A stretch of 64,000 nt of DNA. Source: Acidocella sp. (GTDB taxonomy: Bacteria; Pseudomonadota; Alphaproteobacteria; Acetobacterales; Acetobacteraceae). The position numbers were made by a program, and so were the translations under genes. The stretch covers positions 26,262 through 90,261 of the forward strand of contig JAQNCT010000003.1 of assembly GCA_029077825.1 (NCBI GenBank), given 5' to 3'. The notes beneath the pieces were generated by a model. The model saw nothing but the letters and a program-made list of their open reading frames with translations. It had not been told where the DNA came from and made no database searches. Shown here in pieces: positions 1-64,000 of this stretch (within the stretch, counting starts at the first letter, position 1; every line of letters starts with the position of its first letter).

Positions 1-1
1 T

Positions 2-157
2 GGCATTGCAGCACTGTTGTTGCCGGCGGCGTTGTTGCTGCGGCAGATTTTGTTGCTGGATATCAACAACCCTGAATTATGCTTAAAGTTATTTAAGTCA
101 AACCGGGAGGTTGGGCTGGCCGTCGCAGCGGCGATATTGATCGGTCAGGTGTTCTGA
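2..157 (+). CDS. ubiA: 4-hydroxybenzoate polyprenyltransferase C-terminus (partial, runs off window start)
   Basis: Frame 2 reads GIAALLLPAALLLRQILLLDINNPELCLKLFKSNREVGLAVAAAILIGQVF*, resembling the UbiA C-terminus (NP..CL.LF.SNR.VG). Confidence 0.7.
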   Translation, partial: GIAALLLPAALLLRQILLLDINNPELCLKLFKSNREVGLAVAAAILIGQVF

Positions 158-196
158 TCCCCCGGGTTGGTGCCCGAGGGATCAAATAGCGGCAGG

Positions 197-733
197 TTAG
201 AGTTTCTTTTTACCGGGCTTGCCGGCGTGGTCTTGGAATAACTTATCGGCGATTTTCTGCTGGGCCTCAGGGAAGGTCGCGTAGAGAGCGCTGAAAGCGT
301 CACTAAGTTTTTTGACACCGTCAGCATGGGCCTGCGCGAGAGAAGCGTAGGATTGCATGTTTTCCGGCGCGGTCAGGGTGGCGATGTCAGCGCGGCTGTG
401 GAAAGCGGCGTCCATCTGGATGGCGTTTTCGCGCATGACTTGGGCGAATTGCTTCCAGGCTGGTTCCTCGGTGGCGGTGATTTTTAATTGTGCGTGTAGT
501 GTATTGATATGTTGGTCAACCTTGGCGGCCGCGGCTTTCGAAAATGCCGGGGTGGTTGCGGCTGTAGCGGCGGGTGCTGCCATGGGCGTCATCGGGGCCG
601 CGGGCGTTACGGATGGGCTGGTTGGGGCACTCATCGGTGTGGCTTGGGCGAATGCCGCCATGGGGATGAAAGACGCCGGTAGCGCGAGGGCGGCCACGCT
701 GGCGGCAACGCGAACGAATGCTGTTGGTTTCAT
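197..733 (-). CDS. Secreted Spy/LTXXQ-like periplasmic protein
   Basis: ORF with signal peptide, Ala/Pro/Met-rich linker and helical DQHINTLHAQLKITATEEPAWKQFAQVMRENA region. Confidence 0.6.
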   Translation of the reverse strand: MKPTAFVRVAASVAALALPASFIPMAAFAQATPMSAPTSPSVTPAAPMTPMAAPAATAATTPAFSKAAAAKVDQHINTLHAQLKITATEEPAWKQFAQVMRENAIQMDAAFHSRADIATLTAPENMQSYASLAQAHADGVKKLSDAFSALYATFPEAQQKIADKLFQDHAGKPGKKKL

Positions 734-772
734 CAGGTGTCTCCGTTAAATTTTTTAAGCTGTAAGGCGTTG

Positions 773-1129
773 TTAATCATCATCGCCTGACCGGTAGGGT
801 GCATAATAAACCGGTGGTGGGGGGGCGTAATAAGCCGGTGGTGGCGGGGCGTAATAAACCGGCGGCGGTGGCGCGTAATATTGTTGCTGTTGCGACACGA
901 TAGCGCCGCCGAGCAGCGCACCGATACCGATGCCAAGCAGAGCGCCGCCGACCGCATCACCACCGCCACCGCCACCGCGATAATCGCCGCGATCGCCGCC
1001 ATAATAATGATGGTCATCAGCGTGGGCGGCCAGTGGGGCCAGAGAGATGGCGGCGGCAAAGACCGCTGTGGTGATAAATTTGAAGTTGTTGGCGATGCTC
1101 ATGGGTTCCGTCCTTTCGAGAAGAGACAA
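773..1129 (-). CDS. Small secreted protein with glycine-zipper segment and Pro/Tyr repeats (APPPPVYYAPPPPAYY)
   Basis: ORF with signal peptide; GGALLGIGIGALLGGAI; tandem PPPxYYA repeats. Confidence 0.6.
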   Translation of the reverse strand: MSLLERTEPMSIANNFKFITTAVFAAAISLAPLAAHADDHHYYGGDRGDYRGGGGGGDAVGGALLGIGIGALLGGAIVSQQQQYYAPPPPVYYAPPPPAYYAPPPPVYYAPYRSGDDD

Positions 1130-1232
1130 ATCAGGCGTGCCAAGTTTTATAGCGCTGGATTTTGTTGAAATCGCGGCGGCGAATTGTCAGGATTTAGCCG
1201 CCGAGATCACAAGCTGGTGATTATTTCGGGCT

Positions 1233-1448
1233 TTAGTGCGTAACCCCACCCGCGACAGCGCCAACGCCGGCGCCAATGGCGGCACCAGCCAAAACCGGGC
1301 CGCCGACAACGGCGGTGATGGCTGCACCGCCAACCGCGCCAATAGCACCACCGGAGAGCATGCGCTGCTGCTGGTGGTTCATATGGTCACAGCCGGCCAA
1401 AGATACGGCACAAAGTGCTACAACGATTAAACGAGGATATGCAGACAT
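1233..1448 (-). CDS. Small glycine-zipper lipoprotein
   Basis: Lipobox LAGC and GGAIGAVGGAAITAVVGG motif. Confidence 0.6.
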   Translation of the reverse strand: MSAYPRLIVVALCAVSLAGCDHMNHQQQRMLSGGAIGAVGGAAITAVVGGPVLAGAAIGAGVGAVAGGVTH

Positions 1449-1611
1449 GACCTAATTCCTTTATTGATGACGTACATTGCGGAATAATTGTCATATGGGG
1501 GTGTGTCGGGGAAACCCCAAGTTTATTACGAAATTTTACGGTTTTGGAGAGGTGAAATCCTGGATGCCCCACCGCTTACGCCGGAAACGGCGCTGCGGCA
1601 CCCTGGAGATT

Positions 1612-2826
<1,215 letters not shown>

Positions 2827-3155
2827 TTACCAGGGGGGGGAATAGCTTTACCCATAATCCTGCAGTGGGCCCGCCGCAACCGCGGCTAAAGGTTCCGCCG
2901 CAACTGCGGCTGGATGTTAGGGTTTTGTGAGCGGCGTGTGAATTGCGTATTAAAGCTGCAGTGGGGCGGCTTGGTTTGGTAATTGGCTTAACAATTACGC
3001 TTGCAAACAAGGCTAAATCATCCTACCGCCAGTCGCATTCGGATCACAGCTCTAAAACTAAGGTTTAGAGCCGGGTTTAGTACGGCTGCGGCACCGAATA
3101 ATCATTACGGCCTGCACCTAAGATAAGGTGTGGGTTATTCAGGAGAGTTTTTACC

Positions 3156-3572
3156 ATGACATCATTAAAATCAGCAGCTTTGGCTGCAATGTTTGCTTTT
3201 GGCGTTGCTGCCCCGGCGTTTGCGCAGTCTGCAATGTCCCCCATGTCTGCACCAACGTCTGCACCAATGGCAGCTCCGGCCGCTTCAACCGCAGCACCAG
3301 CCGCAGCTGCCACAACCTCAGCCATGAAGCCGACCAAGACAAAGAAGACCAAGGCTGAGAATACCGCTGCAACAACCAAGACCACAGTCGGGCGTTTCAA
3401 GACCGAAGCTGAAGCCAAGGCAAGCTGCCCGATGGACAGCGTTGTGTGGGCCAGCTCCAAGAGCAAGGCTTACCATGTGTCCACCTCCAAGCTGTATGGC
3501 AAAACCAAGTCCGGCGCTTATGAGTGCCAGAAGACCGCTGATGCGGCTGGTTACCACGCTGCCAAGAACTAA
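3156..3572 (+). CDS. Secreted hypothetical protein with Ala/Pro/Met-rich linker
   Basis: Signal peptide ORF; RBS-like ggagag upstream; Lys-rich C-terminal domain. Confidence 0.6.
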   Translation: MTSLKSAALAAMFAFGVAAPAFAQSAMSPMSAPTSAPMAAPAASTAAPAAAATTSAMKPTKTKKTKAENTAATTKTTVGRFKTEAEAKASCPMDSVVWASSKSKAYHVSTSKLYGKTKSGAYECQKTADAAGYHAAKN

Positions 3573-3688
3573 CATTTGACCGGCATTGTTGGGTGGCGAA
3601 AGCTGCCCAACAACTGCGGGTATGATGGCTTGCCTGACAAATTTAAGTGACCACGGGCTGATGATAAGTTTCACCAGGAGAGAAAACG

Positions 3689-4051
3689 ATGGGTTTATTT
3701 GACGGCGTAGCGGGGATTATTTCGGGCGCCATGGCAGGCGGCAATACCGGCCAGGTGTCTGACATGCTGATGGGGGCTCTCTCGGAGCATGGTATCAGCG
3801 ATGTTGGCGGGTTGGTATCAAAGTTTCAGAGTGCCGGGTTGGGTGAGCATGCCGCCTCCTGGGTTGGCAATGGCAGCAATATGCCGATTGACGCGAGCTC
3901 AGTTGAGCAGGCGCTCGGCAGCCATGTGGTGGCCTCGATTGCGGCAAAGCTGGGGGTTGACCCGGCGATGGCGAGCCAGTTGTTGGCGCAGCATCTGCCG
4001 GCGGTGGTTAGCCACATGACCCCCGATGGCCAAGTGCCGGACGCTTCCTGA
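3689..4051 (+). CDS. YidB/DUF937-like protein
   Basis: MGLFDGVAGIISGAMAGG...LSEHGISDVGGLVSKFQSAGLGEHAASWVGNG is typical of the YidB family. Confidence 0.75.
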   Translation: MGLFDGVAGIISGAMAGGNTGQVSDMLMGALSEHGISDVGGLVSKFQSAGLGEHAASWVGNGSNMPIDASSVEQALGSHVVASIAAKLGVDPAMASQLLAQHLPAVVSHMTPDGQVPDAS

Positions 4052-4070
4052 GAGGCTTTAGACGTGACGT

Positions 4071-4099
4071 AAAAGGCGCCCACCAGGCGCCTTTTTTAT
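4071..4099 (+). terminator. Rho-independent terminator downstream of YidB-like gene
   Basis: aaaaggcgcccaccaggcgccttttttat hairpin plus T tract. Confidence 0.8.
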
Positions 4100-4123
4100 G
4101 GCTGGTGGCACAGCCGAGGGCCG

Positions 4124-4155
4124 CGACAAAAAAGCGCCACGAGGGCGCTTTTAGA
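4124..4155 (-). terminator. Rho-independent terminator downstream of rpsU
   Basis: Reverse strand ctaaaagcgccctcgtggcgcttttttg hairpin plus T tract. Confidence 0.75.
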
Positions 4156-4199
4156 AAACTAAAAATGGCTTAAACGACGCGGGCTTAGAAAGCGAAGAT

Positions 4200-4403
4200 T
4201 TAGAAGCCTTCGCGCTCAATGCGTTTACGCTCCATTTTGCGGGCGCGACGAACTGCTTCGGCGGCCTCACGGGCGCGGCGTTCGCACGGCTTTTCATAGT
4301 GCCGGCGCAGTTTCATTTCGCGGAAAACACCCTCACGCTGGAGTTTCTTTTTGAGCGCCTTGAGGGCTTGATCGACGTTATTGTCGCGAACGAGAACTTG
4401 CAC
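4200..4403 (-). CDS. rpsU: 30S ribosomal protein S21 (GTG start)
   Basis: [56 protein letters not shown]. Confidence 0.92.
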
Positions 4404-4535
4404 TTGGCAGACAACTCCTGAAACCGAAAAAACAGAAAGACGCCGCAGCAAGATTGCCGCGATCGCCGGATTTTGAGGTCTATAGCACAAAAAACGCTCT
4501 CGCCAAATCATTTCTGAGGGGGCATCTATGCAGGC

Positions 4536-5099
4536 ATGGCGATCCTCAAAATAGCCCGGATGGGGCACCCGGTTTTACTCACCCGCGCTGCGCATGTGGC
4601 TGACCCAACGGCGGCTGAAATTGCGCAACTCATTGAAAACATGACGGAAACTCTGGAGGATGCCGGCGGGGTAGGGCTGGCGGCACCGCAGGTGCATGTC
4701 AGCCTGCGGTTGTTTATTTATAAAGTGCCGGGCGAGCGGGCGGGGGTTGAGGGCGCCGAGGTGCCGCTCCGTGCTGTGATCAACCCGCTGATTACGCCGC
4801 TCTCACCCGAGGTGACGATGGGGTGGGAGGGGTGTTTATCGATCCCCGGCTTGCGGGCGGCGGTGCCGCGTTTTGAGCGGATCCGCCTCACCGGGCTGGA
4901 TGCCGCAGGTGCTGCGATTGACCATGAGCTATCGGGCTTTCATGCGCGAGTGGTACAGCATGAGGCAGACCATCTGGATGGGATATTATATCCGATGCGG
5001 ATGCATGATTTCAGGTATTTTGGGTTTCAAGAGGAAACCGTGAAATATGATTTTCCGTTGCCGAAAATCGAGTTGCAGCAGGAGCAAGGCCATGAGTGA
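4536..5099 (+). CDS. def: Peptide deformylase
   Basis: [18 protein letters not shown]; metal-binding helix reads [11 protein letters not shown] (QHE.DHL). Confidence 0.92.
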
Positions 5100-5703
5100 G
5101 GACGCGAAGCGTGACGAGTTGGTGGAGGCGCTGCTGGCGCAGGTGCCGTTTGACGGTTGGACCAGCCAGGCTTTGCGCCACGCCCTGATCAGCATGGGAG
5201 AGCCGGCGGATGATGGGCCGATCTATTTTCCCGGTGGTGCGGGAGAGATGATCTCGGCGTTCTGCGCCTTGGCCGACGAGCGGATGGTTGCCGCGGCCCA
5301 AGCAGCGGATTTGGCGGCTTACCGGGTGCCGGCCAGGGTGCGGGCGATCATCGCGCTGCGGTTTGAACAAAACCGGCCGCATAAGGAAGCGATCCGGCGG
5401 GCGATGTCATGGCTGGCGGTGCCGACGCATCTGCCGCTGGCGGTGAAACTGACGGCCGATACGGTGGATGCTGTCTGGCATGCGGCGGGGGACACTTCGG
5501 CGGATTTCAACTGGTACACCAAGCGCGGCCTGCTGGCGGCGATTTACACGCCCACATTGCTGTATTGGCTACGCGACCAATCTGACGAGGATGCGCAGAG
5601 CCTGGCGTTTCTGGACCGGCGGTTGGCGGGAACGGGGCGGATAACCAAACTGCGGCGCAAGATCGAGGGCGGGCTGCGGGGGCTGGCGCCGAAGCGGGCT
5701 TGA
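5092..5703 (+). CDS. COQ9-family ubiquinone biosynthesis protein
   Basis: FDGWTSQALRHAL..., ADTVDAVWHAAGDTSADFNWYTKRGLLAAIYTPTLLYWL, COQ9 hallmark; overlaps def stop. Confidence 0.88.
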   Translation: MSEDAKRDELVEALLAQVPFDGWTSQALRHALISMGEPADDGPIYFPGGAGEMISAFCALADERMVAAAQAADLAAYRVPARVRAIIALRFEQNRPHKEAIRRAMSWLAVPTHLPLAVKLTADTVDAVWHAAGDTSADFNWYTKRGLLAAIYTPTLLYWLRDQSDEDAQSLAFLDRRLAGTGRITKLRRKIEGGLRGLAPKRA

Positions 5704-5723
5704 GAGGCCGCTGCGGCGTGCGG

Positions 5724-6134
5724 TTATTTCAGCAGCCCTAGCCGTGGGATATCGATGGCGGGGCAGCGGTTTATGACAACTTCCAAGCCAGCGGCGCGGG
5801 CGGTTTCAGCGGCTTCCTCATTGATCACGCCCAATTGCATCCAGATGGTTTTGGCACCCAGGCGGATGGCATCGGCCACCGGAGCGGCAACTTCGGCGCT
5901 GTTACGGAACAAATCGACCATCTCGAGCGGTGTTGCGTCATCCAGGCTGGCCACCACAAGGCGGCCCAGGATGCTCTGGCCGGCGAGGCCGGGGTTGACC
6001 GGGGTGACGTCATAACCTTGGGATAGCAGGAATTGCATGACCTCGTAGGACGGGCGCGAGGGTTTGTTGGAGGCGCCGACCAGGGCGATCCGCCTGGTGG
6101 TGGTAAGGATGCGGGTTAAATCATGGTCGGTCAT
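5724..6134 (-). CDS. CoA-binding domain protein (YccU-like)
   Basis: IALVGASNKPSRPSYEVMQFLLSQGYDVTPVNPG; INRCPAIDIPRL. Confidence 0.85.
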   Translation of the reverse strand: MTDHDLTRILTTTRRIALVGASNKPSRPSYEVMQFLLSQGYDVTPVNPGLAGQSILGRLVVASLDDATPLEMVDLFRNSAEVAAPVADAIRLGAKTIWMQLGVINEEAAETARAAGLEVVINRCPAIDIPRLGLLK

Positions 6135-6190
6135 GTGATCTTCCTTACAACTGCCTTCCTTTAAGTCTCGGGGCCGGTTACAGCCAATCC

Positions 6191-7789
6191 ATGAAAAAGG
6201 GTATTTTTGGTTGCGTGGTGTTGAGCCTGCTGGGCTTTGTGATGTGGAGCATGCCCAATAAGCCGCAGGGTGGGGATGTAACCATGCCGGCTGGCAAGTT
6301 CAATTCCGTATCGTATGCGCCGTACCGGGCCGGGCAGTCACCTTTGGATAAAACGGTCCCGACCGGGGCGCAGGTGGCGCAGGATTTGGCGCTGGTGGCA
6401 ACGCAAGCGGATGGGATCCGAACCTATTCCTCCAGCGAAGGCAATTACGATATCGGCGCACTGGCCAAGCAGGCCGGGCTGAAAGTTTCGGTTGGGATCT
6501 GGCTAGGTGGTGACGTGCGGCATAATGCCAAAGAAATGGCCGCTGGGATTGCCGAGGCTAACGCGCACCCCAATACCGTCACGCGGGTGATTGTGGGCAA
6601 TGAGGTGCTGCTGCGGCGGGATCTTTCAGTGGATGATCTGATCAAGGACATTGATTACGTGAAGTCGCAGGTGAAGCAGCCGATTGCGTATGCCGACGTG
6701 ACAGATTTCTGGCGGCAGTTTCCGCAGGTGGCGTCGCATGTGGATGTGGTGATGATTCATGTTCTACCGTACTGGGAAGATACGCCGCTGAATGTGGATA
6801 AGGCGATTGCCGCGCTTAAAACCACCATTGAGGGTTTTAAATATATGTATCCGGGCAAAACCATCGCCATTGGGGAAACCGGCTGGCCAAGCCGCGGGCG
6901 CTGGCGGGCGGATGCCGCACCATCCAGGGTAAATGAGGCGGTGTATTTGCGGAAGTTTGTGACGCTGGCTGACCAGGAGCACGTGGATTATAATTTGATC
7001 GAAGCGTTCGATCAGGATTGGAAATTCGAGGACGAGGGCGTGGCCGGTGCCAATTGGGGTATATGGAATGCCGCGCGTGCGCCGAAATTTCCGTTGAATG
7101 GCGGGGTGGTCGAGCATCCGCACTGGCCTTGGTACGCAGCGCTTGGCGCGATTTGCGGTAGTTTGCTGTTTGCCAGTGTGGGGTTTAGGAATTTGCGGCT
7201 GGCGGTACCCTCATTTGCGTTAGGCAATGCGTATGCGATTGCCTGCGCGGGTACGCTGCCGATGCTGTATGATGACTGGCAGGTTGTTGATGCGGTGGTG
7301 AATCTGGCTTTGCAGGCCGCCTTTGCGCTGATGATCATTCGCCGGGCTGATGCGATTTTGGCGGGTAAGATGTTGCCGCCGCGGGTAAGTGCTGGTGCAA
7401 CCTTGGCGGCGTTGCGGCGTGGGCGGCTGTTATTTAACTATGATTCGTTCAGCTTTTTATTCCTGGTCAGTGCTGCGATTTTTCAGATGATGCTGGTATT
7501 GCCGCCAGATTTTGGGCGCTACCGGGAGGCGCCATTGGCGGTGTTTATCATTCCGGTGCTGGGCGCGTTGTTGCGGTTTTGGACCAAGGACAAACCGAAA
7601 AACCTGACATGGGAGGATATTCTGGCGGCCAATGTGCTGGCCCTGGCGGCGATTGCGAGCGCGGTGATTGAGGGTGGGAATAATTTGGATTTCATCACCT
7701 GGAGCATGGCGGCTTTGGCGATGGCCGCACCGATAATTTTGGCAACCGAGGGCAAGCGCGGCGGGCGTAAAGTGAAGCGGCAAAAGTAG
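6191..7789 (+). CDS. GH17-like glucanase/glucan synthase with C-terminal membrane domain (NdvC-like)
   Basis: SYAPYRAGQSP; VIVGNEVLLR; IAIGETGWPSRGR; several C-terminal TM helices. Confidence 0.8.
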   Translation: MKKGIFGCVVLSLLGFVMWSMPNKPQGGDVTMPAGKFNSVSYAPYRAGQSPLDKTVPTGAQVAQDLALVATQADGIRTYSSSEGNYDIGALAKQAGLKVSVGIWLGGDVRHNAKEMAAGIAEANAHPNTVTRVIVGNEVLLRRDLSVDDLIKDIDYVKSQVKQPIAYADVTDFWRQFPQVASHVDVVMIHVLPYWEDTPLNVDKAIAALKTTIEGFKYMYPGKTIAIGETGWPSRGRWRADAAPSRVNEAVYLRKFVTLADQEHVDYNLIEAFDQDWKFEDEGVAGANWGIWNAARAPKFPLNGGVVEHPHWPWYAALGAICGSLLFASVGFRNLRLAVPSFALGNAYAIACAGTLPMLYDDWQVVDAVVNLALQAAFALMIIRRADAILAGKMLPPRVSAGATLAALRRGRLLFNYDSFSFLFLVSAAIFQMMLVLPPDFGRYREAPLAVFIIPVLGALLRFWTKDKPKNLTWEDILAANVLALAAIASAVIEGGNNLDFITWSMAALAMAAPIILATEGKRGGRKVKRQK

Positions 7790-7954
7790 ATTTTCGCGCC
7801 CGCTGTTTGCGCTTGTGTGTCTGCGCTTGCGTGTCAGCACTTGCGTGTTCGCGCTTTACGTCAGTCCCGCGCAGGCGGGACTCTGTTGTTTGGCCGGTCG
7901 CTCGCAACGGTGGTAACACGCGCCATTGCGTGTATCACCGCCGGATGTGAGGTT

Positions 7955-8449
7955 TTACTTACCGTGTGTGCCTTCGCCAAGGACGAAGACGTCCTGGGCG
8001 GCGGGGGCGGGGGCCGGGTTGTTGAGCATTTCGATGCGGCCGGTGATTTGGCCGCCATCTTCCACTTGCAGGCGACGGCAACGCGCGACTCCCAGCACGC
8101 GGCCGGTGGCGCGCACGACCAGTGTGTTGCGGGCGGTCAACGTGCCGTCCACAGTGCCGGCGACTTCGGCTTCATCAACCTCAACCTCGCCTTTGAAGAC
8201 GCCGCCCTGGGTGATGATCAGCTCGATCAGCCCGTTGATCATGGTGGCTTCCATGGTGCCTTCAACCACCAGACGTTCGGCCTCCTGGACGGTGCCCTGC
8301 ACGCTGATGCCGCGGCCTACAACGAGAGTGCGGCGGTCGGATGGCTCGGCGTAGGGGGCGGGTGCTGCGGCGGTAGGGGGAGCCGGGATGTGGGCGGGCC
8401 GCATTGGCGCGTTAGGGGGCATGGGCGGGGCAAACGGGGAACGGGCCAT
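7955..8449 (-). CDS. Bactofilin (polymer-forming cytoskeletal protein)
   Basis: VVGRGISVQGTVQEAERLVVEGTMEATMINGLIELIITQGGVFKGEVEVDEAEVAGTVDGTLTAR; start chosen at ATG 8449. Confidence 0.88.
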   Translation of the reverse strand: MARSPFAPPMPPNAPMRPAHIPAPPTAAAPAPYAEPSDRRTLVVGRGISVQGTVQEAERLVVEGTMEATMINGLIELIITQGGVFKGEVEVDEAEVAGTVDGTLTARNTLVVRATGRVLGVARCRRLQVEDGGQITGRIEMLNNPAPAPAAQDVFVLGEGTHGK

Positions 8450-8805
8450 TGAGGTCTCCTGAGGAACGGCGGTGGGTGGAACGGTCATGCGCATTGCGGC
8501 GCTGGGTTGGTCATCAAGCGGGTGGCGAAGAAACTCCGGTGGTGGTGGGTTGCCCAGAAAATCAGGCTGTTCCTGCGGCGCAGGCGACTGGGGCAGAGCG
8601 ATCACTTCGGGTTTAGCGTCATTTGCTTTACGAAAAATTGACACGTGGCCTCCGGCATTGATGACGAGTTGATAAGCAGAGTCTGTGGCTAGCACGCGGG
8701 TTCGTGCCGGAACAATGCTGAGTTTGGTGAAAATACGGACATGGTGGTAGGCGCGAACCATGCGCGTGCGATGGCACAAGCTGGACCCATGCAATGGAGA
8801 GTAAG

Positions 8806-9786
8806 ATGTCAGTGGTGCGTTTTGATATGACCGGGATTGGCAATGCGATCGTGGATTTGCTGGTGCGCACCGATGATGCGTTCCTCTCACACCATGACAT
8901 GCCCAAAGGTGGGATGACGCTGATTGATGCCGATACCGCCACCAGGCTGACCGGGCTGATGGTGGGCGGGCAGACGGCGGCGGGAGGTTCAGTTGCGAAT
9001 TCCTGCGCGGTGGCGGCGTCCCTGGGGGCGCATGTGGCGTTTTTGGGCAAGGTGGCGGCGGATGATATGGGTGCTGCGTTTGCCGCTGGTTTGGCTGAAA
9101 TTGGGGTGCATTACCCAACCAAGCCGCTGCATAATGACGCGCCGACGGCGCGGTGTTTGATTTTTGTAACCCCGGATGGGCAGCGTACCATGAACACTTA
9201 TTTAGGTGCGGGTGGCGAGTTTTCGCTGGGGGATTTGGATGCAACCGTGATTGCGGAGTCCGCGATTACCTATCTTGAAGGCTATTTGTTTGACCCGCCG
9301 GCGGCGCAGGCGGCGTTTGCGGAGGCCGCCAAAATTGCCCGGTCGGCGGGGCGGCTGACAGCATTGTCATTATCAGACCCGTTTTGCGTGGACCGGCATC
9401 GGGATGGGTTCCGGCGGTTGATCAAGCAGGGCGTGGATATTTTATTCGCCAATGAGGCCGAAATTTGTAGCCTGTACGAATGCAATGAGTTTGCAGATGC
9501 CAAGGCGTTGGTGGCGGCGGATGTGAAGCTGGCGGTGCTGACCCGCTCTGAGGCCGGGAGCGTGATCGTGCAGGATGTAAACGTGACCGAAATCGAGGCG
9601 GCGCCGACCAATGTGGTGGATACCACCGGGGCTGGCGATGCTTATGCGGCGGGGTTCATGACCGCTTATGCGCAAGGGCGCTCCGTGCATGAGGCAGGTA
9701 AACTGGGGGCGAAGGCGGCGGCTTTGGCGATCAGCCAGATTGGGGCGCGGCCATCAAGGGAGATGCTGCGAGGCCTAGTGGGGTGA
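8806..9786 (+). CDS. PfkB-family carbohydrate/adenosine kinase
   Basis: GNAIVDLLVR; GGSVANSCAVAASLGA; VVDTTGAGDAYAAGFM. Confidence 0.9.
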   Translation: MSVVRFDMTGIGNAIVDLLVRTDDAFLSHHDMPKGGMTLIDADTATRLTGLMVGGQTAAGGSVANSCAVAASLGAHVAFLGKVAADDMGAAFAAGLAEIGVHYPTKPLHNDAPTARCLIFVTPDGQRTMNTYLGAGGEFSLGDLDATVIAESAITYLEGYLFDPPAAQAAFAEAAKIARSAGRLTALSLSDPFCVDRHRDGFRRLIKQGVDILFANEAEICSLYECNEFADAKALVAADVKLAVLTRSEAGSVIVQDVNVTEIEAAPTNVVDTTGAGDAYAAGFMTAYAQGRSVHEAGKLGAKAAALAISQIGARPSREMLRGLVG

Positions 9787-10532
9787 ATTTCACTGATATT
9801 GTGCTGGTGGCGGTGGCGTTTTTTGCCGGGGCACAGAACGCGCTGGCGGGTGGAGGCTCATTTTTGACGTTTCCGGCGTTGTTATATGCCGGGTTGGACC
9901 CAAGGGCGGCTAATATAACCTCAGCGATCGCGCTGTTTCCGGGCCAGGTAACCACCGGCTTGGCTGGGCGCAGCATGGTGATGGGGGTGTCCGGGCTGTC
10001 CGTGCGGGCGTTGGTTATCATCTCGCTGGCTGGCGGCGGGGTGGGGGCGGTGTTGCTGCTGGCAACGCCGGTTGCGGTATTTGTTCATCTGGTGCCGTAT
10101 CTGGTGCTGTTTGCAACCGCGGTGTTTGCCTGGGGCAGCTTTTTCAAAAAGCCGCGCGCGCAAGATGCCAAGCCGGAATTATCGCCGCGCATGGCAGGCT
10201 TGTTGCAGTTTTTCATTGCGGTGTACGGCGGCTATTTCGGCGGTGGCATCGGCATTTTGATGCTGGCAGCACTTACCGCGGCGGGGCTGCTGGTGCGCCA
10301 TGCCGGGGCCACTAAGAACGTGTTGGCCGGGGTGTGTAACGCCGCCGCGGTGGCACTGTTTTTGGCCGAAACCAAGGTGGATTGGAAGATTGTGCTGCTG
10401 CTGGGGGTGGCGGCCATTATGGGTGGCCAGTTGGGGGTTTATTGGCTGCGGCGGATTAATGAGACGCTGCTGCGGGTGGGGATAACCGCCATTGGGGTCA
10501 TGCTCACCGTGGGGTTGTTGATGCGGGCGTGA
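9783..10532 (+). CDS. Sulfite exporter TauE/SafE (TSUP) family permease
   Basis: FFAGAQNALAGGGSFLTFPALLYAGLDPRAANITSAIALFPG; GGYFGGGIGILMLA. Confidence 0.9.
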   Translation: MNFTDIVLVAVAFFAGAQNALAGGGSFLTFPALLYAGLDPRAANITSAIALFPGQVTTGLAGRSMVMGVSGLSVRALVIISLAGGGVGAVLLLATPVAVFVHLVPYLVLFATAVFAWGSFFKKPRAQDAKPELSPRMAGLLQFFIAVYGGYFGGGIGILMLAALTAAGLLVRHAGATKNVLAGVCNAAAVALFLAETKVDWKIVLLLGVAAIMGGQLGVYWLRRINETLLRVGITAIGVMLTVGLLMRA

Positions 10533-10577
10533 GGTATGAGAGGATTCCCGCCTGCGCGGGAATGACGGGTGGGAAGG

Positions 10578-10831
10578 CCGTCATCCTCGCGAAAGCGAGG
10601 ATCTTCTCATGGTGTGTTGGCAGTGGGGGAGGTTCCCGCCTTCGCGGGAATGACGGGTGGGGCGGGTAAAACGGGTGGGGCGGGAATGACGGGTGGGAAA
10701 ACCGTTATCCTCGCCTTCGTCGTCATCCTTGCCACCCTCGCCGTCATCCTCGCGAAGGCGAGGATCTTCTCATGGTGTGTTGGCAGCGGGGGAGGTTCCC
10801 GCCTGCGCGGGAATGACGGGTGGGGCGGGAA
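10578..10831. repeat. Two ~88-bp direct repeats carrying REP-like palindromes
   Basis: cgtcatcctcgcgaa[a/g]gcgaggatcttctcatggtgtgttggcag[t/c]gggggaggttcccgcct[t/g]cgcgggaatgacgggtggggcggg occurs twice. Confidence 0.85.
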
Positions 10832-10848
10832 TGACCAATGGTGGGGAT

Positions 10849-11451
10849 TTAGTCGCGCAGGGTGATCGCGCCGTCGCGGCGGTGGGCCATGTGCCATAGG
10901 CTCCAGGCCATCAACACGCCGATGATGCCGTAAGAAATGATGGGGGCCATGAGCAGGTAGCGGCTGATCGGCCAGATGATCGCCAGCCAGCACATGATGG
11001 CGGTTTGCACCACCAGCCCTGCACCCCAGACGAGGGTGAGCAGGCGGAACAGTTGCTGCACGCCCTCGCGCGCCCAAAGAGCCTCGAATCGGGCGGCACC
11101 TTGCGCGGTGTTGCGGGCCATGGTGGCGCGGGCGAGGTAGAAAATCATCGGACGTTTGAGGCCAAGTGAGGCCAGAAACATCACGCCCACCAGGCCGGTG
11201 ACCAGGGCCTCACGGATTTGAATGAGCCGCGCCGAGCCGCCCATGAAGGTGGCGCCGACGGTGAACAGAATGCTGGCGATGATCAGGACTGACAGCGCAT
11301 CAACCCGGCGGGTTTTTGCCAGCTCGTACAAGCTCCAGAGCAGCGGTGGGAGTGCTGAGGCGATGAGTGCCACTACATCACCGTGTTGGTTGTGCAACCA
11401 TTGATACACAGCCCAGGGGGCGAGGAAATTGGCGCATAGCTCGGGCGCCAT
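10849..11451 (-). CDS. VC0807-like integral membrane protein
   Basis: Multi-TM; PLLWSLYELAKTRRVDALSVLIIASI; GVMFLASLGLKRPMIFYLAR. Confidence 0.65.
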   Translation of the reverse strand: MAPELCANFLAPWAVYQWLHNQHGDVVALIASALPPLLWSLYELAKTRRVDALSVLIIASILFTVGATFMGGSARLIQIREALVTGLVGVMFLASLGLKRPMIFYLARATMARNTAQGAARFEALWAREGVQQLFRLLTLVWGAGLVVQTAIMCWLAIIWPISRYLLMAPIISYGIIGVLMAWSLWHMAHRRDGAITLRD

Positions 11452-11465
11452 ACGCAGCAGTTTGA

Positions 11466-12257
11466 TCAGCTGATCAGCCCGGAGGTGGGGCTGGAGGGGT
11501 TGGCCGAGGCGCGTTTAGGGATGCGCCCGGCGCGGAAGGCCAGGCGGCCGGCTGCAACCCCGGCCTTCATGGCGCGGGCCATCAGGATGGGATTTTGCGC
11601 GCCAGCGATGGCGGAATTCACCAGCACGGCATCGCAGCCTAGCTCCATCGCGAAGGTGGCATCGTAGGCAGTGCCGACCCCGGCATCGACCAACACCGGG
11701 ACTTTGGCATTCTCGATAATCATCTGGATCATCAGCGGGTTTTGCACGCCCAGGCCAGAGCCGATGGGGGCACCAAGCGGCATGATGGCCACACAGCCCA
11801 TATCCTCCAGGCGTTTGGCGGCGATTGGGTCATCAGAGCAATATACCATCACCTCAAAACCATCTTTGATGAGGGCGGCGGCGGCTTCAAAGGTGGCTGG
11901 CATGTCAGGGTAGAGGGTAGGCGGCGGGCCAAGGACTTCGAGTTTGACCAGGTTCCAGCCGCCGGCTTCGCGGGCCAGGCGCAGGGTGCGCACGGCATCA
12001 TCAGCGGTGAAACAGCCGGCGGTGTTGGGCAAATAGGTATAGTGCTTCGGCGAGACATAGTCCTGCAGCATCGGGGCTTTGGGGTCTGATAAATTCACTC
12101 GGCGGACGGCGACGGTGACCATTTCAGCGCCGGAGGCTTCAATGGCGGCGGCGGTGGTGGGAAGGTCAATATATTTGCCGGTGCCAACAATCAGGCGGGA
12201 GTTAAAGCTGCGGCCTGCGACGGTCCAGGGGTCGGTGGTGGGGGTAAGGGCGTCCAT
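11466..12257 (-). CDS. thiG: Thiazole synthase ThiG
   Basis: [80 protein letters not shown]. Confidence 0.95.
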
Positions 12258-12260
12258 GGC

Positions 12261-12482
12261 TTAGCCGCCGCCGATAAAATGGACGATTTCGAGCACATCG
12301 CCATCAACCAGCAAGGTGGCGGCGTAGGTGGAGCGCGGCACTATCTCGCGGTTGCGTTCGACAGCGACTTTGCGAACATCGAGGCCGAGGTGAGCAACCA
12401 GAGCCGCGACATCATGCGGGCCAGGCAGGGCCAAGGGTTCGCCGTTAATGGTGAGGGTGATGATTCGCGTTAGGACATCCAT
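12261..12482 (-). CDS. thiS: Sulfur carrier protein ThiS
   Basis: [42 protein letters not shown]...[14 protein letters not shown]-terminal GG; next to thiG. Confidence 0.9.
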
Positions 12483-12562
12483 GATGATATTATCGGCTGG
12501 GCCGCGGTGGTTCGCAAGGGCGGTGCTTGGCCCCAAACGGGGGCTTGTGCTAGCGCAGGGGC

Positions 12563-13009
12563 ATGACCTCTATCATTACCATCTTGAATGGGCCGAATTT
12601 GAACCTGCTGGGGACGCGGGAGCCGCAGACGTACGGCACTGGGACCCTGGATGATTTGGAAACATTATGCGCCGAGACCGCTGAGGGGTTGGGCCTCGCG
12701 ATTGATTTCCGGCAATCCAACACCGAGGGTGAATTGATCTCCTGGGTGCATGAGGCAGGTGCCCGGGCGGCAGGGCTTATTATCAATCCGGCGGGCTATT
12801 CCCATACTTCGGTGGCGCTGATGGATGCGCTGCTGGCGGTGGATATTCCGGTGCTGGAGGTGCATCTCTCCAATATTCATAAGCGCGAGAGTTTCCGGCA
12901 TCAGTCTTATGTCTCACGGGCGGCGCAGGGTGTTATTTGCGGGTTGGGGTTTGCGGGCTATAGGCTGGCGCTGATTGCCCTCTCGGATATTTTGGAGGAA
13001 GATTTATGA
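12563..13009 (+). CDS. aroQ: 3-dehydroquinate dehydratase type II
   Basis: [53 protein letters not shown]. Confidence 0.95.
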
Positions 13010-13479
13010 GCCTTTCGTTTGACCCTGATGCGCTGCGCGTGCTGGCGGAAATCCTCAATAAATCGGGCCTTTCCGAGATCGAGCTTGAGGAGGGTGACCG
13101 CAAGGTGCGCCTGGCCCGGGCGGTGGCACCGCTGGCCATGATGGCACCAGCGCCAGTGGCGGGGCCCCAAGTGGCAGTACCAGCGCCGGTTGCGGCGGCA
13201 GCGCCCCCGGCGGTTGATACAATAGCAACTGATCTGGCCAAGCACCCGGGCTTGGTAAAAAGCCCGATGGTGGGGGTGGCTTATCTTTCAGCTGAGCCAG
13301 GGGCGGCCCCTTATGTGACGCTGGGCGCCCAGGTGGCGGCGGGGGCGACGTTATTGCTGATCGAGGCGATGAAGACGTTTAACCAGATCAAGGCGCCGCA
13401 GGCCGGCACCGTGACGCGGATTCTGGTGGCAGCCGGGGCGCCGGTTGAATATGACGAACCGCTGCTGATTATCGAATAG
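13006..13479 (+). CDS. accB: Acetyl-CoA carboxylase biotin carboxyl carrier protein
   Basis: [38 protein letters not shown]; overlaps aroQ stop (ATGA). Confidence 0.95.
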
Positions 13480-13483
13480 ACTG

Positions 13484-14827
13484 ATGTTTAAAAAAATCCT
13501 GATCGCCAATCGCGGTGAAATTGCGCTGCGGGTGCAGCGGGCCTGCCGGGAGCTTGGCATTGCCACGGTGGCGGTACATTCCACCGCCGATGCTGATGCC
13601 ATGCATGTGCGCCTGGCTGATGAGAGCGTGTGCATTGGGCCGCCGCTGGCGCGCGATTCCTACCTCAATATGCCGGCGATTATTTCAGCGGCGTTGATTA
13701 CGGGTGCTGAGGCGATTCATCCGGGTTATGGATTTCTGTCAGAAAATGCTGACTTTGCCGATATGGTGGAGGCGCATAAATTGGTGTTCATCGGGCCGAG
13801 TGCGCAGCATATCCGGATGATGGGCGATAAAATCACCGCCAAGACCACGATGCTGGAATTGGGCGTGCCGCTGGTGCCAGGCTCACCAGGGGAATTGGCA
13901 ACGCTTGACGAGGCCTATGCGGTGGCTGAGCGCATTAAATACCCGGTGTTGATTAAAGCCGCTGCTGGTGGCGGCGGGCGCGGCATGAAGGTGGCGCAAA
14001 ACCGCGCGGCGCTGGAGGCAGCGTTTCGTGAAGCGCGCGCCGAAGCGGGGGCGGCGTTTGGCAATAATGCTGTGTATATGGAGAAATATCTCGATAAGCC
14101 ACGACATATTGAATTGCAGATTTTAGCTGATACCCACGGCAATGTGGTGCATTTTGGCGAGCGTGACTGCTCATTGCAGCGGCGCCACCAGAAGGTGTTG
14201 GAAGAAGCGGGGTCACCGGCCATTACCACGGCGCAGCGCGATGCGCTGGGGGTTGTGGTGACCGATGCGTTGAAGAAAATTGGCTACCGCAATGCCGGGA
14301 CTTTGGAGTTTTTATATCAAGATGAGCAGTTCTCATTCATTGAAATGAACACCAGGCTGCAGGTGGAGCACCCGATTTCTGAGATGATCTCGCGCATGGA
14401 TTTGGTGCATGAACAAATTCGCATCGCGGCCGGCGAGGCTTTGGGGTATGAACAAAGTGATATTGAACTAAGCGGCCATGCGATTGAATGCCGGATTGCT
14501 GCCGAGGACCCTGAGACATTTGCGCCCTGCCCTGGGCTGGTGAGCGTGTATCATCCACCGGGCGGGTTGGGTGTGCGGGTGGATTCAGCTTTATATGCTG
14601 GCTACCGAGTGCCGCCGCATTATGATTCACTAATTGCGAAGTTGATAACATTTGGCAAAACCCGCGATGAAGCGATTGCGCGGATGAAGCGCGCCCTGCG
14701 GGAGTTTGTGATACAAGGGATTAAAACAACCATCCCGTTACACCAGCGGATATTGGAAAACCCTGAGTTTATTGCTGGGGATTATACCATTCATTGGTTG
14801 GAAAAATTTGTCGGGCAGGAGCATTAG
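13484..14827 (+). CDS. accC: Acetyl-CoA carboxylase biotin carboxylase subunit
   Basis: FKKILIANRGEIALRVQRACRELGI; HPGYGFLSENADFAD; KAAAGGGGRGMK; EMNTRLQVEHPISEMI. Confidence 0.97.
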   Translation: MFKKILIANRGEIALRVQRACRELGIATVAVHSTADADAMHVRLADESVCIGPPLARDSYLNMPAIISAALITGAEAIHPGYGFLSENADFADMVEAHKLVFIGPSAQHIRMMGDKITAKTTMLELGVPLVPGSPGELATLDEAYAVAERIKYPVLIKAAAGGGGRGMKVAQNRAALEAAFREARAEAGAAFGNNAVYMEKYLDKPRHIELQILADTHGNVVHFGERDCSLQRRHQKVLEEAGSPAITTAQRDALGVVVTDALKKIGYRNAGTLEFLYQDEQFSFIEMNTRLQVEHPISEMISRMDLVHEQIRIAAGEALGYEQSDIELSGHAIECRIAAEDPETFAPCPGLVSVYHPPGGLGVRVDSALYAGYRVPPHYDSLIAKLITFGKTRDEAIARMKRALREFVIQGIKTTIPLHQRILENPEFIAGDYTIHWLEKFVGQEH

Positions 14828-14867
14828 CCGCTTATCTTGCCGGGGTTATTGCGGGTAAGATTGGGTT

Positions 14868-16136
14868 TTAAATAATGCCATCGTGCTGCCATGCGGCAAG
14901 CTCAGTTTCGGTGGCGTTAAGGGTGTTTATTAAAATATCGCGCGTGTGTTGGCCAAGCTGCGGGGGGGCGGTGTTGTCATGCGTGGCGCTGCGCGAGAAA
15001 CGCATGGGGCTGGCGACGGTACGCATGGTGCCACCGGGCATGGTACCATTGGGCAGCGTGCCGCCGCTGGGGTGCGGGATGGTTTTGAAAATACCCCGGG
15101 CGGCGATTTGTTCGTTGGTGTCAAGATCTGGTAGTTGGTTGATGGGGCCGCACGGGACGGAAGCTGGCTCCAGTTGCGAAATCCATACAGCGGTGCTGCG
15201 GGTTTGCATGATGGCTTGCAGCAGCGGCACCAAAATATCGCGGTGCTGCACCCGTGCTGGGTTGCTGGCGTAAGCGGGGTTTTGGGCGAGTTCGGAGGCG
15301 TCAGCTATGGCGCAAAAGCGGCGAAATTGCTCATCGTTGCCGATGGCGAGGATGGCGTAGCCGTCTGCTGTTTTGAACACCTGATAGGGCACGATGCTGG
15401 GATGCGCGTTGCCGTGGCGGGGTGGTTGCGCGCCGGAGACGAGGTAGGAGCTGATCTGGTTGGCCAGGGTGGCGATTTGAACGTCAAACAACGCAATATC
15501 AATATGCTGGCCAAGGCCGCTGCTGTGGCGCTCATGCAAAGCGGCCAGAATGGCGGTGGTGGTGTACATGCCGGTGAAAACATCGGTGACCGCGACGCCC
15601 ACCTTCATCGGTTCGCCGGTTGGTTCACCGGTGAGGCTCATTAGCCCGCCCATGCCCTGCATCAAAAAATCATAACCGGCGCGGGCGGCGTAGGGGCCGG
15701 TTTGGCCGAAGCCGGTGATGGAGGCATAAATTAAACGCGGGTTGAGCGCATGGAGTTGGGCAAAGCCGAGGCCGAGTTTGGCAAGGCCACCCAGTTTGAA
15801 ATTTTCAAGCAGAATATCAGACTGCGCGGCGAGCCGTTGGATGAGGGCCTGGCCGGCTGGTTTGGCAAAATCAATGGTGATGGATTTTTTGCCGCGGTTG
15901 GCGGCCAGGTAATAAGCGCTCTCACCACGGTGTGCGGGGTTTTGCGCATCAGGCAGGAAGGGCGGGCCCCAGGCGCGGGTGTCATCGCCGGTGCCGGGGC
16001 GTTCAACTTTGATGACTTCGGCGCCAAGGTCTGCCAGGGTTTGGCCCGCCCAGGGGCCAGCGAGAACGCGGCTAAGGTCAAGCACGCGGATGCCGTGCAG
16101 GGGGGCTTTGGGCGGCGTTATGGGCGGTAGTGTCAT
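14868..16136 (-). CDS. CaiB/BaiF family CoA transferase
   Basis: LHGIRVLDLSRVLAGPWAGQTLADLGAEVIKVERPGTGDDTRAWGPPF; start set at MTLPPITPPK. Confidence 0.92.
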   Translation of the reverse strand: MTLPPITPPKAPLHGIRVLDLSRVLAGPWAGQTLADLGAEVIKVERPGTGDDTRAWGPPFLPDAQNPAHRGESAYYLAANRGKKSITIDFAKPAGQALIQRLAAQSDILLENFKLGGLAKLGLGFAQLHALNPRLIYASITGFGQTGPYAARAGYDFLMQGMGGLMSLTGEPTGEPMKVGVAVTDVFTGMYTTTAILAALHERHSSGLGQHIDIALFDVQIATLANQISSYLVSGAQPPRHGNAHPSIVPYQVFKTADGYAILAIGNDEQFRRFCAIADASELAQNPAYASNPARVQHRDILVPLLQAIMQTRSTAVWISQLEPASVPCGPINQLPDLDTNEQIAARGIFKTIPHPSGGTLPNGTMPGGTMRTVASPMRFSRSATHDNTAPPQLGQHTRDILINTLNATETELAAWQHDGII

Positions 16137-16185
16137 GCGCTTGGTTTGGTACAATTGCAGCGCGCTGAGAAGTGTTGGGGTTGGG

Positions 16186-17274
16186 CTAAAACAGCAACCC
16201 AACTTCCATGGTGGTTTGCAGCGCCAGCGGTTTTGCACCACCCGCCGTAACATGCGCATGCAGCAGCCCCAGGTCAGCCCGGGCAAACAGATTGCCCTTT
16301 TGCCACGCAGGGGCAATGGAGACCCCGTAGAAGGAGCTATTGGGGCCGGTGCCGAAAAAGTCAGCTGTGGTGGTGGCGGCTTTGTTGCTGGCCTGGGTAG
16401 CGTATTCGACGAAACCGCCAAGCGAGTAATTGGTGCCGCTGAATTGATACAATGCGAAAACGGCCGCTGACAGGTTGCGGGCATAGCCGCCCAGGCCCAA
16501 TGCGGCGTTTGGGTTGGCGTATTGCACCTGCACTTCTGGTGTGATGCTTAAGCCGCCCTGGGTTCGGGTATAAAAGGCCCCCAGCAAAGTGGAATTATTT
16601 AGCAGCACATTGCCGCTGCCCAGCGCGTTAACCCCGGTGCGGCCAAGATTACCACCGCCATACACCGAGAGAGAGTTCTGCTCATTGGGGGCCCAACTGC
16701 CGATGCCTTGCAGGTAATTTACCACCCCGGTGTAGTAACCATCAGTTAATGAGAGGCTGGCGCTGAGTGTGCCTTGTGTGAGCGCAATTTGGACGCCGCG
16801 CCCCTGGCCTGGTTGGGTGGCGGCAATGGCTGAAAAAAACTCACCGGTGTTGAGCCAATCCTGCGCGCCTTCATACCCCACAAGCGGGTTTAACTGCCCT
16901 GCTGAAACGCTGACATTGTCGTTAGGGGCAATGGTGATGTACCCGGCAAAAAGCGGGGAGACGCTGAAGTAGTTATTAACAACGGGTGCTGCGCCAAGGG
17001 TTTGGGCTGAATAAGCGCCAATTTCTATGGTGAACTGCACAATGCCGGTGGTTTTTTGCAACTCAACCAGTGCGTTACCCAAGGCGGCGCCATAGGTTTT
17101 GGTATTTTTGGGCGCGTTGGATTGGGCGTAAAACCCGCCGTCCACACCACCTGAAAAAACAATTTGCCCAAGCGGTCCCCCGTCAATAGCAATATTTTGC
17201 GGGGGGTTTAAGGCGCGTGCCTTACTTGGCAAGGCGATGACGGCAAGTGCCGCGACCAGGGAGCGTAAAACCAT
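16186..17274 (-). CDS. Porin-like outer-membrane beta-barrel protein
   Basis: Signal peptide; Asn/Gly/Tyr-rich beta-barrel composition; terminal Phe (MEVGLLF). Confidence 0.6.
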   Translation of the reverse strand: MVLRSLVAALAVIALPSKARALNPPQNIAIDGGPLGQIVFSGGVDGGFYAQSNAPKNTKTYGAALGNALVELQKTTGIVQFTIEIGAYSAQTLGAAPVVNNYFSVSPLFAGYITIAPNDNVSVSAGQLNPLVGYEGAQDWLNTGEFFSAIAATQPGQGRGVQIALTQGTLSASLSLTDGYYTGVVNYLQGIGSWAPNEQNSLSVYGGGNLGRTGVNALGSGNVLLNNSTLLGAFYTRTQGGLSITPEVQVQYANPNAALGLGGYARNLSAAVFALYQFSGTNYSLGGFVEYATQASNKAATTTADFFGTGPNSSFYGVSIAPAWQKGNLFARADLGLLHAHVTAGGAKPLALQTTMEVGLLF

Positions 17275-17332
17275 TTTTTACCCGCCAATAAACCAATAAG
17301 CGCGACGTAGCATTAGGCTGGCAAACTGTCAT

Positions 17333-18025
17333 CTAGCCGCCGCTTTCATGTACCGGCAACGTGAAGCTCATGGGGGTTTGGTTCATGCCCGGTAGGAAGG
17401 CTGGTAGATGTGAGGCGCGCAAAGCATCAAGTGCGGCTTCATTAACAGGTTGAATGCTGCTCGGGGTGAGGATATGGGCGGACAGTAACGTGCCTTCAGG
17501 GCTGATGGTAAAGGCCAAAATACAATCACCCGAATTTTCCGAATCAATAATTTCCTGCGGCACCACCAAGTTTGAATCAACAATGGCGCGCACTTGCCCG
17601 ATGTAGCGCGCCAGCAGGCTTTGCTGCGTTACCGCTGCGGGCGGCGGGGCCGCGGTGAGGGGGGTAACGGGTAGCTGGGGTGATGTGGTTGGTGGCGGTG
17701 GTGGTGCCACATGTTGGATGACATGATGTTGAATGGCGCTATGTTTAAGTGGTGGCGGTGGGGTTACCACCGGCATGGGCACCACCGGCGGCGGCTTAGG
17801 TGCGGGTGGCTGGGGTACCGGCGGTGGTGGCTTGACCGCCACGGGTAACGGCGCGGGCGGTAGAATTTTTAGCTGCACGGTGGCCGGGGTAACTACCGGG
17901 GCTGGCCGTGTTGTGTGCAGCATGAATAGAATGCACACAGCCTCAATTAACGCGGCGATTAAAAGTGCTCGCCCGAACCGGTTTGGTTCGGGCGAGATGA
18001 AATGTGACGGCTGAACAACACTCAT
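17333..18025 (-). CDS. TonB-like energy transducer
   Basis: N-terminal TM, extended Pro-rich domain, C-terminal TonB-like box (SPEGTLLSAHILTPSSIQPVNEAALDALRAS). Confidence 0.82.
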   Translation of the reverse strand: MSVVQPSHFISPEPNRFGRALLIAALIEAVCILFMLHTTRPAPVVTPATVQLKILPPAPLPVAVKPPPPVPQPPAPKPPPVVPMPVVTPPPPLKHSAIQHHVIQHVAPPPPPTTSPQLPVTPLTAAPPPAAVTQQSLLARYIGQVRAIVDSNLVVPQEIIDSENSGDCILAFTISPEGTLLSAHILTPSSIQPVNEAALDALRASHLPAFLPGMNQTPMSFTLPVHESGG

Positions 18026-18027
18026 AT

Positions 18028-20268
18028 TCAGAATTTGGCGGTAATATTTCCGTACACGCCCAAGGGGGCGCCAACGATGCCTTCTTTGTAGTTTTGGTTG
18101 TTAGAATCTACGTTAATGTCAGACTGTGCATAATAGCGCACGTTGAAAAGATTATCCACGTTGAGAGAAAATTTCAGGGCTTTTACAATGCCCAGTTTCA
18201 CCGGAACAGTATCAGATAGAGAGAGATTGGTGATGAAATAAGCCCCTTGGCGATAGCTGCTGGAGACATTTGTGTTGGCCAGATTAAGGTAGGTTTTGCC
18301 GATATAATGCGCATCAACCCCCACAAAATATTGGCCATTGGTCCATGCGCCACCAAGCGAGACTAAATAATCTGGCACGTTGCCAAGTGGCTGGCCTTTG
18401 GTAACAGCAGAACCTGAAGCTTGGTCAGTGAAGTTGGAGGCGTAAATACCATGGTTATATGAGGCATTTATATAACCGCTGAAGTCACCCGGTATGGCTG
18501 CAAAAGGTGAGGGAATTGAATCGCCGGCTTGTAGCTCCACACCGTCATAAGCTTCTTTACCGCCATTACGGGTGGTGGATAGGCCGGTTACGGGGTCAGT
18601 GAAGCTGTTAAAAATATTGCTAAAATCTTCGCGGTAATAATTGGCCCCCAGAGCCAAGCTGCCGCTGACATAGCGAATGCCCGCCTCATAATCAGTTACG
18701 TGTTCTGGTTGAGCGGTAACGGGAACATTGACGGTGACGTTGTTTGTGCCGGTTTGGCTGTCATTACTGTAATAAGCGGTGATATCAGGGAATTTTATGT
18801 TTTGGCCGTAGGATGCATAAGCATCAAGACCGGTAAAAAGCTCATAGCTTGCACTTAATGTTGGGGATGAATAATGCGCGTAATTTGAGACGCTGCCGGG
18901 GATGGAATAGTAATATGCAGCTTGATCATTATTTTTTGTTTCAGCCCAAAGATATTTGGCACCAGGGATGATTTTTAAGCGGTCATCCATCAGGCTGATT
19001 GTGTCTTGAATATAAGCAGACCCTTCAGTGCGGAGCATATGCTCGTTCCAAAAATCATTACCAGACCCATCAGCCTGGGGGTTTGGCACAACAGGGGATG
19101 TGCTTGAAAAATACTCGCGCGAATGCTCATGACTGAAGGTGAGGTTGCTGCCAATTTGGATGGTATTATGTGGCAAATTCCATGTCAGGCTTGGCTGTAC
19201 GCCAAATGTGTTGGTGTAATAGGCATATAAATGATAGGGCCGGTGCGAACCGTCAACCAGTGAATAGATGCCGAAGGTTTTGGTTGAAAACGAATTGCGT
19301 ACATAGTCATTCTCACCCACAAAAGCTTTGAGATCCAAGCTTAAGTCAGGTGTGATTTCCTGGGCGATGCCGCCAATAGCCAGGAAATTAGTTGAGTTGT
19401 TTTGCTTATAATAACTTGATGTGGGGAATTGGTATGAGGTGCCAAATTGGTCAAGCAAGGCGACGGGTGTTAACTGGTTCACATCGCCAGCGCTTTGGCT
19501 GTAAATAAAACTGCCGTAGATTTTGGTTTTGGAATTGTTCAAGGGCGCTTCAAATGAATAAAACAGGTTTGAGTTGGCGTTTTTATCGTTTTGAGTCCAG
19601 CCGTTGCTGGTATTACGCTCAAATGAGAAAAGCTGCTTTACCCCAGCCACCAGACCGGTGTTGAGGGTTACGTGATAATTAAAACTATCAAAGCTGCCAA
19701 AGCCGGCGCCAGCCTCGCCATTGAAATTATCAGTTGGTTTGCGGGAGTTAAAATTAATCGTGCCACCCAGAGAATTATACGAATTAGTGGCTGGGTTGTT
19801 GATGCCGCGGTAAATATCAATGGAGTCAAAGTCATTTTTGGTTATGAGTGTGTTATTATCATTGTCAGCCTGTGAAACGACACCAGCGGTGAAGGGGTCG
19901 TTCAGGGGAATCCCATCATAGGTTTCTGAAAATTCACCGTCAGAAAATGCGCGGAAAGTAACTTTTTGGTTGACCCCGCTGGGGCCGTTATTGGTGACAT
20001 AGATTGATGGTTCACGCGCCAAAATATCTTGCGCGGTGGTGGCAGGGGAGGTGTTTTCAATGACTTGCTTGCTGATGACGCTCACAGTGTAGGTGGATTT
20101 GAGCGGGATTTTAACAGGCGCTTTGGCGGCGGCGGTGGCAGCCGAGGCTGATTTGCTAATGCCCAATATTGGAGTTGCAGAATTTGTGTCTGTTTGCGCA
20201 ATCGCGCCACCCGATAAGGCCAGAAATGATCCGCAGGCTGTGCCTAGTAACAAAAATGACTTTTTCAT
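18028..20268 (-). CDS. TonB-dependent outer-membrane receptor
   Basis: Plug domain TAQDILAREPSIYVTNNGPSGVNQKVTFRAFSDGEFSETYDGIPLNDPF; C-terminal VYGNITAKF; next to tonB. Confidence 0.9.
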   Translation of the reverse strand: MKKSFLLLGTACGSFLALSGGAIAQTDTNSATPILGISKSASAATAAAKAPVKIPLKSTYTVSVISKQVIENTSPATTAQDILAREPSIYVTNNGPSGVNQKVTFRAFSDGEFSETYDGIPLNDPFTAGVVSQADNDNNTLITKNDFDSIDIYRGINNPATNSYNSLGGTINFNSRKPTDNFNGEAGAGFGSFDSFNYHVTLNTGLVAGVKQLFSFERNTSNGWTQNDKNANSNLFYSFEAPLNNSKTKIYGSFIYSQSAGDVNQLTPVALLDQFGTSYQFPTSSYYKQNNSTNFLAIGGIAQEITPDLSLDLKAFVGENDYVRNSFSTKTFGIYSLVDGSHRPYHLYAYYTNTFGVQPSLTWNLPHNTIQIGSNLTFSHEHSREYFSSTSPVVPNPQADGSGNDFWNEHMLRTEGSAYIQDTISLMDDRLKIIPGAKYLWAETKNNDQAAYYYSIPGSVSNYAHYSSPTLSASYELFTGLDAYASYGQNIKFPDITAYYSNDSQTGTNNVTVNVPVTAQPEHVTDYEAGIRYVSGSLALGANYYREDFSNIFNSFTDPVTGLSTTRNGGKEAYDGVELQAGDSIPSPFAAIPGDFSGYINASYNHGIYASNFTDQASGSAVTKGQPLGNVPDYLVSLGGAWTNGQYFVGVDAHYIGKTYLNLANTNVSSSYRQGAYFITNLSLSDTVPVKLGIVKALKFSLNVDNLFNVRYYAQSDINVDSNNQNYKEGIVGAPLGVYGNITAKF

Positions 20269-20540
20269 GTGAGGCCCCTATTTTGATGGGCCACCTATAG
20301 TTACGATGTGTAACAGATACATGACAAAAATATTGTTAAATTATGAAACAAAAAATTACATTGGGAATGATGCCTTGGCGTTTGAACAAAATGAAATTTA
20401 CCAACATCACATTCAATCGTGCAATTCAAATCAGACGAAACAGGTCCTCACCCATCTGGCAAACAGCGCAAATAAGTTTGAATCAGTAGTGGATCATGAG
20501 TGAAAACAGGTTCGATTTCATTATGCAGGAAGTCGGTGAG

Positions 20541-22440
<1,900 letters not shown>

Positions 22441-22479
22441 TCAAAAAAGGAGAGCCGGGTGTTGTGGTTTTGGTGAAAC

Positions 22480-22584
22480 CCCCGTCCCTCCGCCGGTATG
22501 ATCCGGATCAGGTTCAAAGGGTTTGCCGTGGTGGGTTTCCCCCTAGCGACATCTCAGTTCCTTCCGGAACACCCCTCGGTGAAG
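22480..22584 (-). promoter_or_regulatory. TPP riboswitch (THI element) upstream of thiC
   Basis: Reverse strand: ...AGGGGTGTTCCGGAAGGAACTGAGATG...AAACCCTTTGAACCTGATCCGGATCATACCGGCGGAGGGA, matching the conserved CTGAGA and ACCCtTTGAACCTGATCtGGaT core. Confidence 0.95.
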
Positions 22585-22599
22585 CCAACAGATGCCATT

Positions 22600-22806
22600 G
22601 AGTGGGATTTGTCAAACGACGAATGGGTTGGGCGGGTGAAGATGGCGGGCGTACGCATCAACAAGGATGGTGCTGTCTATGGGTTGCAGGGACTGTTCGC
22701 GGCTGGCGAGGCGTCGTGCCGTCATTTGCGGGGCATGTTGCGCAGAAAGATGGCATTCGGTGCCGTTCACCACCTGCTGCCGAAATTTCTAAAACCCGCA
22801 GAGTGA
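22600..22806 (+). pseudogene. Possible remnant of a FAD-binding (FrdA/SdhA-type) oxidoreductase
   Basis: KMAGVRINKDGAVYGLQGLFAAGEASC resembles MgGvRin..G...pGLyAAGEa of FAD_binding_2 proteins; no N-terminal domain. Confidence 0.4.
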
Positions 22807-22824
22807 TCCGCCGCTCGTCCGGTA

Positions 22825-22853
22825 AAACCGCCCGAGGGGTTGCAGGCGGTGGT
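22825..22853 (-). terminator. Possible terminator at the end of the radical SAM operon
   Basis: Reverse strand accgcctgcaacccctcgggcggtttta: stem and short T run just past the rSAM3 stop. Confidence 0.45.
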
Positions 22854-22855
22854 TT

Positions 22856-23818
22856 TTATAACCCGGTTTCTGCCATATCCCAGGTTTTATTGGCGTGCTT
22901 GAGCAAATCAGGATTGCTTTGGCAATTGACCACGAAGTCCCGCACGGTTTGGGTACGCCAGGCGTTTTGGTAAGCTTGCCAGGCTTCGAGCAATGATTGC
23001 CGTTTCAAATCGGCGGGGGCGAAGGGCAGGGCATTCAGGAGCTTTACCTTGCCGTTAGGAACCACCAGCAACATGGCCTGAGGGGACTCCAGACGGCGCT
23101 CAAGCTCGCTCACTATATCCCAGGGATAGATCGACAGCGCGATATCTGACGGCACGGCTGCCGCACGCGCGCGTAATGATATTTCGGCTTGCTGCCATGT
23201 AGTGTCATCACAGGCCAGAGTGTCCCACGCCGCCGCGGCGCGGCCAAGCCGCATTAGCGGCCCGGTGACGAAAGCGCTGCAACCATGCTGTATCGCCAGG
23301 TCAAAAGCCGGAACAATGTCATGGATATTCAGCCGGGTCGGAACAAATACCAGTTGCGGTTTTGTGCCAAGTGCGACCAGCCGGTCGATGGCCGCTAACG
23401 CTGCCGTGAAACTGCTGCCGGGCCGGCCGCGCGCATGGGTTGCGGATGTGGCGCCATCAACCGAAATTTGCACGCAATTGACCCCCATCGCGTGCAGCCG
23501 CGCTGCCGCCGCATCATCGATCAGGCTGCCGTTGGTCTCAAGCTTAATGGCAATGCCGGCGGCTGCCAGCGCTTCAAAAATATCCCAGCAATGGGCCACC
23601 GCCAGCGGTTCACCACCGCCGAATGCGACGTAAGGGATACCAAGGTCAATGATTTGCCGGACAATGCCCATGGCATCATCACGCCCTAATTCGTCAGGCC
23701 AAGCATGGCCGGGGCCGGATTCCTCGCAACACGCCAAACAACGGGCTTCACACCCGTTGGTTAGCTGCCAAGCGAGGAACAACGGCGATCGATAGGAGTC
23801 AAACGACCGCCCAGACAT
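22856..23818 (-). CDS. Radical SAM protein 3 of the putative RiPP cluster (no Cys-rich SPASM)
   Basis: CEARCLACCEESGPGHA (CX3CX2C), FGGGEPLAV, KLETNGSLID, VPNGKVKLLNALPFAPADLKRQSLLEAW. Confidence 0.9.
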   Translation of the reverse strand: MSGRSFDSYRSPLFLAWQLTNGCEARCLACCEESGPGHAWPDELGRDDAMGIVRQIIDLGIPYVAFGGGEPLAVAHCWDIFEALAAAGIAIKLETNGSLIDDAAAARLHAMGVNCVQISVDGATSATHARGRPGSSFTAALAAIDRLVALGTKPQLVFVPTRLNIHDIVPAFDLAIQHGCSAFVTGPLMRLGRAAAAWDTLACDDTTWQQAEISLRARAAAVPSDIALSIYPWDIVSELERRLESPQAMLLVVPNGKVKLLNALPFAPADLKRQSLLEAWQAYQNAWRTQTVRDFVVNCQSNPDLLKHANKTWDMAETGL

Positions 23819-23835
23819 AGCTAGTTCAGACGATA

Positions 23836-23994
23836 CTATGTGAAACGAATGTAGGGCTGCGCCATGACCTGTTCAGACACATCTTCCAGCAGCGGGGTTT
23901 CCAACATCGGCGACTTTGCCGGCTGTGTCTTGTTTTCCAGTAGGTCTTCAGTCTTTTTTGTTTCGCCAGGAATCTTCGAAATCATGTCGGGCAT
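23836..23994 (-). CDS. Putative precursor peptide (52 aa) of the radical SAM cluster, absent from the supplied ORF track
   Basis: MPDMISKIPGETKKTEDLLENKTQPAKSPMLETPLLEDVSEQVMAQPYIRFT*; GGAGAG Shine-Dalgarno about 10 nt upstream of ATG; overlaps rSAM2 stop by 13 nt and lies 17 nt before rSAM3; Cys-free charged leader with hydrophobic/Tyr C-terminus. Confidence 0.75.
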   Translation of the reverse strand: MPDMISKIPGETKKTEDLLENKTQPAKSPMLETPLLEDVSEQVMAQPYIRFT

Positions 23995-24953
23995 TTTTCA
24001 AACTCTCCGCTAGAAATTAATGACAAAGCATTCGCCGCAGCATGCACGGCGCTATCAATAATCGCCCGCTCAATCGCCGCGATGACGCCGTCATCATGCC
24101 ACGCGGCGCAATAGTTTTCCCAAGCTTTGGCAAAACTTATACGCCGAAGATCAGCACAAATACAACCAATTGCTGCGACGACTTTGACCATGCCGTTCGG
24201 TAGGATCAGCATGGTGGCCGGGGGCGTTGCAAGGCTCAATTGCAGCCCGGCCTCCACTGTGAACGGATTGTAACAAATTTCAAGTGAATCAGCCAAAAGC
24301 GGGGCCTGGATATCCAGCATTTGTTTGAAATTTTGGTACGCCGCTGGGGTGGCGGCGATTTTTGGCCATAGCTTGGCGGCGCGGCCGATGTTCATCAGCA
24401 TGCCGGTGTTACAGCGAAAGGCCCCAAGGGCGCGCGCCTGCGCGATAACGGCCTTTGCCTCGTGCAGGTTCAGCCGGGTCGGGGCGAAAGTAACCTCAAG
24501 CGGCAGGCCGGCTGCGCGCACGGCACGGCACGCGGCATGCGCCTTGGCGAGCGACGCACCGGGACGTTGGCGTTCATAGGTATTCTGCGTATCGCCATCG
24601 AGGCTGATCTGCACCGAGCGGATCGGCAGCTTGGCCAATCGTTTCGCCACCGCGGCATCAAACAACTGTCCATTGGTCTCGATTTTAAGCTGAATCCCGG
24701 CCCGGCCCAGAAATTCCGCCACCTCAAAAAAATGCGGCATAATCAGCGGTTCGCCGCCGCAGAGCATCACATAGGGGACGCCGTTGGCCACGATGTCAGA
24801 TGCGAGGCGCATCGCCTCATCGGCGGTCAGCTCATTTGGCAATGGTTTGCCGGGGGCGGAATCCGTACAGCAATGCAAACAGGCCAGATCACAGGCGCGG
24901 GTCATCTGCCAGGAGACAAACAGCGGTGCGCGCAATGTATCGATCAGGTTCAT
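23982..24953 (-). CDS. Radical SAM protein 2 of the putative RiPP cluster
   Basis: CDLACLHCCTDSAPGK (CX3CX2C), LCGGEPLIMPHFFEVAEFL, KIETNGQLFD, LPNGMVKVVAAIGCICADLRRISFAKAW; start at ATGA overlap with the prenyltransferase stop. Confidence 0.92.
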   Translation of the reverse strand: MNLIDTLRAPLFVSWQMTRACDLACLHCCTDSAPGKPLPNELTADEAMRLASDIVANGVPYVMLCGGEPLIMPHFFEVAEFLGRAGIQLKIETNGQLFDAAVAKRLAKLPIRSVQISLDGDTQNTYERQRPGASLAKAHAACRAVRAAGLPLEVTFAPTRLNLHEAKAVIAQARALGAFRCNTGMLMNIGRAAKLWPKIAATPAAYQNFKQMLDIQAPLLADSLEICYNPFTVEAGLQLSLATPPATMLILPNGMVKVVAAIGCICADLRRISFAKAWENYCAAWHDDGVIAAIERAIIDSAVHAAANALSLISSGEFEKCPT

Positions 24954-25903
24954 TGCCGATGGATTAACCAGGCTTGTAGCGCGATCGTTACGGTGAACAC
25001 CGCCGCCGTCACCAGATAGCACGCCACAATGCGCCGGATGGCCGGAACAAACAGCCGGGGTGCGGTGAAGGTGCCGAGCGCGCTGCGTCCGCTAGAGATG
25101 AGCAACGGCAGCGCAGCCAAGGTGGCCAGGCTGAGCACCGGGAATACCCCGGCGATGACGCCCGCCGCCACCACCAGCAGGGCCAGAGCGGCAAGACCCA
25201 AATAGAGCCAGACCGCACGTTCACGGCCGACGCGAACTACCAGGTTACGTTTCCCGACCAGCCGGTCCTGATGAAAGTCCGGGATGGCATTCACCACCGC
25301 CAATGACATGATCATGAACCCCGGAACCAGCGAGGCCCAAAGTGCGCCCCAGGCAAACAGCCTGGAATGTAAGTACAGGCTGCCGAGCACCATCCAAGGG
25401 CCGTAGGAAAGGGCTATGACCGTTTCGCCCAAACCGCGATAGGCCCAGCGAATCGGCGGGGCCACATAAAATACCGCCGCCAGACCGCCCAATCCGGCGA
25501 ACGCCAGGATCGGCCAGCCAGCGCTGAGGGTGAGATAAATCCCGACACCCAAAGCTCCGGCGAAGCCCGCGATGCCCAACCAAAGCACCGCATCGGACAT
25601 CGGCGGTAAATCCTGCGGGTTGAACACCCGGTCGGTTCCCATCCGCGCGTCAAAATACTCGTTGAAGGCCTCGACTCCGACGACCGCCAGCCCGACGCCG
25701 GCGAGGCCGCTCCAGAAAATCGCGGCGTCCAGATGGCCGGTGATAAGGTAGGCCCATGCCGCACCCAGCACATAAGGCAGCAGGCCGGCGTAGAGAAAGA
25801 ACCGGTAGCGCACCAGGCTCATCACCAGGAACAGCCGGCGCAGCATGCTCGGCGCCGCCGCCGGGGTTTGCCGCATATGCGGCGGCGTTACAGATAGACC
25901 CAT
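24950..25903 (-). CDS. UbiA-superfamily prenyltransferase, MenA-like
   Basis: FNEYFDARMGTDR (first Asp-rich motif) and AIPDFHQDRLVGKRNLVVRVGRERA (second motif); multiple TM helices. Confidence 0.9.
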   Translation of the reverse strand: MGLSVTPPHMRQTPAAAPSMLRRLFLVMSLVRYRFFLYAGLLPYVLGAAWAYLITGHLDAAIFWSGLAGVGLAVVGVEAFNEYFDARMGTDRVFNPQDLPPMSDAVLWLGIAGFAGALGVGIYLTLSAGWPILAFAGLGGLAAVFYVAPPIRWAYRGLGETVIALSYGPWMVLGSLYLHSRLFAWGALWASLVPGFMIMSLAVVNAIPDFHQDRLVGKRNLVVRVGRERAVWLYLGLAALALLVVAAGVIAGVFPVLSLATLAALPLLISSGRSALGTFTAPRLFVPAIRRIVACYLVTAAVFTVTIALQAWLIHRQ

Positions 25904-26889
25904 TTGTGCAGCAATGAGGTTGTTCCAGGCTCCCGCGCCAGGGTGTCAACAAATTCAGAAACCTGCGGGTCCTGCCAGGCGCGCTGAAAATTCGCCCAGA
26001 TTTCACCTAAGCTGTCTTTGCGCAAATCGCCGCAGACAAACGGCAAGGCGTTGATCAGCTTGACCAGACCGTTGGGCAATACAATCAGCAGGGCGGCTGG
26101 ATGATGCAGCCGGTAGCGAAGCTCGTCGAGCAAGCCCATCTCATGAAAATGCACTCGCATGCGGCCATGATAAGCGGCGGTTTTTTGATGCAGCGTTTTG
26201 AAGACTTCATCATACTGCGGCTCGCTCGGCGCCAAATGCCGCCAGGCTTTAACCGCGTTGCCGGTGTACATGGTGCGCCCGGTATAAAAACTCTGGGCGC
26301 CGAGATCATAAGCCAGATCAATCGCCGTGCCGATTTCATGGGCGTTGAAGCTGGTGGGGGAATAATTGATCTCAATCGGCACGCCGGCGGTTTGCAGGTT
26401 GCGAATGCCTTCGACGACCAGATCAAAATTGCCACGCACCCGCATCCGGTTGAATGATTCGGCCGTTGCGCCATCAAGGCTCACCTGCACCGCCTTGACC
26501 CCCAGCTCCTTCAGCCGCGCACAAGCCTCCGGGGTGAGGTAATGGCCATTGGTCTCGACTTTAAGCTCAATGCCCCGGCTGCAAACATACTCAACCATTT
26601 TGAAAAAATGCGGATGGATCATCGGCTCGCCGCCCGAAAACGACAAATACGGGACGTCATACTCAACCAGTTGGCGCAGCACATCGAATGTCTGCTGTTC
26701 GCTCAGCTCGTCGGGGAAGGCTTTGCCGGGTCCGCTCTCCTCGATGCAGTGCAGGCATGCCAGATTACATTCGTTGGTGATCTGCCACGCCACATAAAGC
26801 GGGGCACGCAGGCTGCCAGAGGTGGTGGTGGCGGGCGTGGTGGCCGGGATGGCTATTGCGGGGCCTGGGGCGGTTGGCGCCTCGCTCAT
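25888..26889 (-). CDS. Radical SAM protein 1 of the putative RiPP cluster
   Basis: CNLACLHCIEESGPGKAF (CX3CX2C), FSGGEPMIHPHFFKMVEYV, KVETNGHYLT, LPNGLVKLINALPFVCGDLRKDSLGEIW. Confidence 0.93.
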   Translation of the reverse strand: MSEAPTAPGPAIAIPATTPATTTSGSLRAPLYVAWQITNECNLACLHCIEESGPGKAFPDELSEQQTFDVLRQLVEYDVPYLSFSGGEPMIHPHFFKMVEYVCSRGIELKVETNGHYLTPEACARLKELGVKAVQVSLDGATAESFNRMRVRGNFDLVVEGIRNLQTAGVPIEINYSPTSFNAHEIGTAIDLAYDLGAQSFYTGRTMYTGNAVKAWRHLAPSEPQYDEVFKTLHQKTAAYHGRMRVHFHEMGLLDELRYRLHHPAALLIVLPNGLVKLINALPFVCGDLRKDSLGEIWANFQRAWQDPQVSEFVDTLAREPGTTSLLHKWVYL

Positions 26890-27146
26890 TGCGCATCGTC
26901 CGTCAGCAGGCCTTTTTGTTGAAGCGAAACGATCAGCGCAGCAACATCCTGTTCGATTTTTCCGGTAGGATCCTGGAAACTATGCCGCAGTTTAGCGGCA
27001 ATTTGCGCACTGTCACAGCCGGGTTTGATTTCGCGTATCACCGCCGCCGCTGCCGCATTTAACGTGTAGACCTTTTCCGATTGGGTTTCGAACAAAACGC
27101 CACCGAATTTTTCCTCGCGAAATTTTACATGCTTGGCCAGTTGCAT
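26886..27146 (-). CDS. PqqD-like peptide chaperone (RRE domain)
   Basis: MQLAKHVKFREEKFGGVLFETQSEKVYTLNAAAAAVIREIKPGCDSAQIAAKL...DVAALIVSLQQKGLL is a PqqD fold pattern; ATGA overlap with rSAM1; RBS ggagagagg. Confidence 0.88.
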   Translation of the reverse strand: MQLAKHVKFREEKFGGVLFETQSEKVYTLNAAAAAVIREIKPGCDSAQIAAKLRHSFQDPTGKIEQDVAALIVSLQQKGLLTDDAQ

Positions 27147-27223
27147 AACGACCTCTCTCCTTAAAACACTGAGCAATAAGGCAGAACAACACCTTCGAAT
27201 GATGATCCAAACTTTTGTTCCAT

Positions 27224-27520
27224 CTATATTATAACGCAAACTTGCGGACGAAAGAAGAGCAAAGTCACAGCTATCAGAATTGCCAAAATCGCCAGAACTG
27301 CGATGTTCAGCCGCAATGGCAGCCCTGCATTGTCAGGGGGACGAGTGGGATTGGTCGGTGGCGTAACGTTAATCAAGGTGGCGGGGGGTGTTGCGGTCAA
27401 CGCCACGCCCAAAGTCAACGGCTTCAGGGTGGAACCAGGCGGGCGCAGCGTGAACGCGCGCAAGGCCGTTTGGCTGCCCCGCTGGCGGAGATAGCGCAGG
27501 ATGTCATCTACACGGGACAT
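27224..27520 (-). CDS. Small Pro/Thr-rich protein with one C-terminal TM helix, putative first gene of the cluster
   Basis: 98-aa ORF ending LNIAVLAILAILIAVTLLFFRPQVCVII; co-directional, about 78 bp upstream of the PqqD-like gene. Confidence 0.5.
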   Translation of the reverse strand: MSRVDDILRYLRQRGSQTALRAFTLRPPGSTLKPLTLGVALTATPPATLINVTPPTNPTRPPDNAGLPLRLNIAVLAILAILIAVTLLFFRPQVCVII

Positions 27521-27583
27521 TATTTTATGAATTCAAATTTCTGGTCTGGCGGCTCGGCAAGCTGCCAGATGGATATGAGCCAG

Positions 27584-27697
27584 CAGTAGATCATGACGTG
27601 ACAACAGTTTAATTGTTGTTACGTAGGAAGCCGGTTCATGAATGTCCAATTAACACGGATGCGAGACTGCGAATCGCCACCGCCGCTCGCGGTGATC
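27584..27697 (+). repeat. Diverged direct repeat copy 2 (acyltransferase 5' region)
   Basis: cagtagatcatgacgtgacaacag...gtaggaagccggttcatgaatgtccaa...gcgaatcgccaccgccgctcgcggtgatca aligns with 20484..20602. Confidence 0.75.
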
Positions 27698-28068
27698 AAG
27701 CGTGGCCGGATTACGTTTCTGGATGGTTTTCGCGGCTTCGGCGCTATGCATGTCATGTTCGCTCATTACGCTTTGGCTTTTTATCCGGCGGGCTTTTGGC
27801 AATTAGGTTTTTTTACGAATAGTTTCATATCATTTTGCCTGTTCTTGCTGCTTTCGGGGTATGTGCTGCATTTCGCCATCATGATTTCGTTGGGCTATGC
27901 GGTATATTTGCTGACCGCGAAATTTGGCGCAGGCATCGCCATGCTGCTGGCCTGGTTGGCTGGGCAGTGCGTGACGATGCCGGCTGCGTTGTTGTTTCAG
28001 CGTTTGTGCGATGAACCGGCAATCAGGCTGAGCAAAAAAATCGGGCGCAAAAACTCCCGGGCAAACCC
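27638..28068 (+). pseudogene. Internally deleted acyltransferase-3-like gene
   Basis: N-terminal GRITFLDGFRGFGAMHVMFAHYALAF...FCLFLLLSGYVLHFA joined directly to C-terminal-type AMLLAWLAGQCVTMPAALLFQRLCDEPAIRLSKKIG; far shorter than a full acyltransferase-3. Confidence 0.7.
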
Positions 28069-28077
28069 TCAATCGCT

Positions 28078-28363
28078 TCACAAGGATGATTTGCCGCTGC
28101 AAGAAGCGCCAAGGATAATCATAAGGCGCGGCGGCGCCAATTCACGCAGGCCGCGCTGCGCATCCAGCGTATCGACGATTGGCGCCTCGCGGCCAAAGAA
28201 AATGCCGGCGTTCTCAGCTTCCAGCGGCTTCAGCCCAGGGTGGGTTGAGCGGTCAGGGTCAGCAGTGGGGGCCATGCGAAGAACCGTGGGTCGAGCCCGG
28301 TTCCCGTACAGCGACCGCGGATGCGTTGTCGATGCTCGCATGGCTGATGAAAAGGCGAGACAC
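28078..28363 (-). pseudogene. Truncated, frameshifted TIR-nSTAND NTPase remnant
   Basis: One frame VSRLFISHASIDNASAVAVRE (TIR N-terminus), another DPDRSTHPGLKPLEAENAGIFFGREAPIVDTLDAQRGLRELAPPRLMIILGASCSGKSSL* (nSTAND start, ends at Walker A). Confidence 0.7.
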
Positions 28364-28472
28364 GGCAGGGGCTGCTCCGGCGTGAGAGAGGCGGACTTTT
28401 TGTGATACAGGTCGGCTTGGCCGATAGGGGCTGCCTATCACTTTATTTCGTAAAATCAATTTGAGTTATTGA

Positions 28473-30728
<2,256 letters not shown>

Positions 30729-30748
30729 CCAGCCTCGTTTTAACAACA

Positions 30749-30781
30749 AAAACCCCCCGGTGTACGCCGGGGGGTTTTTTA
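30749..30781 (+). terminator. Rho-independent terminator after katG
   Basis: aaaaccccccggtgtacgccggggggtttttta. Confidence 0.9.
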
Positions 30782-30800
30782 TGCGCTATAGAAGCGGTTT

Positions 30801-32735
30801 TTAGCCGGCCCGGTTGTCTACCAAATCTGTCACCACGCCGGGGTCAGCCAGGGTGGAAGTGTCACCCAGACTGTCAGTTTCATTGGCGGCGATTTTGCGC
30901 AGAATGCGGCGCATGATTTTGCCAGAACGGGTTTTTGGCAATCCAGGCGCCCATTGGATAACATCCGGTGCTGCGATGGGGCCGATTTCCTTGCGGACCC
31001 AGGCCACCAGTTCCTTGCGTAATTCCTCGCTGGGCGTGGCATCAGCAATGAGTGTAACATAGGCGTAAATGCCCTGGCCCTTAATGTCATGCGGGTAGCC
31101 CACCACGGCGGCCTCAGCTACCAGAGTATGCGCAACCAGAGCGGATTCAACTTCCGCGGTGCCCATGCGGTGGCCTGATACGTTGATCACATCATCAACC
31201 CGGCCAGTGATCCAGTAATACCCATCAGCATCGCGCCGCGCACCATCACCGGTGAAATACAGACCCTTGAAGGTGGAAAAATAGGTTTGGGCAAAGCGCG
31301 CATGGTCACCATAAATTGAGCGCATCTGGCCGGGCCAACTATCAGAGATACATAAATTACCCTCAGTGGCGCCGTGTAATTCATGGCCTTCAGCATCAAC
31401 CAGCATGGGTTTTACACCCGGCAGTGGGAGCGTGGCGGAGCCTGGTTTTTGCGCAATGGCACCCACCAGCGGTGAGATTAAAATGCCGCCGGTTTCAGTT
31501 TGCCACCAAGTGTCTACAATCGGGCAACGGCTATCACCCACCACGCGGTAGTACCAGTTCCAGGCTTCCGGGTTAATGGGTTCTCCCACTGAGCCCAGTA
31601 CGCGCAGTGACTTGCGTGAGGTTTTTTTCACTGGGCCCTCACCATCGCGCATCAATGCGCGGATGGCGGTGGGGGCGGTGTAGAAAATATTGACCTGGTG
31701 CTTATCAATCACCTGCCAGAAGCGTGAGGTGTCTGGGTAGTTGGGAATGCCCTCAAACATCAATGTGGTGGCGCCATTGGCGAGCGGGCCGTACACGATG
31801 TAGGTGTGGCCAGTAACCCAGCCGACATCAGCGGTGCACCAGTAAACCTCACCGGGGTGATAATCAAACACATATTGGTGGGTGAAGCTGGCCCACACCA
31901 TGTAGCCGCCGGTGGTGTGCAAAACGCCCTTGGGTTTGCCAGTGGAACCGGAGGTGTAGAGAATAAACAGCGGGTCTTCGGCGTTCATTTCCGCCGGGGT
32001 GTGGATGGGGGAGGCTTTGGCCGTTACATCCTCGTACCAAACATCGCGGCCGGCTTGCATGTTCACATCACCGCCGGTGGCTTTTACCACAATCACGTTG
32101 CGTACCGATGGGCAAGCTTTCAATGCGGCATCAGCATTTACTTTCAGCGCCACTTTGCGGCCACCACGGCGGCCTTCATCCGCGGTGATCAAAGCCACGG
32201 AATTACAATCCTCGATACGGTTGGCGAGGCTGTCAGGTGAGAAGCCGCCAAACACCACGGAGTGAATGGCGCCGATGCGTGCACAGGCCAGCAGGGCCAC
32301 GGCAGCTTCCACGATCATGGGCAGATAGATGGTAACAACATCACCTTTTTTGATACCCAGATCAGTCATGGCATTGGCCATGCGGCAAACTTTTTCATGC
32401 AGCTGGCGGTAGGTTACTTTGAGTGAGGTGTTCGGGTCATCGCCTTCCCAGATGATGGCCACTTGGTCACCGCGTTCGGCCAGATGCCGGTCAAGGCAGT
32501 TGGCGGAAGCATTGAGCGTGCCATCCTCGAACCATTTGATTGAGACATCACCGGTGTAGCTTGTGTTTTTGATTTTGGTGGGGGCTTTCATCCAGGTAAT
32601 GCGTTTGCATTCCTCAGCCCAAAACGCGTCCGGCTGGGTCGCGGCCCGTTCGTACATATCCTGGTACTGAGCCGTGGTAATTAGCGCATGCTCAGCAATT
32701 TCGGGCTTAATCGCAACAATATCAGCGTCAGACAT
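30801..32735 (-). CDS. acs: Acetyl-CoA synthetase
   Basis: [72 protein letters not shown]. Confidence 0.97.
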
Positions 32736-33064
32736 TAATCGGCTCCTCGTGTGTTTATTTGTATTGAAGGTGGTTATGGCGCGGATTTGGCAAGACGGGA
32801 AGTGCAGGGGCGCTGTAATAAATGCGCCAAATATTGATGCCGCATAACGTAATAAAATCCGCCAGATTGAGGCTGACAGTGGGGGTTTTCAAGTTATCGT
32901 TGACATTCCGATGCGTTTCTGCGTCACTTTGCGGGCAATCGATTTTGGCTTGACTTGGCTCGCAATCCTGGTGACGGGTAGCACACAAGACCTCCAATCA
33001 CCGGTTGCCCCTGTTAAACGTGCGGCGGGCGCGCGGTGGGTATGATAAGGAGCGACGACTAAGA

Positions 33065-33268
33065 ATGGCTACCGGGACAGTAAAATGGTTTAACACCACA
33101 AAAGGCTTTGGGTTCATCGTGCCGGCGGATGGCGGCAAGGATGTATTTGTTCATATCACAGCAGTGCAATCGGCTGGGTTGCGTGGGCTGAACGAAGGCC
33201 AGAAGGTCACGTTCGACATCGCGATGGAGCGTGGCAAGGCAGCGGCAATCAATTTAAAAGCCGTCTGA
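33065..33268 (+). CDS. Cold-shock protein (CspA family)
   Basis: [35 protein letters not shown]. Confidence 0.95.
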
Positions 33269-33299
33269 TCAAGCCAATACCTCAGGTTGTTTAACCCAG

Positions 33300-33324
33300 C
33301 GGGGCCTATTGGCCCCGTTTTTTT
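33300..33324 (+). terminator. Rho-independent terminator after csp
   Basis: cggggcctattggccccgttttttt. Confidence 0.85.
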
Positions 33325-33441
33325 GATCAACTATGCTATCATGCTTCCTTGCACGCAGGCTGCGAACCGGTTAGTATAACGTTAACGTTAACTAATTACG
33401 TCATTGGTGCAGCCAACACGAACGCCGAGCCGGAGGAAACT

Positions 33442-35127
33442 ATGGATGGCATAAGCCAGCGGTCCGCCGCCGCAGAGTTCCAGTTCACCCCAATGCCAGC
33501 CTATGAAATGCTGGATCATGCGGTGCAGCGCTTTGGCAGCCGGCCAGCCATCGATTTTTTGGGCAGGCGCTATAATTGGGCTGACATCGGCGGGTTGGCG
33601 AACCGTGCGGCGGCGGGTTTACAGAAAATCGGCGTCGGGCCGGGGGTGAAGGTAGGGCTGTGCTTGCCCAACACGCCATACTTTGTGGTCATGTATTTCG
33701 CCATTTTGAAGGCCGGCGGTACGGTGGTGAATTTCAACCCGCTCTATACCGAGCGCGAGATTGAGAACCAGGCGCGCGATGCCGGGGTGGAGATTATTGT
33801 CTCGCTGGATTTGACGCTGATCCAGGATAAAATCGGCAGGCTGGCGGCCAGTGGTTTGTTCAAGCGGGTGATCATGTGCTCAATGGTGGGCGCCCTTCCG
33901 CCGTTAAAGGGGCTGCTGTTCAGGCTTATCAAAGGCGGGCAACTGGCCAGGATACCAAGCCATGCGCCGTACATGCGTTATGAGGCGCTGCTGGCGGTGG
34001 CAGCACAACCAGCACCGGTAGTGATCGACCCGCTGAACGACATCGCCACCCTGCAATTTACCGGCGGCACCACCGGCTTTCCGAAGGCGGCGATGCTGAC
34101 GCATGCCAATATCACCACCAATGTCCAGCAGATTCTGGCCTCCGGCCCGGATTTGGTGCTGGGGCAGGAGCGAATTCTGGGGGTGCTGCCGCTGTTTCAT
34201 GTGTTCGCCATGACCGGCGTGATGAATCTGGGCGTGACCATCGGGGCTGAGCTTTTGCTGATGCCGAGGCTGGATATGAAGCAGTTGATGCAGGTGATCC
34301 GCCGCCGCCGCCCCACCGTGATGCCGGGCGTGCCGACATTATACACCGCCATCACCAACGCCGCCCAGGGCAAGAACGGCGCGCCAGACCAGGACCTCAG
34401 CTTTATCAAATTCTGCATCTCCGGGGGCGCGCCGATTGCCATTGAAGCAGCGGACCGGTTTGAGAGAATTTCCAGGTGCAGCGTGCTGGAAGGCTATGGT
34501 CTATCTGAGACCTCGCCGGTGGTAACCGCAACGCCGGTGGGCGGCGTGCGGCGCGGTTCGGTGGGGATTGCGCTGCCGGGCACGGTGGTCGAGATTCGCG
34601 ACCCCGAGCACCCAACCAGCATCATGCCGCAAGGTGAGCGCGGCGAGATTTGCGTGCGCGGGCCGCAAGTGATGAAGGGCTATTACAACCGCCCAGCCGA
34701 TACCGATGCCGTGTTTATCGACGGTGCGCTGCGCACCGGCGATATCGGGTACCTTGATGCTGACGGGTACTTATTCATCGTGGACCGGATCAAGGATTTG
34801 ATCCTGTGCGGGGGCTATAATGTGTATCCGCGCGTCATCGAGGAGGCCGCTTATCAGCACCCCGCCGTGCAAGATGCGATTGCCATTGGGGTGCCGGATG
34901 CCTACCGCGGCCAGGCGCCTAAGCTGTTTGTCACCTTGCAGCCGGATGCCAGCGCCACCGCGGCTGAAATCAAGGAGTTTTTGGTCCAGCATTTGAACAA
35001 AATTGAGCAGCCGAGGGAGGTTGAAATCCGCGCCACTCTGCCGAGGACCATGGTCGGTAAGCTCTCCAAGAAGGAGCTGGTGGCGGAAGAGATGGCGAAA
35101 GCCCTTGAAAAATCATCGATAAGATAA
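33442..35127 (+). CDS. fadD: Long-chain acyl-CoA synthetase (AMP-forming)
   Basis: LQFTGGTTGFPKAAMLTHANI; LEGYGLSETSPVV; RTGDIGYLDADGYLFIVDRIKDLI. Confidence 0.92.
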   Translation: MDGISQRSAAAEFQFTPMPAYEMLDHAVQRFGSRPAIDFLGRRYNWADIGGLANRAAAGLQKIGVGPGVKVGLCLPNTPYFVVMYFAILKAGGTVVNFNPLYTEREIENQARDAGVEIIVSLDLTLIQDKIGRLAASGLFKRVIMCSMVGALPPLKGLLFRLIKGGQLARIPSHAPYMRYEALLAVAAQPAPVVIDPLNDIATLQFTGGTTGFPKAAMLTHANITTNVQQILASGPDLVLGQERILGVLPLFHVFAMTGVMNLGVTIGAELLLMPRLDMKQLMQVIRRRRPTVMPGVPTLYTAITNAAQGKNGAPDQDLSFIKFCISGGAPIAIEAADRFERISRCSVLEGYGLSETSPVVTATPVGGVRRGSVGIALPGTVVEIRDPEHPTSIMPQGERGEICVRGPQVMKGYYNRPADTDAVFIDGALRTGDIGYLDADGYLFIVDRIKDLILCGGYNVYPRVIEEAAYQHPAVQDAIAIGVPDAYRGQAPKLFVTLQPDASATAAEIKEFLVQHLNKIEQPREVEIRATLPRTMVGKLSKKELVAEEMAKALEKSSIR

Positions 35128-35263
35128 TTTTTTGCGCTAGGGAGATGACAAACGACAGGGGATAACCTATACGTTATAGTCAGTCTCTTTGCGTTAAATA
35201 ACGGAAGCGTTCATGTTGATCTCGATAATGCAACCTAACCCGGTCAAGGAGCAAGGCGAGACG

Positions 35264-35692
35264 ATGAGTGCAGATGTTGAAACGATGAGTGAACAGGAAG
35301 CGGCGGCGGATTCCGTGGCGCTGTTTTCGGTTAGTCAGTTGGCGCGGCAGTTGGGGGTTACTGCCCGGACCATCAGGTTTTATGAAGACAAAGACCTGGT
35401 CTCACCGCAGCGGGCCGGTACCACCCGGGTTTATACCCACCGGGACCGGGCGCGCTTGATGTTGATTTTGCGTGGTAAGCGGCTTGGCTTTTCACTGCGG
35501 GAAATAAAGGAATTTTTAGATTTATATGATGTTGACCCGGCGCACCACGTGCAATTGCGCCAGCTTTTGGCGGCGGTTCGCAAACGGATGGCTAAATTAT
35601 CTGAACAGCGTGCCGCGATTGATGAGAGCCTGTCTGAGTTGACCGAAATTGAACGCCAGTCACTGGCGATTCTGGCCAGCCGGAAAACCTAA
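35264..35692 (+). CDS. MerR-family transcriptional regulator (ORF extends upstream to 35213)
   Basis: VSQLARQLGVTARTIRFYEDKDLVSPQRAGTTRVYTHRDRARLMLILRGKRLGFSLREIKEFLDLYD. Confidence 0.92.
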   Translation: MSADVETMSEQEAAADSVALFSVSQLARQLGVTARTIRFYEDKDLVSPQRAGTTRVYTHRDRARLMLILRGKRLGFSLREIKEFLDLYDVDPAHHVQLRQLLAAVRKRMAKLSEQRAAIDESLSELTEIERQSLAILASRKT

Positions 35693-35717
35693 TTTTTTGA
35701 GCAAACTGGAGCGTTAA

Positions 35718-36854
35718 ATGACCAATGTTGTGATCGTGGGCTACGCCCGTTCAGCTTTCGTGCCGGCCAAAAAAGGCAGCTTTGCCAGGGTTCGTCCGGA
35801 TGAGCTGGCGGCCGAGGTGGTACGGGCTTTGATCACACGGACCGGCGTCAAGCCGGAGGATATTGAAGATGTCATCACCGGCTGCGCGTTTCCGGAAGCC
35901 GAGCAGGGCTTCAACGTGGCGCGGCTGATTAGCTTGCTGGCGGATTTGCCGATCTCGGCGGCGGGGCAGACGGTAAACCGGTTTTGCGGCTCCTCGATGT
36001 CGTCGATCCATATTGCCGCCGGCGCGATTGGAATGAACGCGGGTGAGGTGTTCGTGTGCGTTGGCATTGAAAGCATGAGCCGGATTCCAATGGGCGGTTA
36101 TAACCCGATGCCGTCACCGGCGTTATATGCAAAATTTCCGGCGGCTTACATGGGTATGGGTGACACGGCTGAAAACGTCGCGACGCGCTGGCAGATTACC
36201 CGCGCTGAACAGGAAGCGTTTGCAGTGGCAAGCCACCAGAAGGCTGCCGCCGCGCAGAAAGCCGGCCGGCTGGCGGATGAAATTGTGCCGGTTTCAAACG
36301 GCAAGATGATGGTGACGCAGGATGAGTGCATCCGGGCTGATACTTCAGCGGAGGCTTTGGCCGGGCTGAAACCGGCGTTCAGCCAGAACGGCACGGTAAC
36401 AGCGGGAACATCATCGCCGTTGACCGACGGTGCATCGGCGGTGCTGGTGTGCGCTGAGGATTACGCGGTGAAGCACGGGCTGCCGATGCTGGCGCGGATT
36501 AAATCCATCGCGGTGGCGGGTTGCGCGCCTGATATCATGGGCATCGGGCCGGTAGCGGCATCACGCAAGGCGATGGCGCGGGCGGGGATTACCTCGAAGG
36601 ATTTGAGTGTGGTCGAGTTGAACGAGGCGTTCGCCAGCCAAGCGATGGCTTGTATGAAAGACCTGGAACTTGACCCGGCGATTGTGAATTTTGATGGCGG
36701 CGCCATTGCTTTGGGGCACCCGCTGGGGGCTACAGGGGCGCGTATTACCGGTAAGGCGGCGGCGGTGTTGCAGCGCGAGGGTGGTAAATACGCGCTGGCC
36801 ACGCAGTGCATTGGCGGTGGCCAAGGTATCGCGACGGTGCTGGAGGCGATCTGA
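35718..36854 (+). CDS. fadA: Acetyl-CoA C-acyltransferase (thiolase)
   Basis: VNRFCGSSMSSIHIAAGAI; ELNEAFASQAMAC; GGAIALGHPLGATGAR; CIGGGQG. Confidence 0.94.
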   Translation: MTNVVIVGYARSAFVPAKKGSFARVRPDELAAEVVRALITRTGVKPEDIEDVITGCAFPEAEQGFNVARLISLLADLPISAAGQTVNRFCGSSMSSIHIAAGAIGMNAGEVFVCVGIESMSRIPMGGYNPMPSPALYAKFPAAYMGMGDTAENVATRWQITRAEQEAFAVASHQKAAAAQKAGRLADEIVPVSNGKMMVTQDECIRADTSAEALAGLKPAFSQNGTVTAGTSSPLTDGASAVLVCAEDYAVKHGLPMLARIKSIAVAGCAPDIMGIGPVAASRKAMARAGITSKDLSVVELNEAFASQAMACMKDLELDPAIVNFDGGAIALGHPLGATGARITGKAAAVLQREGGKYALATQCIGGGQGIATVLEAI

Positions 36855-39217
36855 TGGCGATTAAATCTGTCGCCGTGATTGGCGCCGGGGTGATGGGGGC
36901 GAGCATTGCCGCCCATGTTGCCAATGCGGGCTGTAAGGTGCTGCTGCTGGATATTGTGAAGCCAGGTGCTGCCAACCGCAACGCCATTGCTGAGGGTGCC
37001 ATTGAGAAACTCCGCAAGATGGACCCGGCACCCTTGATGGGCAGCAAGGCGGTACGGTTGATAACGCCCGGCAACATTGAAGATGACCTGGGCAAACTGG
37101 CTGAAGTGGACTGGATTGTCGAGGCGGTGATTGAACGGCTTGATATCAAGCAGGATTTGTACCGCAAGCTTGATGCGGTGCGTAAAGCCGGGTCGGTGCT
37201 GTCCTCGAATACCTCGACGATTCCGCTAAAGGAGTTGACTGCCGGATTGCCGGATTCCATCTGCCAGGATTTCTGTATCACGCATTTTTTCAATCCGCCG
37301 CGCTACATGCGGCTGCTGGAAGTTGTCGGCGGGCCAAAAACCAGGCCGGAAGCGTTGGCTGCGATTTCGAAATTCGCTGACCTGGCACTGGGTAAATCAG
37401 TGGTGATGTGCAACGATACACCGGGCTTCATCGCTAACCGAATCGGCTCCTATTGGATTCAATCCGCGATGGTGCTGGCACTGGAGCATGGGTTGGAGAT
37501 TGAGGAAGCCGATGTGATTATGGGCAAGCCGCTGGGCTTTCCCTCAACCGGTATTTTCGGCTTATTGGATTTGGTGGGCATCGATTTAGGCCCGCATGTG
37601 AATGCCTCGCTGGCGCGGCTGCTGCCCTCAACGGATGCATTCCACGCGATGAACCGCGATACCGCGATGATCAATACGATGATCGCGCAAGGCTATACCG
37701 GCAACAAAGGCAAGGGCGGGTTTTATCGCTCGGCGCGTGGGGCTGATGGCAAACGGCAAAAATCGGCGTTGAATTTAAAAGCGGCGGCGGCAGGTACGCT
37801 GGAATGGCGGCCGGCGATGAAGCCTGAATTTGCCGAAGTGAAAGAGGCACGCGAGGATTTAAAGAAATTGCTCGGCGCTGGCAGCAAGGCCGGCAAATAT
37901 GCCTGGGGCGTGGTGGGCAGGGTGCTGGCCTATGCGGCATCATTGGTGCCAGAAATTGCCACTGATATCGCCGATATTGATGAGGCGATGCGGCTTGGCT
38001 ATACCTGGAAGTTTGGCCCGTTTGAGCTGATCGATATGCTGGGTGCGGCGTGGGTTGCGAAAAACCTGGCGTCACTAAACATCGCGGTGCCGCCGCTGCT
38101 GGCGAAAATTGGCGACGGAAAATTCTACACTGATGCTGGGCAATACACCTTGGAGGGTAAATACAAACCCATCCGCCGCCCGGAAGGCGTTATTTTGCTT
38201 GAAGATTTCAAGCGCGGCAAAAAGCCGGTGCTGGGCAACAAAAACGCCTCAGTGTGGGATATTGGCGACGGCGTGCTGTGTTTTGAGATGCATGCGCAAG
38301 TGCGTGGTGTGATGCGAAATATGATCGACGGCGACACCATTGCGCTGATTGAAAAAACTACAGCACTGGTGGCCAAGAGCTACAAGGCACTGGTGATTTA
38401 TGATGATGTGCTGCGCGAGCAGCCGCAGAAAACCAATTTTTCGCAAGGTGCTAATATTGGGCTGGTGCAGCTTGCTGCCAACATCCGGATGTGGGGCACG
38501 ATCGAGAAAGGCACCAAGCAGGGCCAGGCGGCTTACCTGGGGTTGCGCTATGCGCCGTTTCCGGTGGTGGCAGCACCGGTGGGTCTGGCGCTAGGTGGCG
38601 GTTGCGAATTGCTGCTGCATGCTGACCACGTGCAGGCCTATGCCGAGAGTTATATCGGGCTGGTGGAAGTTGGCGTTGGCCTGATTCCAGGGTGGGGTGG
38701 TTGTGCCACGATGCTGACCCGCTGGCAGCATGCCAAGGAGATGCCCAAAGGCCCGATGCCGGCGGTGGGGAGGGTGTTTGAGATGATCTCAACGGCAACG
38801 GTTTCAAAATCCGCGGCCGAGGCCAAGGAATTGATGTTCCTTAAACCCTCTGATGGCATCACGATGAATCGCTACCGGCTGCTGGCTGATGCGAAAGCCA
38901 AGGCGCTGGAATTGGCGGCAAATTATACCGCGCCAGAGGCCAAGCCCCTGCAGCTTCCGGGTGCATCCGGCCGGGTTGGTTTGAAAATGGCGGTTGAAGG
39001 TTTCCATAAACGCGGCATCGCCACTGACCATGATGTAACGGTATCTGACCATTTGGCGATGGTGTTGACCGGCGGCACAGCGGATATTGTTGATGTGCTG
39101 GGTGAAAAAGATGTGATGGATCTGGAGAGTCAGGCCTTCATGGCGTTGATTCGCACCAAGGAATCATTGGCGCGGATCAAGTCAATTGTTGATACCGGCC
39201 GTCCGCTGCGTAATTAG
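36854..39217 (+). CDS. fadB: 3-hydroxyacyl-CoA dehydrogenase / enoyl-CoA hydratase
   Basis: SVAVIGAGVMGASIAAHVANAG; SNTSTIPLKEL; FCITHFFNPPRYMRLLEVVGG; FPVVAAPVGLALGGGCELLLHAD. Confidence 0.94.
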   Translation: MAIKSVAVIGAGVMGASIAAHVANAGCKVLLLDIVKPGAANRNAIAEGAIEKLRKMDPAPLMGSKAVRLITPGNIEDDLGKLAEVDWIVEAVIERLDIKQDLYRKLDAVRKAGSVLSSNTSTIPLKELTAGLPDSICQDFCITHFFNPPRYMRLLEVVGGPKTRPEALAAISKFADLALGKSVVMCNDTPGFIANRIGSYWIQSAMVLALEHGLEIEEADVIMGKPLGFPSTGIFGLLDLVGIDLGPHVNASLARLLPSTDAFHAMNRDTAMINTMIAQGYTGNKGKGGFYRSARGADGKRQKSALNLKAAAAGTLEWRPAMKPEFAEVKEAREDLKKLLGAGSKAGKYAWGVVGRVLAYAASLVPEIATDIADIDEAMRLGYTWKFGPFELIDMLGAAWVAKNLASLNIAVPPLLAKIGDGKFYTDAGQYTLEGKYKPIRRPEGVILLEDFKRGKKPVLGNKNASVWDIGDGVLCFEMHAQVRGVMRNMIDGDTIALIEKTTALVAKSYKALVIYDDVLREQPQKTNFSQGANIGLVQLAANIRMWGTIEKGTKQGQAAYLGLRYAPFPVVAAPVGLALGGGCELLLHADHVQAYAESYIGLVEVGVGLIPGWGGCATMLTRWQHAKEMPKGPMPAVGRVFEMISTATVSKSAAEAKELMFLKPSDGITMNRYRLLADAKAKALELAANYTAPEAKPLQLPGASGRVGLKMAVEGFHKRGIATDHDVTVSDHLAMVLTGGTADIVDVLGEKDVMDLESQAFMALIRTKESLARIKSIVDTGRPLRN

Positions 39218-39240
39218 TTTTAAATACTGAGGAGTTTGCT

Positions 39241-41016
39241 ATGCCAAATTATAAGGCACCACTTGAAGATATGCGTTTTGTGCTGCACGAGCTTTATGAC
39301 AGCAAAACCATCGCCGAACTGCCAGGCTGTGAAGATTTCACGCCGGAGTTGATGGATAGCGTGCTGGATGAAGCGGCGAAATTTACCCAAGAGGTTTTGT
39401 TTCCGCTTAACCAGGTGGGTGACCTTGAAGGCTGTACTTATGAAAATGGCGTGGTGCGCACGCCCACCGGCTTTAAGGAAGCCTACAAGGAATTTTGTGA
39501 AGGCGGGTGGGCCGCGATGGCATCCTCACCAGAGTTTGGCGGCCAGGGCATGCCAATAGCGCCAGCCATGTTGGTTGAAGAAATGTTGTGCTCGGCGAAT
39601 GTGGCGTTTGGGTTGTATCCCGGCCTGACACATGGCGCGTATCTCTCGATTTATCATCATGGTAGCGAGGCGCAGAAGCAAACCTATCTGCCGAATATGG
39701 TCTCGGGCAAATGGTCCGGCACCATGTGTTTAACTGAAGCGCATTGCGGGACCGATTTGGGCATGTTGCGCACCAAGGCGGTTGCGAATGATGATGGCTC
39801 CTACAGCCTGAGCGGCAGTAAATGTTTTATCTCAGCTGGGGAGCACGACCTGACCGAAAATATCATTCATCTGGTGCTGGCACGCCTGCCAAATGCCCCT
39901 GCCGGGGTGAAGGGAATTTCATTGTTCGTGGTGCCAAAGTTTATTGTAAAGGATGATGGCACGCTTGGGCAACGTAACGGTGTGTTATGCACCTCAATCG
40001 AGCATAAAATGGGCATCAAGGCATCAGCCACCTGCTCACTCTCGCTTGACGATGCCAAGGGCTGGTTGGTGGGTGAGCCGCATAAAGGTTTGCGGGCCAT
40101 GTTTACCATGATGAACACTGAGCGGCTTTCAGTGGGCATTCAAGGGCTTGGCGTTGCGGAAGTGGCGTACCAGAATGCGGTGAATTACGCGCGGGAGCGC
40201 ATTCAGGGCCGCTCGCTCTCGGGTGTGAAAAACCCTGAAAAGTCGGCGGACTCGATTATGGTGCACCCGGATGTGCGGCGCATGCTGTTGACCATGCGGG
40301 CATATATTGAAGGCTGCCGTGCGCTGTCTGGTTGGGTGGCGCGCGAGATTGATGTGTTGCAACGCTCAACCGATGAAGACGCCAGGCTGATATCTGACGA
40401 TTTCACCGCTTTGCTGACACCGGTGGTGAAGGCGATGTTCACCGACCTTGGCTTCGAGATCACCTCGACCGCGCTGCAATGCTACGGCGGGCATGGCTAT
40501 ATTCGTGACCACGGGATGGAGCAATATGTGCGCGATGCACGGATCTCGATGATCTATGAAGGTACCAACGGCGTGCAAGCGCTTGACCTGGTGGGCCGTA
40601 AACTGCCGCAGGATGGCGGGCGGCTGCTGACACGCTTCCTTGACCCGGTGCTGGAATTTATTGATGCCAATGGCGATGCGGAGATGACGCCGTTCATTGA
40701 CCCATTGCAGACAGCACTTGAGCATTTGCAAATCGCAACCAGTCACATCATGACGGCCGGCATGACGAACTACGATGAAATTGGCGCGGCTTCGGTAGAT
40801 TATCTGCGGCTGTTCGGGCTGGTGGCTTTGGGCTTCATGTGGGCACGCATAGCCAAAATTGCGTTGCCGAAGGCTCAGGGCAATGAGTTTTATACCGCTA
40901 AAATCGGCACGGCAAAATTCTATATGCAACGCTTGTTGCCGCAAACCGGTGCGCTGCTAGCTGCTATCCAATCAGGGTCTGAGACCATGATGGAATTTGC
41001 GGCTGAAGCATTCTGA
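39241..41016 (+). CDS. Acyl-CoA dehydrogenase (FadE-like, long form)
   Basis: MCLTEAHCGTDLGMLRTKA; YIRDHGMEQYVRDARISMIYEGTNGVQALDLVGRKL. Confidence 0.94.
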   Translation: MPNYKAPLEDMRFVLHELYDSKTIAELPGCEDFTPELMDSVLDEAAKFTQEVLFPLNQVGDLEGCTYENGVVRTPTGFKEAYKEFCEGGWAAMASSPEFGGQGMPIAPAMLVEEMLCSANVAFGLYPGLTHGAYLSIYHHGSEAQKQTYLPNMVSGKWSGTMCLTEAHCGTDLGMLRTKAVANDDGSYSLSGSKCFISAGEHDLTENIIHLVLARLPNAPAGVKGISLFVVPKFIVKDDGTLGQRNGVLCTSIEHKMGIKASATCSLSLDDAKGWLVGEPHKGLRAMFTMMNTERLSVGIQGLGVAEVAYQNAVNYARERIQGRSLSGVKNPEKSADSIMVHPDVRRMLLTMRAYIEGCRALSGWVAREIDVLQRSTDEDARLISDDFTALLTPVVKAMFTDLGFEITSTALQCYGGHGYIRDHGMEQYVRDARISMIYEGTNGVQALDLVGRKLPQDGGRLLTRFLDPVLEFIDANGDAEMTPFIDPLQTALEHLQIATSHIMTAGMTNYDEIGAASVDYLRLFGLVALGFMWARIAKIALPKAQGNEFYTAKIGTAKFYMQRLLPQTGALLAAIQSGSETMMEFAAEAF

Positions 41017-41021
41017 AACCA

Positions 41022-41052
41022 AAGGCCAGGGCATAACCCTGGCCTTTTTTAT
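41022..41052 (+). terminator. Rho-independent terminator after acyl-CoA dehydrogenase gene
   Basis: aaaggccagggcataaccctggcctttttta. Confidence 0.88.
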
Positions 41053-41060
41053 CGCCCATT

Positions 41061-42122
41061 CTACGGTCTGGTGTCGAAATCGATCCGCGGGTCGATGATC
41101 GTGTAGAGAAAATCCCCGATGATCTGCATGATCAAGCCGGTGAGGGTGTAAATATAGAGTGTGCCGAACATCACCGGATAGTCGCGCTGTAGCACCGCCT
41201 GATAACCCAACAGCCCAAGCCCGTTCAGGGAGAACACAATCTCCACCAGCAGTGCTGAGGTGAATAATATTGAGATGAACGCCGCCGGGAACCCGGCAAT
41301 CACCAGCAGCATGGCGTTACGAAACACATGGCCGTACAGCACTTGCGTCTCGGAAGCACCTTTGGCGCGGGCGGTGAGCACATAGAGTTTGCGGATTTCC
41401 TCCAGGAAGGAATTTTTCGTCAGCATGGTGAGGGAGGCAAAGCCACCAATGGTCATGGCGATGGTGGGCAACACCAAATGCCAGGCGTAATCAACAATCC
41501 GGCCTGGCCAGGAATAGCTGGCGGCATCCGGCGCGCTTAAGCCGCGCAGCGGAAAAATCGGGAACACACCGCCGCTGCCGAACAGTACAACCAGGAAAAT
41601 CGCCAATAAAAATCCTGGAATGGCGTAGCCGATCAGAATCACCAGCGAGCTGGTGAGGTCAAAGCGCGAGCCGTCCATTACAGCTTTGCGAATCCCGAGC
41701 GGGATGGAGACCATATAGACGATCAAGGTGGACCAAAAGCCGAGCGAGAGCGAGATGGGCAGGCGTTGCCATACCAGCGTCAGCACCGACTGACCTTGGA
41801 AAAAACTTTGACCCAGATTGAAGGTTAGGTAACCGCGCAGCATGATGAAAAAGCGGGTGAGCGGTGGTTTGTCAAAGCCAAATTGTTTTTGTAATTGCGC
41901 CACCATCACGGGGTCTGTGCCCTGTGCGCCCCGATACACGCTTTTGTTGCTGGCCACGTCGCCGGTTTGTAGTGTTTGTTGTTTCACTTTCGCCATGGCG
42001 GTTTCCACCGGACCGCCGGGGGCAAACTGCACCACCGCGAAGTTGATCGCAATAATCCCAAACAAGGTCGGGATGATCAAGAGAATGCGTTTGCCGAGAT
42101 AGCGGATCATTTCGCCCACCAA
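41061..42122 (-). CDS. ABC transporter permease, YejB-like (microcin C/peptide type)
   Basis: [91 protein letters not shown]. Confidence 0.92.
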
Positions 42123-43888
42123 AGATCAAAATCGACACCATCTTGCAGCGGGGCGGGTTGTTTGACCACCCTGGTCCAATAGGCCACCCGCATGGTGGTC
42201 GAATTCCAGGCCGGGATCAGGTACCAGCCATTCAGCAGCAGCCGGTCCAGCGCGTGGATGGCGGTGATTTTTTGCGCAATGCTGGTGGCTTGGTTTTGCG
42301 CCTTGATCATGGCATCAATGGCGGGTGAGCAGATGCCCATGAGGTTGTTGCTGCCGGGCGTGTTGGCGGCCCCGCAACCCCAATAATTGCTTTGCTCCGA
42401 GCCGGGGAAATCGCTCTCTGGAAATTGCACGATGGTCATGTCGTAATCAAAACGCTGGATTCGGCGCTCATAAGTGGCGGGGTCAATGGTGCGGACGATG
42501 GCCTTGATGCCGAGCAGCTTTAAATCAGCGGCGTAGGAAATCACGATGCGCTCAAATAGCTGATTATCAAGCAGAATCTCAAAACTCATTTGCTGGCCTT
42601 GGGCGTTAACCAGTTTACCATCCACCACGCGCCAGCCAGCTTGGTTGAGCAGCGCCATGGCTTGTTCGAGTTGCGGCAGGTTATAGCCGCTGCCATCAGT
42701 CACGGGCAGCGCAAACGGGGTGGTGAAAACAGATGGCGGAATTTGGTTTTTATAAGGTGCCAGCAACTGCAATTCATCAGCTGAGGGCAGGCCGGAGGAC
42801 GCCAGGAAGGATTGTGAGAAATAACTGTTGTAACGCACGTAGGAGCTATAAAACAGCACGCGGTTCATCCATTGAAAATCAAACGCCAATGTTAGCGCAT
42901 GGCGCACCAGCGGGTTGGCAAATTCTGGCCGCCGGGTGTTCATCGCCCAGCCGTCAATGCCGGCGGGTAGGCTGACAGGCACGCGCACCAGCTCTACCTT
43001 ACCATCAGCGACCGCAGGGGTTTGATAGCCAGAGGCCCATTGCTTGGCGCTGGATTCAATGCGGGCATCAATCTGCCCGGCCTTGAAGGCTTGCAAAGCG
43101 ACAGAGTCATTTTGAAAAAACACTTCGCGGTAGGTGTTGAAATTATCAAAACCTTTGTCGGCGGGCAGGTTTTCTGCCCACCAATGTTTCACATGGGTAT
43201 AGGTAATGGCATTGCCGAAGCTGACCTGTGAAACCTGATAAGGCCCGGAGCCTACCGGCGGGTTAAGCAAAGGTGCTGAAAAATCCTTGCCTTTCCAGAA
43301 ATGCTCGGGCAGCACGTACAGCCCGGCTAAATCATTTGGCAAATCACGCCCGGTGCCGGGTTGCAGGCGAAATTCCACGGTTTCATCATCAGGGGCGACG
43401 ACTGAGGCGACGCCCGCATAATAGCTGGCATAAAACGGCGAGCCTTGGGTGATGAGTGTGTGAAAACTCCATACCACATCGCTCGCCAGCACTTTGGTGC
43501 CATCCGAGAAGCGGGCATTGGGGTTGAGGTGGAAGGTGACGGTCAGGCCATCGGGGCTGATCGTCACACTTTGTGCAAGGTCAGCATATACCGTGACTGA
43601 GTCTGTGTCAGATTGTTTGAACAAAGTCTGCCACACCCGGTAGATGCTATCAGGTGCGGTGCCGCGCAGGATGAAGGGGTTGAGATTGTCAAAATCCCCC
43701 ACCGCTGAGAGGGTGATGCTGCCGCCCTTCGGGGCATTGGGGTTGGCGTAGGGCAGATGCGTGTAGCCAGGCGGCGGCTGCAAAGCGGTGGAGAGGGTGA
43801 TTAAATCGTCACGGGCCAAGGCAGGCTGCGTTGAACCTAAAATCAACGCTGCCCATAAAACTCTATAGAACAGCGAGGGCCGCCGCAT
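42107..43888 (-). CDS. ABC transporter extracellular solute-binding protein, YejA-like
   Basis: [60 protein letters not shown]. Confidence 0.92.
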
Positions 43889-44630
43889 GCAAAGCCGGGT
43901 TGGCGGCGGCCAGCACGCTGCCATCACAACCCATGCGCAGTGGCTGGCCGGACCAGTCGGTAACCACGCCGCCGGCGGCTTCGACTACGGGTGCCAACGC
44001 AGCCCAGTCCCAAGGTTTTAATCCACATTCAGCGACGATATCCACCTGCCCGATGGCCAGCAAGCCATAAGCGTAGGCATCCCCGCCCCAATAGGTGCGG
44101 CGGCAATGGGACTGTAGCCGGGCGAAGCGGGCGGCACCGTCAGCCATAAACATTTCTGGCGCGGTGGAGGAGAGTTCCGCCTCATTCAGCGCGGTGAGGG
44201 CGCGGGTGCCGATGTGGCCGCCAAGCGGGCCGCGAAAGCGCGCGGGAACATCGCGCCCACCAATCCAGCGCTCGCCGGTGATGGGTTGGTCGACCAGCCC
44301 CAGGATCGGCACGCCGTCTTCGAGTAGGCCGAGCAGGGTGCAGAAGCTGGGCCGGCCGGTGATGAAGGCGCGGGTGCCGTCAATTGGGTCAACCACCCAA
44401 ACATAGCGGGCGGTGCCGACTGTGGCGGGAAATTCCTCCCCCATGAAGCCATAGGTGGGAAAGGCGGCGGTGAGATGCTCGCGGATGATGGTTTCCGCCA
44501 GCCGGTCCGCCACCGTCACCGGGCTTTCGTCGCTTTTTAAATCCGCCGCTATGCCGGTTCTGAAATGCGGGCGTATCGCCGCCCCGGCTGCATCAAGCGC
44601 AGCCTCGGCGGCTTGAACCCAGGCCGACAT
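43863..44630 (-). CDS. Inositol-monophosphatase family (HisN-like histidinol phosphatase)
   Basis: FMGEEFPATVGTARYVWVVDPIDGTRAFITGRPSF; LKPWDWAALAPVVEAAGG. Confidence 0.88.
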   Translation of the reverse strand: MSAWVQAAEAALDAAGAAIRPHFRTGIAADLKSDESPVTVADRLAETIIREHLTAAFPTYGFMGEEFPATVGTARYVWVVDPIDGTRAFITGRPSFCTLLGLLEDGVPILGLVDQPITGERWIGGRDVPARFRGPLGGHIGTRALTALNEAELSSTAPEMFMADGAARFARLQSHCRRTYWGGDAYAYGLLAIGQVDIVAECGLKPWDWAALAPVVEAAGGVVTDWSGQPLRMGCDGSVLAAANPALHAAALAVL

Positions 44631-44632
44631 GA

Positions 44633-45649
44633 TCAGGTTCCGGGCAGCTTGATCGGGCTGTCAGCGTTTTTGTTCAAATACGCGATCACATCAGCCCTGG
44701 TCTGGTCGTTCTTGATGCCGGGGTAGCCCATCATGGTGCCGCTGGCGAAGTTGCTGGGTGAAAGCAGCCAGTCGCTCATGGTATCGGCGGTCCAGGTGCC
44801 GTTGGCCTTGGCCTTCACGGCGTCCGAGTAGTTGAACCCGGCGGCGGCGAACATTTTGCCGCCAACAATGCCGTAGAGGTTCGGCCCAACGCCGTTGGCG
44901 CCGCCCTTGTTGAGGCTGTGGCAGGCGGAACATTGCTGCTGCACAAAGGCTTCACCCTTCGCAAGGTCAACTTTGGCGAACATGGTATCAATGCTGGGTG
45001 CGGCGGCCGGGGTTACGCCAGCTTCGGCAGCACCGCCGGTAGCGGCGGCAGTTGGTGCGGGTGCGGCGCTGGCGGCTTTCACCTCGTCAGCGGTTGGCAG
45101 CGCCAAGGGGCTGGCGGCAAGGGTACGCAAATAGGCCACCACATCAGCGCGGGTCTGGGTGTTTTTGATGCCCGGGTAGCCCATGGCGGTGCCGGGGGCA
45201 AAGCTGGCGGGGTCAAGCAACCAGCTGGCCATGCTGGCATAGTCCCAGTTGCCTTTGGCTTTGGCCTTGGCGGCGGCTGAATAACTAAAGCCGGCACTGG
45301 CGAACATTGGCCCGCCCAGCGCGCCATACAGGTTTGGCCCCACGCCAGCGGCACCGCCCGAATTCAGGCTGTGGCAGGCGGCGCATTGCTGCTGCACAAA
45401 AGCCGCCCCCTTTGCCACATCAGCCGTGGCGAGCAGCGGAATGACGGATTCCGGCACCGCGGCAACCGCCAGCGCTGCCATGGGGGCGGCGGTTTGCGGG
45501 GCGGTGATGGCGATGACCGGGGATTTTGGCGAATCATCAGGGATAATGACATGGGCGATACGGTTGGCGCCCCAAAAGATAATGCCCGCCGTGAGAACAC
45601 CGGCGGCAATTTTGTTGATTAACAGACCGTCTTTACCTGATTTACTCAT
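44633..45649 (-). CDS. Membrane-anchored diheme cytochrome c with duplicated class I c domains
   Basis: N-terminal TM; two CXXCH motifs (CAACH, CSACH) in near-identical ~110-aa domains. Confidence 0.93.
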   Translation of the reverse strand: MSKSGKDGLLINKIAAGVLTAGIIFWGANRIAHVIIPDDSPKSPVIAITAPQTAAPMAALAVAAVPESVIPLLATADVAKGAAFVQQQCAACHSLNSGGAAGVGPNLYGALGGPMFASAGFSYSAAAKAKAKGNWDYASMASWLLDPASFAPGTAMGYPGIKNTQTRADVVAYLRTLAASPLALPTADEVKAASAAPAPTAAATGGAAEAGVTPAAAPSIDTMFAKVDLAKGEAFVQQQCSACHSLNKGGANGVGPNLYGIVGGKMFAAAGFNYSDAVKAKANGTWTADTMSDWLLSPSNFASGTMMGYPGIKNDQTRADVIAYLNKNADSPIKLPGT

Positions 45650-45739
45650 TTAACTTTATGCCTCATCGAATATAGCCCTTGTTATCGCAATTCAGGCGGG
45701 CTCGACAAGAACAGCTTCTCATTATCATATGAAGCCAGA

Positions 45740-46474
45740 GTGAACCCGATTATAATTATCCCTGCCCGTTTGGGCTCGTCTCGCCTGCCAGGCAAGCCGT
45801 TGGCTGATATTTGTGGCCTGCCGATGATTGTGCATGTTCTCAACCGTGCGCGCGCGGCGGGGGTGGGGCAGGTGGCGGTGGCCTGTGCTGAAGCTGAAAT
45901 TGCCGAGGCGGTGGAAGCCCACGGCGGCGTGGCTGTGCTAACTGACCCGGCGTTGCCATCGGGGTCGGACCGGATTTTCGCGGCATTACAAAAACTCGAC
46001 CCGTTCGGCCAGCATGATGTGATTATTAATTTGCAAGGCGATCTGCCGGGCATTGACCCCGGTTTCCTGACCGCCGTGTGCCAGCCGTTACAGAACCCGG
46101 TGTATGATATTGCGACGCTGGTGGCGCCGATCACCAGTGCGGCAGAGGCGCAGGCACCCTCAGTGGTGAAATGCGCCTGCGCCTTTGGCCCGGATGAGCA
46201 GGTGGCGCCGGCGCTGTATTTTTCACGCGCGCAAATACCATCAGGCGAGGGCGTGCTGTGGCACCATATCGGGGTGTACGCCTACCGGCGCGCCAGCCTG
46301 GCACGCTTTGTAACGCTGCCGGAATCGCCATTGGAGCAGCGCGAAAAGCTGGAGCAATTGCGCGCCCTGGAGGCTGGCATGCGCATTGGCGTGGCGCGGG
46401 TTGCTCACGCGCCGTTTGGCGTGGATACCGCAGCTGACCTTGCCCACGCCCGTAAAATTTTGGAATCCAAATGA
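45740..46474 (+). CDS. kdsB: 3-deoxy-manno-octulosonate cytidylyltransferase
   Basis: IIPARLGSSRLPGKPLADICGLPMIVHV; INLQGDLPGIDP; HIGVYAYRRASLARF. Confidence 0.95.
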   Translation: MNPIIIIPARLGSSRLPGKPLADICGLPMIVHVLNRARAAGVGQVAVACAEAEIAEAVEAHGGVAVLTDPALPSGSDRIFAALQKLDPFGQHDVIINLQGDLPGIDPGFLTAVCQPLQNPVYDIATLVAPITSAAEAQAPSVVKCACAFGPDEQVAPALYFSRAQIPSGEGVLWHHIGVYAYRRASLARFVTLPESPLEQREKLEQLRALEAGMRIGVARVAHAPFGVDTAADLAHARKILESK

Positions 46475-47343
46475 CCGAACCATTGATTGCCTTCCAGGGC
46501 CAGCCAGGTGCGTATTCTGACCTGGCCTGCCGTCTGGCCTACCCAGACATGCAAACCCTGCCGTGCGACACATTTGAGGCCGCCATTGAGGCGGTGCGCG
46601 AAGGCCGTGCCGCACTTGGCATGCTGCCGACCGAAAATTCATTGGCTGGGCGGGTGCCTGATATTCATGCGCTGCTGCCGGAAAGCGGACTTTCCATCAT
46701 TGCCGAGACGTTTTTGCGGGTGGAGCATTGTCTGCTGGGCCTGCCGGGGACGCAAATTGCTGATGTGCGGCGGGTGCATTCGCACCCGGTAGCGTTGGGG
46801 CAAATCCGTGCGCTGGTGCGTGAATTGGGTGCGCAGGCAGTGATTGAGGATGATACCGCCGGTTCAGCCCGGATTGTGGCCGCACTGAACAACAAGGCCG
46901 ATGCGGCGGTGGCCTCAGCCTTGGCGGCGCAGATTTATGGGTTGGAGATTCTGCGCCGCAACGTGGAGGATGCCGCCCACAACACGACGCGGTTTTACGT
47001 AACCGCCACCACCCCGAAATTGCAGCCGCCGGAAGCGCCGAATCTGATGACCAGTTTTGTGTTCAGGGTGCGCAACGTGCCGGCGGCGCTATATAAGGCG
47101 CTGGGCGGGTTTGCCACCAACGGCGTGAACATGACCAAGTTGGAGAGCTACATGGTGGGGGGGAATTTCACCGCCACGCAGTTTTTGGCTGAGGTGGATG
47201 GGCATCCGGAATCGCCGAATTTACGGCTGGCGCTCGAGGAGTTGGCGTTTTTCTCCACCGAGATCAAAATTCTGGGGGTTTATCCTGCGGCCCCGTTCCG
47301 GCTGGCACAGCGGCTAACACAACCAAAGCACGATAAAAGTTAA
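46471..47343 (+). CDS. pheA: Prephenate dehydratase
   Basis: IAFQGQPGAYSDLACR; PTENSLAGRVPDIH; HSHPVALGQ; NTTRFYVT; C-terminal ACT domain (LESYMVGGNFTATQFLAEVDGHPE). Confidence 0.94.
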   Translation: MTEPLIAFQGQPGAYSDLACRLAYPDMQTLPCDTFEAAIEAVREGRAALGMLPTENSLAGRVPDIHALLPESGLSIIAETFLRVEHCLLGLPGTQIADVRRVHSHPVALGQIRALVRELGAQAVIEDDTAGSARIVAALNNKADAAVASALAAQIYGLEILRRNVEDAAHNTTRFYVTATTPKLQPPEAPNLMTSFVFRVRNVPAALYKALGGFATNGVNMTKLESYMVGGNFTATQFLAEVDGHPESPNLRLALEELAFFSTEIKILGVYPAAPFRLAQRLTQPKHDKS

Positions 47344-47366
47344 GCAATAATCAACTTTAAGGTTGT

Positions 47367-49217
47367 ATGTCTCATGGCGTGACCAGTGAGACATTTACCG
47401 AACAAGGCTTGATCCACCCAGACTGGCTGGTTGCCAGCGAATGGTCGGGTGGGGTTGTGCCGGTGGCAGGTGTTGCGGCGCTGGTGAATGCGGCGGATGT
47501 GTTGATTGACCCGCTGGTCAATTTATCAGCTGACATTACCCTGCAAGGCGGGGCGGCGCTGATCGGCAATGGTGCCGGCTTCGCCTTCACCCCGCAGGCG
47601 CTGCTACAGGCCGATGATAACAACGCGTTGTTCGCCAATGGTGCCATAGTGAACGAGGGCGTTATCTCGGTGGTGGGGCCGGCTGCCACGCTGAGCGTGG
47701 TGGTGCAGGCGGGGAGCGAGGTTGCCAGCCAGTACGGATTGCGCGTGGCGAGTTTTGAGAATGCCGGGACAATGCTGGTGCAGAACGCCGCAACGCTTGA
47801 TATTTCCGGCACCCAGTTCAGCAACACCGGCACCGTGATTGTCGAAGGTGGCGCGTTGAATGTGCTGGGCGGTTGGGTGGATGGCGGGCAGGGAGCATTT
47901 GCGCCCGGCGGCACTATCGAGCTTGGCCAGGGCGCGCTGGCCAATTTCAATGAAGGCATTATCGGCCAGAGTTTTATTTTTAACGGCCCGGCGACACTAA
48001 CTCTGGGTGACCCGCTCGGCGTTACACAGGTGGCCATTGCGGGGTTTGGTGACCGCGATGTCATTTTCACCAGCTCAGTGGCGCAGGCGCAGAGTTTGCT
48101 GGCAGATGGGTTGGTATTTACCACCAGCCTGCCACCCAACGAGACTTTGCAGGTGCAGGCTACCAGCCTAGGCGGTGCAAACATAGGTGCCGAGATCACG
48201 CTGGCCGCCAGCGCACATGCGACAACCCAGGATAACGGCGCGCCGTGCTTTGCCCGTGGCACCGGCATTTTAACCTTGCACGGCTATGTGCCGGTGGAGC
48301 AGTTGCGGCCAGGGGACCAGGTGGTAACGCTCCGCGGTGCGCTGGCCCCGGTGCAATGGGTGGGCTGGCGCACCATCGATTTGGCAGCGCACCGCCGCCC
48401 GGAGGCCGTGCGGCCGGTGCGGATTTGTAAGGCGGCGCTGGGTGAGGGGCTGCCGGGGCGCGATATCCTGCTCTCGCCCGACCATGCGCTGCTGCTGCAT
48501 GGGCAGTTGGTGCCGGTAAAGCTGCTGACCAATAACGCCACCATCAAGCGCGAGCCCGCTTTGGCGGTGACGTATTTTCACATCGAACTGGCCCAGCATG
48601 ATATTATTTTCGCCGAGCATCTGGCGGTGGAGACTTATCTCGACACTGGCAACCGCGGCATGTTTAGCAACACTCTGGGCCAACCCCACGGCGCACCTGC
48701 GTTTGGCCGCGGCAAGCAATGGGATGCGCATGCCTTTGCGGATTTATGCCTTGCAGGCCCGGTGCTGCGTGATATCCGCCGGGAGATTTTCAACCGCGCC
48801 ACGGCGTTGGGGTTTCACCGTGCGCCCAACACACTGTTGCACCTAGTAGAGGAGGTTAGGGGCGAGCCAATGCCGATGACGACCCGTGCTGGCGTAAATG
48901 CGCCGGGGTTTTTGTTGCCGAAGGGGCACGCCGGGCAGTTTGTCATTCGCTCAGGGCGTTTTATTCCGGCTGAAATCTCAGATGGGGCTGTGCTGGATGA
49001 TGATTGGCGCAGCCTGGGCATTGCCATCCGGCGGGTTAAACTGGGTTTTACCAAATGGCCTGTTGAGGCGCTGGCGGTTTCAGGGTTTTACCCGCGCGGG
49101 GAGGGGGATAGCGCGGTATGGACCGATGGCAACGCGGTGATTGCGGTGCCGCCGGAAACTAGATTTATCGGGTTGAGTGTGCAGGGGTATCCGGTTGGCT
49201 GGTCGAAATGTTTTTAG
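47367..49217 (+). CDS. Hint-domain (Hedgehog/intein-like) protein with N-terminal beta-solenoid-like repeats
   Basis: CFARGTGILTLHGYVPVEQLRPGDQVVTLRGALAPVQWVGWR...DILLSPDHALLLHGQLVPVKLL (Hint_2-like); Gly/Asn/Thr-rich N-terminal repeats. Confidence 0.88.
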   Translation: MSHGVTSETFTEQGLIHPDWLVASEWSGGVVPVAGVAALVNAADVLIDPLVNLSADITLQGGAALIGNGAGFAFTPQALLQADDNNALFANGAIVNEGVISVVGPAATLSVVVQAGSEVASQYGLRVASFENAGTMLVQNAATLDISGTQFSNTGTVIVEGGALNVLGGWVDGGQGAFAPGGTIELGQGALANFNEGIIGQSFIFNGPATLTLGDPLGVTQVAIAGFGDRDVIFTSSVAQAQSLLADGLVFTTSLPPNETLQVQATSLGGANIGAEITLAASAHATTQDNGAPCFARGTGILTLHGYVPVEQLRPGDQVVTLRGALAPVQWVGWRTIDLAAHRRPEAVRPVRICKAALGEGLPGRDILLSPDHALLLHGQLVPVKLLTNNATIKREPALAVTYFHIELAQHDIIFAEHLAVETYLDTGNRGMFSNTLGQPHGAPAFGRGKQWDAHAFADLCLAGPVLRDIRREIFNRATALGFHRAPNTLLHLVEEVRGEPMPMTTRAGVNAPGFLLPKGHAGQFVIRSGRFIPAEISDGAVLDDDWRSLGIAIRRVKLGFTKWPVEALAVSGFYPRGEGDSAVWTDGNAVIAVPPETRFIGLSVQGYPVGWSKCF

Positions 49218-49780
49218 GCGCGGCCAGCATTTGATGAAAGCATCGCCGGGTTGATCCGGAGTTTTGCCAGTGCGCGCTGCCATTTGCTGGTATGGTCTGC
49301 ATCGAACAATAAATGCTCATCGGCGGGTGCGTTCAGCCAGGCATTTTGTTTCATTTCCTCGTCCAATTGCCCCGGCCCCCAGCCGGCGTAACCAAGCGCC
49401 ATCAGGCAGCGCTCTGGGCCGCCGCCCGAGGCAACCGCCTGTAAAATATCTAAACTGGCGGTCAGCATATGGGTGCCGTCAACATCCAGGCTGCTCTCGG
49501 TGGTCCCGTCAGGTGAGTGCAAAACAAAGCCGCGGTTGTTATCAACCGGGCCGCCGGTGCAAATGCGGATTTCGCGTGAGGGCGGCGTGGGCTCAATCTC
49601 AAGCTGCCGGAGCAAATCGACGAACTTCGGGGTTTTCAAAGGCTGATTCACGATAATTCCCATAGCACCTTCGGGCGAATGGGCACACAGGAAAATCACG
49701 CTCTGGTTGAAGCGCGTATCGCCCATCAGCGGCATCGCAATGAGAATCTGTCCGGTGAGCGAGGGTGAGGTAAGAATCAT
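49214..49780 (-). CDS. YqgE/AlgH family protein (DUF179)
   Basis: LTGQILIAMPLMGDTRFNQSVIFLCAHSPEGAMGIIVNQPL; GYAGWGPGQLDEEMKQNAWL. Confidence 0.92.
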   Translation of the reverse strand: MILTSPSLTGQILIAMPLMGDTRFNQSVIFLCAHSPEGAMGIIVNQPLKTPKFVDLLRQLEIEPTPPSREIRICTGGPVDNNRGFVLHSPDGTTESSLDVDGTHMLTASLDILQAVASGGGPERCLMALGYAGWGPGQLDEEMKQNAWLNAPADEHLLFDADHTSKWQRALAKLRINPAMLSSNAGRA

Positions 49781-49898
49781 GTGCTAAATTTGGCGCGAGC
49801 CTCGCAGCCACGCAAGAGGCTTCAGTTAGGTTCTCTTCCCGTCCGCCGAGGCTTCGGCTACGAAGATGACAGTGCAATATCTGGCTGAGGAGCATCCG

Positions 49899-50378
49899 AT
49901 GATCAAAATTGGCGATAAAATTCCCGAAATGAAGCTGATGACGGCTACGGCCGAAGGCCCGCGCGAGGTGGATACGGCGGATATTTTTGGTACCGGCAAG
50001 GTGGTGATGTTTGCCGTGCCGGGGGCATTTACCCCCACCTGCAGCGCCAAACATCTGCCGGGCTTTGTGTCCCACATGGAGGCGCTGAAAGCCAAGGGCG
50101 TTGATAAAGTGGTCTGCATGGCGGTGAATGATGCTTTTGTGCTGGGCGCCTGGGCGAAGGATCAGAAATCCGGTGATGCGGTCATTATGCTGGCCGACGG
50201 CTCGGCGGCTTTCACCAAGGCGCTGGGTTTGCAGCTTGACCTGGTGGCGCGTGGCCTGGGCATTCGCAGCCAGCGTTTCGCGCTGGTCACGCAAGATGGC
50301 GTGGTGGTGCATCTGGCGGTTGAGGAAGCTGGTGGGTTTGATGTCAGCCGTGCTGAGGCTGTGCTCGAAGCCCTGTGA
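49899..50378 (+). CDS. Peroxiredoxin (Prx5-like)
   Basis: KVVMFAVPGAFTPTCSAKHLPGFV; VCMAVNDAFVLGAW. Confidence 0.93.
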   Translation: MIKIGDKIPEMKLMTATAEGPREVDTADIFGTGKVVMFAVPGAFTPTCSAKHLPGFVSHMEALKAKGVDKVVCMAVNDAFVLGAWAKDQKSGDAVIMLADGSAAFTKALGLQLDLVARGLGIRSQRFALVTQDGVVVHLAVEEAGGFDVSRAEAVLEAL

Positions 50379-51457
50379 GTTCTACCCTTACCGTCGTCGT
50401 CCCCTGTTATAACGAACGCGCCAATATTGCCCCGATGGTGGCTGCCTTGCAGGCGGCCCTGGTGGGGGTTGCCTGGGAAGTGGTGTTTGTTGACGATAAC
50501 AGCCCGGACGGCACGGCCGATGCCGCCCGCGCCATCGCCCGCCAGGATACGCGGGTGCGCTGCATCCGCAGGGTCGGGCGGCGGGGGTTATCCTCGGCGG
50601 TGATCGAGGGGGCGTTGTCCTCCTCGGCGGATTATGTGGCGGTGATCGATGGCGACATGCAGCATGATGAAACGCGGCTGCCGCTGATGCTGAATGCCTT
50701 GCAAGGGGGCGCGCAGTTGGCCATCGGTAGCCGCCATGTGGCGGGCGGGGATAATGCCGGGCTGGCGTCACCGTTTCGTGCCAGGCTGTCTGATGTGGGC
50801 ATTGGGCTTGCTAAAAAACTCACCGGTGCTGAGGTCAATGACCCGATGAGCGGGTTTTTTATGCTAAGGCGGGATTTGTTTGAGGCGCTGGCGGCGCGTT
50901 TGAACGGCCAGGGGTTTAAAATTCTGCTCGACCTTGTGCTGGCATCGCCAGCACCTCTGCGGATCGTGGAAATTCCTTATAAGTTCAGGCCGCGCGCGGC
51001 GGGCGAGAGCAAGCTCGATGCGCTGGTGATGTTGCAGTTTGCCGGGCTGCTGATTGATAAAATTCTGCGCGGCGCGGTGCCGCTGCGCTTTATCAGCTTC
51101 GCACTGGTCGGGGCGTTTGGCGTGGTCATCAATATCGCGGTGCTGGAGGCGGCACGCTCGGTGGGTGTTAGCTTTGGCGTGGCGCAGACCATCGGGACGT
51201 TTGTGGCGATGATTGCCAATTTCGAGCTGAATAATCAGCTTACCTACCGCACCCAGCGGCTCAAGGGTAAAAAAATCTGGCGCGGGTTGCTGTTGTTTAT
51301 GCTGGTGTGCAGCCTGGGCGCGGTCGCCAATATCGGCATTGCCAATGCGCTGTATGCGCAGAATGCCAGCTCGGTTCTGGCCGGGGCTGCCGGGGCGGCG
51401 GTGGGCGTGGTGTGGAACTACGCTGTTTCAGCCACGTTGGTATGGCGCGCCAGGTGA
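50375..51457 (+). CDS. Dolichol-phosphate mannosyltransferase-like GT2 with GtrA-like C-terminal domain
   Basis: VVPCYNERANIAPMVAAL; DDNSPDGTADAAR; VIDGDMQHDE; DPMSGFFMLRRDLFE; C-terminal FISFALVGAFGVVINIAVL. Confidence 0.9.
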   Translation: MSSTLTVVVPCYNERANIAPMVAALQAALVGVAWEVVFVDDNSPDGTADAARAIARQDTRVRCIRRVGRRGLSSAVIEGALSSSADYVAVIDGDMQHDETRLPLMLNALQGGAQLAIGSRHVAGGDNAGLASPFRARLSDVGIGLAKKLTGAEVNDPMSGFFMLRRDLFEALAARLNGQGFKILLDLVLASPAPLRIVEIPYKFRPRAAGESKLDALVMLQFAGLLIDKILRGAVPLRFISFALVGAFGVVINIAVLEAARSVGVSFGVAQTIGTFVAMIANFELNNQLTYRTQRLKGKKIWRGLLLFMLVCSLGAVANIGIANALYAQNASSVLAGAAGAAVGVVWNYAVSATLVWRAR

Positions 51458-52875
51458 GGTTGGCGGTGAGGTTGGCCGCCTCGCCATGGCTATTGGCGCT
51501 GGGGGTGCTGACGGCTGTGCGCTTGCTGATGGCCGCATTGCTGCCGCTGTCGCCCGATGAAGCCTATTACTGGATCTGGTCGGTGCACCTGCAGGCTGGC
51601 TATTTCGATCATCCGCCGATGGTGGCGTACTGGATTCGCGCTGGCACCATGCTGTGTGGCACCTCAGCCTTTGGCGTGCGGTTGCTGGGGCCGCTGGCGG
51701 CGGCGGCGGGGTCGTTGCTGCTGTGGGATGCCGGCGAGCGGTTGTTTCCAAACCGTCACGCCGGGGTAACCGCCGCCGCCCTGTTCAACGCCACGTTAAT
51801 TACGGGTGTGGGGTCAGTGCTGATGACTCCCGATACACCGCTGATATTTTTCTGGACCGCCAGCATCGCCGCCACCGCCCGCTGGCTGGGCAGCCGCGAT
51901 GACCGCTGGTGGCTGGCAATTGGCGTGGCGGCGGGGGCGGCGCTACTGTCAAAATACACCGGGCTGCTGCTGGTTGCGGCGATTGGGCTATGGCTGCTCA
52001 CCGGGCGCCCCCGAAGGCTGACGTTGCGCTCACCCTGGCCATGGCTGGGGCTGGTTCTGGCAGCCGCGGTGTTTGCGCCAGATGTCTATTGGAACGCCGC
52101 CCATCACTGGGTGAGTTATTTCAAGCAAGGCGGGCGGGTGACAATGTTTGATGCCGCGCACGCGGCGCAGTATTTCGCAGAGTTGCTGATCGGTCAGATT
52201 GGTCTGGCGACGCCGCTGGTGTTTTTTCTGGCGGCGCTGGGCCTGTGGCGGCTGCGGCGGGTGGGCGGTGATGCCGCCAGCCTGCTGCTGTGGCTGGTTT
52301 TGCTGCCGGGTGGGGTGTTTGTTGAGCATGTGCTCTCAGGCCGGGTGGAGCCGAATTGGCCGGCGATTATGTTTATGCCGGCCTGTTTGGCAGCCGCCAC
52401 GCTGGCACAGCCGGTGTTGCAAAAATGGCTGCGCCCGGCGCTAGGGCTGGGCTTTGCCTGCACCCTGGCGGTGTATGCGCAAGCGTTGGCAGCACCCTTC
52501 CCGATTCCGGCGGCACGGGACCCGGCGGCGTTGCAGCTTGCCGGCTGGCCGGAATTGTTGCAGCCGCTTGGGGTGCTAAAACCGGCGTTTATAACTTCAA
52601 ATGACTATACCACACTCGCAGAATTGGCCTGGACCGGGCCGCCGGGGGTGCCCATTATTGCCTTTGGTACCCGCTGGCATGATCTTTCACTGGCGGTGGT
52701 GAATGGCGGCGGGAGCGGCTTGTCAGTGTCGCGCTATCCTGCCGCCGATTGCGCGCTGCCGCTGAGCACCAGCACCCGCATGTTGGCCCGCAAGCGCGGC
52801 GCTGACCCGGCGCTGCGCTATTATGTTTGCGATGTGAATGCCCCCCCCGATGCTGTGAGGCTGCCGCACCCATGA
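51442..52875 (+). CDS. GT39/ArnT-like membrane glycosyltransferase
   Basis: LPLSPDEAYYWIWSVHLQAGYFDHPPMVAYWIRAG; SRDDRWWLAIGVAAGAALLSKYTGLLL. Confidence 0.88.
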   Translation: MARQVRLAVRLAASPWLLALGVLTAVRLLMAALLPLSPDEAYYWIWSVHLQAGYFDHPPMVAYWIRAGTMLCGTSAFGVRLLGPLAAAAGSLLLWDAGERLFPNRHAGVTAAALFNATLITGVGSVLMTPDTPLIFFWTASIAATARWLGSRDDRWWLAIGVAAGAALLSKYTGLLLVAAIGLWLLTGRPRRLTLRSPWPWLGLVLAAAVFAPDVYWNAAHHWVSYFKQGGRVTMFDAAHAAQYFAELLIGQIGLATPLVFFLAALGLWRLRRVGGDAASLLLWLVLLPGGVFVEHVLSGRVEPNWPAIMFMPACLAAATLAQPVLQKWLRPALGLGFACTLAVYAQALAAPFPIPAARDPAALQLAGWPELLQPLGVLKPAFITSNDYTTLAELAWTGPPGVPIIAFGTRWHDLSLAVVNGGGSGLSVSRYPAADCALPLSTSTRMLARKRGADPALRYYVCDVNAPPDAVRLPHP

Positions 52876-53834
52876 CCCAACTGGTGACCCAACCGATACC
52901 CCCGACCCCCGCCGATGTGCATGCTGCCCGGGCGCTGATATCAGCGCATATTGTCCGCACGCCGATGCTGCGCAATGCAGCATTGGATGCCCTGACCGGC
53001 GGCAGTATTTTGATCAAGCCGGAAGTGCTGCAGCGTACCGGCAGCTTTAAACTGCGCGGCGCTACCAATGCGCTGCTGCGCCTGACCCGTGAACAATGGA
53101 AGCGCGGCGTGGTGGCTTATTCATCAGGGAATCATGCTCAGGCGGTGGCTTGCGCGGCACAGCGCTTCGGCGTCAGCGCGACCATTGTTATGCCGACCGA
53201 TGCGCCCCTGATTAAGCGCCAGCATACGCAATTCTGGGGGGCGAAAATTGTGGCCTATGAGCGTGACAGCGAGGACCGCGCGGCGATTGCCGCACGGATT
53301 TGCGCAGATACCGGTGCGACGCTGATTGCGCCCTATGAACATCCTGATGTGATCGCCGGGCAGGGCACATTGGCGTTGGAACTAGCCGAGGATGCAACAG
53401 CTTCTGGCCTTACGATGGATGCAATGATTGTGTGCACTGGCGGCGGTGGGCTGGTGGCGGGCTGTGCGCTGGCGCTCTCGGATGTCTCGCCGCGCACCAA
53501 AATCTATGCGGCTGAACCTGCCGATTGGGATGACACGGCGCGGTCTCTGGCGCTGGGGCATCGGGTGGCCAATGACCTACGAGGTTCGAAATTCTGCGAC
53601 GCGCTGCTGACCCCCACCCCAGGTGAGCTGACCTTTAGCATCAATCTAGCGCTGCTGAGCGGCGGGCTGGCCGCCACGGACGAGGCGGTGCGGGCCGCCA
53701 TGCAACTGGCCCGCCAGCATCTCAAGCTGGTGGTGGAGCCGGGTGGTGCTGTGGCTCTGGCGGCGCTGCTGAGCCGTTATAATGCCAAAGGCCAGGTTGT
53801 TGGGGTGGTGCTGTCGGGCGGCAATCTGGATTGA
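52872..53834 (+). CDS. Threonine/serine dehydratase (PLP fold type II)
   Basis: LIKPEVLQRTGSFKLRGATNAL; SSGNHAQAVACAAQRFG; VCTGGGGLVAGCALAL; SGGNLD. Confidence 0.92.
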   Translation: MTQLVTQPIPPTPADVHAARALISAHIVRTPMLRNAALDALTGGSILIKPEVLQRTGSFKLRGATNALLRLTREQWKRGVVAYSSGNHAQAVACAAQRFGVSATIVMPTDAPLIKRQHTQFWGAKIVAYERDSEDRAAIAARICADTGATLIAPYEHPDVIAGQGTLALELAEDATASGLTMDAMIVCTGGGGLVAGCALALSDVSPRTKIYAAEPADWDDTARSLALGHRVANDLRGSKFCDALLTPTPGELTFSINLALLSGGLAATDEAVRAAMQLARQHLKLVVEPGGAVALAALLSRYNAKGQVVGVVLSGGNLD

Positions 53835-53865
53835 GCCAGCCGGTCAGGCGTGGGTGGCCGCCGGT

Positions 53866-54567
53866 TTATAGGCGCTGAGCGCCTTCTTCCAATTCATCGG
53901 CACTGAGCGCCCAGGCCAGGCGCTTGAAAGCGGTTTCATTGTTCGTGCGCGGAATGGTGAAGATCGGTATGCGTGGCGCAAACTTTGCCATCGCATAGGC
54001 GGTCTCGTCGGGCGGAACCGGTGAGGTCAGGCTCTCGCTTAGCACAATCGCATTGACATTCACTTGCCGCGCCTGCAGCGCCTCAACCGCTGTGAGGGTG
54101 TGGCTGATGGTGCCGAGATACGTGCCGGCCACCAGGATGGCGGGGATTTCAAGGGCGGCGATCCAGTCCCGCACCGTGTAGAAATTATCAAGCGGCACCA
54201 TCGCACCGCCGACACCCTCAACCAGCATCAGCCCAGGCGCGGCCTCGGCGGCGATGCGGCAGAAGGTGAGGATCGAACGCAGGCTGATGCTGCGGTTCTC
54301 GCGGATGGCGGCCATGTCAGGCGCCAGAGGGGCGGCAAAGCGCCAGGGCGAGATGGCGGCGATGGTCTGCTCATTAACCGGCTTGCCCATGGCGGCCAGC
54401 AATGCGCCAGCGTCGCTGGCCTCGGGGTTGGAATTATTATAGCCGCTCATGATGGGTTTAATGCCCATAGCGTCAATCCCGGCCTGCCGGGCAGCGCGGA
54501 TGATGCCGGCTGTGACATAGGTTTTGCCAATATCGGTCCCGGTGGCGGTCACGAAAAACGGTTTCAT
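53866..54567 (-). CDS. bioD: Dethiobiotin synthetase
   Basis: [47 protein letters not shown]. Confidence 0.94.
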
Positions 54568-54675
54568 AGCCTTATCGTTATCGCCAATGGGCGCGTTCCT
54601 GCAAGGTTTTGTCTGGGCTTTTCAGGCGGTCGGCATGGGTTTACGGTCATGTTTACAAAATTTGGGAGGTTGTTA

Positions 54676-55662
54676 ATGCCGGAAGCCATGGTCGAGAGCG
54701 CAAGTAACAGCAAGCCGCGTTGGAGCCGCGAGGCTGTGGCGGCGTTATTGGCGCTGCCGTTCCCTGAGTTGATGTTCCGGGCGATGGCTGTGCACCGGGC
54801 GCATTTCAACCCGGCGGCGGTACAAATTTCCACGTTGCTGTCGATTAAAACCGGCGGTTGCCCGGAAGATTGCGGCTATTGCCCGCAGGCGGCTTCATAT
54901 GAAACCGGTACCCCGGCCTCCAAGCTGATGGCGGTGGAAACTGTGCTGGCGCAGGCGCGGGCCGCCAAGGAAAAGGGCGCGCAACGGTTTTGCATGGGGG
55001 CGGCCTGGCGCTCACCAAAGGCGCATGATCTGGATAATGTGTGCAGCATGATCGAGGGCGTGAAGGCGCTGGGGCTGGAGACGTGCGTGACGTTGGGGAT
55101 GCTGAGCGCACCGCAGACCGCCCAACTGAAAGACGCCGGACTGGATTATTATAATCATAATTTGGATACCTCGCCGGAATATTACGGCAAAATAATTACC
55201 ACCCGCACCTATCAGGACCGGCTGGATACGTTAGCCAATGTGCGCGACGCTGGGATAAATGTTTGCTGCGGCGGTATTGTGGGGATGGGCGAGGATGAGC
55301 TTGACCGTGCCGGGCTGATTGCCACCTTGGCAAGCTTACCGACCCCGCCGGAATCCGTGCCGATCAATGCGCTGGTGGCGGTGGCGGGCACGCCGCTGGC
55401 CGATGCCACGCCGATTGATGCGATTGATTTTGTCCGCACCATCGCGGTGGCCCGCATAACCATGCCCACCAGCTATGTGCGCTTGTCAGCCGGGCGCGAG
55501 GCGATGAGCGATGAAGCCCAGGCGCTTTGCTTTTTGGCTGGCGCCAACTCGATCTTTCATGGTGACACGTTGCTGACGACAAAAAATGCCACGGTCAGCC
55601 ATGATGAGGCACTGTTTGCAAAACTGGGGTTGCACCCGCTAGGCCAAACAACAGGCCATTAG
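54676..55662 (+). CDS. bioB: Biotin synthase
   Basis: [20 protein letters not shown] (CX3CX2C); [43 protein letters not shown]. Confidence 0.97.
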
Positions 55663-55663
55663 T

Positions 55664-56917
55664 GTGGATTGGCTGCAAACCGGCTGGCGGCATGTGTGGT
55701 TGCCGTATGCCCAAATGCAAACCGCACCGCTGCCGCTGCCGGTGGTGCGCACCCAAGGGGCTGAGATTCATCTGGCCGATGGCCGGGTGTTGGTTGATGG
55801 CATAGCCTCCTGGTGGACCGCTTGCCATGGCTATAATCACCCGCATATTGCACAGGCCGTGGCAGCCCAGTTGCAGGCCATGCCGCATGTGATGTTTGGC
55901 GGGCTGGCGCATGAGCCGGCGTATCAGCTTGCCACCCGCCTGGCGGCGTTGCTGCCAGAGCCGCTGAACCGGGTGTTTTTTACTGACTCAGGCTCAGTGG
56001 CGGTGGAGGTGGCGCTTAAAATTGCCGTGCAGTCTCGCTTGAATAAAGGCGAGCGCGGGCGCACCAAAATTCTGGCTTTCACCGGCGGCTACCATGGCGA
56101 CACGCTGGGCACGATGGCGATTTGCGACCCCGAGGAGGGGATGCACAGCATGTTCGCCGGGCTGCTTACGCAACATCCGGTGATTGGTTTGCCGCGCGAT
56201 GGCGCCAGCACACAGGCGTTTGATGATTTTATTGAAGTGCATGCCAAAACCCTGGCAGCGATTATTGTTGAGCCGCTGGTGCAAGGGGCGGGCGGCATGC
56301 TGCTGCACCCCCCTGAAGTGCTGCGGCACTTGCGCAAGGCGGCTGACCATTACGGGCTGACACTTATATTCGATGAAATTTTCACCGGTTTTGGCCGCAC
56401 CGGAACCATGTTTGCCTTTGAGCAAGCCGGGGTGGTGCCGGATATCATCACGCTTTCCAAAGCGCTGACCGGCGGCACGCTGCCGCTGGCGGTGACGATT
56501 GCGACCGATGAATTGTTTGCAGCGTTTCTTTCAGACTCTGCCAGCACCGCGCTGATGCACGGGCCAACTTATATGGCCAATGCGCTGGGAGGTGCGGCAG
56601 CCAATGCGTCGCTGGATTTGTTTGAAACAGCGCCACGGTTGCAGCAGGCGGCTGCGATCTCGGCGCGGTTATCCGCCGAGCTGGAGCCCTGCCGGGGGTT
56701 GCCGGGCGTTGTGGATGTGCGGGTGTTGGGCGCCATTGGGGTGGTGGAGCTTGCCGCCATTGCCAACCCGGCGGCGTTACGGCTGAAACTGGTGGCGCAA
56801 GGCGTGTGGGTGCGCCCGTTTCGTAATATTGTTTACCTGACCCCGGCACTCACCATTACGCCTGCGCAGCTTAGCCGACTGACCAGCGCGATTTATCAGG
56901 TTCTCAGCGCCTACTGA
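55664..56917 (+). CDS. bioA: Adenosylmethionine-8-amino-7-oxononanoate aminotransferase (GTG start)
   Basis: [72 protein letters not shown]. Confidence 0.94.
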
Positions 56918-56983
56918 CGGGAGTGGGCAGCATCGCCGATTATGTTATGCTGAGTGTATCATGCTAGCCGGAGGGAACTCGCC

Positions 56984-57373
56984 ATGCCGCCGCCGCCGAT
57001 TGTCAACAAATTGCCGCTTGATAAAATCAAGCAGCTTAACGATCAGATCGCCATTCGTTCTAACGCGATTTTCGCGACGATGGGGTTTTTCTGGTTCTGT
57101 TTAATTTTCTCGCTACTGCCGCTGAAATGGCCGGATACGATGCCGTTTGTGCAATATGCCAGCTCCGGCGTGCTGCAACTTATTGCGCTGCCGTTGCTGG
57201 GGGTTGGCACCATTTTGGCGGCAAAATCATCTGACAAACTTGCCAAGGAACAGCATGATGCGGTTTTGGAAACCATGAGTAATATGCACGCACTGATGAG
57301 CGAAATCCATCAGCTACATATTGAATTGACCGCTAAGGTCGAGCAATCATTATCAGCAGATGACACTGACTAA
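56984..57373 (+). CDS. Small membrane protein, DUF1003-like or hypothetical
   Basis: Two TM helices (FWFCLIFSLLPL, LLQ/LIALPLLGVGTILAA) and C-terminal coiled helix; RBS ggaggg. Confidence 0.6.
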   Translation: MPPPPIVNKLPLDKIKQLNDQIAIRSNAIFATMGFFWFCLIFSLLPLKWPDTMPFVQYASSGVLQLIALPLLGVGTILAAKSSDKLAKEQHDAVLETMSNMHALMSEIHQLHIELTAKVEQSLSADDTD

Positions 57374-57390
57374 TTACGAAACCGCAAATA

Positions 57391-57426
57391 ATTATCGCGG
57401 GGCAGCGTAAAGCTGCCCCGCGATAA
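57391..57426. terminator. 16-bp perfect hairpin between convergent genes
   Basis: attatcgcggggcagc-gtaa-agctgccccgcgataat. Confidence 0.65.
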
Positions 57427-57435
57427 TGCAGGTTG

Positions 57436-59604
57436 TTAAGCGGCTTTGGCTTCGCGGCGGCGCTGGGTGAGAATAAACTCAGTATAGCCGTTCGGCTGGC
57501 TGAGGCCTTTGAAAATAAGGTCACACGCCGCCTGGAAGGCGATGCCGTCATAACCGGGTGCCATCGGGGTGTAGGCGGCATCAGCGGCGTTTTGCTTATC
57601 CACCACCAGCGCCATGCGCTTGAGGGTTTCCATGACCTGCGCCTCAGTGGTGATGCCGTGCAGCAGCCAGTTGGCCAGATGCTGTGCAGAAATGCGCAAG
57701 GTGGCACGGTCTTCCATCAGTTCCACGTTGTGAATGTCAGGCACTTTGGAACAGCCAACGCCTTGGTCGATCCAGCGTACCACGTAACCCAACAGGCTTT
57801 GGCAGTTGTTATCCAATTCCTGTTGCACATCGGCGGGCACCCAGTTGGGGCGGTCTGCCAGGGGTGGGGTTAGCAAATCAGATAATTTGGCAGGCGCGCG
57901 GCTTGCAAGCTCGGCCTGGCGGGCAGAGACATCAACCGCGTGATAATGGGTGGCGTGCAATGTGGCAGCGGTGGGGGAGGGCACCCACGCTGTGTTGGCG
58001 CCGGCGCGCGGGTGGGCAATTTTTTGTACCAGCATGGCGGCCATATCATCAGGCGCTGCCCACATGCCTTTGCCGATTTGGGCTTTGCCTTGCAGGCCAC
58101 ATTCCAGCCCGAAATCAACATTGCGGTCTTCATAGGCTTTGATCCAGGCGGCGTTTTTAATTTCAGCTTTGCGCACCATGGGGCCAGCCACCATGGCGGT
58201 GTGGATCTCATCGCCGGTGCGGTCCAAAAAGCCGGTGTTGATGAACACCACGCGGTTTTTGGCGGCCCCAATGCAGGCTTTGAGGTTGGCGCTGGTGCGG
58301 CGTTCCTCATCCATAATGCCCATTTTCATGGTGTTGGCAGGCAGGCCCAGGAGGTTTTCCACCGCGCCAAAAATCTCATTGGCAAACGCCACTTCTTCCG
58401 GGCCGTGCAGCTTGGGTTTAACAATATAAATAGAGCCCTTGCGGGAGTTTTTGATGCCCCCGGTGCGGGCAATATCATGCATGGCGATCAATGCGGTGAA
58501 TACCGCATCCAGGATCGTTTCAGGCACCTGTTTGCCGTCAGCGGTTAAAATGGCATCAGACAGCATATGGTGCCCCACGTTGCGCACCAGCATGAGCGAG
58601 CGGCCAGCCAGGGTGAGGTCACCGCCGTTCGGGGCGGTGTAAACGCGGTCGGCGTTCAGCTTGCGCTCAAAGGTTTTGCCACTCTTCTGCACCGGGGCGG
58701 TGAGGGTGCCGTTCATCAGCCCCAGCCAGTTGCGGTACACCTCAACTTTGTCAGCGGCATCAACCGCGGCCACGCTGTCTTCACAGTCCATAATGGTGCT
58801 GATGGCGGATTCCAAAATAATATCCGCAACCCCGGCAGCGTCAGTTTTGCCGGTGTTGCTGGCCGGGTTGATGATGATTTCAGCGTGCAGATTATGGTTT
58901 TTCAGCAAAATCGCGCTGGGTTGTGTGGGCGTGCCGGTGAAGCCCGCAAATTTTGCTGCATCCTGCAGGCCGGTTTCACCGCTGGGGAGGGTGACCGCCA
59001 GATGGCCGTTTTTCACCCGGTAGGCTTTGGCATCAGCGTGGCTGCCGGTGGCCAGGGCGAAGTTGGCATCCAGAAAGGCGCGGCCACGGGCCACCACTTT
59101 GGCACCACGGATTTGATTGTAGCCCGCACCACGGGCGGCACCATCAGCATCCGAGATTGCATCGGTGCCATAAAGCGCGTCATAAAAACTGCCCCAGCGG
59201 GCGTTGGCGGCGTTGAGCGCGTAGCGGGCGTTGGAAACCGGCACCACCAGTTGCGGCCCGGCGATGAGCGCGATTTCATCATCCACCCGGTCAGTTGTTA
59301 CGGCCACCTCAGCCGGGACGGGCACCAGATAGCCGATGCTGGTGAGAAATTCCTGGTACTGCGCTTGGTCCAGCGTTTGGCCTTTATGTTGGGTGTACCA
59401 GGCATCAATTTGAGCCTGAATAGCATCGCGCTTGGCCATCAGGGCGGCGTTGCGGGGGGCGAATTCGGCCAGTAATTTCGCCAGGCCATCCCAGAATGCG
59501 GTGGCAGTAAGGCCGGTGCCGGGCAGGGCTTCATTGACGATGAAATCATGCAGCACCGTGGCGATGTGAAGGTTCGCTGCTGTTATGCGGTCATGGCTCA
59601 TCAA
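57436..59604 (-). CDS. glcB: Malate synthase G
   Basis: [90 protein letters not shown]. Confidence 0.97.
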
Positions 59605-59817
59605 GGGCTCCTGTATATTTGGGTATTGCGTGCCCGTACTGCCGCATCAAGGTAGTGTCACGCAAGGGGCGGGCCATTGCTTGCGCCAGATTTGGCCCGT
59701 TAGAGCAGAGTAGCGTTTGGTGGGGTCATTCCATTCAACCAAACACGGCCAATTTGCTCGGCAAACCAATGAGAGAGCACGATTGACCTGAGGTAACCGT
59801 GCTCTAGGATTGTGGCC

Positions 59818-60669
59818 ATGCAGAATGGTGTTTTTAGCAAAGCTGACAGCCCGCGCATCGGGATTGCTGTTACAACTTATAATCGCCGCGCGCTGGTTTG
59901 CCGACAGGCAGCTGCACTGCGCCAGTTTACCGAAGGTAACTACGCACTGGTATTCTGCGATGACGGCTCAAATGATGGTACTCCGCAAGCGCTGCGCGAG
60001 GCCGGGGAAATTGTAATCCAGGGTGTTAACCGCGGCATTGCCTGGAACAAAAACCGTGGCATTTTTTACCTGATGGCGGTTTGCGGCTGCGATATAGTGA
60101 TTTTGCTAGATGATGACATGCTGCCCGATGAACCGGGCTGGCAGGCGCGCTGGGTACAAGGGGCGGATCGTTTTGGCATGGTGAATTATATTCCCGAAGG
60201 CCGGGTGCCCGGGCTGGATGCAACCACGTGCACACCGCAGGCGCCAGGGCTGACAACAGACCTGCTGGGTGCCTGCATTGCCTTTCATCGCTATGCCTGG
60301 GCCATGGTGGGGTATATGAACCCGCGCTTTCAAAGATATGGCCATGAACATACTGAATTCACCAACCGGTTTCTGCGCAACGGCTTTGGCGGGGTTATTA
60401 AGGGGCATGGGGACCAGGCCGCGTATTATTATTTTGTAATTTGCGGGGGCATTCAGCTGGCCGGGGTGACCAGCCATGGCACGGCTGAGGATGTGGCGCT
60501 AAATGCCCGGATTTGGCAAGAAATTGAAGCGCTGCAACAACATACCTTTAGCCCACCCTGGATAAATGACGCCGAACGGATGGAGTTTTTGGCTGAAATC
60601 CGCCTGTCTCAGGCAGGGTTTTCAGTATGTTTGCCACGGCAATCCGAGGATTTTGCCTTTCGCCGGTGA
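59818..60669 (+). CDS. Family 2 glycosyltransferase
   Basis: IGIAVTTYNRRALVCRQ; FCDDGSNDGTPQALR; DIVILLDDDMLPDEPGW; CIAFHRYAWAMVGYMNPRFQRYGHEHTEFTNRF. Confidence 0.82.
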   Translation: MQNGVFSKADSPRIGIAVTTYNRRALVCRQAAALRQFTEGNYALVFCDDGSNDGTPQALREAGEIVIQGVNRGIAWNKNRGIFYLMAVCGCDIVILLDDDMLPDEPGWQARWVQGADRFGMVNYIPEGRVPGLDATTCTPQAPGLTTDLLGACIAFHRYAWAMVGYMNPRFQRYGHEHTEFTNRFLRNGFGGVIKGHGDQAAYYYFVICGGIQLAGVTSHGTAEDVALNARIWQEIEALQQHTFSPPWINDAERMEFLAEIRLSQAGFSVCLPRQSEDFAFRR

Positions 60670-60982
60670 CCCCCGGGCGGACTTGCAAGCGGGGGCTATT
60701 TGGGTCATCACCATTCACAGGTGTTTGAACCTGCGCGTTTTTGGCCATAAATGGCCATGACAGCCGCACAAACCCTGCCAATACTTAAACGGACAGGTTC
60801 GACAAATCTGTCCAACGAAATACAAGGACCGATGACCGCTCGCCTTACTGAATTCTTTTTTATCAGCTTTGGCATGGCGTGGCTCCGGTCCCTCCACCCC
60901 CGTTTTTCACTTAATTTTTGCCGCCAGGAAGCCGCGTTGAACCGCGCTGAGCCGGGGCCGGCATCTCGGAGCTTATCTTTCA

Positions 60983-63769
60983 ATGACCAAAAAAATATTA
61001 ATCGACGCCAGCCACGCGGAAGAAACCCGCGTGGTGGTGCTGGATGGCAACCGGCTTGAGGATTTCGATGTTGAAACCGCAACCCGCAGACAGATCAAAG
61101 GCAATATCTATCTAGCCAAGGTTATCCGGGTCGAACCCAGCCTGCAGGCGGCGTTCGTTGAATATGGCGGTAATCGCCATGGCTTTCTGGCGTTTGGCGA
61201 AATTCATCCGGATTATTACCAGATTCCGCTGGCTGACCGGCAGCGCCTGCTGGCGATGCAGGCCGAGGATGATGACGATGAGGCCGAGAGCGAGGCCGAA
61301 ACCGAGGCGCTGAACGACCCGGCGCAAAATGACCCAGCACCTGAGGCTGAGCTGGCCCCGGAAAGCCCGGTGGATGGTTTTAACGAAGTGCCGGAGTTTA
61401 TGCCGGATACAGGTGCTGCCCAGGCGCTGGAGATCAGGCCGATCGCCATTGTCGCTGCGGCCCCGCCGGAGTTTGACGAGGCGGATGTGAGATCGGACGT
61501 TGATGTAACTCCGATTGTTGAACCGGTCTTTGAAGCAACTGTTCCCGCGCAAGCGCCGCTCCAGGATATCTCGGCGGCAGATCCGGCTGCCGAGGAACCG
61601 GCTGGCGAGACCTCTGAGGATACGCCCGCCGTGGCTGAATCTGTCGGCGACGCTGAACTGAATTTTGAGGACGTTCCTGAAGCTCCGGCCCCGGAAAGCT
61701 TAGGGGGTGATGGCGATGACGCGGCGGAAGCCCGCGAGCGCCGTCAGCGCCAGCGCTTTTTGCGCAATTATAAAATTCAGGACGTGATCCACCGCCGCCA
61801 GATCATGCTGATCCAGGTGGTGAAGGAGGAGCGCGGCAATAAGGGGGCCGCGTTAACCACGTATTTGTCATTGGCTGGCCGTTTCTCGGTGTTGATGCCC
61901 AATTCGCCCTCCGGCGGCGGGGTGTCTCGCAAGATTACCTCAGTGGCGGACCGCCGGCGATTGAAGGAAGCGATGGCGGAGCTGGATGTGCCTCCCGGCA
62001 TGGGGTTGATTGTGCGCACCGCCGGTGCCAACCGCCCGAAGCCTGAGATTATCCGCGATTGTGAGTATTTATTGCGCTTGTGGGATGATATTCGCGAGCG
62101 CACGTTTGAATCCTCAGCTCCGGCCCTGATTTATGAAGAAGCCTCGCTGATTAAACGCACCATCCGCGATGTTTATACCCGCGATGTCGATGATGTGCTG
62201 GTGGATGGTGAGGAGGGCTTCCGCGCGGCGCGTGACTTTATGCGCATGTTGATGCCGGCGAACGCCAAAAAAGTGCAGCTTTGGACGGAAGGCCAGCCGT
62301 TATTTGCCAAGCACCAGGTGGAAGCGCAATTGGATGCGATGTTGAACCCGACGGTGCAGTTGCGCTCGGGCGGCTATATCGTGATCAACCAGACTGAGGC
62401 GCTGGTGGCAATTGATGTGAACTCTGGCCGCTCAACCCGCGAGCGCTCAATTGAGGACACAGCGCTGCGCACCAACATGGAAGCCGCTGAGGAAGTGGCC
62501 CGCCAGGTGCGGATGCGTGATTTGGCCGGGCTGATTGTGATCGATTTTATCGACATGGAGAGCCGCAAGAATAACGCCGCTGTTGAGCGGAAAATGAAAG
62601 ATTCGCTGAAAAACGACCGCGCCCGGATTCAAATTGGCAACATCAGCCATTTTGGTTTGATGGAAATGAGCCGCCAGCGGCTGCGGCCCTCATTGGCGGA
62701 AGCATCCTTGATCACCTGCCCGCATTGTGCGGGCATGGGCCATATTCGCAGCCCCGAGAGTGCCGCCTTGCATATTTTGCGTGCCATCGAGGATGAGGGT
62801 GCTAAATTCCGCGCCGCTGAGATTATGGTGGTGCTGCCTGCTGAAATTGGGTTGTATCTGTTCAACCATAAGCGCGACCGGCTTGCCGCTATTGAGGCCC
62901 GCTATGCCATGCAAGTGTTATTTTCAACGGATGTCAGCCTGACCGGCTCGAACTTCCGGATTGAGAAGCTGAAGGCACAAACCGCGCCGATGCCAACCCC
63001 GGCCGCCTATCACGCAACGCCAGCGATCACCAACCACACCCCGCAGCCCGATATTATTGAAGCTGAGGATGAGGTTGAGGATGAGGCTGAGACCGAAACC
63101 GCCGCGACGGTACCGGGTGCCGCTGAAACCGCCGAGGAAGGCGAGCGCAAACGCCGCCGCCGCCGCCGCCGTGGCAAACGCCGTTTTGAGCCTGGCAGCG
63201 AGCCGGGCCAGAATGCCGCGGGCGAAACCAATGATGAGGCGGAAGACTCGGATGCTGGTGAGCCGGGCGATGATCAGCCCAGCGAGATCGATTTGGTGAT
63301 GGCCGCTGAGCTTGGTGATCAACCGGATGCAACGGGTGAAGCCGGGACCACTGATGGGTCCGAGGAAAAAACCCGCCGCCGCCGCTCGCGTGGGGGCCGC
63401 CGCCGGAAACCCGCCGTTGAGGGTGAGGCCCAGCTTGAGGTGCCAGTTGAGGCGCCACCCCATGCAGCGCCAGCGTATGTGCCCGAGCCGGTTTATGCCG
63501 ACATTGCCGATATTTTCGAAGCCGCTGAACGCGCTGAAGAGGCAGCCGCCCGCGCGCGTGCGCAAGCCCGCATGGCGCCGCTACCCGAGCCGCTACCCGA
63601 AGTGACGATGCCCGAGGCTCAAGCGCTTCCGGCTGCCGTGATGGCTGCCGAGGTTTTGGAAGCTGAGCCAGAACCAGCAACGCCGCCCGCCGGCCCGCTG
63701 GTGCAGCCAACCATTATCAGCGCCGATGCGCCGACCGCCGATAAAAAACGGGGCTGGTGGCGGCGTTAA
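60983..63769 (+). CDS. rne: Ribonuclease E/G family protein
   Basis: KKILIDASHAEETRVVVLDGNRLEDFDVE; GNIYLAKVIRVEPSLQAAFVEYGGNRHGFLAF; IDVNSGRSTRERSIEDTALRTNMEAAEEVARQ; TCPHCAGMGHIRSPESAALHILRAIE. Confidence 0.95.
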   Translation: MTKKILIDASHAEETRVVVLDGNRLEDFDVETATRRQIKGNIYLAKVIRVEPSLQAAFVEYGGNRHGFLAFGEIHPDYYQIPLADRQRLLAMQAEDDDDEAESEAETEALNDPAQNDPAPEAELAPESPVDGFNEVPEFMPDTGAAQALEIRPIAIVAAAPPEFDEADVRSDVDVTPIVEPVFEATVPAQAPLQDISAADPAAEEPAGETSEDTPAVAESVGDAELNFEDVPEAPAPESLGGDGDDAAEARERRQRQRFLRNYKIQDVIHRRQIMLIQVVKEERGNKGAALTTYLSLAGRFSVLMPNSPSGGGVSRKITSVADRRRLKEAMAELDVPPGMGLIVRTAGANRPKPEIIRDCEYLLRLWDDIRERTFESSAPALIYEEASLIKRTIRDVYTRDVDDVLVDGEEGFRAARDFMRMLMPANAKKVQLWTEGQPLFAKHQVEAQLDAMLNPTVQLRSGGYIVINQTEALVAIDVNSGRSTRERSIEDTALRTNMEAAEEVARQVRMRDLAGLIVIDFIDMESRKNNAAVERKMKDSLKNDRARIQIGNISHFGLMEMSRQRLRPSLAEASLITCPHCAGMGHIRSPESAALHILRAIEDEGAKFRAAEIMVVLPAEIGLYLFNHKRDRLAAIEARYAMQVLFSTDVSLTGSNFRIEKLKAQTAPMPTPAAYHATPAITNHTPQPDIIEAEDEVEDEAETETAATVPGAAETAEEGERKRRRRRRRGKRRFEPGSEPGQNAAGETNDEAEDSDAGEPGDDQPSEIDLVMAAELGDQPDATGEAGTTDGSEEKTRRRRSRGGRRRKPAVEGEAQLEVPVEAPPHAAPAYVPEPVYADIADIFEAAERAEEAAARARAQARMAPLPEPLPEVTMPEAQALPAAVMAAEVLEAEPEPATPPAGPLVQPTIISADAPTADKKRGWWRR

Positions 63770-63810
63770 GCCGCCATGAGCGAAACAAAGCACTGGCGGC
63801 GCTAAGCCGC
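63764..63810. repeat. Tandem ggcggcg[t/c]taagccgcc hairpins after rne
   Basis: ggcggcgttaagccgcc and ggcggcgctaagccgcc, same direction, about 33 bp apart. Confidence 0.7.
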
Positions 63811-63971
63811 CGTTGCATCCTTTGTCATCCCCCAAAACCCGTAATCCCCGCGCAGGCGGGGATCTTCTAACCAAGGCATGCCGGTTAAATCCGATTAGAC
63901 TTGAAAAACCACCCGAAAAAGCGAAATATACAGCGTGGCATGTAGCCACTATATAAAGGAATTCAGTCTCC

Positions 63972-64000
63972 ATGGCTTTCAATCCTGACGGCAACTCCTA
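63972..64000 (+). CDS. Start of next CDS (truncated by window end)
   Basis: atggctttcaatcctgacggcaactccta (MAFNPDGNS..) after an A/G-rich leader. Confidence 0.4.

Follow-up and report, generated by a model that had tools for sequence, protein, structure and literature searches.

Six genes lie in one block on the minus strand of the window (the whole 64,000-nt stretch of Acidocella sp. DNA that was analysed), in the order PqqD, rSAM1, UbiA, rSAM2, 52-aa peptide, rSAM3. The first of them (26886..27146) is preceded by the sequence GGAGAG and encodes a PqqD-like RiPP recognition protein of 86 aa, which matches PF05402 with 42 bits (cut-off 23.4) and is found in all loci at 48–95% identity. It overlaps by 4 nt the gene of rSAM1 (25888..26889; 333 aa), a radical SAM peptide maturase-like protein, which in turn shares 16 nt with the gene of a MenA-type UbiA prenyltransferase (24950..25903; 317 aa; PF01040, 70.6 bits). 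After a further overlap of 4 nt follows the radical SAM protein rSAM2 (23982..24953), most likely read from the ATG at 24953 (323 aa) rather than from an upstream GTG (346 aa). Its gene overlaps by 13 nt that of the predicted precursor peptide (23836..23994; 52 aa, core ...LLEDVSEQVMAQPYIRFT), and a gap of 17 nt separates the latter from the gene of rSAM3, a third radical SAM protein (22856..23818; 320 aa). The sequence-only reading had described a minus-strand cluster of seven genes; its positions, strand, open frames, order and mostly overlapping layout all stand, but the membership is six. The additional TM ORF (98 aa, 27224-27520) lies beyond the homologous block, as the homology of the closest relative to the window is confined to about 22732-27268; it matches no Pfam family, and the related loci hold nothing upstream of PqqD that is credibly homologous to it. 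Each of the 44 related loci that extend far enough for a judgement, drawn from alpha-, beta- and gammaproteobacteria and Elusimicrobia, has the identical gene order, so that the conserved synteny on which the claim of a cluster hinged is kept across several phyla and classes.

Each complete cluster has a homologue of the peptide at the corresponding position. The C-terminal consensus is W-E-x-P-x-[LM]-E-[DE]-V-S-x-x-V-M-A-Q-P-Y-I-R-F-T, and the last eight residues (AQPYIRFT) are invariant in 47/47 peptides, which come from 31 distinct DNA strings; selection on this 52-aa ORF acts strongly at the protein level. Together with the identical six-gene order in all sufficiently long loci, this selection shows that the gene set is not due to chance. 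A minimal variant of the cluster, made up of peptide, PqqD, one rSAM and UbiA, retains the same peptide core. All three radical SAM proteins match PF04055 (90.6 bits for rSAM1, 80 for rSAM2 and 73 for rSAM3). In rSAM1 the CxxxCxxC motif and one more cysteine (C286) are invariant in 51/51 sequences, and an AF2 model (pLDDT 85) places its predicted fold nearest to SkfB and PqqE. rSAM2 and rSAM3 each form their own clade (support 100/100 for rSAM3) in a tree that left out the genome's other rSAM proteins because of long branches. With precursor, recognition protein and maturase genes all present, the cluster is, judged from its sequences, a radical SAM-type RiPP system with the peptide as its predicted precursor.

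A small peptide, a PqqD-type protein and a radical SAM enzyme form the core logic of PQQ and mycofactocin biosynthesis, and the cluster shares it without matching either pathway. The resemblance to PQQ extends to a PqqD-like carrier with a peptide-type radical SAM enzyme and to a short precursor in which W-x-x-P is combined with a Tyr equally far from the C-terminus; W, P and Tyr-Ile fall in the register of PqqA, over the same 22-residue span. The position of the cross-linked Glu in PqqA's Glu-x-x-x-Tyr pair is however Met in the cluster peptide (position 13, 46/47 peptides), whereas Tyr 17 is retained. The cluster further differs from PQQ in having a prenyltransferase and three rSAMs that lack the PqqE auxiliary-cluster cysteine set, and in a locus-level search no PqqB or PqqC gene was found within the cluster at any locus. 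By profile search, rSAM1 reaches at best 82 bits for PqqE (equivalog cut-off 381) and the PqqD-like protein 31.8 bits for PqqD (cut-off 46), though it satisfies the Pfam PqqD domain, and 46 bits for the lasso PqqD profile (cut-off 70). Mycofactocin shares with the cluster a small peptide and an MftB/PqqD-like protein, and MftC is the top NCBIfam match of all three rSAMs, but their scores (105, 113 and 135 bits) stay far below the cut-off of 265; the cluster has a prenyltransferase, no MftD, MftE or MftF gene and no peptide with the Val-Tyr ending of MftA, all peptides terminating in PYIRFT. GeoRSP and SynChlorMet, which the sequence-only reading had left open as possible identities, likewise pair a chaperone of the PqqD family with radical SAM proteins; neither definition is known to include a prenyltransferase or a peptide of this type. 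The rSAMs score 64-78 bits for the GeoRSP radical SAM equivalog and at most 88 bits for SynChlorMet ScmE/ScmF (best for ScmF), with cut-offs of 400 bits throughout. No cluster protein attains any curated NCBIfam cut-off; the thresholds rule out all four identities, the gene set is uncatalogued, and the earlier description of the cluster as matching neither pqqABCDE nor mft is borne out.

The prenyltransferase points towards quinone chemistry. In a tree of the family, the cluster enzymes form a clade (support 100/99) that falls within the MenA group (99/97) as sister to MenA (91/89), and not with UbiA, CtaB or BchG; the sole solved relative by sequence is UBIAD1. Both Asp motifs (NEYFDxxxGTDR and PDFxQDRLVGK) are conserved, as in the MenA step of menaquinone biosynthesis and in MqnP of the futalosine pathway. 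Curated NCBIfam MenA cut-offs are not reached (91.1 vs 264 and 56.5 vs 102 bits). The enzyme likely shares the role of MenA, adding a polyprenyl chain. A polyprenyl synthetase gene lies directly upstream of the cluster in 20 Elusimicrobia loci; apart from it, and from a MarR-like regulator and a BioF/Kbl family enzyme that adjoin the cluster in a few loci only, no general conserved neighbour was found. Searches of the neighbourhoods for a linked dedicated peptidase or redox partner, a conserved dedicated exporter or a conserved dehydrogenase gave no match, and no copy of the cluster is plasmid-borne. Some loci adjoin fumarate reductase/succinate dehydrogenase or MtrA/MtrB genes.

The head group of menaquinone is made by two generally recognised routes only, and the cluster departs from both in that their head-group enzymes are missing from the genomes that carry it. 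MqnA/D and MenD exceeded the profile cut-off in 0/30 cluster-bearing genomes; all MenD matches were below it (best 91.8 vs 244 bits) and were read as other TPP enzymes. The six genes travel together, and the genomes that house them have neither of the known menaquinone pathways. Among 121 Elusimicrobiota, 7 carry the cluster and 6 others score strongly for futalosine enzymes, with no overlap (0/13). Complex I (NuoD) is present in 7/7 and 6/6 of these, and a heme-copper oxidase in 6/7 and 6/6 as compared to 2/108 of the other Elusimicrobiota (counts that ignore shared ancestry); together the two groups make up 12/14 oxidase-bearing genomes. Within Elusimicrobia, the cluster sits in genomes that encode complex I and, mostly, a terminal oxidase. 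Eleven further complex-I-bearing Elusimicrobiota (2 with an oxidase) have neither cluster nor MqnA nor MenD, which means that other quinone sources or gaps in the MAGs must exist; most surveyed genomes are MAGs, with completeness mostly not established. In four cluster Elusimicrobia (G019, G023, G027 and G026, the last a complete genome) the only UbiA-family gene outside the cluster is that of heme O synthase or of its nearest relative. A full-length UbiE/MenG is absent from seven cluster Elusimicrobia and present in the searched proteobacteria and in G136; because of this absence, the product in the cluster Elusimicrobia may differ from ordinary menaquinone.

Among the proteobacteria, Rhodopila globiformis contains menaquinone as detected by HPLC (PMC9640540), and a model of its reaction centre has menaquinone in the QA site (PMC12542754). 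Its genome carries the cluster, and no MenD, MqnA or further MenA-type gene was found in it. Rhodovibrio also encodes a classical MenA (332.9 vs cut-off 264), and both Rhodovibrio and Rhodothalassium hold a further MenA-like enzyme; the MK-10 reported for Rhodovibrio can therefore not be ascribed to the cluster and was dropped from the evidence. The MK-10 that Rhodothalassium presumably contains was excluded from the evidence.

We propose, with a probability of roughly 60%, that the products of these genes build a polyprenylated aromatic redox carrier out of the peptide, and that this compound acts as a quinone of the membrane. The PqqD-like protein would bind the W-x-x-P leader and present the peptide, and the SkfB/PqqE-like radical SAM enzymes would convert the invariant core around the Tyr of AQPYIRFT to a phenol that is fused or cross-linked. 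The head group would be released by host proteases not linked to the cluster, the MenA-type enzyme would attach a long polyprenyl chain (its synthase adjoining the cluster in Elusimicrobia), and oxidation would yield the quinone. In organisms that have UbiE, such as Rhodopila, methylation of the ring by this enzyme may give menaquinone or a close relative. The sequence-only reading had guessed at a multi-step, lipid-anchored Tyr-derived product, a guess strengthened by the MenA-type UbiA, the adjacent polyprenyl synthetase, the invariant Tyr in the PqqA register and the complementarity with the menaquinone pathways. A narrower proposal, that radical SAM enzymes turn peptide residues into a naphthoquinone for MenA-like prenylation and so provide a third, ribosome-dependent route to the head group of menaquinone (or a demethylmenaquinone-type one), is tentative and at present the less probable side of the question.

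Since UbiA shares an operon with the peptide and its maturases, the peptide itself could be the prenyl acceptor, and the product a lipopeptide with a prenylated Tyr or other residue. Such a lipopeptide would be a signal, an antibiotic or a single enzyme's membrane-bound cofactor, and not a quinone. The lack of a linked peptidase gene fits this reading, but we consider it unlikely: the core is invariant across phyla, unlike those of antibiotics or signals, no conserved exporter is at hand, UbiA is MenA-like, and it would not explain why the cluster goes with oxidase, with complex I and with the lack of menaquinone pathways. We give somewhat less credence still to a split of tasks in which peptide, PqqD and rSAMs make a soluble PQQ- or mycofactocin-like cofactor and UbiA makes an ordinary partner quinone from another precursor. 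The shared core logic, the PqqA-like register and the predicted fold of rSAM1 would agree with it, yet UbiA is retained even in the one-rSAM minimal cluster, a separate source of its substrate (MenD, MqnA) is missing and no conserved dehydrogenase adjoins the cluster. That there is no quinone role at all, the respiratory correlation reflecting shared lineage (larger-genome Elusimicrobia) and chance in proteobacteria, draws on counts that ignore phylogeny, on the prevalence of MAGs and on the 11 unassigned NuoD-positive genomes, but is improbable given the mutual exclusion with Mqn, the polyprenyl synthetase beside a MenA-type enzyme and the menaquinone made by Rhodopila without known pathways.

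We know of no membrane quinone that originates from a ribosomal peptide, and a literature search on RiPP-derived quinones or a third menaquinone pathway, with thin coverage of subscription papers and bioRxiv, returned nothing relevant. The peptide-derived quinone reading lends itself to direct testing in a type strain that is in culture. If true, it would mean that a membrane electron carrier is made from a gene-encoded peptide, joining RiPP cofactor chemistry as in PQQ and mycofactocin to respiratory lipid synthesis, and that missing men, mqn and ubi genes are no proof of a missing quinone. It would also explain how the QA site of the Rhodopila reaction centre is filled without men or mqn genes, and would fill a gap in the energy metabolism of Elusimicrobia, which would respire without these genes.

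The six genes of the cluster, which overlap or nearly touch on the minus strand at 22856-27146, encode a PqqD-like RiPP recognition protein, a radical SAM protein (rSAM1), a UbiA-family prenyltransferase, rSAM2, a 52-aa peptide and rSAM3. One scan of GTDB species genomes yielded 51 related loci. The sequence-only reading had proposed a candidate new pathway here, and the proposal holds up: no cluster enzyme reached an NCBIfam cut-off, strong matches of all genes to a characterised pathway were not found, and synteny is kept, with the order PqqD-rSAM1-UbiA-rSAM2-peptide-rSAM3 identical in 44/44 loci long enough to judge. The cluster is real, conserved, of RiPP type with a MenA-like prenyltransferase and, within open papers, uncatalogued. 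Its hosts include Acidocella, Acidiphilium, Rhodopila, Rhodothalassium, Rhodovibrio, several beta- and gammaproteobacterial MAGs and many Elusimicrobia. The genomes compared are mostly MAGs, and the cluster is also present in two complete-chromosome assemblies (CP096137, CP019169); one cluster-bearing MAG, L014, is labelled Bordetella parapertussis, which looks doubtful. The cluster is rare, since of 386 genomes drawn from the window's own class only that of the window contains rSAM1. In trees rSAM1, rSAM2 and rSAM3 each form a separate clade across host groups, and thus the three predate the cluster's spread. A minimal version with the same peptide core (peptide, PqqD, one rSAM, UbiA; L103:5264-7866) occurs in a divergent Elusimicrobiota genome, G136, which has complex I and UbiE and no heme-copper oxidase.

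The nearest relative, L008, shares 88% DNA identity across window 22732-27268, and its flanks show no noteworthy homology. The 98-aa ORF at 27224-27520, counted by the sequence-only reading as a transmembrane cluster gene, lies mostly beyond this block and has no credible homologue; the cluster thus behaves like a cassette. It is present once in the window's genome, with the three rSAM genes adjacent. Directly downstream lies thiC (20614-22428), with a TPP riboswitch ahead of it (22468-22586, minus strand; RF00059, 76 bits). A 114-nt direct repeat (20500-20613 and 27598-27711, 72% identical) on either side of cluster plus thiC is perhaps a dispersed repeat or a trace of cassette movement. The plus-strand ORF 27638-28405 resembles a membrane acyltransferase at its start, then soon loses sense, and may be the remnant of a disrupted gene next to the cassette.

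The last 22 residues of 47 peptides read W-E-x-P-x-[LM]-E-[DE]-V-S-x-x-V-M-A-Q-P-Y-I-R-F-T, and AQPYIRFT never varies; in the window's own peptide the leader Trp is exchanged for Leu. VxAQPYIRFT-stop is encoded by 31 different DNA strings, and selection therefore acts at the protein level. Klebsiella PqqA (WKKPAFIDLRLGLEVTLYISNR) has W, P, Tyr-Ile and length in the same register, but the Glu cross-linked in PQQ is replaced by Met in the cluster peptides. By both sequence and predicted structure (pLDDT 85), rSAM1 is nearest SkfB and PqqE; its CxxxCxxC motif is joined by only one further fully conserved Cys, and it thus lacks the full SPASM ligand set. The cluster prenyltransferase forms its own clade (100/99) inside a group that includes MenA of Escherichia coli and of Rhodovibrio (99/97) and excludes UbiA, CtaB and BchG; among solved structures UBIAD1 is its sole sequence match. 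Judged by sequence, it is MenA-like. A polyprenyl synthetase gene (PF00348) lies 117-210 nt upstream of PqqD in 20 Elusimicrobia loci.

Membranes of Rhodopila globiformis contain ubiquinone, menaquinone and rhodoquinone, and menaquinone was modelled at QA in its 2.24 A reaction-centre structure (PMC9640540; also PMC12542754). Besides the cluster UbiA, its UbiA-family genes are CtaB and BchG (both assigned by tree), UbiA and a HAD-UbiA fusion, and its genome has no MenD, MqnA or further MenA-type gene. It is the cleanest chemical case for a cluster-quinone link. Rhodovibrio, with reported MK-10 (PMC7179689), is a mixed case, as its genome also encodes a classical MenA and another enzyme resembling MenA. 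MenA-like prenyltransferases of this second kind, below curated cut-offs, are found in Rhodovibrio (L100:6176-7126) and Rhodothalassium (L101:6168-7160), the latter with a NapC/NirT-type cytochrome on one side and a COQ10-like START protein on the other.

MqnA/D (futalosine pathway) and MenD (classical pathway) were not found over cut-off in 30 cluster-bearing genomes. Among 121 Elusimicrobiota, seven contain rSAM1 and six strong MqnA/D pairs (leaving out two further marginal PF02621 matches), with no overlap; MenD occurs in two others. Heme-copper oxidase is present in 14 of the 121 (the cluster accompanies it in 6, Mqn in 6 and neither in 2), and its association with cluster or Mqn gives a Fisher p = 1e-13, which ignores shared ancestry. 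NuoD of complex I exceeded its cut-off in 24, including 7/7 cluster and 6/6 Mqn genomes. Eleven (G033, G041, G057, G058, G059, G066, G087, G091, G116, G126, G141) have NuoD and neither cluster nor MqnA/MenD, reflecting either a further quinone source or missing contigs; the cluster UbiA, too, is missing from the oxidase-bearing G091 and G126. Four cluster Elusimicrobia have just one other UbiA-family gene, which is, or is closest to, heme O synthase (172 of 210 bits for the heme O synthase-like gene of G027).

That the cluster is a route to menaquinone itself is possible, if less likely than not. UbiE is present in the proteobacteria searched; full-length UbiE is absent from the cluster-bearing Elusimicrobia, and their product would therefore be unmethylated or different from menaquinone. 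As context only, the neighbours are respiratory modules: L008 and L014 carry fumarate reductase/succinate dehydrogenase subunits next to the cluster, and L025, L029 and L053 carry MtrB-type porins or multiheme cytochromes. Some such modules typically draw on low-potential quinones. Product, substrate and reaction order are what we infer for the cluster, and its likeliest product, at a probability of roughly 0.6, would be a peptide-derived, polyprenylated quinone for respiration.
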